From positions 1-46,215 of the forward strand of contig CACZJU010000021.1 in NCBI GenBank assembly GCA_902781515.1: 46,215 bases of DNA. Direction: 5' to 3'. Both the position numbers and the translations under genes were made by a program. This DNA comes from an uncultured Bacteroidales bacterium (GTDB lineage: Bacteria > Bacteroidota > Bacteroidia > Bacteroidales > Bacteroidaceae). Numbering within the stretch: position 1 is the stretch's first letter; each line of letters starts with the position of its first letter. Below, piece by piece: positions 1 through 46,215 of this stretch. The notes under the pieces were generated by a model. The model searched no databases and was not told the origin of the DNA. It saw only the letters and a program-made list of their open reading frames with translations.

Positions 1-20
1 AAAAAACAAAATGAAATAAG

Positions 21-93
21 AGCGGCAAACGAGACTCGAACTCGCGACCCCAACCTTGGCAAGGTTGTGCTCTACCAACTGAGCTATTGCCGC
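21..93 (-). tRNA. tRNA-Gly (GCC)
   Basis: Read on the minus strand this folds as a full cloverleaf of 73 nt. The acceptor pairs GCGGCAA with TTTGCCGC, the T arm contains GTTCGAGTC, and the anticodon loop reads TTGCCAA with anticodon GCC. The 3' CCA is not encoded. It is the last of five tRNAs on this strand, and the T-rich minus-strand sequence just downstream (positions 1-17) could end the transcript. Confidence 0.96.
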
Positions 94-106
94 AAAACTT
101 TTAAAG

Positions 107-181
107 CGGTGCGTACGGGACTCGAACCCGTGACCCCATGCGTGACAGGCATGTATTCTAACCAAGCTGAACTAACGCACC
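107..181 (-). tRNA. tRNA-Asp (GTC)
   Basis: Minus-strand cloverleaf of 75 nt with acceptor GGTGCGT paired to ACGCACC, T arm containing GTTCGAGTC, and anticodon loop CTGTCAC giving anticodon GTC. CCA is not encoded. Only 13 bases separate it from tRNA-Gly, so the two are almost certainly cut from one precursor. Confidence 0.96.
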
Positions 182-204
182 GTTTTATCAATCTTTCAAA
201 GAAG

Positions 205-287
205 TGGGTGGTGATGGATTCGAACCACCGAAGGCGTAAGCCAGCAGATTTACAGTCTGCCCCATTTGGCCACTCTGGTAACCACCC
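205..287 (-). tRNA. tRNA-Tyr (GTA)
   Basis: Minus-strand tRNA of 83 nt with a long variable arm, as expected for a class II bacterial tyrosine tRNA. The anticodon loop reads CTGTAAA with anticodon GTA, the acceptor pairs GGGTGGT with ACCACCC, and the T loop contains TTCGAAT. CCA is not encoded. Confidence 0.96.
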
Positions 288-313
288 TTGCAGACTGCTG
301 CTGCTTTAGCAAG

Positions 314-387
314 TGACTCCTACAGGATTCAAACCTGTAACCTTCTGATCCGTAGTCAGATGCTCTATTCAGTTGAGCTAAGGAGCC
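314..387 (-). tRNA. tRNA-Arg (ACG)
   Basis: Minus-strand cloverleaf of 74 nt. The anticodon stem TCTGA/TCAGA encloses loop CTACGGA, giving anticodon ACG. In most bacteria this adenosine is deaminated to inosine to read CGN codons. The acceptor pairs GGCTCCT with AGGAGTC including one G-U pair. CCA is not encoded. Confidence 0.95.
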
Positions 388-400
388 ATTATCTTGTTTG

Positions 401-475
401 TGGGCGCTGACGGATTCGAACCGCCGACCCTCTGCTTGTAAGGCAGACGCTCTGAACCAGCTGAGCTAAGCGCCC
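401..475 (-). tRNA. tRNA-Val (TAC)
   Basis: Minus-strand cloverleaf of 75 nt. The anticodon stem TCTGC/GCAGA encloses loop CTTACAA, giving anticodon TAC. The acceptor pairs GGGCGCT with AGCGCCC and the T arm contains GTTCGAATC. It is the first gene of the five-tRNA unit and lies directly behind a clear promoter. Confidence 0.96.
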
Positions 476-506
476 TGTCGAAACCTCTGTTTCTGTTTTG
501 CGGGTA

Positions 507-537
507 CAAAGGTACGACTTTTTCCTATACTACCAAA
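507..537 (-). promoter_or_regulatory. promoter of the five-tRNA operon
   Basis: On the minus strand a TTTG (534-537) is followed after 19 bases by TACCTTTG (507-514). This is the Bacteroidetes primary sigma factor consensus (-33 TTTG, -7 TAnnTTTG). It points at tRNA-Val about 30 bases downstream, and no other promoter is evident between the tRNAs. Confidence 0.8.
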
Positions 538-572
538 ACTTTTTGGCGATTTTTTCATTAAACTTTTGATTT

Positions 573-935
573 TTACTTCTCAGACGTAGTTTTATCATGA
601 ATTCCACGACTGGATACGACCTGATAATCACGTCCGACCGTCAGTTTCGGTTCTATAGGTGAAACAATTGTAATGCACACGTTCGTCTCTTTATTCGTGT
701 CTGTCGAATGCAGGGAGCGAATGTTCAGTACTCCATTCTCTACGGTCCATTGTATATTGTTTGCGGCTACGCTATCGGTGGAACGAACGCCCATCTCATA
801 GTTTTCGCCACTCACGAAGCGGACACATGCGGGTACATTCACGTTTACGCCTTCGAAAGGCTTTGTCTCAATTGTTTTTGCGTTTGCGGTGGCTACCATC
901 ATGATGGCGCTCACCAGAATCATCATCTTTTTCAT
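573..935 (-). CDS. small secreted protein, DUF2807-like
   Basis: A 120-residue protein with a clear signal peptide (residues 1-19, ending ATANA). The segment from about residue 27 (FEGVNVNVPACVRFVSG) through NGVLNIRS has the rhythm of the head part of DUF2807, a putative auto-transporter adhesin beta-helix family: short strands, a phrase with V at every second place, and a 'valine after asparagine-glycine' turn. DUF2807 proteins are usually about 200 residues or more, so this one keeps only the first half and ends in a charged tail. It may be a shortened family member. It probably acts in the periplasm or outside the cell. Function unknown. It is transcribed towards the tRNA operon, with a -7 box upstream at 1017-1024. 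Confidence 0.75.
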   Translation of the reverse strand: MKKMMILVSAIMMVATANAKTIETKPFEGVNVNVPACVRFVSGENYEMGVRSTDSVAANNIQWTVENGVLNIRSLHSTDTNKETNVCITIVSPIEPKLTVGRDYQVVSSRGIHDKTTSEK

Positions 936-1016
936 AATCTCAATCTTTTTACCTTTTATTTATTTTTGTTATTCTATGCGCCCCTCGCCAGGGACGTCTT
1001 TCATTAGATGACGGTG

Positions 1017-1024
1017 CAAAGTTA
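1017..1024 (-). promoter_or_regulatory. -7 box for the DUF2807-like gene
   Basis: TAACTTTG on the minus strand matches TAnnTTTG. It lies about 80 bases upstream of the start codon at 935. A well-spaced TTTG is not visible; the nearest is at 1050-1053 with 25 bases of spacing, so only the -7 part is convincing. Confidence 0.5.
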
Positions 1025-1050
1025 GTGCCTTTTCACGACCCCGACCAAGC

Positions 1051-1265
1051 AAAAATATGTTTTTTAGCATAAAATTAGCCGTTTATTGACATTCGTCAAG
1101 GCAAGCGTGACAGGTTGGCAGGCCATTATGGAGTTTTTGACAGAATGTCGCAATGCGCGCGCATATGCACATATACCTATTATATACACGCACGCGCGTA
1201 ATACATGTAATAACCTTTGACCTGCAGCCTAAAATAGTCAAAACATGATGCCGACTGCATATATT
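1051..1265. other. gene-free region upstream of rpsA
   Basis: No gene is supported here. The stretch from about 1154 to 1203 alternates purines and pyrimidines almost throughout (GCGCGCGCATATG, then ATATACACGCACGCGCG). This is a composition that can favour left-handed DNA under negative supercoiling. It lies about 100 bases upstream of the rpsA promoter. Confidence 0.4.
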
Positions 1266-1297
1266 TCACCATCTTAGACAGAATTTTCGCACATTTA

Positions 1298-1329
1298 TTT
1301 GGTATTTCACTCGATTTACACTACCTTTG
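1298..1329 (+). promoter_or_regulatory. rpsA promoter
   Basis: TTTG at 1298-1301 is followed after 20 bases by TACCTTTG at 1322-1329, a near-perfect Bacteroidetes promoter. Transcription would start near 1336, leaving an A-rich leader of about 55 nt before the rpsA ATG and no Shine-Dalgarno sequence. Confidence 0.8.
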
Positions 1330-1391
1330 CGCCGCTTTTTATGCACAACATAAAGTCTAACTCTATTAATTAAACAAAAAACAAACAAAAA

Positions 1392-3179
1392 ATGGCAGAC
1401 TACAAGAATGTCGCACCCCTGGAAGGTTTCGATTGGGAAGCCTATGCCAATGGTAATGCAAACAGCGACCTGAGCCGCGAGGCACAGGAGAGTGCCTACG
1501 AAGGCTCTCTGAACAAGATCGACGACCACAAGGTTGTGGACGGAACGGTCATCTCTATTAACAAGCGCGAGGTTGTCGTAAACATCGGCTCTAAGAGCGA
1601 TGGTATCATCCCCGCAGGCGAATTCCGCTACAATCCCGACCTGAAGGTTGGTGACACCGTAGAGGTTTACATCGAAAACCAGGAGGACAAGAAGGGCCAG
1701 CTCATCCTGTCTCACAAGAAAGCACGCGCAAGCCGCTCATGGGACCGCGTCAACGAGGCTATGGAGAACGAAGAAATCATCAAGGGTTACATCAAGTGCC
1801 GCACAAAGGGTGGTATGATTGTCGACGTATTCGGCATCGAAGCATTCCTGCCCGGCAGCCAGATTGACGTTAAGCCCATCCGCGACTACGACATATTCGT
1901 TGGCAAGACAATGGAGTTCAAGGTTGTGAAAATCAACCAGGAGTATAAGAACGTCGTTGTTAGCCACAAGGCACTCATCGAAGCCGAGCTCGAAGCTCAG
2001 AAGAAGGAAATCATCAGCCATCTGGAGAAGGGTCAGGTGCTCGAAGGTGTTGTCAAGAACATCACAAGCTACGGCGTATTCATCGACTTGGGCGGCGTAG
2101 ACGGTCTGATTCATATCACAGACCTCAGCTGGGGCCGTGTAAGCGATCCTCGCGAGGTTGTAGAACTCGACTCTAAGATTAATGTCGTTATTCTCGACTT
2201 CGACAACGAGAAGAAGCGCATTGCTCTTGGTCTGAAGCAGCTCACTCCTCACCCATGGGATGCTCTTGATCCCAACCTGCAGGTTGGCGACCGCGTAAAG
2301 GGTAAGGTTGTCGTTATGGCCGACTACGGAGCATTTGTAGAAATCGCTCCTGGTGTTGAAGGTCTGATTCATGTTAGCGAAATGAGCTGGAGCCAGCACC
2401 TGCGCAGTGCTCAGGACTTCATGAAGGTTGGCGACGAGGTTGAGGCAGTTATCCTGACCCTGAACCGCGAAGAGCGCAAGATGTCTCTGGGCATCAAGCA
2501 GTTGAAGGAAGATCCCTGGCAGAACATCGAGGATAAGTATCCCGTTGGCAGCAAGCACACCGCTAAGGTTCGCAACTTCACCAACTTCGGTATCTTCGTA
2601 GAAATCGAAGAGGGTGTAGATGGTCTCATCCACATCAGCGACCTGAGCTGGACCAAGAAGATTAAGCACCCCAGCGAGTTCACACAGATTGGTGCTGAAC
2701 TGGAAGTTTGCGTACTGGAGATTGACAAGGCTAACCGTCGTCTTTCTCTCGGCCACAAGCAGTTGGAAGAGAATCCTTGGGATGTATTCGAAACCATCTT
2801 CACAGTTGACAGCGTACACGAAGGTACAATCGTTGAAATGCTCGACAAGGGTGCTGTTATCCAGTTGGAGTACGGTGTAGAAGGCTTTGCCACACCTAAG
2901 CACCTCGTTAAGGAGGATGGCAGCCAGGCTCAACTGAACGAGAAACTCGAGTTCAAGGTAATCGAGTTCAACAAGGAGAACAAGCGCATCATCCTCAGCC
3001 ACAGCCGCATCTATGAAGATGTTCAGCGTGCTGCTGCTCGCGATGAGAAGAAGGCTAAGGCTCCTCGTGCCAAGAAGGCCGCTGAGGCTCCCGCTATTCA
3101 GAACCAAGCTGCCAGCACCACACTTGGTGACATTGACGCTTTGGCTGAACTGAAGGCTAAGATGGAAGGCGAAAAGTAA
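1392..3179 (+). CDS. rpsA: 30S ribosomal protein S1
   Basis: Ribosomal protein S1 binds mRNA and brings it to the small ribosomal subunit. The 595 residues hold six S1 (OB-fold) repeats, beginning near residues 47, 133, 213, 299, 384 and 470. The central ones carry the typical GVFIDLGGVDGLIHITDLSW-type phrase and the following KLSLG/RIALGLKQL segment. The C-terminal tail is rich in alanine and lysine. The start follows an A-rich leader (caaacaaaaa) with no Shine-Dalgarno match, usual in this phylum where S1 and leader composition matter for initiation. The gene has its own promoter and terminator and is monocistronic. Length and repeat number fit Bacteroidetes S1. Confidence 0.97.
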   Translation: MADYKNVAPLEGFDWEAYANGNANSDLSREAQESAYEGSLNKIDDHKVVDGTVISINKREVVVNIGSKSDGIIPAGEFRYNPDLKVGDTVEVYIENQEDKKGQLILSHKKARASRSWDRVNEAMENEEIIKGYIKCRTKGGMIVDVFGIEAFLPGSQIDVKPIRDYDIFVGKTMEFKVVKINQEYKNVVVSHKALIEAELEAQKKEIISHLEKGQVLEGVVKNITSYGVFIDLGGVDGLIHITDLSWGRVSDPREVVELDSKINVVILDFDNEKKRIALGLKQLTPHPWDALDPNLQVGDRVKGKVVVMADYGAFVEIAPGVEGLIHVSEMSWSQHLRSAQDFMKVGDEVEAVILTLNREERKMSLGIKQLKEDPWQNIEDKYPVGSKHTAKVRNFTNFGIFVEIEEGVDGLIHISDLSWTKKIKHPSEFTQIGAELEVCVLEIDKANRRLSLGHKQLEENPWDVFETIFTVDSVHEGTIVEMLDKGAVIQLEYGVEGFATPKHLVKEDGSQAQLNEKLEFKVIEFNKENKRIILSHSRIYEDVQRAAARDEKKAKAPRAKKAAEAPAIQNQAASTTLGDIDALAELKAKMEGEK

Positions 3180-3188
3180 GTCCTGCGG

Positions 3189-3311
3189 ACAATGGATAAT
3201 TGACAATGGACAATTGATAATGATTGGGAGAGTCTGCAAAACTGCGGACTCTCTCTTTTATTTCCACAACGTCTATTTCATTGTCAATTTTCAATTATCA
3301 ATTTTCAATTT
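3189..3311. repeat. inverted short-repeat arms flanking the rpsA terminator
   Basis: Left of the terminator (3189-3222) are near-repeats of ACAATGGATAATTG and ACAATTGATAATG. Right of it (3278-3311) are their reverse-complement relatives, TTGTCAATTTTCAATT and ATCAATTTTCAATT. The period is about 7-8 bases. The same ATCAATTTTCAATT string recurs at 29455-29478, between the phosphatase-like gene and secA. Confidence 0.6.
3226..3260 (+). terminator. rpsA terminator
   Basis: Hairpin with stem GAGAGTC (3228-3234) paired to GACTCTC (3247-3253), extended inward by TGC/GCG, and followed by CTTTTATTT. It lies about 50 bases after the rpsA stop codon and works as a rho-independent terminator on the plus strand. 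Confidence 0.75.
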
Positions 3312-3318
3312 AACACAT

Positions 3319-4233
3319 GTGGAACCATTCGAACTATATATATTAGGTTGTGGCTCAGCCAATCCCACGCAACGTCATCTTCCTGCTTGTCAAGTTCTAT
3401 CGACACACGGAAAACTTTTCATGATAGACTGTGGCGAGGGCACTCAAACAAGATTTGCACGATGCGGGCTAAGTATGAAGCGCGTGGGGCACATATTCAT
3501 ATCACACGCTCATGCTGACCATTGCCTTGGGCTTCCGGGACTCATCTGCACCATGAGTTTATTGGGCCGTACATCACAGCTACACATTCATGCGCCACAA
3601 GAATTGGAATCATACCTACAGGCTGCAATGAAACTGTTCTGTCCCAACCTTGAGTTCGAAGTAATATTCCACGCAGTAGATACTACAAAGCACCAGTTAG
3701 TATTTGAAGACAGAAGCATTGAAGTATGGAGCCTGCCCTTGCGCCATCGCGTTCCATGCTGCGGATATATGTTTCATGAAAAGCCCGGACAGCGTCATAT
3801 CTTGCGCGATATAATAGATATGTACGAAATTCCTGTCAGTCAAATAAGCAACATCAAGGCAGGAATGGACTGGACACTACCCGATGGAACGACTATACCC
3901 AATGAACGTCTCACTACACCTCCATCACCAACCCGCTCGTTTGCTTACTGCAGCGACACTACCCCACTACCCTCACTCGTTCCAATGATAAAAGGAGTAA
4001 ACCTACTGTTTCACGAAGCCACATTTGACCAAGCTAATGAATTCCGTGCTCGTCAGACGTTCCACTCAACCACCACCGAGGCGGCTCAGATTGCTCACGA
4101 CGCAGAGGTCGGACAACTGATTATCGGACACTACTCATCAAGGATGCGCGATGAAGCACAAATGCTTGCTGAAGCACAGCAGATTTTCCCAAATACAATA
4201 CTTGCCGACGAGGGACAACGCATAAACATCTGA
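3319..4233 (+). CDS. rnz: ribonuclease Z
   Basis: RNase Z is the zinc endonuclease that trims tRNA 3' ends before CCA addition. That fits this genome, because none of the five tRNAs in the window encodes CCA. The 304-residue protein starts with a short strand and the phrase ILGCGSANPT. It carries the metallo-beta-lactamase motif HAHADH at residues 63-68, then downstream motifs LFHEAT and GHYSSR. I place the start at GTG 3319, giving MEPFELYILG, because family members begin just so. The open frame upstream of it runs through the rpsA terminator and repeats and starts only with TTG. Length is standard for the family. Confidence 0.93.
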   Translation: MEPFELYILGCGSANPTQRHLPACQVLSTHGKLFMIDCGEGTQTRFARCGLSMKRVGHIFISHAHADHCLGLPGLICTMSLLGRTSQLHIHAPQELESYLQAAMKLFCPNLEFEVIFHAVDTTKHQLVFEDRSIEVWSLPLRHRVPCCGYMFHEKPGQRHILRDIIDMYEIPVSQISNIKAGMDWTLPDGTTIPNERLTTPPSPTRSFAYCSDTTPLPSLVPMIKGVNLLFHEATFDQANEFRARQTFHSTTTEAAQIAHDAEVGQLIIGHYSSRMRDEAQMLAEAQQIFPNTILADEGQRINI

Positions 4234-4260
4234 AAAATTGTAACAAAAAGGCGAAAATAT

Positions 4261-4291
4261 TTTGTTGGAACGAAAAAAAATTCTAATTTTG
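4261..4291 (+). promoter_or_regulatory. promoter of the 4325 gene
   Basis: TTTG (4261-4264), 19 bases, then TAATTTTG (4284-4291) exactly match the Bacteroidetes promoter pattern, 34 bases before the ATG at 4325. Confidence 0.8.
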
Positions 4292-4324
4292 CCATTGCAA
4301 AGCGTGTAAAACGTAAAGAAAGAC

Positions 4325-4630
4325 ATGATTAAGAAACTGCAAATACTGGTTTTCGCAATGCTTCTCACAGCAGTTCCCGTAAGCCTTATGGCACAAGCGG
4401 AGCGCGATGAGGTGGAAACCGAATTGTCAGCAACAAGTCTTTCCGTCAACGGCTCACGCGTGCACATTACCAATGCAGAGGGAGAAACATTGGAGATATA
4501 TAATCTCACTGGTGTAAAAGTTGCTTCTATCCGCATTGACAGCAGTGACAAAGCCTTCTCTTTGAATCTACAACGTGGTTGTTACATTCTGAAGGTCGGC
4601 AAGGTCGTACGCAAGATTTCCATCCGTTAA
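4325..4630 (+). CDS. small secreted protein consisting of a T9SS-like C-terminal domain
   Basis: A 101-residue protein with a signal peptide (residues 1-24, ending LMAQA). The rest looks almost entirely like the C-terminal sorting domain of type IX secretion substrates: LEIYNLTGVKVASIRI, then a LQRGCYILKVG turn, then KVVRKISIR at the end. Normally such a domain follows a large enzyme or adhesin; here there is no cargo. It could be a secreted structural peptide, a decoy for the secretion machinery, or a beta-sandwich of other use. It has a strong promoter of its own and is followed after 13 bases by the L,D-transpeptidase gene, so the two are likely co-transcribed. Confidence 0.8.
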   Translation: MIKKLQILVFAMLLTAVPVSLMAQAERDEVETELSATSLSVNGSRVHITNAEGETLEIYNLTGVKVASIRIDSSDKAFSLNLQRGCYILKVGKVVRKISIR

Positions 4631-4643
4631 TATTCTTTGTGCC

Positions 4644-6203
4644 ATGCGTTGCGGATTCACAACCATAGCGCTATATTTTACACTCCTTTTATCTTTCTTT
4701 GTGTCCTGCGACAATGCAGACAAAGTCAATATGCCCACTATTGAAGAACTACAATCGTGGACATGTCCGGAATACACCATTGACGGCAAGAGCGTAGCGA
4801 ATGAGTTGAAACATTGCGTTGAAACATGGTCTGAGAGCATGTATGCCGACAAATACACCAATAAATACTACCAGAATAACGCTGCTACCCTTTTATGGAT
4901 TGACCGCATGGGTGTAAGGAGAGAGGCTGATACCCTAATGTCTTATATCACAAAATACGGTGATTTAGGACTTTCGCAACAAGCTTTCGCGCTCGACACA
5001 CTGCAGGCTATGATTGACAGCGTCCGTAATTTCAACTGCTCTAATCATTCCGCAGCAAAGACATTGGGAAGCATTGAATATCTGCTCACCAGAGCATATA
5101 TGCGCTATGCATGTGGTCAGCGTTATGGTTTCATAAATCCACGATACACATTCAATCACCTACTGGTAGACCAGCCAGCCAACAGTGAGAAACGAAGCAC
5201 AACAACATACCGACGCATCTTCGCCCTCGACGTAGAAGAAGCTACCGACAGTTTTGCCCATACAGCAATTGAGCAAATTCATCAGCATCGTATCAGCGAC
5301 TTTCTCAGCTCCGTACAGCCAACCGATACTATTTATCGTCAGATGCGTAACGAATACCATGCGGCAAAGCAAAGCGGTGATACCACCCGTCTGCGTCTGG
5401 CCAGCATCAATATGGAACGCGCCCGCTGGCGTTACCAACGTCCCAATACTGGCCGTTACATTTTCGTAAACCTAGCAGCACAACAACTAACGGCTGTTGA
5501 TACACAACGGGATACAGCCACCACAATGCTTGTATGTTGTGGAAATGCTACTCACAAAACACCCTTGCTGCACAGCAAGATAAGCCATGTGGAACTGAAT
5601 CCATATTGGGTGATACCTCAGACCATTGTCAGCAAAGAGATTATGCCCAGCCACACTGGCGACAGTGCCTATTTTGCACGCAATCGCTATAGGGCCATCA
5701 ACAAGGAAACAAAAGAGATGGTTGACCCAGCATCGCTCTCTGCCGCCGAGCTACGTAGCGCCCGTTACACCCTACGTCAGGATAAAGGAGCTGGAAATTC
5801 TCTCGGTCGAGTCATATTCCGCTTCCCAAACGATTTTTCAGTATATCTACACGATACGAACAATCATAGTGCATTCCAATATGCCAATCGTGCTATAAGT
5901 CATGGTTGCGTGCGCGTTGAACATCCTTTGGACCTTGCACTTTTCTTCCTCGATAATCCAACACCATTATATGTTGACCGGATACGCATTGCCATTGACC
6001 GTGCACCCCTGACTGCAGAAGGACGACGCTATCAAGCAGCTCACCCTGATGCCAAGTCAATGCCGAACATCTCGTATTCCAGTCCTGTTGACGTTTGGCT
6101 CGACTACTGGACACTCTATCCTACACCAGATGGACGAATGGAATCGTATCCCGACAACTATGGTTACGATAGAACAATCGAAAAAAAATTAAAATCACTT
6201 TAA
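4644..6203 (+). CDS. L,D-transpeptidase lipoprotein (YkuD / YcbB type)
   Basis: This enzyme is expected to form 3-3 peptide cross-links in peptidoglycan, or to anchor proteins to it, in the periplasm. The 519 residues start with a lipoprotein signal peptide whose lipobox ends FFVSC (Cys22). The catalytic YkuD domain sits in the second half, with YLHDT at 401-405 and the nucleophile motif SHGCVRV at 419-425 (Cys422). The long N-terminal part and the LHDT spacing resemble the YcbB/LdtD branch, though the peptidoglycan-binding domain is not obvious. The ending is basic. It follows the small secreted protein and precedes an ECF sigma factor by 31 bases. Confidence 0.9.
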   Translation: MRCGFTTIALYFTLLLSFFVSCDNADKVNMPTIEELQSWTCPEYTIDGKSVANELKHCVETWSESMYADKYTNKYYQNNAATLLWIDRMGVRREADTLMSYITKYGDLGLSQQAFALDTLQAMIDSVRNFNCSNHSAAKTLGSIEYLLTRAYMRYACGQRYGFINPRYTFNHLLVDQPANSEKRSTTTYRRIFALDVEEATDSFAHTAIEQIHQHRISDFLSSVQPTDTIYRQMRNEYHAAKQSGDTTRLRLASINMERARWRYQRPNTGRYIFVNLAAQQLTAVDTQRDTATTMLVCCGNATHKTPLLHSKISHVELNPYWVIPQTIVSKEIMPSHTGDSAYFARNRYRAINKETKEMVDPASLSAAELRSARYTLRQDKGAGNSLGRVIFRFPNDFSVYLHDTNNHSAFQYANRAISHGCVRVEHPLDLALFFLDNPTPLYVDRIRIAIDRAPLTAEGRRYQAAHPDAKSMPNISYSSPVDVWLDYWTLYPTPDGRMESYPDNYGYDRTIEKKLKSL

Positions 6204-6234
6204 ACCATTTCGCTTAGCCACTATCTAATTAATA

Positions 6235-6783
6235 ATGAGGCACATCGACGAGCACAGCATAATTCCCCGTCTGCAAGACGAGTACACTCGTGTTGCTGCT
6301 TTCACCGATGTCGTAAATGAATACAAGGAAACACTGTATTGGCAAATTCGTCGGATGGTGACCAGTCACGATGACACAGATGATATCCTGCAAAATACAT
6401 TTATAAAAGCATGGAACGGTCTATCGTCATTTCGTGGTGACAGTAAACTATCAACATGGTTGTTCCGCATTGCCACCAATGAAACGTTGAACTTCCTGGA
6501 ACGGCAGAAACACAATTCTGTCAGCCTGGATGAAGAAAGCAGTCATGCAGCCCTTGCATTACAGAGCGACCCTTATTTCGATGGAGACGAGACGCAGCAA
6601 CAACTGCAAACGGCAATAAGCCAATTACCGCCCAAGCAGCGTCAGGTGTTCACGATGAAGTACTTCGAAGAGATGAAATACGAAGACATGAGTGAGGTCT
6701 TAGGCACCAGTGTGGGAGCGTTGAAAGCGTCTTACCATCACGCAATAAAAAAAATAAGTGATTTTTTTGAGCAATTCGATTAA
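6235..6783 (+). CDS. ECF-type RNA polymerase sigma factor
   Basis: Sigma-70 family member of the extracytoplasmic function group, 182 residues, with only regions 2 and 4. Region 2 is at about residues 25-95 (DDTDDILQNTFIKAWNGL, then STWLFRIATNETLNFL, the -10 melting and recognition part). Region 4 is at about 120-178 (QLPPKQRQVFTMKYFEEM and the helix-turn-helix YEDMSEVLGTSVGALKASYH). It would redirect RNA polymerase to stress or envelope genes. Directly downstream are a single-pass membrane protein and a periplasmic Spy/CpxP-like protein, the usual arrangement for a sigma factor held at the membrane by an anti-sigma partner. Confidence 0.93.
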   Translation: MRHIDEHSIIPRLQDEYTRVAAFTDVVNEYKETLYWQIRRMVTSHDDTDDILQNTFIKAWNGLSSFRGDSKLSTWLFRIATNETLNFLERQKHNSVSLDEESSHAALALQSDPYFDGDETQQQLQTAISQLPPKQRQVFTMKYFEEMKYEDMSEVLGTSVGALKASYHHAIKKISDFFEQFD

Positions 6784-6837
6784 ACCATAGCAGATTACAG
6801 CTATCTAACAAGTACACAGACAAATAAACGCACGACG

Positions 6838-7161
6838 ATGAACGAAATGGAATTACGTAAACATTGTGGAAACGACAACCCGTTCCGCGTTCCCGAAGGA
6901 TACTTCGAGGGATTCAACGAACGTCTGTTTGCACGTCTGCCACAAAAGACGGAAGCCAAGGTCGTGCGAATGAGTCCACACCTTTGGCGCGCAGCCGCAG
7001 CTATTGCCTTTGTGTTTATGCTTGGCGGCGGGCTCTATTGGACACAAGAAAGAAAGACATCACTGGCCGAGCAGTCGCAGGAGGAATACTATAATGATGC
7101 CCTCGACTACATTATGGTTGGCAATGCCGAAATAGCGGAATATTTAACTGCAGCAGAGTAA
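6838..7161 (+). CDS. small single-pass membrane protein, probable anti-sigma partner
   Basis: A 107-residue protein with a charged cytoplasmic N-terminal part (residues 1-48), one membrane segment (about 50-67, RAAAAIAFVFMLGGGLYW) and a short acidic outer tail. The N-terminal phrase NPFRVPEGYFEGFNERLFARLP recurs in Bacteroidetes proteins encoded next to ECF sigma factors; in my judgement it is the sigma-binding part. There is no zinc-binding HxxxCxxC motif, so it is not a ZAS-type anti-sigma. Its place between the sigma factor and the Spy-like gene supports the role. Function is inferred from context. Confidence 0.75.
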   Translation: MNEMELRKHCGNDNPFRVPEGYFEGFNERLFARLPQKTEAKVVRMSPHLWRAAAAIAFVFMLGGGLYWTQERKTSLAEQSQEEYYNDALDYIMVGNAEIAEYLTAAE

Positions 7162-7166
7162 GGAGG
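7161..7166 (+). promoter_or_regulatory. strong Shine-Dalgarno sequence for the 7175 gene
   Basis: AGGAGG lies 8 bases before the ATG at 7175 and overlaps the end of the preceding gene. Almost every other start in the window lacks such a motif, so this site stands out. It also fixes the start of the downstream gene. Confidence 0.65.
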
Positions 7167-7174
7167 ATGAAAAA

Positions 7175-7618
7175 ATGAAACGTCTATTTATCATCATTGC
7201 ACTATCAATGCTCGCCACCCTGACCACAATGGCGGATGACAACAAGCAGCAGAGATTCAATCCAGAAGAATTCAGGGTAAAGTTGGAAACGTTTATCGCC
7301 CAAAAAGCAGAACTATGTCCGACAGAATGTGAAAAGGTATTCCCCATCTATCGTGAGATGAAGGAAAAGCAACGCAGCCTTAAGCAGAAGGAAATGCAGT
7401 TGAAGCGCCCCGAAAAGAAATATGAGAATGAGAAAGACTATCAGCAAGCGCTCGTCGGTATTGCACAACTGCATATTGAAGCTGCCAAGATAGAAGAAAC
7501 ATACTACAAGAAGATGTGCAAGGTCATTCCGGCCCATAAAGTCTACGCCATAACACTGGCCGAAGACGCTTTCCACCGCGATATGCTACGCCATTTCAAT
7601 AATAAACAACGTAAATAA
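7175..7618 (+). CDS. periplasmic Spy/CpxP-like protein
   Basis: A 147-residue protein with a signal peptide (residues 1-20, ending TTMA). The mature part is highly charged and helical. It includes FNPEEFRVKLETFIAQKAELCPTEC and a long Lys/Glu-rich middle, ending with a second helix pair. This is the layout of Spy/CpxP-type periplasmic chaperone or metal-sensing proteins: two cysteines, helices and no membrane segment. As the third gene after the ECF sigma factor, it may act as the periplasmic sensor or as a target of the regulon. The family assignment rests on composition and helix pattern, not on a diagnostic motif. Confidence 0.75.
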   Translation: MKRLFIIIALSMLATLTTMADDNKQQRFNPEEFRVKLETFIAQKAELCPTECEKVFPIYREMKEKQRSLKQKEMQLKRPEKKYENEKDYQQALVGIAQLHIEAAKIEETYYKKMCKVIPAHKVYAITLAEDAFHRDMLRHFNNKQRK

Positions 7619-7647
7619 ATCTTACCCAGAATAAAGACACACGATTT

Positions 7648-7729
7648 AGGAACCTCTCTACGCCCCAAAGTTCTTCATATATGTTGCTTTGTTGTATTTC
7701 CCCTCTTTGGAGCGTTAGCAGAGGTTCCT
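7648..7729. terminator. convergent terminator-like inverted repeat overlapping the mazG end
   Basis: AGGAACCTCT (7648-7657) pairs with AGAGGTTCCT (7720-7729). Further in, CCCCAAAG pairs imperfectly with CTTTGGAG. The loop is about 35 bases and a T-rich run follows on the plus strand (TTCTTTTTG). The right arm lies inside the last codons of mazG. The structure probably ends transcription from the sigma-factor operon. Confidence 0.6.
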
Positions 7730-8503
7730 TCTTTTTGCTTCGTTCCACAGGGCATCCATCTCGGCAAGAGTCATATCCCTTAGTTCACGTCCCTGCTCCT
7801 TAGCCTTTGCCTCAACATAATTAAAGCGGCTAATGAACTTCTGATTGGTGCGTTCCAAAGCATTGTCGGGATTGATATGATAGAGACGGGCCATGTTGAT
7901 AAGACTAAACAGGTAATCTCCGAATTCCTCTTCGCTACGCGTCTTATCACCTTTCTCTATCTCTGTACGCAGTTCTCCCAACTCCTCCTGAACCTTTGCC
8001 CATACATCCTCACGCTGTTCCCAGTCGAAACCGACGTTACGGGCCTTCTCCTGTATGCGCTCAGCCTTTATTACTGAAGGTAATGCTGCAGGAACTCCGC
8101 TAAGGACTGTCATATTTCCACCCTTCTCCTTCTGCTTTATCAATTCCCATGACTTGAGCACATCACCAGCCGTCTCTGCCACAGCATCGCCATAGACATG
8201 GGGATGGCGGAAGATGAGCTTGTCGCACAATTTGTGGCAGACATCGGCAATGTCAAACTGCCCCTTCTCGTCACCTATCTTAGCATAGAAACATACGTGT
8301 AGCAATACATCGCCCAATTCCTTGCAAATATCCTGTACATCGTCCTTAATCAGGGCATCACACAATTCGTAGGTTTCCTCGATTGTGTTCTGTCTCAGAC
8401 TCTCATTAGTCTGCTTCCTGTCCCATGGACATTTCTCTCTCAGTTCGTCCAGCACATCGAGCACCCGCCCGAATGCTGCCATTTTCTCTTCTCGTGTATG
8501 CAT
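7715..8503 (-). CDS. mazG: nucleoside triphosphate pyrophosphohydrolase
   Basis: MazG hydrolyses (d)NTPs to the monophosphate and pyrophosphate, a housecleaning step. The 262 residues contain two MazG domains: the first about 10-120 with the metal-binding EETYE at 42-46 and a downstream KELGDVLLHVCFY, the second about 150-250 with EEFGDYLFSLINMAR. I place the start at ATG 8503 (MHTREEKMAAFG), the usual family start; the frame continues upstream only to a TTG. The -7 box lies only 9 bases before this ATG, so the transcript would be nearly leaderless. The gene converges on the sigma-factor operon and diverges from valS. Confidence 0.93.
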   Translation of the reverse strand: MHTREEKMAAFGRVLDVLDELREKCPWDRKQTNESLRQNTIEETYELCDALIKDDVQDICKELGDVLLHVCFYAKIGDEKGQFDIADVCHKLCDKLIFRHPHVYGDAVAETAGDVLKSWELIKQKEKGGNMTVLSGVPAALPSVIKAERIQEKARNVGFDWEQREDVWAKVQEELGELRTEIEKGDKTRSEEEFGDYLFSLINMARLYHINPDNALERTNQKFISRFNYVEAKAKEQGRELRDMTLAEMDALWNEAKRRNLC

Positions 8504-8511
8504 AGTGACTA

Positions 8512-8519
8512 CAAAAGTA
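8512..8519 (-). promoter_or_regulatory. -7 box of mazG
   Basis: TACTTTTG on the minus strand, 9 bases before the ATG at 8503. No TTTG is visible at the right spacing; the upstream DNA is the A-rich repeat block 8527-8563. Confidence 0.5.
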
Positions 8520-8526
8520 GTCAATA

Positions 8527-8563
8527 AATTAAAAATTAAAAATTAAAAATTGAAAATTATTTC
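8527..8563. repeat. short A/T tandem repeat between mazG and valS
   Basis: Near-perfect repeats of AATTAAAA with a period of about 8 bases, ending in ATTGAAAATTATTTC. The block sits just upstream of the valS -7 box and in the place of the -33 element of the mazG promoter. Confidence 0.65.
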
Positions 8564-8564
8564 G

Positions 8565-8572
8565 TATCTTTG
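8565..8572 (+). promoter_or_regulatory. valS -7 box
   Basis: TATCTTTG preceded by AATTATTTCG and followed by CACGC. The same arrangement, AATTATTTTG then TATCTTTG then CGCCC, stands before the PpiD-like gene at 36455-36462. No TTTG is found about 20 bases upstream; the repeat block occupies that place. Confidence 0.65.
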
Positions 8573-8602
8573 CACGCAATTAACGAAATCCGATTTAGTA
8601 CT

Positions 8603-8631
8603 CTATAACCTATAACCCATAACCTATAACC
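8603..8631. repeat. CTATAACC tandem repeat in the valS leader
   Basis: Four near-copies of CTATAACC (CTATAACCTATAACC, then CATAACCTATAACC) fill the leader just before the valS ATG at 8638. They would be transcribed as part of the 5' untranslated region. Confidence 0.7.
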
Positions 8632-8637
8632 ATTCAT

Positions 8638-11421
8638 ATGGAATTAGCAACAAAATACAACCCTGCCGATGTCGAAGGCAAGTGGTATCAGTATTGGTTA
8701 GACAATAAACTTTTCAGTTCCAAACCCGACGATCGCGAGCCATACACAATCGTCATTCCTCCACCAAACGTAACAGGTGTGCTGCACATGGGACATGTCC
8801 TCAATGAAACCATTCAGGACATCCTTGTTCGCCATGCCCGTATGGAAGGCAAGAATGCTTGCTGGGTGCCTGGTACAGACCATGCCTCCATTGCAACTGA
8901 GGCCAAGGTGGTAAACCGACTGGCTGAGCAAGGTATCAAGAAGACCGACCTCACACGCGAAGAGTTCCTGAAGCATGCTTGGGCTTGGACTGAGGAGCAC
9001 GGAGGCATTATCCTGAAACAGCTTCGTAAGCTCGGCTGTTCCTGCGACTGGGACCGCACGGCTTTCACTATGGACGAGAAGCGTAGCGAGAGTGTCATCA
9101 AGGTCTTCTGCGACCTATATCGCAAGGGCCTCATCTATCGTGGCGTACGAATGGTCAACTGGGATCCTAAGGCCCTGACCGCCCTATCCGACGAGGAAGT
9201 CATCTATAAGGAAGAGCACACCAAGCTCTACTACATGAAATACTATGTAGAAAGTCCTGTAACGAGTGATTGTATCGCTGGAGAAGGGAACGTAGTTCAC
9301 AAGGACGAGAAAGGCTACTATGCCGTAGTGGCAACTACACGTCCTGAAACCATTATGGGCGACGTGGCAATGTGCATCAACCCCAATGACCCCAAGAACC
9401 AGTGGTTGAAGGGCAAGAAAGTAATTGTGCCCCTCGTTGGTCGTGTCATTCCCGTCATTGAGGACGAATATGTGGACATTGAGTTTGGTACTGGTTGCTT
9501 GAAGGTTACTCCTGCCCACGATGTCAACGACTATATGCTGGGCGAGAAATACAATCTGGAAGCCATTGATGTATTCAATCCCGATGGTACTCTGTCAGAA
9601 GCTGCAAAGCTTTACGTTGGTATGGACCGTTTCGACTGCCGCAAGCAGATTTCTAAGGATATGGTTGAGGCCGGTCTGATGGAGAAGATAGAGGACTACG
9701 ACAATAAGATTGGTTGCTCGGAACGTACAGGTGCGCCCATCGAGCCACGTCTTTCTATGCAGTGGTTCCTGAAGATGGAGCATCTGGCAGAGATTGCCCT
9801 CGGTCCCGTTATGAACGATGATATCAAGTTCTATCCCGCAAAATACAAGAACACCTATCGCCACTGGCTCGAGAACATCAAGGACTGGTGCATCAGCCGT
9901 CAGTTGTGGTGGGGACATCGCATTCCTGCATATTATATAGGCCTCTCCCCAACCCTCCCCAAAGGGAAGGGAGAAACATCACCTTCATTGCAGGATTTAG
10001 GCATTCCCTACGGTGCCTTTGTAGTAGCAGAAAGTGAAGAAAAAGCCTATAAACTGGCTGTTGAGCAATATCCCGCTCTTAAAACCCTCCTCCCTTCGGG
10101 GGGAGATGGAGAGGGGCTTGGCTTCATACTGAAGCAGGACGAGGATGCTCTGGACACTTGGTTCAGCAGTTGGCTCTGGCCTATCTCGCTGTTCGACGGC
10201 ATTAACAATCCAGGCAACGAAGAGATAAAGTACTACTACCCCACTGCCGACCTCGTAACCGGTCCGGACATCATCTTCTTCTGGGTAGCCCGCATGATTA
10301 TGGCAGGCTACGAATATGAAGGCAAGATGCCCTTCCGCAATGTTTACTTCACTGGTATCGTGCGCGACAAACTGGGCCGCAAGATGTCTAAGTCGCTGGG
10401 CAACAGTCCCGACCCTCTGGACCTCATTGCCCGCTTCGGTGCTGACGGTGTGCGTATGGGTATGATGCTGGCAGCTCCTGCCGGCAACGACATACTCTTC
10501 GACGAGGCTCTCTGCGAACAGGGACGCAACTTCTGCAATAAAATTTGGAATGCCTTCCGTCTGGTAAAGGGCTGGGAAGTTTCCGAGAGCGCTAAGTTCC
10601 CTGAGATTAACGCCAATGCCATTGCATGGATGCAGGCCAAGATACGCGAGACAGGAGCCGAGATAGAGGATTCATTCTCGAAATATCGCCTCTCTGAAGC
10701 CCTTATGGCAGCCTTCAAGCTGTTCACCGACGAGTTCTCCGGCTGGTATCTCGAAATGATTAAGCCTGCATATCAGCAGCCCATCGACAGCCAGACCTTG
10801 AAGGCCACGCTCGACATCTTCGAAACGCTGATGAAGATTATCCACCCCTTCATGCCGTTCATCACAGAAGAACTCTTCCAAGCCCTTGCAGAACGCGAAC
10901 AGGGCGACAGCATAATGGTGAACCCGCTTAAACTTGATGTTCTGAACGAAGAGGACACTCAGATTATTTCTGCATACGAGGAGGCGAAGCAAATTATCAG
11001 CAACGTGCGTGCCGTTCGCAATCAGAAGAACATCGCACAGAAGGAAGCACTCGTGCTGGAAGCCATCGGCAAGCCCGAAGGTTCATTGCCTCTGTCCGAA
11101 ACCATCAAGAAGATGGCCAACCTCTCTGCTATCAAATACGTGGAGAAGAAGGGCGAAGGCTCGCAAAGCTTCTTGGTAGGAACCGATGAGTATGCTGTGC
11201 CTCTGGGAAGCCTCATTGACACCGATGCTGAGGCAGAGAAGGCTGAAGCTGAAATCAAGCGTTTGGAAGGCTTCATGGCAGGCATTCAGAAGAAACTTTC
11301 CAACGAACGCTTCGTACAGAACGCTCCTGCACAGGTTGTAGAGCTTGAGCGCAAGAAGCTAAGCGACGCAGAAAGCAAGATTGCAGCTCTGCGTGAAACG
11401 CTGAAAGCTCTGGGCAAATAA
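8638..11421 (+). CDS. valS: valyl-tRNA synthetase with two in-frame palindromic insertions
   Basis: Charges tRNA-Val with valine. The 927 residues show the class I signature HMGH at 50-53, the editing-domain phrase [33 protein letters not shown] and the KMSKS loop at 582-586, then the anticodon-binding and C-terminal coiled-coil parts. Bacterial ValRS of this group is, to my knowledge, around 875-880 residues, so about 50 are extra. They coincide with two GC-rich palindromic DNA elements (9940-9973 and 10084-10121), which add [12 protein letters not shown] and [12 protein letters not shown] around a diverged stretch just before [12 protein letters not shown]. The frame stays open and every catalytic motif remains, so the enzyme is probably active. 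Followed by its own terminator. Confidence 0.97.
9940..9973. repeat. GC-rich palindromic element inside valS, copy 1
   Basis: GGCCTCTCCCC, then AACCCTCCCC, then AAAGGGAAGGGAGA. The second half forms a hairpin, CCCTCCCC with AAGGGAAGGG. It is translated as [12 protein letters not shown]. It belongs to the same family as copy 2 at 10084-10121, which is in the opposite orientation. Confidence 0.75.
10084..10121. repeat. GC-rich palindromic element inside valS, copy 2 (inverted)
   Basis: ACCCTCCTCCCTTCGGG, then GGGAGATGGAGAGGGGC. Its reverse complement reads GCCCCTCTCCATCTCC, then CCCCGAAGGGAGGAGGG, close to copy 1. The hairpin is CTCCCTTCGGGGGGAG. It is translated as [12 protein letters not shown]. 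Copies 1 and 2 therefore flank 110 bases of valS as an inverted pair. Confidence 0.75.
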
Positions 11422-11446
11422 AGAGACACATTCCTACATCTTATAC

Positions 11447-11490
11447 AATACCCCTCTGCGCCTAATCGCTGCAGGGGGGTATTCTTATAT
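11447..11490 (+). terminator. valS terminator
   Basis: AATACCCCTCTGC (11447-11459) pairs with GCAGGGGGGTATT (11471-11483) over 13 pairs, one of them a G-U wobble, followed by CTTATAT. It lies 25 bases after the valS stop. Confidence 0.75.
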
Positions 11491-11494
11491 CTAT

Positions 11495-11678
11495 CTTCAG
11501 AGGTTAACTTAACCTGTGGCGATAGGTTAATATAACCTTTGGCGATAGGTTAATATAACTTATGGCGATAGGTTAATATAACCTTTGGCGAAACATTAGT
11601 AATGTATGGGGCGAAACATTAGTAATGTATGGGGCGGAAGATTACTAATGTATAGGGCGGAAGATTAGTAATGCTTGA
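11495..11678. repeat. 23-base-period dyad array 1
   Basis: Eight consecutive units, each exactly 23 bases: starts at 11495, 11518, 11541, 11564, 11587, 11610, 11633 and 11656. The first four (type A) centre on GTTAACTTAACC or GTTAATATAACC and continue TTTGGCGATAG. The next four (type B) centre on ACATTAGTAATGT, GATTACTAATGT or GATTAGTAATGC and share a GGCGAA or GGCGGAAG start. Each core is itself close to a palindrome, although the cores differ between units. The array starts right after the valS terminator and ends about 20 bases before the convergent terminator. No open frame explains it, since 23 is not a multiple of 3. Confidence 0.85.
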
Positions 11679-11697
11679 GGCGAAGGGATATAACAAA

Positions 11698-11730
11698 GGA
11701 GCGCTCCCGAATGGAAGCGCCCCTTTTATG
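11698..11730 (-). terminator. terminator of the SusCD operon
   Basis: Hairpin GGAGCGCT (11698-11705) with AGCGCCCC (11716-11723), with inner C-G pairs and one mismatch. On the minus strand it is followed by TTTGTTATA. It lies about 20 bases after the stop of the last gene of the minus-strand operon. Confidence 0.65.
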
Positions 11731-11748
11731 AATAGTATCGTTCAGGAA

Positions 11749-13881
11749 TTACTTCACAACGATTTTGCGGCCCTGTTCTACAACAATGCCCTTGTAGTTA
11801 GCGCCTACGCGCTGACCAGCCATATTGTAGCGAACAGCCTTACCAGCAACCTTATCAGCCTCTACGCCATTGATGCCAGTACCAGCAAACGAGATTGTTG
11901 CACCAGCAAGGAAGTATGAGAGAGGATTCACAGAATCTACGTAATAAATATTCTCACTGAAGTTATTCTGGAACTTCCATTCACCATTAAGTACATCTGT
12001 AAGCAGAGTTACATCAGTTGTGCTGGTGGTCTGATCATTTACTTCAACACCGGTGAAGAACAGGGTATAAGTAACTTGTGAAGTCTTATAAGTACCCATG
12101 AACTGTCCATTGCTGAATACATAGTTTCCATCAGCGTTCTTGGAACCCTTCACCCAACCTGTGGCACCAGCGCGACCAAGACCCTGAATATAGAAGTCAT
12201 TCTGATCCTCACTTATAGCAACATTCACAACGGAAGAATAATCTCTTGTCTGACCATTTAAGAAAATCTGACCCTTGAAGTCGTGAGCAGATGCCTGCAG
12301 GCCTTCGGGCAGAGTATTCTTGGTATACCATGTGATGTTGTACCATGTAATTTCAGACTTATGCTCTTCGTTACCACCTCTGTAGATGCTCTGAAGACCA
12401 ACACGCTTCCATGTGCTGTGATCCATGTTCAAATAAATACCACTGGCAAAGATATCATAATTGTCAGTAAACGTTGCAGGAATCTCAGTCATGTCTGCTT
12501 CTAACTTTGGATACAAGTCCTTCGTGAATGTAACAACAGCGGGCTCGCCCTCGCCTGTATCGGCAAGTACAACGTATGACAGTTTATCAGCTACAAGGTC
12601 GTTGCCGTCAACATCCTGCAGAGGAATGCTTCTCTCAAGAACATTACCAACAGTTGTAAAGCGCAGACGTGTGACAACAGGAGCAGCAGGAGTTGCAGCA
12701 ACGTCATTGATCTTAGTCATTGTAACATTCTTTTCGGCCTGATATATAGACTTGTTTATCTGGTCCTTATAAGCATTAATTGCAACTGCAACATCTGCAT
12801 CAGCGATTTCAAACGTGTTGCTCTCTGAGCTGTAATTGAAGACAACATCAACAATTTCCTTGGTCTTAACGTTATAACCAATGAAATAAAGTTCATCTTC
12901 GTCCTCACCTCCCAAGAACTGACCAGCAGCGAAGGTAACCGTACCCTCATTCAGAGTACCCTTTACCCATGCATCTGGCATATCAGTAGAAATGCCCTGA
13001 ACATAAACATCATTATCCTTGAAACCGATCTTTACAGAATTAGAAACATTACTTTCTTTAGAATAAGAGACGCCCTTGTATGCATAGTTCTCTACAACCA
13101 AGTCTTCAGGAGCCTCAACAGGAGCTATAGCCTCACCATTGATGGCAATAGTAGCACCCTTAGCATACTTTGTGAAAGTGTAAAGTCTGTCTGTGCGACC
13201 GGCATTCTCAGCAAATGCATTCTGGAATTCGTAAACGCCAGCAGTTGCATCCTTCTTCAATACGATGTCGGCAACTTCCTCTTCAGCAGCGTCCATACCT
13301 ACAAATATGACAACATAACTACCGGAAACACCCATATACTGAGCATTCTCAAGGATGTAAGTATCATCTCCTGACTTCACACCCTTTACCCAAGCAGTTG
13401 CATCCTCTTCTCCAATGCCCTGAATATAGATGCTATCCTCAACTGTAGCAATATATACGTTACGCTCAAATGGTGTCTCTTCGCCTCGTGATACAGTAGA
13501 ACCCTTGAATGCAACTTCTGTCTTCTTCAAGCCACTGGGCAGTGTGAAAGTCTTAGGCCAAACTGGAGTGTACCAGCCAATCTCTGACTCATGACGCTCG
13601 TCACCACCATAGTAAATGGTCTGCACACCAATTCGCTTCCACGTCATATAATCCTCCATATTCAAGTATATTTTGGGACCAGTGACGAAGTCGTAGTTGT
13701 CGGTGAAGTTGAAAGGAATCTCAGTCATATCTTCAGTCAACTTAGTGTAGTCCTCAGTAGAGAATGTAACCAACTGAGGCTCGCCCTCACCCTTGTCGCA
13801 ATAAACCTTATATGTAACCTTATCGGGCCGAGAAATTGATGCCAGAAATAGTCGGGTTAGCAGGAGTACCAGGCTTTTCAC
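11749..13881 (-). CDS. C-terminal part of a frameshifted surface repeat protein
   Basis: About 690 residues continuing the protein whose N-terminal part lies at 13820-14980. It has two copies of a roughly 330-residue module. Each module contains GEGEP, a TFTDNYD or NFTDNYD phrase, IYLNM, TWKR and IYxGG, followed by beta units with YIQGI or YVQGI and then AWVKG or GWVKG. The C-terminus (YNMAGQRVGANYKGIVVEQ, then GRKIVVK) is a type IX-like sorting tail, shared in style with the M6 protease at 23020. The first possible start is a GTG whose first 20 or so residues happen to be hydrophobic, but the module begins mid-way, so it is read as the rest of a broken gene. Function unknown; probably cell-surface. 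Confidence 0.7.
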   Translation of the reverse strand: MKSLVLLLTRLFLASISRPDKVTYKVYCDKGEGEPQLVTFSTEDYTKLTEDMTEIPFNFTDNYDFVTGPKIYLNMEDYMTWKRIGVQTIYYGGDERHESEIGWYTPVWPKTFTLPSGLKKTEVAFKGSTVSRGEETPFERNVYIATVEDSIYIQGIGEEDATAWVKGVKSGDDTYILENAQYMGVSGSYVVIFVGMDAAEEEVADIVLKKDATAGVYEFQNAFAENAGRTDRLYTFTKYAKGATIAINGEAIAPVEAPEDLVVENYAYKGVSYSKESNVSNSVKIGFKDNDVYVQGISTDMPDAWVKGTLNEGTVTFAAGQFLGGEDEDELYFIGYNVKTKEIVDVVFNYSSESNTFEIADADVAVAINAYKDQINKSIYQAEKNVTMTKINDVAATPAAPVVTRLRFTTVGNVLERSIPLQDVDGNDLVADKLSYVVLADTGEGEPAVVTFTKDLYPKLEADMTEIPATFTDNYDIFASGIYLNMDHSTWKRVGLQSIYRGGNEEHKSEITWYNITWYTKNTLPEGLQASAHDFKGQIFLNGQTRDYSSVVNVAISEDQNDFYIQGLGRAGATGWVKGSKNADGNYVFSNGQFMGTYKTSQVTYTLFFTGVEVNDQTTSTTDVTLLTDVLNGEWKFQNNFSENIYYVDSVNPLSYFLAGATISFAGTGINGVEADKVAGKAVRYNMAGQRVGANYKGIVVEQGRKIVVK

Positions 13882-14980
13882 TTACCTTCTGTATAGTAAT
13901 GCCCTCATAATAGGTCCATATATTGCTCTCTTTAGCCTGTAGGTCATAGAAAATCGTCTTATCAATACTAATAACCATAGTACCTTCTGTTGCTAAAACG
14001 CCATTCTCTGCATCATAGTCAAATACCAAATCTACTCCTTCATATGAAGCCCAATAGGTACCAAGGAACCAAAGGGTATAAGAATGCATAGTGCCAAGCA
14101 TCTGACCAGTTGGGAAAGTAATCTTACCATCTTCAAGTGTACCCTTAACCCATGCCTCAGGTAAACTCTGGCAGAGACCCTGAACATATACGTCACTACC
14201 CTTGAAACCAATCTTTACAGAAAAAGAAATAGGATTATCATCACCATCATAAGCACTGAGCAGATAATCCTCTGCTACCAAATCAGTAGGAGCCTCAACG
14301 GGCATGTCTACTTCCTCTGTATAAGCTACTACAAGTCCGGCACCAATGTATGCATAAAGTCCACGTTTACCCTCTATATCCTCCTCACTGACATCACCAA
14401 TAACAGTAGTAAAAGTGAATGCATCAGCGTCACCGTCGTATTGGGCCTCAATGTCGATAAATGCGCCATTATTATCCTGTGCAGCAGCATAAATGGGGTA
14501 TGATTGGCCACCACTCTGTAATGCACCCAGATACTGGTCTTTCTCAAACACTACAGTAGTTTCATCTTTGAAAGTACCCTTAATATAAGATTCTGGCATA
14601 TAAGTGCTCAGACCCTTAATATACACAACATCATAGCCATCCCATACGACCTCAACAGTACGATTAATAGCCACTTGATTCCAACCAGAGTTACCATAGG
14701 TATATCCAGTACCAGTAGCAGTGTAATAGGTTGCCTCGCTGCCTGCTGGTGGAACAACCACCTCGGGAGTCTTGGCAGGAGCCTTTTTAGCAGCAGTAGC
14801 CTGCTGCGAGCGAACTTTCTTCATGTCCTTATTAAAGAACTGCAGGGGAGCCTTTGATGACCTCTGCTGAAGAGCAACATTCTGCTTCAGAATCTGACTT
14901 ATATTGGCAGGCTTCTGAGCAAAGGATACGGTTGACATCAGGAGTGCCAACACCATAAGAGTAAAATTCTTAATCCTCAT
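13820..14980 (-). CDS. N-terminal part of a frameshifted surface repeat protein
   Basis: 386 residues with a signal peptide (1-21, ending VSFAQ), an Ala/Lys-rich linker, and two beta units carrying VYIKGLSTYMPESYIKG and VYVQGLCQSLPEAWVKG. It ends at PANPTISGINFSAR just where the next module should begin. The equivalent join in the downstream part reads APVVTRLRF, about 23 more residues, then DKLSYVVLADTGEGEP; here NF is followed almost at once, in another frame, by DKVTYKVYCDKGEGEP. So about 70 bases plus a non-multiple of three seem lost. Last in the SusCD operon, 42 bases after the DUF4302 gene. It is either a true broken gene or a sequencing or assembly error. Confidence 0.72.
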   Translation of the reverse strand: MRIKNFTLMVLALLMSTVSFAQKPANISQILKQNVALQQRSSKAPLQFFNKDMKKVRSQQATAAKKAPAKTPEVVVPPAGSEATYYTATGTGYTYGNSGWNQVAINRTVEVVWDGYDVVYIKGLSTYMPESYIKGTFKDETTVVFEKDQYLGALQSGGQSYPIYAAAQDNNGAFIDIEAQYDGDADAFTFTTVIGDVSEEDIEGKRGLYAYIGAGLVVAYTEEVDMPVEAPTDLVAEDYLLSAYDGDDNPISFSVKIGFKGSDVYVQGLCQSLPEAWVKGTLEDGKITFPTGQMLGTMHSYTLWFLGTYWASYEGVDLVFDYDAENGVLATEGTMVISIDKTIFYDLQAKESNIWTYYEGITIQKVSEKPGTPANPTISGINFSAR

Positions 14981-15022
14981 AATGTAAATGTTTAGTTAAT
15001 TAAAATGATATTTATCTCTATA

Positions 15023-16345
15023 TTATTTGACTAATTTGAAAGTCTTGGTTCCGTCGGCTGATACGAATACTGTAGTGGACAAATTGAAATAGTTCTCCGG
15101 AGTCATGTCATATGTATCATCAAGAACAGCACCGAATGCCCTAACTGCATCGAGCACAGTGGCATCCTTCTCCAAAAGTTTATTGTCCATGTTATCCGGC
15201 TGGCTTACAATCTTAACCTGACCAAAATTCGGAGTCAGACGCGTCAATGCCATACCGCCCACACTCTTGGAGCGTCCAACCTTCCACTCTATCACAAGTC
15301 CAGTTACCTTATTGGCATTAGTTGTTTCGCCAATACCAATACGTGACAAGGAGTTGTTCTTACCGGAAGCCTTGAATGCATCGTCCAACTGATAGTATAG
15401 GGTCTTCAGGTCGTTTGACATAGTCAGAGTATCCATCCACATGATTTGTGTGCTGGTAGCCAACATACGATCCCAAGTTGCGATGACCTTAATTGTTCCG
15501 TCTTCGTTAACCAAGCAGGTCTTGTCATCAGACAAAGTAAACTCCTGATAAGAATGTCCAAAGAATTCATCCTTATGTTCGTTGCGGAAGCCCGTCGGAG
15601 TGAAACAGCAAGAAATAGAGTCAAAACTCAAAGGATTGACAACACGATCGCATATACGATATCTGCCATCGCGCAAACCAGTAAGGTATAGCGTATCTCT
15701 GCCATCGGTGAAGTAATATGAAGGAACTTCTTCGCTGGCAATAGTGTTGCGCATTGTCTCTGTATCCGCAATATAGGTAGCCCAAGCGCGGTCGGCCTTA
15801 ATCATGCGTATTTCAGCGCCATAACGCTCGCCACGAAGAATGATTTCATTATCATTAAACGACAGAACAACCCAGTTTTGGTCGCCCTGCATTCCGGCTC
15901 CGTCAGAAATAAGAATGTCTGGAGCGGCCCAATGTGCCACAGGGTCAACAAAAGGAGTGAGCACATCGTTCCATGTATTAAATGCCAGTACCAGACCTTC
16001 CTCACGAATCATCTCGTAGAGACTTGAATGTTCGGTGTAGGTATTTGCATTGCCATCGCGCAAGAAACGATGGTTTCCGGCAAAAGTCACCTTTCCATTG
16101 TTCTCGAACTTCGCAAAGAGATTGAAGCCCTCGAACAAAGCAGAAAAAATGCCGACATGATACTGAACAACCCATCCCTGTGGAGCAGCAACCAATATCT
16201 CCTGAAGTCTGTCTCCATTCTTCACGGTACGCAATGCTGCACTTTCCGTGAACAAATCATCTTCTTCGAAATTCGTGCATCCAATGAGTGAGAATACTAC
16301 CATCACACTCAGAATTGCACGTAAAAACAAAATATTTTTCTTCAT
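15023..16345 (-). CDS. DUF4302 family lipoprotein
   Basis: 440 residues beginning MKKNILFLRA with a lipoprotein signal peptide and lipobox FSLIGC. Then comes a DUF4302 type body: the phrase EILVAAPQGWVVQYHVG near residue 50, a FAKFENNGKVTFAGN strand pair, and many aromatic beta segments with DxxCLVNEDGTIKV-like turns. DUF4302 proteins are known as companions of SusC/SusD pairs in Bacteroidetes; their ligand is not known. It probably sits on the outer membrane facing outward, acting as an accessory surface-binding protein. I take the start at ATG 16345; an ATG four codons upstream (16357) is possible. Spacing to its neighbours is 21 and 42 bases, fitting a single operon. Confidence 0.85.
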   Translation of the reverse strand: MKKNILFLRAILSVMVVFSLIGCTNFEEDDLFTESAALRTVKNGDRLQEILVAAPQGWVVQYHVGIFSALFEGFNLFAKFENNGKVTFAGNHRFLRDGNANTYTEHSSLYEMIREEGLVLAFNTWNDVLTPFVDPVAHWAAPDILISDGAGMQGDQNWVVLSFNDNEIILRGERYGAEIRMIKADRAWATYIADTETMRNTIASEEVPSYYFTDGRDTLYLTGLRDGRYRICDRVVNPLSFDSISCCFTPTGFRNEHKDEFFGHSYQEFTLSDDKTCLVNEDGTIKVIATWDRMLATSTQIMWMDTLTMSNDLKTLYYQLDDAFKASGKNNSLSRIGIGETTNANKVTGLVIEWKVGRSKSVGGMALTRLTPNFGQVKIVSQPDNMDNKLLEKDATVLDAVRAFGAVLDDTYDMTPENYFNLSTTVFVSADGTKTFKLVK

Positions 16346-16366
16346 ATCAATATACATCTATATATA

Positions 16367-17638
16367 TTATTGGAGGTCGTAAATGGTAACTTCATCTTTC
16401 AGGAAGTCATTGATTTTATTCTGACGGTCGGAAACCTCACGACGCAATGTGAATGCATAGAGCCCCCACTTGTCTGTGTACCATTCTGTGGCGATATCTA
16501 TCTTCTTCATCATTGCATTGAAACCAGCAACATTGTCTTCAGAGGAAATCTTTACCCATGGAAGGAAATCGTCCTTAAAGGATGTGAACTTACGTAACTC
16601 CTTGTACTTAAATTCATCGACATAGGCATCCTGGTCCTTGTTGATGACCTGATGGAGATGAGTTGTCTTATCACCTAACAAACGATGAACGTCGAGCACA
16701 TAACGGTTGGTAGGATCGTACTCATCCGTAAGGTCGTTGTACTTCGACTCCTCATATAGCGTGAAGTCATTCCAATGTGCACCGGCAAGATCAACATCTA
16801 TGTCAAGGGAATCGATAAGCTCAAGCATGGATTCCTTGTCGCCCTGACGCACACCCATGGATGCAGCGTTGATGAGACGCATCATCCAACGATAGTCTGT
16901 GTCGGTGATTATGCATGATAGAGTTTCCACGAAGTCCTCGTATGTTGCAGATGATGCATAATGAGTGACATAACCAAGCTGATGAGACTCTACAGAGTCG
17001 CGTTCCTGCCAATTGATTGGGTCATAAGAACCAGAAGTTACCTGACCGAAAGTAATAGGATAAGACTTGGTCTGATGCAGAATGTGCGAGAACTCATGAT
17101 GCATAGTATGGAAGTACTTCTCGTTGAGCACCAAAAGGTCATCGCTGCTATAAGTAACACCAGGCGTATATGGTTTCATCTTGTTAATGTTGAAGAGGGT
17201 AATCTTCACACCACCAGATGCATAGCCAAGGACCTCGGTACCTGTGGTTGGGCTATAGCCCGAAGAACCGATAAAGTGAAAAATACGTGGGCCGTATGTC
17301 TTCATAAATTCGTCGCCTGCATACTTTGTATATACATCATAGAACAGATGCTTGATGAAATGTGCAAGCAATTGTGAACGTCCGTATTCGGCTGGTGTCA
17401 ACTGGAAATTCATATCCGAAGCCGACAGATCGAAACGATACTGGATATCGGTATTGTATGGAACCATGAAGTTATCGTAAAGCCACTGGTCGAACTTATA
17501 AGTGGCCTTAGTCGCATCTACAACCGGAACTGTTGTATCAAATATGGATTCAGTAAAGTCATCATCGTTGCTACAGGATGAAAACACACCGATAAAAGTA
17601 GTCAAACTCAGTATATATAATATCTTTTTCATCTTCAT
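16367..17638 (-). CDS. substrate import-associated zinc metallohydrolase lipoprotein
   Basis: 423 residues with a lipoprotein signal peptide (lipobox ending FSSC, Cys22) and a zinc-binding motif HEFSHILH at 181-188, an HExxHxxH arrangement as in metzincin-like peptidases. The family (a lipoprotein group defined by its link to SusC/SusD pairs) is expected to act at the outer surface and cut a substrate before import. The start could be ATG 17638 or 17632. It lies 9 bases after susD and is likely translated from the same mRNA. A peptidase beside the pair points to protein or peptide substrates; the exact substrate cannot be read from the sequence. Confidence 0.88.
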   Translation of the reverse strand: MKMKKILYILSLTTFIGVFSSCSNDDDFTESIFDTTVPVVDATKATYKFDQWLYDNFMVPYNTDIQYRFDLSASDMNFQLTPAEYGRSQLLAHFIKHLFYDVYTKYAGDEFMKTYGPRIFHFIGSSGYSPTTGTEVLGYASGGVKITLFNINKMKPYTPGVTYSSDDLLVLNEKYFHTMHHEFSHILHQTKSYPITFGQVTSGSYDPINWQERDSVESHQLGYVTHYASSATYEDFVETLSCIITDTDYRWMMRLINAASMGVRQGDKESMLELIDSLDIDVDLAGAHWNDFTLYEESKYNDLTDEYDPTNRYVLDVHRLLGDKTTHLHQVINKDQDAYVDEFKYKELRKFTSFKDDFLPWVKISSEDNVAGFNAMMKKIDIATEWYTDKWGLYAFTLRREVSDRQNKINDFLKDEVTIYDLQ

Positions 17639-17647
17639 TCCTCCATA

Positions 17648-19384
17648 TTATTCATTATCATCGTTTTCCTTAAGCTCGTTTTCGCGAAGCACAGGCTTTG
17701 TTGCGTAACCCCCAGCATTGTTACCCAACATCTGAGTACGATTGTTGGATGGATAGCCAGCATTGACTACATTCTGTGGAATCTGCAGCACGCGACGAGG
17801 GTCGTTCCATTCAAGATAATCGTGATGGATTTCATCCTCAACCGGACTGCGATAAGCGTGATGTACAGTAATACCATAGCGCTTGATATCAAACCATCGC
17901 AGACCTTCGAACATAGTCTCAATACGACGGAAATGGAGAATGCACTGTATGATACGCTTTTCATCCTCAGTAAGCGTGCTCCACTTCCATTCAGAACTCA
18001 TCTCCATAGGATGAACATCGCTAATATAGTCCTTCTTAGTGCTATTGTTGGGATTATACCAGAAATTAATACCGTCCTGAGTTAGTTCCTTATCTACCAT
18101 CTTGGACGCGGTCCAATAACCCAAGTCGCGAATAGCGTCAGCACTACGACCAAGATAGACCTCGGCTTCTGCACGGCAAAGCAATGTTTCCTCAGCAGTG
18201 AAAGGCTGATATAGGATGTGTACGAATCCGATACCTGCAATTTTGTCGATGTATTCGAAATACTCATAAACACGGAAAAGCCACGAACCATATTCTGAGC
18301 CGGCACCCCAACGGAAAATCTTACCGTCAAAAGCCTTCAAACGACCGTCCCAGTTAGGACCACCACCTTCGTAAAGGACATCGTTTGTGTTAGGAACCTT
18401 TTCAGAAAGACTTCCAGAATTAATGGCATAGCGACATGCAGAAAGCATACGGTCCTGCACTGAAAATGTTGCCTGTATGAGATAGTTACATGGAGCTGTA
18501 TGATCGTTATATGCATTAAGCAAAGTGTTGATGGTGTTGGAATTCATCGAAGCCCACTTGCGAAGTGAAGAGGCAGGATTGGCACCAAGAGCTGCAGTTG
18601 CATGTTTCACACAATTATCGTAATCACGCTTGAAAAGGTAGAAACGTGCAGCAAAGGCATTGGCTGCATTACGATTGAAGTGGTAAGCAGGAACCTCATA
18701 CTTGGAATCGTCGATAAGGTCAATACCTTCCAAAATATCCTGCTCGATAAGACGATAAACCTCAGCGACACTCTTACGATACTTGGGGTTGCTATAATCC
18801 ACACTGACAGTAGTTTCAACATCGCAAACGTATGGTATACCAGCGTCGTTTGCACTTTGTGTCTCATCTTTATATGCCTCAGCAAATACATTTACGAGAA
18901 CGAAATGGAAATAAGCACGCATGATATGAGCCTCACCCCATGAGTGGGAAAGCTCACGATCCTTTGCTGGGTTGCTATTCATCATACGCATAGCCTCAAT
19001 GGCATGGTTCGCAACAGCAATGCCCTGATAAAAAGCTTCCCATACCTTATAAGGAGTATCCTGCTCACTTGTACTATAGTTATCGATATTCTCCCAATTA
19101 TAAGCCTGATCATGAAAAGGAGAATTAGCTACGTTATGAGTGGCAGGAACCACGACATTGTTATCAACAAGGTTGTCACCACTAAGTTCACAGATTAAAG
19201 CAGGAACAGAAGTAGGATAACCCGAAGTAAGCAATTTACGAATCTTTTCGGGACTGTCGATTTCAGTACGATTGTCAGGAGCTTCGTCAAGAGCATCGCA
19301 GGAAACAAAACTGAGCACACAGAAAAGACTGAGAGCACAGAGAGATGACCACCCAATAACTCTATTTATATATGTATTCATCAT
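17648..19384 (-). CDS. RagB/SusD family nutrient-binding outer-membrane lipoprotein
   Basis: 578 residues with signal peptide and lipobox ending LSFVSC, followed by the SusD opening DALDEAPDNRTEI and SPEKIRKLLTSGYP. The helical TPR-like part includes WGEAHIMRAYFHFVLVNVFAEAY and NAANAFAARFYLFKRDYDNC. Later come the late SusD features LLCRAEAEVYLG and RRIETMFEGLRWFDIKRYG. SusD proteins form the lid over the SusC pore and hold the ligand before transport. It is 41 bases after susC. The gap between them (19392-19418) holds four near-repeats of TTCAANN. Confidence 0.95.
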   Translation of the reverse strand: MMNTYINRVIGWSSLCALSLFCVLSFVSCDALDEAPDNRTEIDSPEKIRKLLTSGYPTSVPALICELSGDNLVDNNVVVPATHNVANSPFHDQAYNWENIDNYSTSEQDTPYKVWEAFYQGIAVANHAIEAMRMMNSNPAKDRELSHSWGEAHIMRAYFHFVLVNVFAEAYKDETQSANDAGIPYVCDVETTVSVDYSNPKYRKSVAEVYRLIEQDILEGIDLIDDSKYEVPAYHFNRNAANAFAARFYLFKRDYDNCVKHATAALGANPASSLRKWASMNSNTINTLLNAYNDHTAPCNYLIQATFSVQDRMLSACRYAINSGSLSEKVPNTNDVLYEGGGPNWDGRLKAFDGKIFRWGAGSEYGSWLFRVYEYFEYIDKIAGIGFVHILYQPFTAEETLLCRAEAEVYLGRSADAIRDLGYWTASKMVDKELTQDGINFWYNPNNSTKKDYISDVHPMEMSSEWKWSTLTEDEKRIIQCILHFRRIETMFEGLRWFDIKRYGITVHHAYRSPVEDEIHHDYLEWNDPRRVLQIPQNVVNAGYPSNNRTQMLGNNAGGYATKPVLRENELKENDDNE

Positions 19385-19391
19385 TAATGTT

Positions 19392-19418
19392 CTATTTCAA
19401 TGTTCAACGTTCAATATT
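19392..19418. repeat. TTCAANN short tandem repeat between susC and susD
   Basis: TTCAATG, TTCAACG, TTCAATA and TTCAA follow in a row with a 7-base period in the 41-base gap. It is the same kind of short-period repeat as at 3278-3311, 8527-8563 and 29455-29478. Confidence 0.6.
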
Positions 19419-19425
19419 CAAATCC

Positions 19426-22400
19426 TTAGAAGCCAAGACGTACTGTGGCTGTAAACTGTTTAGAGATAGGCGTTGCCACACCACCGGAGTTTATGAACTC
19501 TGGGTCTTGTCCGTTAAGCTTCTTATCAGCATATAACAGACAGAGGTTAGTGGCTGCAACCTTTACAGAAGCACGGCTAAAGACCTTAGTCTTATCAAGC
19601 CAGCGCTTAGGGAGTTCATAAGTCACTGCTACTTCCTTCAGACGTATAAAGTCACCATTGGCGATACGCTCTGTAGAATAGTTGTAAGCATTATATGCTG
19701 TGCGCAATGTTGTACCACCATAACGGTCAACCTGGTTGCGTGAAGCAATGGTGGGTATGGTTGTAACAAACTCGTCGCCAGCAATTACCCAACGGTTCTT
19801 GAACTCACGTGGAAGAGCCGAGAGGTCACTGTAAGCATAAGAGAAAACAGGATCGAGACGAACAACATTACCACCGGCATATGTAATGAAGAGGTCGAGG
19901 TTAATACGTCCCCACTTGCCAGTATATGACAGAGTGTTGTTGAACGAGCCATAGTATGTTGGGTCTGAAGGACCTTCATAAACAAGGAAGTCCTTAAGAT
20001 TCTCCGTCTCCTGGAAATTAACATCGCCGACAGTCTTTACTCCTGACTCATTGTAAACCATAGGCAGACCTTCCGAATTAAGACCGGCAAAGCGATAACT
20101 GAAGATAGAACGTACGGGGTACCCCTCGATAGCATAACCCAAACCCGTTACAAGGTCTACGGCACGACTGGCAACCTCAAGAGAAGTTATCTTGTTCTTA
20201 GCATCCGAGAATATGAAATCGGAAGTCCAACGGAAACCAGATTTATTAAGGTTAACGGTAGACAAGCCTAATTCTACGCCATGAGACTTCATGTCGGCAA
20301 CATTGGCGTATTTATCAATCTGACCACCGGCACCCTGTGTAAAGGTGCGACCGATAAGGTCATAGTTGTTACGACCATATACATCGAAAGTCAGAGAGAT
20401 ACGATCCTTGATAAAGCTAATGTCAACACCAAAGTTCCACTCGTGCTTCTTTTCGTATGTCAGTTCCGAGTTTCCGAGATCTGATATGTAAATCTGAGTC
20501 TCAGCAGCCGAAGTGAAAGGACGCCATGAATTTTTTGTCATGAAGATGGCATTGGCATTGGTAACCCAAGATGGACCTGTATCGGCTGTCAGTGAGTAAC
20601 TACCACGGAACTTCAACTGCGACAGCCATTTCTTGGTACCTTCCATGAACTTCTCATTAAAGATGTCATAAGCTGCCGAAACATTCCACGTAGGAAGCCA
20701 ACGGCTCTGACGGCTCTTACCCAAACGGTTCGTTCCCTCATATCGGATTGTACCATTGAGAGTGTAACGCTGGTCATAGTTATAGTTCACCTGTCCGTAG
20801 TATGCTAATGTATTTGTAAGCGTATAGCTCTCTCCGAAATATTCAGTATTTTCTTCGTTCATCTGCTTTAACCAGAGATACGGAGTATAGGTGATACCAC
20901 CATTATTGTATTGGTAGCCCCAGCCTGTCCAATTTGTAGATGTACGACGTACTGAAGAATACTCTGTACCAGCCAATGCGTTAAGGGTATGCAGTTCCTT
21001 AAAGACGTTATTGTAATTGGCAACAAGACGGAAGTTGTTACTACGCATATTGTCGTCATACTGGTATTTAATACCACCAGAAGGAAGAATTGACTCAGGA
21101 AGAGCCAGCTCGTTATCTGGATCGGTATAAAGCAGGCTGTTAGCATCACGGACAGTTGAATTGTCATCCTGAGCATCGGTACCGGCACGATATGCATTAG
21201 CCTGGTTGGCATCATCCATAACATTGTGCTGACGACGCGTGTGCGACAAACGTGATGAGATAAGTCCACTAATACGAACAGACCTTATTGGCTTATACTC
21301 CAACTCACCACGGAACATCAACTCCGTCACTTGAATATCATTGTAGTTATACTCTAACTCATCAAAAATATTGAAACCTGTGTAGAAGCGAGTATAGCTA
21401 ATATTGGGATCAAGGCATCGGCTGGTGTTCATTGCGAAGCTGAACGGATTAATATCGAAATCACGTTTAACTTCACCAGTAACAACGTCGGTTGTCTGGT
21501 TAAGTGAGCCCGGAGCCTCTTGTTTACGATAGCTACCCTGTGCAGCCAACTTAACAGTCAGGTTCTTTAAAATATCATACGAGGTATTTCCGTTGAAGGT
21601 GTAACGCTGCACACTACTGCGGTTTACGAACTGACCTGGGTCTGACAATAGTGACATTGAGAAATAGTTCTGTGACTTTTCTGTACCGCCGGATATGCTA
21701 ACCGAATGGTTCTGCTGAACCTTATTGGTAAACAACAGGTCGAACCAATCAGTATTACGGAACTCGGCAGCCTGAAGATAAGCATTACGCGCAGCTTCAG
21801 TATTTAGTAATCCGAACTGACCCGTAGCAGGGTCATATTCACGCAACTGCTGGAACATATATCCGTAGATACCTGTATTCTGCGCATTTACCATGTTGTC
21901 AAGTTGCAGCCATCCCTTGTCTGACATTTCCTTATATACGCCCATCATCTCCTGCGAGTTCATGATGTTGTAGTTGTTGTAGCTAGGTTTCAAGCGAGTT
22001 GTAAACTCACCTGTATAACCGACACTGGCACGTCCTTTCGAACCACGTTTGGTCGTTACAACTATCACACCACCCATAGCTCTTGCACCATAAATAGATG
22101 TTGCAGAACCGTCCTTCAAAATGGTGAAAGATTCAATATCGTCAGAGTTAAGGCCAGCAACAGCTGAAGAAATCAGCGTCTTGGCATCACCAGAAGCCAA
22201 ATCATCTGCACTAACATCGACGTTGTCTTCATAAATCACACCATCTACGACCCATAAGGGCTTAGAGTTACCATAAATAGAGGTAGCGCCACGGACACGA
22301 ATCTTTGGCGAAGCACCAAATGTTCCACTAACATTGGTAACCTGCACACCAGCCACACGACCCTCGAGAGAACGGCTCACATCAGCCATACCCGACAGTT

Positions 22401-22791
22401 TAACCTTCTCAGCATCAACCTTTGTGGCGGCACCGGTAAACAATCGCTTATCAGTCTGCTGAATACCTGTTACAACAACCTCCTGCATCTGCTTGTCCTG
22501 ACTCTCAAGTGTTACACGCATTCCATTCTTTGCCTTAAGCTTCTTAGAGTGCATACCCACCATTGAGAACACCAATACAGAATTGGTGTTAGGTACTGAA
22601 ATAGTAAACTTACCATCAATGTCCGTAACGGTTCTAGTCTTTGAACCTTCAACCGTGACGATTGCTCCTATCAATGGCTCGCTATCCTCAGCAGAAATAA
22701 CAATTCCGGAAACTCTCGTTTGAGCTATCGCAACTCCAATATATAGGAAAAGCATCGTTACGACGAGAGTCAATCTTCTACATAAAATCAT
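19426..22791 (-). CDS. SusC/RagA family TonB-dependent outer-membrane transporter
   Basis: 1121 residues. Signal peptide 1-23; carboxypeptidase-regulatory-like beta domain about 27-105 (VSGIVISAEDSEPLIGAIVTV); TonB-box and plug about 105-235, with the family phrases PLWVVDGVIYED, LNSDDIESFTILKDGSATS and IYGARAMGGVIVVTTKRG; then a 22-strand barrel ending in RLGF with a terminal Phe. It forms the pore through which the SusD-bound ligand enters, driven by TonB. First gene of the five-gene minus-strand operon, with a leader of about 130 bases behind the promoter at 22928. RagAB-type pairs are known to import peptides; with the metallohydrolase next door, peptides are a reasonable guess here. Confidence 0.96.
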   Translation of the reverse strand: MILCRRLTLVVTMLFLYIGVAIAQTRVSGIVISAEDSEPLIGAIVTVEGSKTRTVTDIDGKFTISVPNTNSVLVFSMVGMHSKKLKAKNGMRVTLESQDKQMQEVVVTGIQQTDKRLFTGAATKVDAEKVKLSGMADVSRSLEGRVAGVQVTNVSGTFGASPKIRVRGATSIYGNSKPLWVVDGVIYEDNVDVSADDLASGDAKTLISSAVAGLNSDDIESFTILKDGSATSIYGARAMGGVIVVTTKRGSKGRASVGYTGEFTTRLKPSYNNYNIMNSQEMMGVYKEMSDKGWLQLDNMVNAQNTGIYGYMFQQLREYDPATGQFGLLNTEAARNAYLQAAEFRNTDWFDLLFTNKVQQNHSVSISGGTEKSQNYFSMSLLSDPGQFVNRSSVQRYTFNGNTSYDILKNLTVKLAAQGSYRKQEAPGSLNQTTDVVTGEVKRDFDINPFSFAMNTSRCLDPNISYTRFYTGFNIFDELEYNYNDIQVTELMFRGELEYKPIRSVRISGLISSRLSHTRRQHNVMDDANQANAYRAGTDAQDDNSTVRDANSLLYTDPDNELALPESILPSGGIKYQYDDNMRSNNFRLVANYNNVFKELHTLNALAGTEYSSVRRTSTNWTGWGYQYNNGGITYTPYLWLKQMNEENTEYFGESYTLTNTLAYYGQVNYNYDQRYTLNGTIRYEGTNRLGKSRQSRWLPTWNVSAAYDIFNEKFMEGTKKWLSQLKFRGSYSLTADTGPSWVTNANAIFMTKNSWRPFTSAAETQIYISDLGNSELTYEKKHEWNFGVDISFIKDRISLTFDVYGRNNYDLIGRTFTQGAGGQIDKYANVADMKSHGVELGLSTVNLNKSGFRWTSDFIFSDAKNKITSLEVASRAVDLVTGLGYAIEGYPVRSIFSYRFAGLNSEGLPMVYNESGVKTVGDVNFQETENLKDFLVYEGPSDPTYYGSFNNTLSYTGKWGRINLDLFITYAGGNVVRLDPVFSYAYSDLSALPREFKNRWVIAGDEFVTTIPTIASRNQVDRYGGTTLRTAYNAYNYSTERIANGDFIRLKEVAVTYELPKRWLDKTKVFSRASVKVAATNLCLLYADKKLNGQDPEFINSGGVATPISKQFTATVRLGF

Positions 22792-22927
22792 CTCAATTTT
22801 GATATTTTTCTTATTATATTACCAATAATTCGGGGAAGACATCATGTCCCCCTGTGTCCTTTTACCTCTTTATTATATTATATAATATATATAACTAAGT
22901 CCCATCACAGGATTTTATTTCAGCGTG

Positions 22928-22961
22928 CAAAGATATAAAAATATTTGCAAACAGCCTCAAA
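22928..22961 (-). promoter_or_regulatory. promoter of the SusCD operon
   Basis: TATCTTTG (minus strand, 22928-22935) with TTTG 22 bases upstream (22958-22961), slightly wide. A second TTTG at 22948-22951 is too close. Transcription from here gives a leader of about 130 nt, which contains the palindrome GACATGATGTC (near 22840) within a larger G/C-flanked hairpin. Confidence 0.55.
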
Positions 22962-23019
22962 TTAGTTAAATAATTTAAAAATCAAGGGGCAAAATGTAAC
23001 AAATATGAACAAAATAAGA

Positions 23020-25446
23020 CTATTTTACAAGGAATTTTCGTCCATTGCGAATATATAGTCCCTTGGCCGGATGAGAAACAATCCGCCCCATAATATCATA
23101 CATCACATTTTCGTATCCACTCTTCGAAACAACACTAATAGGATGTATAGCTGTAGTTAAATCCACTGCCACCTCATCGCTCCATTCTGAAACACTGCCG
23201 CCACGTCCTAATGCTTGCACCTTATAATAATATTTCGCAGGTTCAAGATTTGTCAGACTATAATTGGTGTCTAGAGTCGTAAACATTTGAGTTGTCCTAC
23301 GTACAATAGGCTGAGACAAACCTTGACTAACAGAGCCCTCGACCCCATCGTACACTGCAAGATAATCTATCAGCACACCACTTCCGTTTGAATCAGGATA
23401 TACAGCCACACGTATAGGACCATAGTCAGCATACCAAGGGAGCTTTATTGACAGAGCATATTTCCCAACGGATGTTGGAGGAATCTCACCTACATTTATA
23501 GGAATATAATAATTATTATCATTCAAAAATTCAATATCATCTCCTAAATTCATGGGATAAACACGCAACTGCAAAGCAGCCTTGGCATTCCGAATAGGAC
23601 TATTTACCGTTAGGTATATGGTAATAGAATCACGGATAGGAGCCTCGTATTCTGGACTCAGCAACTCTCCAGGATAATCCTTTTTCCCTATACGAAGCTT
23701 ATTTTGAGGAGTTGTAAACAGATTCTTTCCAGACCAACCTGGATTGGTGGTATATTCGTCAAGTTTATCAGTAACATCGATGGTCACACCATTACTGAAT
23801 TTCTCAAAATTTTCCTCAAAAATAGGGATAATGCTATTTCCATCGTAGGTAAGTTCCTTAATAAGTAATAGGTTATATTTCTTAGCACCTTCTACAGAAT
23901 TCCAATTCGCCATAAAACTGTTCGGCGAGACATCGGTTGCATCCAATACAACAGGGGCATCCACAGGAACATATGTTTCCAATCCTCCCATAAAATCGAA
24001 TGAGATAAGACCATTATTCTCGACAATATTCGTAATGGGTTTACCCATAAACTTCTTTCCGTCGACATTCTTATTGTATATAGTTGCTGCAGGGGTAGTA
24101 TTGTCCGCGAGGGACGTAACCTGCCGAGTACCTGGATACGTGTCACCTGTAAGTGTCCGTGTAGTATATGTATTGTCCGCAGCAATAATCGTCATACGTT
24201 GGTGAAGGGTATCTGTGTTCACAGTATTACCGTCCCATGCACTCTTACTATAATCGACATGCATTACCAGAAGGCCATGTCCATAGCCTGACTTATCAAA
24301 ACTTTTTCGCTGATAGTTCTCGAGCATGTAATACTCATTCTTATTTGCATCATTATATATAATGTAAGCAACAGGCTCATCCTGAATAGCAGGCATATTA
24401 ATAATTTCCTCTCCAGTATTCAGTTCCACAGGCTCAAGCCAACCACTAACCCAGCGTTCATATGCAGTATAACCGGCTGGCGAGCGACCATCATTATTGT
24501 AGCAACCATAATCCATCAAGCTCCAAACATTCATGCCAAAGTTATTACCATCTTCACGTGTATCATAGAAGTCTGGCAGTCCCAAACAATGACTGAACTC
24601 ATGACACGCCGTACCTATACCATCAAGATTTCCTGGATTCACGATACCATCGCCATGCATTTCACATGCCAAGCCATATGTTGCCACATAAACGTTGTCC
24701 CCAGTTCTATAGGAACCATTGCTACTGGCATACAAAGTCCACTCATGAGGCCAAATTGTATTCACGGCTCCCTGTGCAGCACTATAACCCGCATATACGA
24801 GAAAAACCTGATCAACCTCCCCATTGTTATCCCAATCATATTTCTTAAAGTTTACCTGGCTATCAACTTTTGAGCAAGCCTCATATACCATATCGGGTAC
24901 TCGTCTGGGAAAGTTCTTCTGCTTGGAATAATATTCCGCTGTATTACTTACTGTGACTGGCCCAACTACATCAAACTCTAAATCGAAATTCCCATAACTC
25001 TGTTCATAAAAATAATCGTGAACAGAGCCTGCCATACCACTAAGATTGAAGCCCTTTTGATTAAACATACTATCAAGGACTTCTCGCGAATATGTAAACT
25101 TAACATCTTGAAAGTTTACCAGTATCACCAATCCACGACGCGTGCCACTATATTTTAGTCGATTAGTTTTATTGGCACGAGCTACATTACGTGCCTGGAT
25201 ACGAACGTTACGTTCTGTTTCAAGAGTTTCACGCTCGATTAATCGAAATTGATTATCTACCTGCTCAAATGCGCGCCCATCAGCAGTTTTATAATAATGC
25301 AGATATTCATCCCCACGTAGCTCTGCTTTCACCATAGAACCATCTGGCAGTGTTATTGTTCTATATACACCTCGTTTAGCTGGTATTGCCAATGCTGCTG
25401 AAAATGCTAACACGGCAAAATATGTCAATAGACTTAATCTTTTCAT
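23020..25446 (-). CDS. secreted M6 family metalloprotease with FN3 and C-terminal sorting tail
   Basis: 808 residues. Signal peptide 1-20; M6 (immune inhibitor A-like) catalytic domain about 100-480, with HEFSHCLGLPDFYD at about 282-295 giving the HExxHxxGxxD zinc site; then about 500-780 with fibronectin type III-like beta parts (FMANWNSVEGAKKYNLL and YYYKVQALGRGG). The C-terminus VMYDIMGRIV, then GLYIRNGRKFLVK, matches a type IX sorting tail. The start is ATG 25446 (MKRLSLLTY); the codon before it is TTG. It probably degrades protein outside the cell. It is 31 bases after the small acidic protein and likely in one transcript with secA, and its stop is 228 bases from the susC start. Confidence 0.9.
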   Translation of the reverse strand: MKRLSLLTYFAVLAFSAALAIPAKRGVYRTITLPDGSMVKAELRGDEYLHYYKTADGRAFEQVDNQFRLIERETLETERNVRIQARNVARANKTNRLKYSGTRRGLVILVNFQDVKFTYSREVLDSMFNQKGFNLSGMAGSVHDYFYEQSYGNFDLEFDVVGPVTVSNTAEYYSKQKNFPRRVPDMVYEACSKVDSQVNFKKYDWDNNGEVDQVFLVYAGYSAAQGAVNTIWPHEWTLYASSNGSYRTGDNVYVATYGLACEMHGDGIVNPGNLDGIGTACHEFSHCLGLPDFYDTREDGNNFGMNVWSLMDYGCYNNDGRSPAGYTAYERWVSGWLEPVELNTGEEIINMPAIQDEPVAYIIYNDANKNEYYMLENYQRKSFDKSGYGHGLLVMHVDYSKSAWDGNTVNTDTLHQRMTIIAADNTYTTRTLTGDTYPGTRQVTSLADNTTPAATIYNKNVDGKKFMGKPITNIVENNGLISFDFMGGLETYVPVDAPVVLDATDVSPNSFMANWNSVEGAKKYNLLLIKELTYDGNSIIPIFEENFEKFSNGVTIDVTDKLDEYTTNPGWSGKNLFTTPQNKLRIGKKDYPGELLSPEYEAPIRDSITIYLTVNSPIRNAKAALQLRVYPMNLGDDIEFLNDNNYYIPINVGEIPPTSVGKYALSIKLPWYADYGPIRVAVYPDSNGSGVLIDYLAVYDGVEGSVSQGLSQPIVRRTTQMFTTLDTNYSLTNLEPAKYYYKVQALGRGGSVSEWSDEVAVDLTTAIHPISVVSKSGYENVMYDIMGRIVSHPAKGLYIRNGRKFLVK

Positions 25447-25477
25447 CAAATCTTGTTTCCTTCCTACATAAGCAACA

Positions 25478-25930
25478 TCATCCTAGCAAATCATGCAGAA
25501 ACTGGTCTAGTTCCTCATCGAGTCCCTCTAACAAATCCTTGCTAAGGATAACCGTATCATCATCAACAAGATAAAGGTCACGTAGAGTTTCTCCGTCTTC
25601 GTCCATCAATACAAACGAGAAAGGATGCAATACAGCCATTTGCTCGATGATTGTTTCGCGCATTTCTTCTATACATTGACATATCAATGATGCTGCCTCA
25701 TCGTATAGTTCATCGCCAGAGTTTATCCACTGCTCTACAACGATGCGAGTCAACTCCTCATCATTGTCATCGTAGGCCAGTAACTCGCCCGATGAAGGCT
25801 TCACTTGCAGATGAATGTCAGTCATAATGGCATCTTTCTCTGCAGGAAAATTCTCTGCGACCTTACGTATTGCACGTTCCAGTTGCTGAATTGTCTGTGG
25901 TGTTGCTTCCATGTTATTATGCATTAACAT
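25478..25930 (-). CDS. small acidic protein of unknown function
   Basis: About 150 residues, cytosolic by composition: no signal peptide and no membrane segment. It has repeated acidic stretches (DDNDEEL and DEDGETL) and helical segments such as EAASLICQCIEEMRETIIEQM. It ends EGLDEELDQFLHDLLG. I do not recognise a named family, although a gene of this kind beside secA would fit a conserved Bacteroidales neighbour. The start is uncertain: ATGs at 25930, 25924 and 25912 are all possible, and an upstream TTG at 25963 is less likely. Lies between secA and the M6 protease in the same orientation. Confidence 0.7.
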   Translation of the reverse strand: MLMHNNMEATPQTIQQLERAIRKVAENFPAEKDAIMTDIHLQVKPSSGELLAYDDNDEELTRIVVEQWINSGDELYDEAASLICQCIEEMRETIIEQMAVLHPFSFVLMDEDGETLRDLYLVDDDTVILSKDLLEGLDEELDQFLHDLLG

Positions 25931-25977
25931 TGTGTAATCGACTTTGTCGCTTGATTCATTCAAGAATTATGAATTGT

Positions 25978-28900
25978 TTATAGTCCGCGGCCGTGGCAGT
26001 TCTTGAATTTCTTGCCAGAGCCACAAGGACAAGGATCATTGCGTCCTGGCAATTTCTCTGCCACAATAGGCTGAACGGGGCCTTGCTGTTCTCGAGTATC
26101 ACGAGCTGCAGCTGCACGCTGTGCAGGATCCGTCAAGTCTGTACGACTTTCAGTATACTGAGGACGCTGACGAGGAGCCTGCTGTGCAGGAGCCTGTGTC
26201 ATCTCAACGTCAACATCTGGCACCTGTCCACGCATCAAAACACTAACAGTTTTATTATTGATACGATTTACCATATCGTCGAACAATTTCACGCTCTCCA
26301 ATTTAAAGATGAGCAGAGGATCTTTCTGTTCGTACGAGGCATTCTGCACCGAGTGCTTCAATTCGTCAAGCAAACGTAAATTCTCCTTCCAAGCCTCATC
26401 TATTGTATGCAGAAGAATTGCCTTTTCAAAAGCCTTTACCAATGCCTGAGACTGTGTCTCATAGGCTTCTTTCATGCCAACTGTTATCTGATAAACATGA
26501 CGTCCATCCATAACTGGAACACGAATATTCTCGAACTGCTGTCCCTGAGGACTTTCATAGATGCGCTTAATAACCTTATTCGCATTAGCTGCCATGAGGT
26601 TAGTCTTCTCCTTGAAGCGGTCCATTACCTTCTGATATACCTCTTCGGCTACATCATCAAGTTTGTTGCCCTCTAAACGATCCTGAGTTATTGGGAATTC
26701 CATAGCAAATACTTCAAGGAAACGTTCACGACAACCCACGAAATCGTTGTTTTCAAGAATATTGCACACGCGATCCCATATCATATCAGCTATGTCCATT
26801 CCGATACGTTCACCCATCAAAGCATGACGACGCTTCTCGTAAATGACTGTACGCTGCTTGTTCATGACATCATCGTACTCCAACAAACGTTTTCGTACAC
26901 CGAAATGATTTTCTTCCACCTTCTTCTGGGCTCGTTCGATACTGCTCGAAATCATAGGATGTTCTATCATATCGCCATCCTCAAAGCCCAAACGGTCCAT
27001 AACCTTGGCAATACGTTCAGAGGCGAAGAGTCGCATCAGTTTATCCTCTAGCGAAACGTAGAAGACAGAACTTCCTGGGTCTCCCTGACGTCCTGAACGA
27101 CCACGCAACTGACGGTCAACACGACGACTCTCGTGACGCTCCGTACCGATAATAGCCAGACCACCTGCCTGACGAACGGGTTCGCTCAACTTGATATCGG
27201 TACCACGACCAGCCATATTGGTGGCAATGGTAACGGCACCCAACATACGCTCTTCTGTCTTCACGAGACCAGCAGCATCGCGAGGTTCCCGCTTCTCCTT
27301 CTTGGCAGCTTCTTCCTCGAGGCGTGTCTGGTAGTTGACGGCTGCACTCTTCTCACAGAAACCACGGCCATCCGTTGCTATATAAGCATTGCCCAATGCA
27401 CTCTGACCTGCCAGTGCCACAATGTCGGCCTCCTTCTGGTGGAGTTTGGCATTCAACACCTGATGAGGTATCTTACGCATCTGCAGCATCTTCGACAACA
27501 TTTCACTGATTTCCACGCTCGTAGTACCTACCAGTGTGGGACGTCCGCTGGTACGCATCTGCTCAACCTCCTGAATGACAGCCTTGTACTTCTCACGCTG
27601 CGTCTTATAAACGCGATCGTCCATATCGTTACGGGCAATGGGACGATTAGTAGGAATTTCCACAACATCCAATTTGTAGATGTTCCAGAATTCGCCAGCC
27701 TCGGTAATAGCAGTACCTGTCATACCCGCTAACTTGTGATACATACGGAAATAGTTCTGCAGGGTAATGGTGGCAAATGTCTGCGTAGCAGCCTGAATTT
27801 GAACATGTTCCTTGGCTTCCACAGCCTGATGCAGTCCGTCGCTCCAACGACGTCCTTCCATAATACGGCCAGTCTGTTCATCAACAATCTTAACCTCACC
27901 GTCTATGATGACATATTCCTCATTGAGATTAAACATCGCATAAGCCTTCAACAACTGCTGAATGGTATGCATACGTTCGCTCTTGATTGCATATTCGGTA
28001 TAAAGTTGGTCCTTCTTCTCCAGTCTTTCCTCTTCGGGCAGATTGTCGATTTCTGCCATCTGCATAGCCAAATCCGGCAGCACGAACAAATCTGCATCAT
28101 TGACTTCCTTTGCCAACCATGCGTGTCCTTTATCGGTAAGATCTGCACTATTCTGTTTCTCATCAACAACAAAATATAAGGGTTCAATACACTCTGGCAT
28201 ACGCTTGTTGTTGTTCTCCATATAGATTTCCTCTGTAGCCAGCATGCCAGATTTGATACCAGGCTCGGACAGGAACTTGATGAGAGGCTTGTTCTTGGGT
28301 AAGGCCTTATGGCTACGATATAGAGCCAAGAAGCCTTGTGCAAGCATTTCCTTATCATTGGTTTCCTGGCCTCTGGCTATCAGATTCTTAGCCTCAGCAA
28401 GATACTGAGTGGCAAGTTGACGCTGTACACCTACAAGTTTTTCGACAAGAGGCTGATATTGCTCGAACTGTTGGTCATCGCCCTTGGGCACAGGGCCTGA
28501 TATAATGAGAGGGGTACGCGCATCATCAATAAGTACTGAGTCAACCTCATCGACAATGGCATAGTTGTGAGCACGCTGCACGAGGTCAGCAGGATCAGTT
28601 GCCATATTGTCACGCAGATAGTCGAAACCGAACTCGTTGTTCGTACCAAAGGTAATGTCTGCCAGATATGCTTTGCGACGCGCCTCACTATTAGGCTGAT
28701 GCTTGTCGATACAATCCACACTTAGACCATGGAACATATAAAGTGGTCCCATCCACTCAGAGTCACGCTTGGCCAGATAGTCGTTGACGGTAACCACATG
28801 TACGCCATTACCAGTTAAAGCATTCAAGAATACAGGAAGCGTAGCCACCAATGTCTTACCTTCACCCGTAGCCATCTCTGCAATCTTACCCTGATGCAGT

Positions 28901-29442
28901 ACCGTTCCACCGAAAAGCTGAACATCGTAGTGAATCATATTCCACTCAGTCTCGTTACCACCAGCAACCCAATGATTATGGTAAATGGCTTTGTCACCTT
29001 CAATATCCACAAAGTCGTGACGTGCTGCAAGTTCACGATCGAAGTCGGTTGCAGTAACCTCAATATTCTCATTATTTGTGAAACGTTCTGCAGTACTTTT
29101 CACAATGGCAAAGGCTATAGGACGGACCTCTTCCAGAGCCTTTTCAAGCACATCAAGCACTTCCTTCTCCAACTTATCGATTTGTGCAAAGATGGGAGCA
29201 CGGTCCTGCAATTCTGTTTCTTCAATCTTAGCCTTTAAGTCTGCTATTTGTTGACGCAATTCTGCTGGTGCTTGTTGCACCTGGTTCTTAATCTCTTGTG
29301 AACGGGCACGAAGTTCATCGTTCGACAATGCTTGAATCTCAGGATATATGGCCTTAACCTGTTCTACCAAAGGCTGTATGGCCTTCATATCACGTTGAGC
29401 TTTGTTACCAAAGATACTACTTAAAAAATCTATAAATTTCAT
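25978..29442 (-). CDS. secA: preprotein translocase ATPase SecA
   Basis: Motor that drives unfolded proteins through SecYEG. 1154 residues. Walker A GEGKT is at 193-197 (about 88 residues later than in E. coli, because of a coiled-coil-rich insertion near residues 40-105, a known Bacteroidetes trait). Walker B region reads [19 protein letters not shown]. The helicase C part includes [12 protein letters not shown] and [16 protein letters not shown]. The C-terminal zinc-binding tail is [13 protein letters not shown]. Terminal residues are preceded by a Gln/Ala/Pro-rich linker. Gene spacing is 35 bases from the phosphatase-like gene and about 47 to the small acidic gene (14 if an upstream TTG is used). 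Confidence 0.98.
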
Positions 29443-29454
29443 TCTATGTTATAT

Positions 29455-29478
29455 TTTCAATTATCAATTTTCAATTAT
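29455..29478. repeat. TCAATT short tandem repeat before secA
   Basis: TTTTCAATTATCAATTTTCAA with a period of about 7-8 bases fills the gap between the phosphatase-like gene and secA. It is nearly identical to the block at 3287-3310 downstream of rpsA. Confidence 0.6.
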
Positions 29479-31070
29479 CACCTAATTCCTGTTAATGGGG
29501 CTACAGAACAAGCATTCGGAGCGCGGATACGCATACATCGAGCCAAAGTAGGTGCGATACGGTCAACTGTAACAGGTTGTTCCACAACCTCTGGCTGTAT
29601 GGATAGTCCGTAGAAATAGAGCGGAAAACCCATGTATGACTCCCGGTGGTGTAAGCGTTCACCCATTTGGTCATTTATAAGAATCCATCCCGGTGACACT
29701 TGAATAAATATGTCTCCAGAACAACGTGGGTTGTAGGCATTACGAAGGTTACGAATACCAGGCGTCCAAGCCCCCTGAGCCAATCGCTGAGAAGTATAAA
29801 CGTCGCGCACCCCACTCAGTTGTATTAGGAAATCGGCACTTCGCTCAAGCAACTCACTAAGATTGATATTTTTCTTTTCGATACCCTTGAGGTCGAAGTA
29901 TAACTGGTTGCCCATGCAAGCCTCAACATACTGTCCCTGTCCATATACGGCTGACAAATACATATTGAGCAACAGTTGGGCACGGGTGATATTGAACTCA
30001 CCAGAAGGAATACGATATCGAGACAAATTTTGACTTATCTGTTCAGAATCGCTGTAGCCAGTACTTGTAACCACGAAGAGAACACGCTGACGACCGACCT
30101 TTTTCTCCACCATATCAATAAGGTGTCCCAATTGCTCGTCGAGTCGGACATAAGTATCCTGCATCTCCATGGGATATTCGCCAACTGTCTTATGATCTAG
30201 ATTCCCCGCATAGTAAACAACACTAAGAAAGTCGGTAATGGGATCTACACCCATCAAAGTATTCTGCAAACAATGGCTTACAAAATCATTAACTTCATCA
30301 TTTACAAGAGCACTGGCCTTAAACTCACGGAAGCGACGATCACCCTTGAACTGATGACGAAATGGTTTCTTCATACCACCAGATACGAAGTAGTTGAACT
30401 GACCGACAAGGTCGTTCAGAGGTTCCCAGGAGAGTGTGTTTATTTTACTTGCAGCATGGTCGCTGTTATTATAATACGACAGCCAATTAGGCTGGGCATC
30501 ATAATAACTGGTTGTGCACCATTGTCCTGTTTCATCGTCAATCCAGAAAGCGGCATCACCTGCATGGCCTGCGGCAAAGAGTGCTGCATCATTGTTGGGA
30601 GCGATACTATATACCAGCGCCTTACCATCAGTAGCAACCTTGAGTTCGTCAGATATGGTAGTGACACCAAGATTTACTGGAGAAACCTGTTCTTGCGTAA
30701 AATGTCCAGTCTGACTTTTATCGGCAATGCAAGACACAGTATGCAATGTCGCACGATCGAGCCATCGCTCACCTACTATACCATTTTCATAAGGCGTGGA
30801 ACCAGTCATCAAGGCAGCAACGGCTGAAGCACGATCCGGAGTGGCAAAAGGATATTCAGCCTGGCTGTAGGCACGACCTTGTTCCATCAGCCGTCGGAAA
30901 CCGCCCTCACCATATAAAGGCGAAAATGCTTCAAGATAGTCGGTACGCAACTGATCGATAACCACATTCACCACAAGGCGAGGCACCTCGGGAGCAGACT
31001 GCGCCTCTGTGCCCATTACAGGCATCATCAGCAACAGCGTAGCAAGTAGTTTGTGTTGTCGAGTAGTCAT
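29478..31070 (-). CDS. alkaline-phosphatase-like secreted protein, likely catalytically dead
   Basis: 530 residues with a signal peptide (1-23) and an alkaline phosphatase/PafA-type fold: VVNVVIDQLRTDYLEAF near 33-49, MTGSTPYENGIVGE near 88-101, AALFAAGHAGDAAFWIDDE near 162-180, MQDTYVRLDEQL near 303-314. The expected metal ligands seem absent. Where PafA-like enzymes have a D-x3-H pair (for example STDYVGH) this has GNLDHK, with N290 and K294; where they have TADHG this has TSTGY (T337, G338); the KDR-type catalytic segment reads PNND; and the late histidine of the HVP phrase is replaced in MGFP. It may be a binding or regulatory pseudoenzyme. The start ATG overlaps the stop of the Lnb-like gene (ATGA). 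Confidence 0.85.
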   Translation of the reverse strand: MTTRQHKLLATLLLMMPVMGTEAQSAPEVPRLVVNVVIDQLRTDYLEAFSPLYGEGGFRRLMEQGRAYSQAEYPFATPDRASAVAALMTGSTPYENGIVGERWLDRATLHTVSCIADKSQTGHFTQEQVSPVNLGVTTISDELKVATDGKALVYSIAPNNDAALFAAGHAGDAAFWIDDETGQWCTTSYYDAQPNWLSYYNNSDHAASKINTLSWEPLNDLVGQFNYFVSGGMKKPFRHQFKGDRRFREFKASALVNDEVNDFVSHCLQNTLMGVDPITDFLSVVYYAGNLDHKTVGEYPMEMQDTYVRLDEQLGHLIDMVEKKVGRQRVLFVVTSTGYSDSEQISQNLSRYRIPSGEFNITRAQLLLNMYLSAVYGQGQYVEACMGNQLYFDLKGIEKKNINLSELLERSADFLIQLSGVRDVYTSQRLAQGAWTPGIRNLRNAYNPRCSGDIFIQVSPGWILINDQMGERLHHRESYMGFPLYFYGLSIQPEVVEQPVTVDRIAPTLARCMRIRAPNACSVAPLTGIR

Positions 31071-32245
31071 CGGCGATATCTTATATAGTAACTAATAGGT
31101 CGTGTCAACAAAACTAATGCCAAAGGCAGTGTAAGTGTACTGAAATCTTGTGGCAACCACTTAAAAAACAATACGAATAGACCCAACCATAGCAGATTCC
31201 CATAGTGATATGGACACTGACAACGATTGCGTGCACACTTCACAACCCATGGAACAAAAAATAGAGGCAGCGGATTGAACAGCCATACTTGCCAGTTTGA
31301 GTTAACAGTGGGATGCTGCGAGAATAAGAACATAAAGCAGAGAAACAAACCCGCAACACCTTGAAGAGACATCAGCACAATATCCACTCCCCACCATTGA
31401 CGTTTTGTGATAAATTCCACCAGCGCTATCACGATAGCTAACACTAATAGTGACCATCCAACCACAACAGGTGTCAGCATATAATGCTCGCCATAGCTCT
31501 GTACAGATTTTGCTGCCAAAAGAGTTTCGCGTCCTAATACCAATGGACGGCGATTATCAAGCGTGTCATAAATCATTGCCTCATCGAAGTATGCCATAAG
31601 TTGTTCGGGTAGGAATTGCATTGCCCGGTCGTCAAGTAATGTATCACAAGCCGAGCCCAACAATATATCATTACCCTGTTCGCTCCACTCATAACCATCT
31701 GTATACTGATGCAACATTTGACGGTATGTCATTCGATATGGAGCCTCGGCATACACAATACGACCATCTAAAGATTGCTCCACCATGTCGCGAGTTCTTG
31801 TCGTACAATTATTTTGCAGGAAGTTATATCGATACGTCTTATTCTCGGGCTCGGCATTCACTATAAGATTGTGAACAAGACGCAAGGCCTCACGAGTAGT
31901 CAGATTCAAAGGCTGACCAACAACCTCAGAACCTCGACGAGCATATTCCTCTATAAAAAGACCAAAAGGATAGTACATCACCTCATAATCACACTCACCC
32001 AAAACAAAACGCCACGCAAAATGAGGTGTATTAAAGTCGAAAACACCATAGTTAAAAACAATGTCAAGGTCAGTAGTAGCATCCTCTACCCTCAGTGCAG
32101 TATGACCATAAAGTTGATATACTTCAGTACCAGGTGAACATGTAAGCAACGACACGCGCAAACTGTCACCCAACTGTTGGGCAACAGATGTGGAGCTTAA
32201 TAGCATCATCCACATAGCTAAAACGCATCTAATCAGTCGTTTCAT
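31067..32245 (-). CDS. DUF4105 / Lnb-type membrane protein, putative lipoprotein N-acyltransferase
   Basis: 392 residues: signal or anchor segment at 1-22, a papain-like N-terminal periplasmic domain (DUF4105, now linked to Lnb) and about four membrane helices from residue 270 to 385. The likely catalytic residues are in GHTALR (His48) and NNCTTR (Cys147), the conserved His and Cys of the family. Lnb proteins transfer an acyl chain from one position of a diacyl lipoprotein to its N-terminus, making the lyso form; this is known from Gram-positive work and later from Bacteroidetes. The start is taken at ATG 32245 (MKRLIRCVLA), with ATG 32254 an alternative. It is translationally coupled to the phosphatase-like gene. 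Confidence 0.8.
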   Translation of the reverse strand: MKRLIRCVLAMWMMLLSSTSVAQQLGDSLRVSLLTCSPGTEVYQLYGHTALRVEDATTDLDIVFNYGVFDFNTPHFAWRFVLGECDYEVMYYPFGLFIEEYARRGSEVVGQPLNLTTREALRLVHNLIVNAEPENKTYRYNFLQNNCTTRTRDMVEQSLDGRIVYAEAPYRMTYRQMLHQYTDGYEWSEQGNDILLGSACDTLLDDRAMQFLPEQLMAYFDEAMIYDTLDNRRPLVLGRETLLAAKSVQSYGEHYMLTPVVVGWSLLVLAIVIALVEFITKRQWWGVDIVLMSLQGVAGLFLCFMFLFSQHPTVNSNWQVWLFNPLPLFFVPWVVKCARNRCQCPYHYGNLLWLGLFVLFFKWLPQDFSTLTLPLALVLLTRPISYYIRYRR

Positions 32246-32292
32246 AATATTCATTATTATATACACGCGAGCATACACGCGCAAATTGCCTG

Positions 32293-32300
32293 CAAATATA
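32293..32300 (-). promoter_or_regulatory. -7 box of the Lnb-like gene
   Basis: TATATTTG on the minus strand, 48 bases before the start at 32245. The upstream -33 place has only a weak ATTG. It diverges from the coaX promoter 43 bases away. Confidence 0.5.
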
Positions 32301-32342
32301 CAAAAAAATTTGTTACCAATAATATAAATCGATAGTTTTTCG

Positions 32343-32350
32343 TAACTTTG
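32343..32350 (+). promoter_or_regulatory. -7 box of the coaX operon
   Basis: TAACTTTG lies 8 bases before the coaX ATG, so the mRNA would have almost no leader. The closest TTTG (32309-32312) is 30 bases upstream, too far for a normal spacing. Confidence 0.5.
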
Positions 32351-32357
32351 TCCTCCG

Positions 32358-33080
32358 ATGACGAACTTAATAATAGACATAGGGAACACAAGGTCGAAAC
32401 TGTTTGCCTTCAACGGCAATCAGTTAATTGACCATATTGTATGCAGCGATAGTTTATCAGAAATAATCCATTTCATCGAGAAAAACGAGTGCAAACAAGG
32501 CATACTTTCCACAACTGCCAAACTCACGCTGAAGGCGGAACATCAAATCAACGGGTTACCATTCGACATATTACGAATGACGGGAAATACGCCAACGCCA
32601 GTCAAAGTGCGATACAAGACACCGAAAACGCTCGGAACTGATCGTTTGGCAGCCATAGTGGCAGCCCAAGACATGAAACCGAGAAGCAACATATTAGTAA
32701 TTGACTGTGGAACCTGTGTTACCTATGACATTTTGGATGCAGAAGGGAATTATTGGGGAGGCAACATATCACCTGGACTCAACATGCGACTCCAGGCAAT
32801 GCATAATCTCACAGCGAAACTACCTTTAGTGACAGCAGACGGAGATTTGCCAGATGTAGGCTATGACACACAAACTGCCATTCGCAGCGGTGCTATATTA
32901 GGGCTTAGACACGAAATAGAAGGCTTCATTAGTCATTTTAAACAGGAATTTACCACTCTTTCAGTTTTTTTAACGGGCGGAGACGCAAAGAAATTGGGTA
33001 TGTCGGAAGAAAGTTGTATCTTTGCAGCCGATTATCTAGTCCCATATGGACTTAACCTGATTCTGAACTACAACAAATGA
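32358..33080 (+). CDS. coaX: type III pantothenate kinase
   Basis: First committed step of coenzyme A synthesis, phosphorylating pantothenate. 240 residues of the ASKHA fold. The phosphate 1 motif IIDIGNTRSK is near residues 5-14, GTDRLAAI comes in the middle, VIDCGTCVTYD near 115-125, and GGNISPGLNMRLQAMH follows with the catalytic region. It is of usual length. It starts the plus-strand run and overlaps the next gene by 4 bases (ATGA), so the two are coupled. Confidence 0.95.
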   Translation: MTNLIIDIGNTRSKLFAFNGNQLIDHIVCSDSLSEIIHFIEKNECKQGILSTTAKLTLKAEHQINGLPFDILRMTGNTPTPVKVRYKTPKTLGTDRLAAIVAAQDMKPRSNILVIDCGTCVTYDILDAEGNYWGGNISPGLNMRLQAMHNLTAKLPLVTADGDLPDVGYDTQTAIRSGAILGLRHEIEGFISHFKQEFTTLSVFLTGGDAKKLGMSEESCIFAADYLVPYGLNLILNYNK

Positions 33081-34393
33081 TTCAAATAAGGAGATTTCTC
33101 ACCATAGCCATTGTTATGCTGACAACCAGTATTGCGTGGGCTCAAAGCAATGGCAGCAATTCTTCGTACTCACGTTTTGGGTTGGGTACGATGAACGACC
33201 AATCACAAGGTTGGAATCGTGGTATGGCAGGCACTGCACAGGGATTGCGTGATGGAGGCCGTCTGAACATGCTAAACCCCGCATCATATGCTGCTATAGA
33301 CTCGTTGGCATTCCTATTTGATGTCGGTATGGGCATACAACAAGTGCATATGAAAGGTAATGGCACGACTGTTAATGCAGTCAATGCATCTTTAGAATAT
33401 GTAAATGCCGGTTTCCGTTTGCATCGTGGTATTGGAATGAGCATCGGCTTTGTACCCTATTCCACTATTGGATACAACTTTTCCAATACTAAACAAGTAG
33501 GATATTCATACACATCGGCACAAGCAATTACTTCAGAAACCACATATTACGGCAATGGAGGCCTGCACGAGATGTATTTGGGTGTTGGATGGAATCCGTT
33601 TGCCAACCTCAGCATTGGTACAAATATCGGCTATGTATGGGGAACATACAGCCACAGTCTTGCACAAACATTCCTTGAAGGCGGAAGCGTTAGTTCTAAT
33701 TTTAATGCACAAAACGAGGTTTGGAACAGCGATATCAAAACATATAAGCTAGATTTTGGCGTACAGTATCCAATAGTGCTGAACAAAAGCAACAAACTGA
33801 CATTGGGAGCCTCAACAAGCATAGGACATACCATCGGCAGTAAAGTAACAATGATACGCTATACCAGTATGGGCGACACATTGGAGAGTCAGGCAAAGAA
33901 AGCTTTTGATATGCCATATACTGTTAGTGCCGGTGCTGCATGGCAGCATAAAGAGAAGGTGACCCTTGCCGCAGATTATTCGATGGAGCATTGGAAAAAC
34001 TGCAAGGTACCCGTATCATTAACCACACCAACATCCAGCAGCATTTTAATTGCAACTGACCAATACAGCAACCGCCACCGTGTAGCATTGGGAGCAGAAT
34101 ATATGCAGAACCCTATCGGACGCCGTTATGGGCAATTGATAAGATACCGTCTGGGAGCTTCTTATACAACACCATACGTAAAAGTAAACGGGGCGGATGG
34201 TCCACGTGAATATAGTGTCACCGCTGGCGTTGCACTACCACTGACAACACGCACACATTCCCTTATCAATGTGACAGCACAATGGCTTCGTCGTGCGCCT
34301 GCCGCCAAAGGTCTTATCAGCGAGAACTACCTCATGCTGCACCTTGGCGTGACCTTCAACGAATCGTGGTTCATGAAGTGGCGATTCCAATAA
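33077..34393 (+). CDS. outer-membrane beta-barrel protein
   Basis: 438 residues with signal peptide (1-22, ending AWAQ) and a sequence of alternating beta strands typical of an outer-membrane barrel. It starts with NSSYSRFGLGTM and a glycine- and asparagine-rich N-terminal segment reading MLNPASYAAIDSLAFLFDVG. Similarity to OmpP1/FadL-type fatty-acid channels is suggestive only (NPA segment early in the mature protein). In Bacteroidales this gene often sits between coaX and lptC; no role is known from that alone. It ends LHLGVTFNESWFMKWRFQ, with a terminal aromatic region. Confidence 0.8.
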   Translation: MIQIRRFLTIAIVMLTTSIAWAQSNGSNSSYSRFGLGTMNDQSQGWNRGMAGTAQGLRDGGRLNMLNPASYAAIDSLAFLFDVGMGIQQVHMKGNGTTVNAVNASLEYVNAGFRLHRGIGMSIGFVPYSTIGYNFSNTKQVGYSYTSAQAITSETTYYGNGGLHEMYLGVGWNPFANLSIGTNIGYVWGTYSHSLAQTFLEGGSVSSNFNAQNEVWNSDIKTYKLDFGVQYPIVLNKSNKLTLGASTSIGHTIGSKVTMIRYTSMGDTLESQAKKAFDMPYTVSAGAAWQHKEKVTLAADYSMEHWKNCKVPVSLTTPTSSSILIATDQYSNRHRVALGAEYMQNPIGRRYGQLIRYRLGASYTTPYVKVNGADGPREYSVTAGVALPLTTRTHSLINVTAQWLRRAPAAKGLISENYLMLHLGVTFNESWFMKWRFQ

Positions 34394-34394
34394 A

Positions 34395-35093
34395 ATGAGA
34401 GAAGAAAGTACATACGGAGATCGAGGAGTGGGAAGTCTTAGATGGCTTTCCCTTTTTCTCATTATCTCATTATCTCAATTTCTCATTTTATCATGTGAGG
34501 ATGAACGTGACAATACGGCAGCAGCGATAGGAGAAAACGACTCAACCGCATTCATGCGTTCGCGAGGCATAAGTTCACTCATCTCGGACTCAGGAATATT
34601 GCGTTACAAGCTTGTAGCCGAGGAGTGGGACATATACACCCATACAAACCCGCCAACGTGGAAATTCATGAAAGGAATGCTAATGGAACGCTTTGATGAA
34701 TCATTCCATATCGACCTGCACGTACAGGCAGATACGGCATACCTTCACGAGCAGCGAACATGGGAATTGCGCGGACGAGTTGTAATCCGAAATATTGAGG
34801 GCACTCTGTTCCGTACAGAGGAACTCTTCTGGGATATGAACCAGCATGAGATGTGGAGTACAAAATACATGCGTATCAAGACCACCGACCAAGAGCTTGA
34901 AGGTACAGATTTCCGTTCCAACGAACAAATGACCGACTACTATGTATCGAACTCCGTTGGAGCATTTCCTGTTAGTGATGTTGATGGCAACAAGAACGAA
35001 GAAGCACCCAAAGATACGGCTGCTGCAGTAGCTGCCACTGAGGCTGCAAATGAAAAGCCACAACGTGCTATGCCTTCGGCACAAAAGAAGTAA
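34395..35093 (+). CDS. lptC: LPS export protein LptC
   Basis: 232 residues. The N-terminus has a membrane anchor or lipoprotein-like signal (FLILSC), encoded partly by an 8-base tandem repeat (34457-34488). The OstA-like beta-jellyroll domain lies at about 60-180: SDSGILRYKLVAEEWDIYTH, then ADTAYLHEQRTWELRGRVVI and LFRTEELFWDMNQHEMWSTK, the strand pattern of LptC. LptC receives LPS from the LptBFG pump and passes it to LptA. The C-terminal tail is Ala/Glu-rich. The start follows the barrel gene by one base. The next gene begins 42 bases later. Confidence 0.85.
   Translation: MREESTYGDRGVGSLRWLSLFLIISLSQFLILSCEDERDNTAAAIGENDSTAFMRSRGISSLISDSGILRYKLVAEEWDIYTHTNPPTWKFMKGMLMERFDESFHIDLHVQADTAYLHEQRTWELRGRVVIRNIEGTLFRTEELFWDMNQHEMWSTKYMRIKTTDQELEGTDFRSNEQMTDYYVSNSVGAFPVSDVDGNKNEEAPKDTAAAVAATEAANEKPQRAMPSAQKK
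34457..34488. repeat. 8-base tandem repeat in the lptC signal region
   Basis: Four consecutive 8-base units: TCTCATTA, TCTCATTA, TCTCAATT, TCTCATTT. They encode part of the hydrophobic signal or anchor. Eight is not a multiple of 3, so gain or loss of one unit would shift the frame. Confidence 0.75.
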
Positions 35094-35135
35094 ATAGGAT
35101 TAAAGATTATTAAGGAATAAGAGTTAATAGTATAG

Positions 35136-36407
35136 ATGTTGATTATAAGTTGCATAATAGTACTTATCTGTTCGGCTTTCTTCTCAGGTATGGAGATAGC
35201 CTTTGTATCATCAAGCAAACTACGCATTGAGATGGATAAAGCCTCAAATGAAGGTCTTACCTCTCGCATTCTTGGTGTATTCTATGCCCATCCCAACAAT
35301 TTCATATCCACACTACTTGTTGGCAACAACATAGCATTGGTTGTATATGGCATATTGATGGCTCGCATCATCGACATCTACATACTGATTCCTATGGGAT
35401 TAGTGGACTACGAGACTTTACGTCTGATAATGCAGACTTTAATCAGCACGTGTATAGTGTTGGTTACTGGTGAATTCCTGCCAAAGACAATATTTCACCT
35501 GAATCCTAACGGCATGATGAATGCCTTTGCCATTCCGGCATACTTATTTTATATTGTGCTCTACCCCATCAGCAAGTTCACCAGTGGTATGTCAAAGGCC
35601 TTCCTTTGGCTAGTGGGAGCGAAAGTTAAGAGCACCAACAATGACAAATCATTCACTAAAGTCGATCTTGACGACCTCATACAGCGCAATATTGACAACG
35701 TAGGCGATGAGGGTGAAATCAACGAAGAGGTAAAGATTTTCCAGAATGCTTTGGAGTTTGCAGAAACCAAGGTACGCGACTGCATAGTGCCTCGTACTGA
35801 AATAGATGCAGTAAGCATAGACACCCCACTCGATACACTGAAGAACGAGTTCATAGAGAGCGGACACTCTAAGATTATTGTTTACCGCGAGGACCTTGAC
35901 GATATTGCAGGTTTTGTCCACTCAAGTGAAATGTTCCGCCTGAAAGCCGGCGAGGATTGGACAAAGAGCATTCGCGAAATACCAATTGTTCCTGAGACAA
36001 TGACGGCACAGCGCCTGATGAAACAATTCATGCAGGAAAAGAAGTCAATGGCGATTGTTGTGGATGAGTTTGGAGGCACATCCGGCATTGTAACCCTTGA
36101 AGACCTTGTGGAAGAGATATTCGGAGAGATTGAGGACGAACACGACAGCAACAAATATGTAGCTAAGGATTTAGGCAATAATGAATATCTTTTGTCGGCT
36201 CGTTTGGAGATTGAAACCATCAACGAACGCTTTGACCTCGACCTTCCAGAAAGCGAGGAATACCTTACATTGGGCGGACTCATTCTTCACGAATACCAGA
36301 GTTTCCCAAAACTTAATGAAGTGGTGAAGTTTGGTTCTTGGGAATTCAAGATTGTGAAGAATACGACAACAAAGATTGAGCTCGTGCGCCTGCGCGTATT
36401 AAAATAA
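35136..36407 (+). CDS. CNNM/CBS-domain membrane protein (hemolysin family)
   Basis: 423 residues. The N-terminal DUF21/CNNM domain has four membrane segments in about the first 160 residues. Two CBS domains follow at about 205-330 (RDCIVPRTEIDAVSID, then AIVVDEFGGTSGIVTLEDLVEEIFGEI). The C-terminal CorC/HlyC domain occupies about 340-423 (RLEIETINERFDLDLP, then YLTLGGLILHEYQSFP). Family members act in magnesium or cobalt handling or as accessory envelope proteins; the gliding-associated GldE belongs here. The substrate cannot be told. It is in the lptC operon by spacing (42 bases). Confidence 0.9.
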   Translation: MLIISCIIVLICSAFFSGMEIAFVSSSKLRIEMDKASNEGLTSRILGVFYAHPNNFISTLLVGNNIALVVYGILMARIIDIYILIPMGLVDYETLRLIMQTLISTCIVLVTGEFLPKTIFHLNPNGMMNAFAIPAYLFYIVLYPISKFTSGMSKAFLWLVGAKVKSTNNDKSFTKVDLDDLIQRNIDNVGDEGEINEEVKIFQNALEFAETKVRDCIVPRTEIDAVSIDTPLDTLKNEFIESGHSKIIVYREDLDDIAGFVHSSEMFRLKAGEDWTKSIREIPIVPETMTAQRLMKQFMQEKKSMAIVVDEFGGTSGIVTLEDLVEEIFGEIEDEHDSNKYVAKDLGNNEYLLSARLEIETINERFDLDLPESEEYLTLGGLILHEYQSFPKLNEVVKFGSWEFKIVKNTTTKIELVRLRVLK

Positions 36408-36419
36408 ATAAGTAATATT

Positions 36420-36462
36420 TCGCATTTCGTATTTCGTAATTCGTAATTATTTTGTATCTTTG
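36420..36462 (+). promoter_or_regulatory. promoter module of the PpiD-like gene
   Basis: A short tandem repeat (ATTTCGTATTTCGTAATTCG, continuing GTAATT, period 7-8 bases) is followed by AATTATTTTG and the -7 box TATCTTTG (36455-36462). The same join, repeat block, AATTATTTCG and TATCTTTG, stands before valS at 8527-8572. No clear TTTG at -33. Confidence 0.6.
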
Positions 36463-36510
36463 CGCCCGATTGCTGAAAAAGAAATAACAAACAAAACAAT
36501 AAATAATAAA

Positions 36511-38670
36511 ATGGCAACACTACAAAAAATCAGAAGCAAAGGCACGGCCCTCATTCTCATTCTGGGTCTTGCACTGTTTGCATTCATTGCCGAAGAGTTG
36601 GTTCGCGCCCTCTCTTCAAACCGTAATGCCAACCGTCAGACTATCGGTCAGGTTTACGGTAACGATGTTAACTATCAGGAATACAACGAACTGATAGACG
36701 AATACGAGAACGCTGTAAAGCTGGGCAACGGCGGTCAGAACCTGACCGAAGCTCAGAACATTCAGTTGCGTGATCAGGTGTGGAATGATTTCCTGCGCCA
36801 GCAGATTATCGAGCACGAGGCTAAGGCTCTTGGTCTGACGGTTACTGATGCTGAGTTGCAGAACATCATCAACACCGGTTCAAGCCAGTTGCTGCGTCAG
36901 ACTCCGTTCGTCAACCAACAGACAGGTATGTTCGACGTCAACCAGTTGAAGCAGTTCCTCACTAACTACGAGGAGATTCAGAACAATCCCGAGTACCCCG
37001 AGGCACAGAAAGAGACTCTGAACAGCTACTATCGCTATTGGAAGTTCGTTGAAAAGCAGGTACGCGACGAGGCTCTGGCACAGAAGTACCAGACTCTGCT
37101 TGGCGCTTGCATGATTTCTAACCCCGTTAGCGCAAAGGCCGCCTTCGAAGCTCGCAACAACGAGACCAGCATCCTGCTGGCAAGCGTACCCTACACCTCA
37201 GTGAAGGACACTGATGTTGAGCCCACTGAGGCTGAACTGAAGGCCAAGTACGATGAGATGAGCAAGCAGTATCCCGATATGTTCGACATGCTGACCGAGG
37301 CTCGCGACATCAAGTACATCGTGGTTCCCGTTACCGCCAGCGATGCCGACAAGAAGGCCCTGACTGCCGAGCTCGAGGAATATAAGGCTGCTCTGGACAG
37401 CAGTGCAAACATCGCCAACACAGTTCGTGAGAGCCGTTCTTCAATCAGCTATAATGGTGTACCAGTTAGCCGCAAGTCTCTGCCTACCGACATCGCAGCA
37501 CTGCTCGACAGCATTGCTGTTGGTACAACTACAGCTCCTGCAACTAACGCAGCCGACAACACCATGAACGTTGTCAAGTACATCGCAAAGGTACAGCAGC
37601 CCGACTCTGTTGAGTATCGTGTTATATCTGTAGCTGGCAACGACGATAAGGCTAAGAAGAGCGCAGACAGTATTTACAATGCTCTGCTTGCAGGTGCTCC
37701 CATCGACACTATTGCCAAGCAATACAATCAGCCCGCTGCTGCACAGTGGATTACATCTGCACAGGTTGATGGCAGCAGTCTGCGTGACGACGATAAGAAG
37801 TTCGTAGAAACTCTGTTCAACACTCCCGCTGGTAGCGTCAAGAAGCTTGACCTCGCCAACGCCAGCATCATCGTAAAGGTTACAGACCGTCGCAACATCA
37901 TCGACAAGTACGACGTAGCCATTATCAAGCGCCCCATCGACTTCAGCGAGGAGACACACAATAACGTATGGAACAAGTTCAGCTCGTTCCTGGCTGCCAA
38001 TCCCAAGCAGGAGGACATCGAAGCTAATGCTGACAAGGAAGGCTACATGGTGCAGAGTGCACGCTATATCGGCTCTGGCGACCACTATATTGCTAATGTC
38101 CCCGGTACTACAGACGCTCTGCGTTGGACCTTCAAGAGCAAAGTTGGCGACGTGAGTGAGCTCTATGAGGCAGGCAATGCCAACGACCAACTGCTGGTAG
38201 TGATGGTTACAGCCATCCATAAGAAGGGTATGCGCGACTTTAAGGATGAATACCTGCAGCAGACTCTACGCGACGAGGTTCTGAAGGACAAGAAAGCTGC
38301 CATCCTCACTGAGAAGATGCAGGCAATGAAGAGCGTAGCCGAGGTAGCAAAGATGGCAGAGGCCAAGCAAGATACCATCAGCCACATCACCTTCGCTAAT
38401 CCTGTTTACATCGCAGGTATGGCAAGCGAACCCACACTTAGTGGTGCTGCCACAGCTGCCCAGAAGGGTCAGTTCGTAAACGCTATCAAGGGCGAGGCTG
38501 GTGTATATGCCTTCCAAGTACTGGCAAAGAACAAGCTCGAAGGTAAGTTCGACCAGAAGCAGGAGCAGGCACAGCAGGCCAGCATGAATATGCGTAGCGC
38601 AAACGGCTTCATGCAAGCTTTGGTTCGCAAGGCCAACATTGTTGACGACCGCTATAAGTTCTACCAGTAA
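36511..38670 (+). CDS. peptidyl-prolyl isomerase of the SurA/PpiD type
   Basis: 719 residues anchored by an N-terminal membrane segment (residues 12-28, ALILILGLALFAFIAEE). A SurA_N-like helical part follows (DVNYQEYNELIDEYENAVK, then NIQLRDQVWNDFLRQQIIEHE), and then parvulin-like PPIase parts in the centre and C-terminal half (PAGSVKKLDLANASIIVKVTD). It helps fold outer-membrane proteins in the periplasm, like E. coli PpiD. The start is ATG 36511, following the A-rich leader; the frame upstream holds the promoter and begins with TTG. Together with SecA, LptC and Lnb-like genes it makes an envelope-biogenesis neighbourhood. It ends at a strong terminator. Confidence 0.9.
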   Translation: MATLQKIRSKGTALILILGLALFAFIAEELVRALSSNRNANRQTIGQVYGNDVNYQEYNELIDEYENAVKLGNGGQNLTEAQNIQLRDQVWNDFLRQQIIEHEAKALGLTVTDAELQNIINTGSSQLLRQTPFVNQQTGMFDVNQLKQFLTNYEEIQNNPEYPEAQKETLNSYYRYWKFVEKQVRDEALAQKYQTLLGACMISNPVSAKAAFEARNNETSILLASVPYTSVKDTDVEPTEAELKAKYDEMSKQYPDMFDMLTEARDIKYIVVPVTASDADKKALTAELEEYKAALDSSANIANTVRESRSSISYNGVPVSRKSLPTDIAALLDSIAVGTTTAPATNAADNTMNVVKYIAKVQQPDSVEYRVISVAGNDDKAKKSADSIYNALLAGAPIDTIAKQYNQPAAAQWITSAQVDGSSLRDDDKKFVETLFNTPAGSVKKLDLANASIIVKVTDRRNIIDKYDVAIIKRPIDFSEETHNNVWNKFSSFLAANPKQEDIEANADKEGYMVQSARYIGSGDHYIANVPGTTDALRWTFKSKVGDVSELYEAGNANDQLLVVMVTAIHKKGMRDFKDEYLQQTLRDEVLKDKKAAILTEKMQAMKSVAEVAKMAEAKQDTISHITFANPVYIAGMASEPTLSGAATAAQKGQFVNAIKGEAGVYAFQVLAKNKLEGKFDQKQEQAQQASMNMRSANGFMQALVRKANIVDDRYKFYQ

Positions 38671-38692
38671 TTCCAACCTATATTTTATATAC

Positions 38693-38726
38693 GCGCGAGG
38701 TCCATCCGGGTCTCGCGCTTTTTTTC
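38693..38726 (+). terminator. terminator of the PpiD-like gene
   Basis: GCGCGAG (38693-38699) pairs with CTCGCGC (38712-38718), followed by eight T's: a classic rho-independent terminator, 22 bases after the stop codon. Array 2 starts just 2 bases after the T run. Confidence 0.88.
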
Positions 38727-38728
38727 TC

Positions 38729-39008
38729 CACTCCTATGAGCGCCGAGAACCTCACTATTAGAGTATCAGGATTCTCACTAATAATGAACAATTCGCCTCA
38801 CTACTAATGAACAGGGGTTGTTCACTAATAGTCAGCAAGAACGCTCACTAATAATGAGGAAGACGGCAGACTAATAATGTGACATACGGAACTCCTATAG
38901 TGAGACATCTGGCAGTCTAATAGTCTAACCGGCTACGAACTAATAGTTAACTTAACCTATGCCCATAAGTTAAGTTAACCTACAGGTGTAAGTTATAGAA
39001 CCTTTGCC
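38729..39008. repeat. 23-base-period dyad array 2
   Basis: About twelve units in a row. The recurring core CACTAATAATGA or its variants starts at 38729, 38753, 38776, 38799, 38823, 38846, 38869, 38892, 38915 and 38938. The spacing is 23 bases except for two steps of 24. The last part changes to type A cores: GTTAACTTAACC at 38946, GTTAAGTTAACC at 38969 and GTTATAGAACC at 38992, again 23 apart. The type A text TATGCCCATAA after the core resembles TGTGGCGATAG in array 1. The order of types is opposite to array 1 (B then A). It lies between the PpiD-like terminator and the DUF4160 promoter. Confidence 0.85.
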
Positions 39009-39072
39009 CAAACATTTTTCGGCTTGCCCTTTCTCTATTTACTCCATTGTTTATATTTTAATGCTCTATAAT

Positions 39073-39103
39073 TTTGCATTTCTCTCGGCTTTCACTATCT
39101 TTG
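39073..39103 (+). promoter_or_regulatory. promoter of the DUF4160-DUF2442 pair
   Basis: TTTG (39073-39076), 19 bases, TATCTTTG (39096-39103): a perfect match to the Bacteroidetes promoter, 28 bases before the first start codon at 39131. Confidence 0.82.
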
Positions 39104-39130
39104 CAGACGTGATACCTAATCCATGATGAA

Positions 39131-39433
39131 ATGCCAAAGATATTTGAATACTTCGGATTCATATTCTTTTTCTACTCCAACGAGCACGAACCAATTCATG
39201 TGCACGTAACACATGGGGGATGCCAGAGCATCTTCGAACTGATTATGTTGAATGGTGAACTCGTGGAAATAAGGGTAAGGGAAAAGGATGGCGAGGAGCC
39301 TCTATCAAGCAAAGACAAGAAGACAGCCGAAGCATTCATCAGGAAATATCAGAAGAATATCATTTCAAAGTGGGTTCGGTTCTTTGTGATGAAACAGGTA
39401 GTTAGAAGTACAAACATACGAAAAAAGCTGTAA
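39131..39433 (+). CDS. DUF4160 domain protein
   Basis: 100 residues. The N-terminal phrase IFEYFGFIFFFYSNEHEPIH followed by VHV and a His-rich strand is the signature of DUF4160, a small family found next to DUF2442 and predicted toxin-antitoxin genes. Residues 65-100 are basic and helical. It ends two bases before the DUF2442 start. Biochemical activity is unknown; a role as one half of a toxin-antitoxin-like pair is an inference from partner genes, not seen in the sequence. Residues DGEEPLSSKDKKTAEAFI mark the usual C-terminal half. Confidence 0.85.
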   Translation: MPKIFEYFGFIFFFYSNEHEPIHVHVTHGGCQSIFELIMLNGELVEIRVREKDGEEPLSSKDKKTAEAFIRKYQKNIISKWVRFFVMKQVVRSTNIRKKL

Positions 39434-39435
39434 CG

Positions 39436-39753
39436 ATGGGACGCTTGTATATTACAGATGCAACGAATGCCGGCAACTTATCGGTAAGTCTTCAGTTTAG
39501 CGACAATACCTCGCAGACGGTAGATATCGGTGAGTATATCCGTCGTCATCCCCATCCCCAGTACAACAAATACCTCGATGAAAAGAAATTCCGCCAGTTC
39601 AAACTCGAGAATGGAAACATTGTATGGGGTAAGAACTGGGATTTGATATTCCCAATCGAGCAACTGCATTCAGGTAGCGTAATTAATAATCGTGTTGTAA
39701 ATTATTCCATATCGGAAAACGCAACCCCTTGCATAGCCGAGGATGTTCAATAA
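39436..39753 (+). CDS. DUF2442 domain protein
   Basis: 105 residues. The DUF2442 core is visible: LSVSLQFSDNTSQTVDIGEY, then the DEKKFRQFKLENGNIVWGKN segment, then WDLIFPIEQL. The family is small and often paired with DUF4160, as here, with the start two bases after the partner's stop. A role as partner or antitoxin is suggested by that pairing. The gene carries no DNA-binding motif that I can recognise. Confidence 0.87.
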   Translation: MGRLYITDATNAGNLSVSLQFSDNTSQTVDIGEYIRRHPHPQYNKYLDEKKFRQFKLENGNIVWGKNWDLIFPIEQLHSGSVINNRVVNYSISENATPCIAEDVQ

Positions 39754-39790
39754 CTATCAAACTATTAAACCTCTTAAACCATTAAACTGT
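39751..39790. repeat. 9-base short tandem repeat after DUF2442
   Basis: AACTATCAA, ACTATTAAA, CCTCTTAAA and CCATTAAAC follow in a row with a 9-base period after the DUF2442 stop. It is of the same kind as the other short-period gap repeats in this window. Confidence 0.55.
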
Positions 39791-39841
39791 TATGAAATAA
39801 ACAATAAAGACATATTGGAAGAAGCGTCCGCTTAGATTCTT

Positions 39842-39962
39842 GTTTCTGAAATTCGCCAAAATCAAAGAAACCTACAAGAGTAAAAGTCTCGGATGCTCAC
39901 GCCGATGGCGTGGGCTTTTACTCGGATATAGTAGGTTGGGTGTTTGGCGATACCTCAGAAAC
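39842..39962. ncRNA. 121-base rod-like hairpin, candidate structured RNA or palindromic element
   Basis: Five nested helices on one axis. GTTTCTGA (39842-39849) pairs with TCAGAAAC (39955-39962). GCCAAA (39855-39860) pairs with TTTGGC (39943-39948). AACCTAC (39869-39875) pairs with GTAGGTT (39931-39937). GAGTAAAA (39878-39885) pairs with TTTTACTC (39916-39923). GCTCACGCC (39895-39903) pairs with GGCGTGGGC (39907-39915) around a 3-base loop. That is 38 pairs with a 9-base bulge and small internal loops. It lies in a gene-free stretch. The strand of any transcript is not known, so it could equally be a DNA element such as a small palindromic repeat. Confidence 0.6.
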
Positions 39963-40173
39963 GTAGACGAAGTAACAAGTCCACGTTTTCTTTTTGTCTT
40001 TTCTTGTAGATTAGATATTGAACAATCATTTTACAAAATGAAACAGAATCTTTCCTGATAATAATACCCATACATTATACATGTTACTGTGTGGAATGTG
40101 GAAACTAAATTAGACAAAACCCTGAAAGATGAAATTTTAATTAACCAAATGTAAAACTTTAATAGTATTATTT

Positions 40174-40767
40174 ATGAAACAATTATTAAGTCTTTTGTTT
40201 GTGATTTGCGCAGTTAACACATTTGCGCAAAAAACAGTGGCAGATTACCATAGTGACTATTTTGATAGGGATTATGAAATATCCGTATCCACAGAAAAAA
40301 ATGATCCATCTACTATTTCAGACGTTTATATAGAGGTTGCAGGTGAAAGTAAGAATAAAACGGTTACACTTCATTACAAGAATCCGTTGTTGTTTTTATC
40401 TTCTCTAAAAGAAGTGCGCAATAAATATTCAGAATGGGCGAAGATTGCAGAAGATAATCATATTACAGAAATGACCAAGGAAATACCTGTAAATATGCCT
40501 AAAGTAACAGTATGTTGGTATGGAATAAAATGGTACTTCGCATTTGATAAGCGTCTAAACTTTGATTTTATAATTTTAGATAGCGGTAAAAAGATTATTG
40601 TGATGACGGCAAAAGTTACTGCATCATCAAACGAATATATTGACCAAGAATTCTACTGGGTATTCCAATCTGTAACAGAACTAGATGAGTTTATTGACAA
40701 ATTAAATTATCCTAAGTTTATAGAAAAACTTAATGTAAATTCTAATAATGCAGACCTATTTCAATAA
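40174..40767 (+). CDS. secreted protein of unknown function
   Basis: 197 residues with a signal peptide (1-18, ending NTFAQ). The mature part has beta strands and no recognised family motif: ISVSTEKNDPSTISDVYIEV, ITEMTKEIPVNMPKVTVCWY and FDFIILDSGKKIIVMTAKV. Base composition is visibly richer in A+T than the neighbouring operons, which could mean a recent arrival. It stands alone, 420 bases after DUF2442 with the rod-like hairpin in between, and has a terminator downstream. No promoter matching the usual pattern is evident. Confidence 0.75.
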   Translation: MKQLLSLLFVICAVNTFAQKTVADYHSDYFDRDYEISVSTEKNDPSTISDVYIEVAGESKNKTVTLHYKNPLLFLSSLKEVRNKYSEWAKIAEDNHITEMTKEIPVNMPKVTVCWYGIKWYFAFDKRLNFDFIILDSGKKIIVMTAKVTASSNEYIDQEFYWVFQSVTELDEFIDKLNYPKFIEKLNVNSNNADLFQ

Positions 40768-40866
40768 ATAAATTATTGGAACATAGGACCGAGTAACTGT
40801 CTTACATAGGACTATTGAATGGTTCGTAAGCATTCGAAATGTTCTGTGGTAAAAACAAAGGTAACG

Positions 40867-40907
40867 AAAAAGGCTGAAATCCAAATAAGGACTTCAGCCT
40901 TTTTTTC
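40867..40907. terminator. bidirectional terminator between 40174 gene and ilvC
   Basis: AAGGCTGAA (about 40869-40878) pairs with TTCAGCCTT (40893-40902), with TCC/GGA inner pairs, a run of T's on the right and of A's on the left. It can end both the plus-strand gene and the minus-strand ilv operon. Confidence 0.8.
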
Positions 40908-40967
40908 TCAACACAAAATAGTTTTAGCGGACAGCAATAATTCTTTTATTGTATGAGTCCAATTCTA

Positions 40968-42011
40968 TTAGTTGTTCTCGGGACGAAGCTGACGAACAAC
41001 GGCAGCCGTACGCCACATCTCACTGTCACGCAGAGCGGCGAGCTCCTTCTCCAAACCAACACGATAGTCGGGCTTAGAGTTGCTGTCAATCGAAATCTGA
41101 GCCTCGTGACCACTCTTCACACTTGCATACAGTTTCTCAACCACGGGCTTGATGGCATCGTGGAAGGGACCCATCCAGTCGAGAGCACCGCGCTGAGCTG
41201 TAGTAGAGCAGTTGGCATACATCCAATCCATACCCTTCTGTGCAAACAGAGGCATAAGGCTCTGTGTCAGTTCCTCTACTGTCTCGTTGAAAGCCTCGGA
41301 AGGAGTATGACCATTCTCACGCAACACCTCGTACTGAGCCAGCAGCAAGCCCTGAATAGCACCCATCAGCGAACCACGTTCACCGGTAAGGTCACTGGTA
41401 GCCTCACGCTGGAAGGTGGTCTCGAACAGATAACCAGAACCGATACCGATACCCAGAGCCAGTGTGCGCTCCAGAGCACGACCTGTATAGTCCTGATAAA
41501 CAGCATAGCTTGAGTTCAGGCCGCGACCTTCGAGGAACATGGTACGCAGGCTGGTACCGCTACCCTTGGGAGCAACCATGATAACATCGATGTCCTTGGG
41601 AGGAACACAACCTGTGCGGTCGTTCCAAGTGATGGCGAAGCCGTGAGAGAAATACAGAGCCTTGCCGGGAGTCAGATACTGCTTCAGTGTAGGCCAAACG
41701 CTCATCACTGCAGCGTCGCTGAGCAGGCACATTACGATGGTACCCTTCTGGGCAGCCTCCTCAATGCTGAAAAGAGTCTCTCCGGGAACCCATCCGTCAC
41801 CGATGGCCTTCTCGAAAGTCTTACCCTGACGCTGACCAACGATTACGTTGAAGCCATTATCGCGCAGGTTGCAAGCCTGACCGGGACCCTGTACACCATA
41901 ACCGATAACGGCGATGGTCTCGTTCTTCAGCACCTCACGTGCCTTCTCCAAGGGAAACTCTTCGCGGGTCATTACCTCTTCGATGACACCGCCAAAATTC
42001 ATTTTTGCCAT
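40968..42011 (-). CDS. ilvC: ketol-acid reductoisomerase
   Basis: Second step of valine and isoleucine synthesis, rearranging and reducing acetolactate or acetohydroxybutyrate with NADPH and Mg2+. 347 residues. Cofactor-binding loop VIGYGVQGPGQACNLRDNGF near 35-54; APKGSGTSLR; the metal-site segment SDLTGERGSLMGAIQGLL; and the C-terminal ETVEELTQSLMPLF part. Length fits a class I enzyme. It is the last gene of the minus-strand operon with ilvB, ilvN and a thioesterase, 36 bases after the thioesterase stop, and is followed by a bidirectional terminator. Confidence 0.96.
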   Translation of the reverse strand: MAKMNFGGVIEEVMTREEFPLEKAREVLKNETIAVIGYGVQGPGQACNLRDNGFNVIVGQRQGKTFEKAIGDGWVPGETLFSIEEAAQKGTIVMCLLSDAAVMSVWPTLKQYLTPGKALYFSHGFAITWNDRTGCVPPKDIDVIMVAPKGSGTSLRTMFLEGRGLNSSYAVYQDYTGRALERTLALGIGIGSGYLFETTFQREATSDLTGERGSLMGAIQGLLLAQYEVLRENGHTPSEAFNETVEELTQSLMPLFAQKGMDWMYANCSTTAQRGALDWMGPFHDAIKPVVEKLYASVKSGHEAQISIDSNSKPDYRVGLEKELAALRDSEMWRTAAVVRQLRPENN

Positions 42012-42047
42012 AGTTATATGATTAAATAAAAAAGTAAAAATTAAAAG

Positions 42048-42791
42048 TTATTTAAAACGGACTTTGGCTTGGCAAACGACCTCGCCTTCGTTCTTACGTA
42101 CCTCCACATCTGTCTCGTTCTCGTCAATCTCCTGAACGAAAAACGAAAGTTTATCTCCTATGTAACTCTCCGTCTTGTATGCAATCTCGAAACGCTGCAA
42201 CCGTTGGTCGCGGAAGCGCTCCATTGGGAACAGATCCAAGATATGCTCGATATACTTTATCGAGTTGATATGTCCGTTGATGTCAACGTCAGAATAGTGA
42301 GTATCTATAGTGCGCACCAACTGAGCATCACGGAAGCGGAATCGTCCGTGTCCGGCTATCGGGCATTGCTTTTCCTCCTCCGATACCACGTAGTTGAGGA
42401 TATCACCACCATAGAGCGTCAGCAGGTCGCTGGGCTTACGTGTCTCAAGGTCTATCATTGCCCAAATGCTACGGGCATAGCCGTATGGAGTTCCGTCCTC
42501 CCGCAGAATGGCGAAGTTACGATTCGTGAAGAGTTTGATGACACTTTCCACCCAAGTCTCAATGCTGCCGTGTTCGCACTGGCGGGGAATATCCTCCAGT
42601 TCGATACTCAGACGACTCAGCACCCATGTATGGCGTGTTTCGTTCAGTGCACCTATGCCCCACCCTCTGCGCTGACTATGGTTGCCGGCAGCGTTTAGCA
42701 GGTGGTTGCCCAGTATGCCCAAGAACATCCGTCCCATGAAGTCCACATGGAACGGCTCAACATAGAATGGATATGAGTCGACTTTTCTCAT
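42048..42791 (-). CDS. acyl-ACP thioesterase (hot-dog fold)
   Basis: 247 residues with the two-hot-dog layout of acyl-[acyl carrier protein] thioesterases. N-terminal half: YPFYVEPFHVDFMGRMFLGILGNH, then RGWGIGALNETRHTWVLSR and a central segment ending SIWAMIDLETRKP. C-terminal half begins HYSDVDINGHINSIKYIEHI, the conserved D-x-N-x-H-x-N catalytic stretch. Such enzymes release fatty acids from ACP. It lies inside the ilv operon; its start overlaps the stop of ilvN by 4 bases (ATGA), so expression is coupled. In Bacteroidales this placement may link branched-chain precursors to branched fatty acids; that is an inference. Confidence 0.9.
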   Translation of the reverse strand: MRKVDSYPFYVEPFHVDFMGRMFLGILGNHLLNAAGNHSQRRGWGIGALNETRHTWVLSRLSIELEDIPRQCEHGSIETWVESVIKLFTNRNFAILREDGTPYGYARSIWAMIDLETRKPSDLLTLYGGDILNYVVSEEEKQCPIAGHGRFRFRDAQLVRTIDTHYSDVDINGHINSIKYIEHILDLFPMERFRDQRLQRFEIAYKTESYIGDKLSFFVQEIDENETDVEVRKNEGEVVCQAKVRFK

Positions 42792-43402
42792 TTTCTCAAC
42801 CTTTCCATTTCCTCGAGGTATTTGTCGAGACGTTCTTCCGTGCTCTTGGTAACGGCGATGCGGCCCGAACGCACGAACTGCAGGACGGCTCCCAGTGCAT
42901 TCAGTTCCTGGAACAAGCTGAGAATATCCTCCGTCATGCCCTTTTTCTCGATGATGCTGTAGGTGGGATTCACCTCTACTATGCGTGCCCCATGCTTGCG
43001 AACGATGCGCGAAACCTCCTTGTTCTCCAGAATCATGGGCGTGCTGACCTTGATGAGGCAGGCTTCGAGAATAAATATCTCGTCGTCAGTGAAGTAATGC
43101 GCCTGCAGCACGTCTATCTTCTTTTCCATCTGCTTGGTGAGCATCTTCGCCATCTCCTCCGTGCAGTAGCAGGTGATGGTGTACTTGTGTACGCCTGGTG
43201 TAGAAGATGCACAAACATTCAGGCTCTCGATATTAACCTGACGGCGTGTGAACACCGCAGTAATCTGGTTCAGTATGCCCGCGAAGTTCTCACTATAGAT
43301 AAGCATCGTGTACAGGGTCTCGCCCACGTGCTTCTGCATGTCGCAACGTCCACACTGGTCGCAGTCGCCGCACTGTCCGCCTTTCTTCAATTCACAATCC
43401 AT
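42788..43402 (-). CDS. ilvN: acetolactate synthase small (regulatory) subunit with a cysteine-rich N-terminal extension
   Basis: 204 residues. The ACT domain begins at about residue 27 (ETLYTMLIYSENFAGILNQI, then FTRRQVNIESLNV) and binds the feedback amino acid. A second ACT-like/AHAS C-terminal part follows to about 185. The first 22 residues are unusual: Cys at 3, 11, 14, 17 and 20, the last four forming CxxCxxCxxC, a pattern seen in metal- or Fe-S-binding sites. The family usually starts right at the ACT domain. I keep ATG 43402, only 4 bases after the ilvB stop; an internal Met at residue 22 (43339) would be the alternative without the Cys cluster. Confidence 0.93.
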   Translation of the reverse strand: MDCELKKGGQCGDCDQCGRCDMQKHVGETLYTMLIYSENFAGILNQITAVFTRRQVNIESLNVCASSTPGVHKYTITCYCTEEMAKMLTKQMEKKIDVLQAHYFTDDEIFILEACLIKVSTPMILENKEVSRIVRKHGARIVEVNPTYSIIEKKGMTEDILSLFQELNALGAVLQFVRSGRIAVTKSTEERLDKYLEEMERLRK

Positions 43403-43406
43403 AATA

Positions 43407-45104
43407 TTACTTTATTTCCATCATCATTTCGTCCACGTTGGCTCCTGGAGGTGTCATCGGCAGGACATTGTCTTCTTCCTTGACGGCGCACTGCAACAGG
43501 AAGGCACCTGGCGTCTCCAGCATCTCCTTAATGCCATCGGCAAGGTCCTTTCGGTCTATTACCGTACGCGACGGAATGCCGTATGCCTTGCAGATGCCCT
43601 CATAGTCGGGGTTGAGCATCGGTGTGAACGAGTAGCGTTTGTTGAAGAACAGGTACTGCCACTGGCGCACGTTGCCCAGGAAGTTGTTGTTCAGCAGGAT
43701 AATCTTCACGGGGCATCCCTGTTCCATAATGGTTCCCAGTTCCTGAATTGTCATCTGCAAGCCGCCGTCACCCACGAACAGACACACTGTGCGCTCGGGA
43801 GCTCCGAAGGTAGCACCAATGGCTGCGGGCAGACCGAAGCCCATCGTACCGCAACCGCCGGAGGTTACTACGCTGCGGCCTTGCGAGAACTGGAAGTAGC
43901 GGCAACCGAACATCTGGTTCTGACCCACGTCGGTCACCAATACGGCCTTCTTCTCGGTGGCATTGCTCACGGCACGCACTACCTCAGCCATCAGCAGAGG
44001 GCCTTCGGTGGGATTAATGGCACGTTCAATGACCATCTCGCGCTCCTTGTCCCAATAGGGGCGGAAGCCTTCTATCCATTCCTTGTGCTGCTGCTCCTTC
44101 AACAGGGCAGTCACGCGGGCGAGGGTTGACTTGCAGTCACCCACAACAGCCACATCCACGCTGACATTCTTGTTTATCTCACTTGGGTCTATGTCGAAAT
44201 GTATCACCTTTGCCTGCTTGGCGTAGGTGTCGAGGTTGCCCGTCACACGGTCGTCGAAGCGCATACCCACTGCAATCAGCAGGTCACACTTGTTCGTCAT
44301 CACATTGGGAGCCAAGTTTCCGTGCATACCCAGCATACCAACATTCAGGGGATGGTCGCTGGGCAGGGCAGACAGTCCCAACAGGGTGCAACCGGCAGGC
44401 ATGTCGGCCTTCTCTATGAACTGGCGCAGTTCCTCGCGGGCATCACCCAGTTCCACGCCCTGTCCCACAAGTACCAGAGGACGCTCGGCCTTGTTTATCA
44501 GGTCGGCAGCCTCCTGTATGTTTTCATCGGTAGGAACAGGAACGGGACGATAACTACGAATGAAATCCACCTTTGCAGGCTCGTAGTCCACCAATCCCGT
44601 CTGGGCGTTCTTGGCAAAGTCGAGCACCACAGGACCGGGACGTCCGCTCTTGGCAATATAGAAAGCACGGCTAACGGCCCAAGCCACATCCTCGGCCTTA
44701 CGAATCTGGAAAGCCCACTTCGTGATTGGCTGCGTCACACCGATAACATCCACCTCCTGAAAGGCATCCGTTCCCAGCATAGCAGCGCCAACCTGACCGC
44801 AGATGACCACCATCGGGGTCGAGTCTATCATAGCATCGGCAATACCGGTGATGGTGTTCATGGCACCCGGACCGCTCGTAGCAATGACCACGCCTACCCT
44901 ACCGCTCACTCTGGCATAACCCTGAGCAGCGTGGGCAGCGCCCTGCTCGTGACGAACGAGAATGTGATGGAGAGTTTTCTTGTGGTCGTACAAAGCATCA
45001 TAGGTGGGCATAATGGCACCACCAGGATAACCGAACAACACATCAACGCCTTCCGCCTCAAGACTTCTCATCAAGGCCTCAGCACCTGTGATTTTCTCTT
45101 TCAT
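43407..45104 (-). CDS. ilvB: acetolactate synthase large (catalytic) subunit
   Basis: First step of valine, leucine and isoleucine synthesis: joins two pyruvates, or pyruvate and 2-oxobutyrate, using thiamine diphosphate and FAD. 565 residues. Conserved N-terminal VLFGYPGGAIMPTYDAL, a pyruvate-binding/FAD middle, and the ThDP site near 435-475 (CLFVGDGGLQMTIQELGTIM, then KIILLNN). It is the first gene of the minus-strand operon with a good promoter (45133-45164) and a leader of about 22 bases. ilvD and ilvA, common companions, do not lie upstream here. Confidence 0.97.
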   Translation of the reverse strand: MKEKITGAEALMRSLEAEGVDVLFGYPGGAIMPTYDALYDHKKTLHHILVRHEQGAAHAAQGYARVSGRVGVVIATSGPGAMNTITGIADAMIDSTPMVVICGQVGAAMLGTDAFQEVDVIGVTQPITKWAFQIRKAEDVAWAVSRAFYIAKSGRPGPVVLDFAKNAQTGLVDYEPAKVDFIRSYRPVPVPTDENIQEAADLINKAERPLVLVGQGVELGDAREELRQFIEKADMPAGCTLLGLSALPSDHPLNVGMLGMHGNLAPNVMTNKCDLLIAVGMRFDDRVTGNLDTYAKQAKVIHFDIDPSEINKNVSVDVAVVGDCKSTLARVTALLKEQQHKEWIEGFRPYWDKEREMVIERAINPTEGPLLMAEVVRAVSNATEKKAVLVTDVGQNQMFGCRYFQFSQGRSVVTSGGCGTMGFGLPAAIGATFGAPERTVCLFVGDGGLQMTIQELGTIMEQGCPVKIILLNNNFLGNVRQWQYLFFNKRYSFTPMLNPDYEGICKAYGIPSRTVIDRKDLADGIKEMLETPGAFLLQCAVKEEDNVLPMTPPGANVDEMMMEIK

Positions 45105-45132
45105 ATCCTTTTACCTTATAATTTGAGCGTGA

Positions 45133-45164
45133 CAAAGGTAGTGAAAACCGAGCGAAATAACAAA
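45133..45164 (-). promoter_or_regulatory. promoter of the ilv operon
   Basis: TTTG (minus strand, 45161-45164), 20 bases, TACCTTTG (45133-45140). The leader to the ilvB ATG is too short for an attenuator. The -33 box lies inside the left arm of a 19-base inverted repeat. Confidence 0.82.
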
Positions 45165-45287
45165 TAATGAACAACATTTCTGCGGCAAGGGCACGAAAAC
45201 GAACCTGTTTGATTTTCTGCCACTGCGGCAAGAATGTGAAGCCGACAGGCTGAAAAGGGCAAACGCCCGTTCATTATTTGTTATTTC
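45154..45287. repeat. 19-base perfect inverted repeat upstream of ilvB
   Basis: GAAATAACAAATAATGAAC (45154-45172) and its exact reverse complement (45269-45287) flank 96 bases. The segment between holds two copies of TGCGGCAAG (45181 and 45224). The left arm carries the -33 box of the ilv promoter. Confidence 0.8.
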
Positions 45288-45491
45288 CGAGGTGCCTCCT
45301 ACTCTCGAGGCTGCAACGCAGACTCAAAGTTGTGAAAATCGAGCCGCATCCTATTTTCGACCTTGCAGCAAGGTCAAAGGTAATGAAAACGCGAGCTACG
45401 CCACTCGGCATTACTTAAGTGAGCTTAGCGCTAATCTCGCTGTTTACTCGGTTCGGGCGAGCCAATGTACAGATGTTATATTGTTCTAGGG
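45288..45491. other. gene-free region with a second promoter-like motif
   Basis: No gene is supported. It contains the 17-base palindrome GACCTTGCAGCAAGGTC (45359-45375) and, overlapping its end, CAAAGGTAATGAAAACGCGAG. This resembles CAAAGGTAGTGAAAACCGAG at the real ilv promoter, so it is a second -7-like box (TACCTTTG on the minus strand, 45375-45382) without a good -33. Confidence 0.45.
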
Positions 45492-45773
45492 TTAGTAGTT
45501 AAAAGAGGTCTGAATGTGTGCCGGTTCTTGAAACAATTCATCTACAGACTCGTAAGCCTTCAACTTGCCTTGCTTCATGTCCTCATGAGCCTGCTCAATG
45601 GATTTCACCACACTGTCCTTCAAGTAGCAACCTGTCTCAGGGTCGTAGATGCGAGTCTTAGGGGCGGTTTTGGGCGTGATTTTGGAAATGAGCACTCCCA
45701 GCGCCTGTAAGTACTCCATTAGAGCCTTGCCCTTGGCACTGCGCTCGTTCAATGTGATTGCATAAGTTGCCAT
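45492..45773 (-). CDS. small cytosolic protein of unknown function, antitoxin-like
   Basis: 93 residues from ATG 45773 (MATYAITLNERSAKGKALMEYL); a GTG two codons upstream is less likely. The N-terminal strand followed by a helix (TYAITLNERSAKGKALMEYL) and the C-terminal acidic helical part (SIEQAHEDMKQGKLKAYESVDELF) resemble small Bacteroidetes proteins labelled RelB/DUF2683-like that are antitoxin candidates. There is no toxin gene beside it in the window, so the role is uncertain. A -7 box lies 30 bases upstream. Confidence 0.7.
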   Translation of the reverse strand: MATYAITLNERSAKGKALMEYLQALGVLISKITPKTAPKTRIYDPETGCYLKDSVVKSIEQAHEDMKQGKLKAYESVDELFQEPAHIQTSFNY

Positions 45774-45802
45774 AATCACTCGTTTTTGATATTTCTACAC
45801 CG

Positions 45803-45810
45803 CAAAGATA
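45803..45810 (-). promoter_or_regulatory. -7 box of the 45492-45773 gene
   Basis: TATCTTTG on the minus strand 30 bases before ATG 45773; no TTTG at the correct distance is visible. A further -7-like TACCTTTG is at 45957-45964 on the same strand. Confidence 0.55.
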
Positions 45811-45968
45811 CGATTAAGCGAGTGCAGAGCCCGCTCGACCTTTGGTCGCATGTTCCCGGAGGGTCTCAAGAAACTTGTTTGAGCTATGCCGAGCATGAAA
45901 GGCTACGGGTAGGCGAGCTCTGCTCGGGAATGCATCTTCGCACGAGTTTACGAGTGCAAAGGTACGAC
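45811..45968. other. gene-free stretch with short hairpins
   Basis: No gene is supported. There are several small inverted repeats, for example CTCAAGAAACTTGTTTGAG (near 45866-45884). Related phrases GAGTGCAGAGC and GAGCTCTGCTC also recur across the stretch. It ends in a second -7-like motif (45957-45964). Confidence 0.35.
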
Positions 45969-46007
45969 AATCCCCCGAAACTGCATTAACACAATTTTCG
46001 GGGGATT
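45969..46007. terminator. strong bidirectional terminator
   Basis: AATCCCCCGAAA (45969-45980) pairs perfectly over 12 bases with TTTCGGGGGATT (45996-46007), followed by TTTA on the plus strand. It probably ends the gene whose 3' end lies at 46102-46215. Confidence 0.82.
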
Positions 46008-46101
46008 TTACCAAATTCGGAAAAAACAATCACGCTAGTATCGTTGGCGTTAGGCCCTACTCACCGACGGTAGCTTATTGGTTTTAGTACTTATGTTACA
46101 T

Positions 46102-46215
46102 TCACTTGAGCGGACCACCGCCGTCGCTTGTGGGATTGCCCCAAAGCAGTTGCTGGTTGGTGCGTAGCCAGTTGCCCCATCCCGTCAGTTTGTGGAATGT
46201 GGTCTGCTCGTAGCC
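46102..46215 (-). CDS. 3' end of an unidentified gene (cut by the window)
   Basis: The last 37 codons and stop of a minus-strand gene that begins outside the window. The visible tail reads GYEQTTFHKLTGWGNWL, then RTNQQLLWGNPTSDGGGPLK, hydrophilic with several aromatic residues. The frame is open to the window edge and a strong terminator follows the stop at about 95 bases. Family not recognised. Confidence 0.6.
   Translation of the reverse strand, partial: GYEQTTFHKLTGWGNWLRTNQQLLWGNPTSDGGGPLK

Follow-up and report, generated by a model that had tools for sequence, protein, structure and literature searches.

A high-copy family of extragenic palindromic arrays with a 22/23-bp frame in an uncultured Bacteroidales bacterium

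Introduction

The window, by which we mean the whole 46,215-nucleotide stretch of DNA that was analysed (contig 21 of a 2.46 Mb assembly, 86% complete), contains a repetitive segment at 38729-39008. This locus raises the question of whether its apparent 23-base period is real, what the repeating unit is, and whether the array stands alone or belongs to a dispersed family. The best explanation of the data presented here is that it (array 2) is a member of a chromosomal family of tandem palindromes located outside and 3' of genes.

Results

Two tandem palindrome arrays in the window

The 23-base period put forward in the original prediction is real. Autocorrelation of 38729-39008 gave a lag-23 self-identity of 0.525, compared with a mean of 0.261 (sd 0.027) for dinucleotide shuffles; none of 1000 shuffles reached the observed value at lag 23, and none did so at any lag of 5-59. 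The final block alone (38930-39008) was weaker, its lag-23 value being reached by 1 of 1000 shuffles and, at some lag of 5-59, by 130 of 1000. The features of the locus are as follows.

36460..38670, + strand: SurA/PpiD-like peptidyl-prolyl isomerase gene, upstream of array 2 (Pfam SurA_N_2, 1.1e-37; Rotamase_3, 1e-05)
38693..38726 (about), + strand: terminator-like hairpin with T-run, upstream of array 2 (read from the sequence)
38752..39003, unstranded: array 2, two abutting blocks with approximately 11 tandem units of 22-24 bp in all (autocorrelation, dyad centres)
38774..38950, unstranded: CTAATA block of odd, imperfect palindromes (TCACTAATAATGA, AACTAATAGTT and similar; dyad centres)
38944..39003, unstranded: GTTA block, which fits 15+8+15+8+14
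38944-38958: GTTA block palindrome 1, TAGTTAACTTAACCT, then spacer ATGCCCAT
38967-38981: GTTA block palindrome 2, AAGTTAAGTTAACCT, then spacer ACAGGTGT
38990-39003: GTTA block palindrome 3, AAGTTATAGAACCT
39131..39433, + strand: DUF4160 protein gene, downstream of array 2 (Pfam, 9.5e-13)

About 11 units of 23 bp fit, rather than the twelve or so first counted, and array 2 does not form the single register that had been assumed, because the dyad phases of its two abutting blocks differ by 8. The dyad centres of the CTAATA block lie at 38781, 38804, 38828, 38851, 38874, 38897, 38920 and 38943, with a poor unit at 38897 and a +1 shift at 38828, and those of the GTTA block at 38951, 38974 and 38996.5. 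The phase jumps where AACTAATAGTT and GTTAACTTAAC overlap. The three GTTA cores do begin at 38946, 38969 and 38992, as read from the sequence. At least 5 of 7 pairs were found at 10 of the 12 proposed centres versus 1.5% of random centres, a comparison biased towards the former, which were chosen by eye. As had been stated, array 2 comes after a terminator-like hairpin; a similar hairpin is also present 3' of the orthologous gene in three relatives' loci (L061, L066 and L070). Downstream, the DUF4160 gene is directly followed by a 105-aa ORF with no Pfam match, and the two (39131-39753) look like a small two-gene operon.

The other array of the window has a comparable setting.

8638..11421, + strand: ValS, a class I tRNA synthetase with a valyl-type C-terminal arm, before array 1 (Pfam)
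11450..11485, + strand: terminator-like hairpin before array 1 (read from the sequence)
11501..11683, unstranded: array 1, 8 units of 23 bp (lag-23 identity, TRF, dyads)

Array 1 comprises four units of the GGTTAA..TTAACC type and four of the CATTA-G-TAATG type, with spacers from GTGGCGAT to GAGGCGAA. Its lag-23 identity was 0.814, a value reached by 0 of 1000 dinucleotide shuffles, and all 8 units showed 5-7 of 7 dyad pairs when the centre was allowed to move by 1. GTTAACTTAACC is common to both arrays, in agreement with the original prediction. The arrays do not share the same two core types, as the first cores of array 2 (TCACTAATAATGA) differ from the second type of array 1 (ACATTAGTAATGT). 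The reversed type order, which had suggested an inversion, is unreadable from the cores, because the units are palindromes and give no orientation; core order also differs, by eye, among the arrays inspected, and the inversion is not supported. Separate tandem repeats of 7 and 8 bp are common between the genes of the window (3187-3222, 8526-8559, 8603-8631, 34454-34494 and 36416-36448) and also appear at lag 14 in the own-genome stretches.

Dispersal and genomic location

Searches of the window's own genome with the two arrays returned 28 and 76 matches. The sample comprised 53 stretches, namely 44 around matches, 8 blind stretches and the window. Period detection, with arrays of short-period self-similarity (lag 7 at or above 0.45) excluded, identified 62 arrays in 48 of the 53 stretches, window included. 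Six of them fell in the 155.5 kb of blind stretches (L054 twice, L055 twice, L057 and L059), which extrapolates to about 95 arrays per genome; arrays occupied 455 bp of this blind sequence, approximately 0.3%. When segments were counted by lag, with any self-similarity at lags 1-11 excluded, 33 were found at lag 22, 51 at lag 23 and at most 2 at each other lag of 13-35. The core RGGTTANNNTAACCY occurs at 48 places in the genome (control, 0). A lone core beside a regulator was considered and rejected: by eye, of seven RGGTTANNNTAACCY loci inspected outside the array set, six look array-like and one (L208) looks coding.

None of the 62 arrays lay inside an ORF of at least 100 aa. Divergent gaps were avoided (4 of 46 array-bearing gaps versus 27 of 84 other gaps, P = 0.0025), and convergent gaps made up 15 of 46 versus 15 of 84 (P = 0.08). 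The proposal of a dispersed family in intergenic space is thus borne out, with arrays mostly at the 3' ends of genes. Placement after terminators is supported in part: a terminator-like site was present within about 150 bp of 24 of the 62 arrays, with the T-run towards the array in 19, according to a crude detector that missed the hairpin of array 2 itself, probably owing to its long loop. Such sites were held by 25 of 46 array gaps versus 22 of 83 other gaps, the gaps being unmatched for length.

Several further features accompany individual arrays. Seven lie within about 1.6 kb of contig ends of the assembly (L011, L017, L026, L027, L030, L032 and L051), as though the assembly tends to break at arrays or at their neighbours. 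The flank TTTTCAGGCAAAACAGAT marks one end of the arrays in L017, L020, L026 and L033, and variants of it occur in L032, L034, L035, L044, L047 and L054. A longer shared intergenic block with AAGCAAACCTCACCGCCTCCAGC adjoins some arrays, e.g., in L017, L020, L039, L042 and L054. By eye, hairpin-like inserts of approximately 50 bp seem to lie within array palindromes at L020:3560-4400 and L032:3850-4123 (reverse), and a similar array context without the insert is found in L034 and L044.

A gene tracking with the arrays, which had been envisaged, was not found locally: among 478 ORFs of at least 70 aa in the 53 stretches, the largest similarity cluster had 5 members in 4 stretches. Array 1 had no match in phages or plasmids, array 2 had none in phages, and one exact array pattern had none in viral contigs.

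Architecture of the unit

The unit is best described as a 7-(0/1)-7 palindrome plus an 8-bp spacer. Because each unit consists of two 7-bp arms, 0 or 1 central base and an 8-bp spacer, even palindromes tend to a 22-bp repeat and odd ones to 23. Distances were measured between palindromes with arms of 7 (one mismatch allowed), and repeat similarity was not used. Among pairs of centres within 20-25 bp, 48 of 60 odd-odd pairs were 23 apart, 13 of 33 even-even pairs were 22 apart and 25 of 57 mixed pairs were 22.5 apart. A palindrome-only detector also peaked at a spacing of 22-23 in the 53 stretches (18 chains, score of at least 18) and in 72 loci of relatives (3 chains). The 8 blind stretches alone gave no peak, with one chain each at 22-23, 21-22 and 19-20 at a score of at least 14.

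When 249 units of 47 arrays were folded about their dyads, arm pairing was 0.74-0.93 at positions 2-7. At position 1 it was 0.56 (odd) and 0.70 (even), and at position 8 it was 0.37 and 0.32, respectively. Pairing rose again at position 9 (0.46 odd, 0.56 even), which is not chance-like and counts against reading the units as dimer sites. The pairing counts, as well as those of covariation, G.T/A.C mismatches, edges and spacer orientation, omit 15 of the 62 arrays (parsed path below 5), including 5 of the 6 blind ones. Several Watson-Crick pair types occurred at every arm position (113 distinct cores, either strand). The arm match was 5.23 of 7 over 134 distinct cores and 2.81 when right arms were shuffled (0 of 1000 reached the observed value). 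Among the 33 GTT-type cores it was 5.48 versus 5.01 (0 of 1000), and for the 22 CATTA-type cores covariation was no higher than in shuffles (582 of 1000). Where neighbouring left arms differed by at least 3 of 7, the right arm was the better match to its own left arm at 53 of 71 transitions and to that of the next unit at 9, with 9 ties, although the phase parse selects the better-pairing phase and so favours the palindrome in this comparison. A hairpin across the spacer as the true unit is disfavoured by the same 53 to 9. Pairing of the central pair exceeds what a free loop would require, which leans towards double-stranded recognition, although the units are related by descent.

The mismatches within the palindromes of the 47 arrays were 63 G.T and 64 A.C, with a per-array skew that exceeds the binomial (3 of 5000), tandem copies not being independent. 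The counts of spacer orientations with and against the gene direction were 5 and 4 in ++ gaps, and 3 and 4 in -- gaps; the split was 13:6 with 2 ties in convergent gaps. Mismatch types and tandem-gap spacer orientation gave no sign of mRNA hairpins. Double-stranded use fits the near-equal numbers of G.T and A.C and the lack of any tie between spacer orientation and gene direction where gaps are tandem.

The spacers of this genome and of two relatives, G005 and G052, are TTGGCNAT-like, although the cores are unlike. The own-genome consensus was nTGgcnAT, with a mean match of 4.52 of 8 versus 2.54 (sd 0.07) for shuffled spacers, the strand being chosen by the match itself. When spacers were oriented by the arms instead of the motif, the commonest was TTGGCAAT in G052 (22 of 63) and TTGGYCA in G005 (9 of 44, the eighth base T being fixed by the search pattern). 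In single arrays of 13 other loci, no spacer motif was clearly above permuted targets (best, 9 of 100).

Arrays in related genomes

One window protein matched 14 named loci at 45-76% identity, all from Prevotellaceae, Bacteroidaceae or Bacteroidales assemblies. These loci (L061-L074, genus membership unverified) and 60 from genomes placed in the genus made up the 74 relatives' loci, with some relatives counted twice (the L061 array is that of L116, and the L063 array that of L119). They yielded 22 segments at lag 22, in 20 loci, and 2 segments at lag 23. The 26 loci from other genera of the family gave no segment at lag 22 or 23, and the 30 from other families a single one, at lag 22. Within the genus, arrays of lag 22/23 are common; few turned up in the loci sampled from outside. 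Array-like sequence was also seen at L148:2360-2442 (period 22, another family of the order) and at L198:2271-2353 (period 21, another genus of the family); with these two, the architecture may extend beyond the genus.

The cores differ by genome, with TGTGCCATTAATGGCACA in G046, CCCCTATAGGGG in G005, AGTACTATAGT in G045, CCGCNNGCGG in G052 and G027, and GTTCCACGCGTGGAAC in G038, among others. Even cores of the relatives mostly recur at 22 and odd ones (L070, G001) at 23. L061 and L070 have common flanks with a different core and parity, a pattern that would result if the core of an ancestral array had been replaced; the alignment across the SurA/PpiD-like gap covers L061, L066 and L070 only. 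The array 1 query matched 6 of 101 genomes, own included. The CCCTATAGGG array matched 2 of 14 genomes, G005 (81 matches) and G035 (16). The CCGC array matched 5 of 14, with at least 54 matches in G027 (40 of 240 first-look candidates scored), at least 50 in G052 (40 of 184 scored), 7 in G036, 2 in G005 and 1 in G008.

Lag-22/23 arrays were present in 18 of the 60 relatives' loci, and dyads of at least 5 of 7 pairs were measured in 7 of the 18, shuffled units sometimes also reaching 5-7 pairs. Outside this genome, palindromy is evident in certain species and faint in others. Such arrays were found behind the SurA/PpiD-like gene in 11 of 31 loci (excluding lag-21 matches, mostly in coding sequence) and behind valS in 7 of 29, with the lag 1-11 exclusion, which removes the L119 array. 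This position is not called conserved, because arrays prefer such gaps anyway. An open frame of at least 100 aa, possibly spurious, enclosed 3 of 20 G052 arrays and 0 of 21 G005 arrays; one array in each of these genomes was placed divergently (no control).

Discussion

The arrays form a genuine family, extragenic, palindromic and present in many copies, whose frame follows an unusual rule. The analysis shows their architecture, dispersal, location, arm covariation and few-species cores, with no sign of strand-dependent RNA use. From these we infer a binding protein, a dimer row and a role. As the most likely working reading, which we adopt tentatively, the arrays would be rows of dimeric protein sites on double-stranded DNA, i.e., REP/BIME-like docking arrays. 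Each 7-(0/1)-7 palindrome would be a putative double-stranded site for a homodimeric DNA-binding protein, and the 8-bp spacer, partly conserved in sequence, would hold adjacent dimers about two helical turns apart. The dimer row may assemble behind genes in a role like that of the REP/BIME clusters of E. coli, which have roles in topology, bridging or insulation. The restriction of cores to one or a few species would reflect changes in the protein or proteins that bind them. Weighing against this reading, no gene family tracks locally with the arrays, the blind stretches alone give no peak in palindrome spacing, the CATTA-type cores show no excess of arm covariation, the per-array mismatch skew exceeds the binomial, the convergent-gap spacers split 13:6, and dyads of at least 5 of 7 were measured in only 7 of 18 array loci outside this genome.

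The main rival is a selfish or neutral minisatellite with no function, which would grow by slippage, spread by inter-locus recombination and remain palindromic through hairpin template switching, in which one arm is copied over the other. This is possible, if less probable than docking arrays. In its favour, multi-unit blocks are, by eye, nearly unchanged between L026, L035 and L047; core copy number varies by species; inserts within palindromes are apparently tolerated (L020, L032); seven fetched arrays lie near contig ends; and the arrays sit where insertions harm least. Against it, such a process imposes no fixed spacing, but the 22/23 period reappears with unlike cores, arms of 7 and a spacer of 8 are kept across many own-genome cores, and three species with unlike cores have a similar spacer.

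It is unlikely that the arrays act as RNA elements, either as hairpins in tandem within 3' UTRs or as auxiliary terminators, and so stabilise transcripts or end them. Their location would suit this role, and the array regions fold better than shuffles (z of -3.6 and -6.5), which is expected of any palindrome array. At least 5 T in the first 8 outward bases were found at 14 of 40 edges in G052 (at least 5 A at 6) and 7 of 36 in G005 (A at 2), as in intrinsic terminator clusters, but at only 5 of 94 own-genome edges (A at 2); in some species the arrays may have come to serve as terminators. The equality of G.T and A.C and the indifference of tandem-gap spacers to gene direction argue against RNA, as do the terminator-like hairpins that already precede both window arrays. 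At Rfam gathering thresholds the window gave only 5 tRNAs, and 15 array loci gave no match.

If the arrays are docking sites, a wider but doubtful proposal can be made by analogy with animal recombination-hotspot motifs, which follow their zinc-finger protein. Genus-wide, a conserved TTGGCNAT-like spacer frame every 22/23 bp would persist while the palindromic docking sites turn over as whole families between species, driven by a putative fast-evolving DNA-binding protein. If this were true, each genome might carry one to two hundred arrays, which would make up a layer behind genes that organises or insulates the chromosome. The spatial rule (even 22, odd 23) recurs across species of the Prevotella-like genus while the unit sequence changes, and neither this genome nor many of its relatives gave a match to the transposase known from REP repeats. 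A spacing rule with no shared sequence motif points towards a protein complex that has yet to be described for such arrays. The few-species cores are ready baits for finding the binding protein, and the arrays may serve as assembly-break and strain-typing sites.

Comparison with known systems

BrickBuilt of Porphyromonas gingivalis is a minisatellite/MITE of tandem 23-nt units, intergenic, at 19 loci and 0.44% of the genome, as given in the portion of the source consulted (PMC4596501). It is quite improbable that the present arrays are, as has been proposed for BrickBuilt, a MITE that contains a minisatellite and is mobilised by an IS5-type transposase. The two share a tandem 23-nt unit without long spacers, intergenic and dispersed placement, a Bacteroidales host and a similar share of the genome (approximately 0.3% here), and TTTTCAGGCAAAACAGAT or close variants flank several arrays. 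By the same partial source (PMC4596501), BrickBuilt has one unit sequence, IS5-like terminal repeats, a leader and a tail, whereas the present arrays have many palindromic cores and 22/23 parity. In the BrickBuilt unit as quoted, dyad symmetry is no greater than chance; a 12-base part of this unit (AGAYCATARTATCCTCTCRTRTG) occurs once (L051:257) in the 531.8 kb of own stretches. The IS5-like terminal inverted repeats (GAGACCTTTGCA, up to 1 mismatch) were found once there and once in one shuffle, and shared flanks are absent, by eye, from many of the arrays inspected.

REP, BIME and REPIN elements with RAYT are likewise short extragenic palindromes in few-species families, often clustered (PMC3733652, in part). 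Mobilisation by a Y1 (RAYT) transposase is nevertheless very improbable, since PF01797 (Y1_Tnp) had 0 matches in the own genome (86% complete) and is likewise unmatched in a total of 39 of the 61 genus genomes; besides the own genome, these include the array-bearing G001, G005, G008, G036, G045, G046, G052 and G054. A 22-lag array does lie within about 1 kb at 2 of 4 Y1-gene loci examined. The arrays here also differ in their fixed 22/23 tandem frame. By eye, the cores inspected show no constant tag such as the GTAG or CGTC at the foot of REP stems.

CRISPR arrays resemble the present ones in having short palindromes at regular spacing. Their repeats are 24-48 bp long and their unique spacers of regular length (PMC3733652, in part), whereas here the palindromes are 14-15 bp, the units degenerate and the 8-bp spacers related and partly conserved, with about a hundred arrays per genome by extrapolation.

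Among the papers listed from the open-licence PMC literature, judged by title and start of the abstract, the family was not recognised, BrickBuilt apart. Membership in REP/BIME or BrickBuilt fails on several of the features tested, and the closest published object found is BrickBuilt of Porphyromonas gingivalis, as far as the partial source describes it (PMC4596501).
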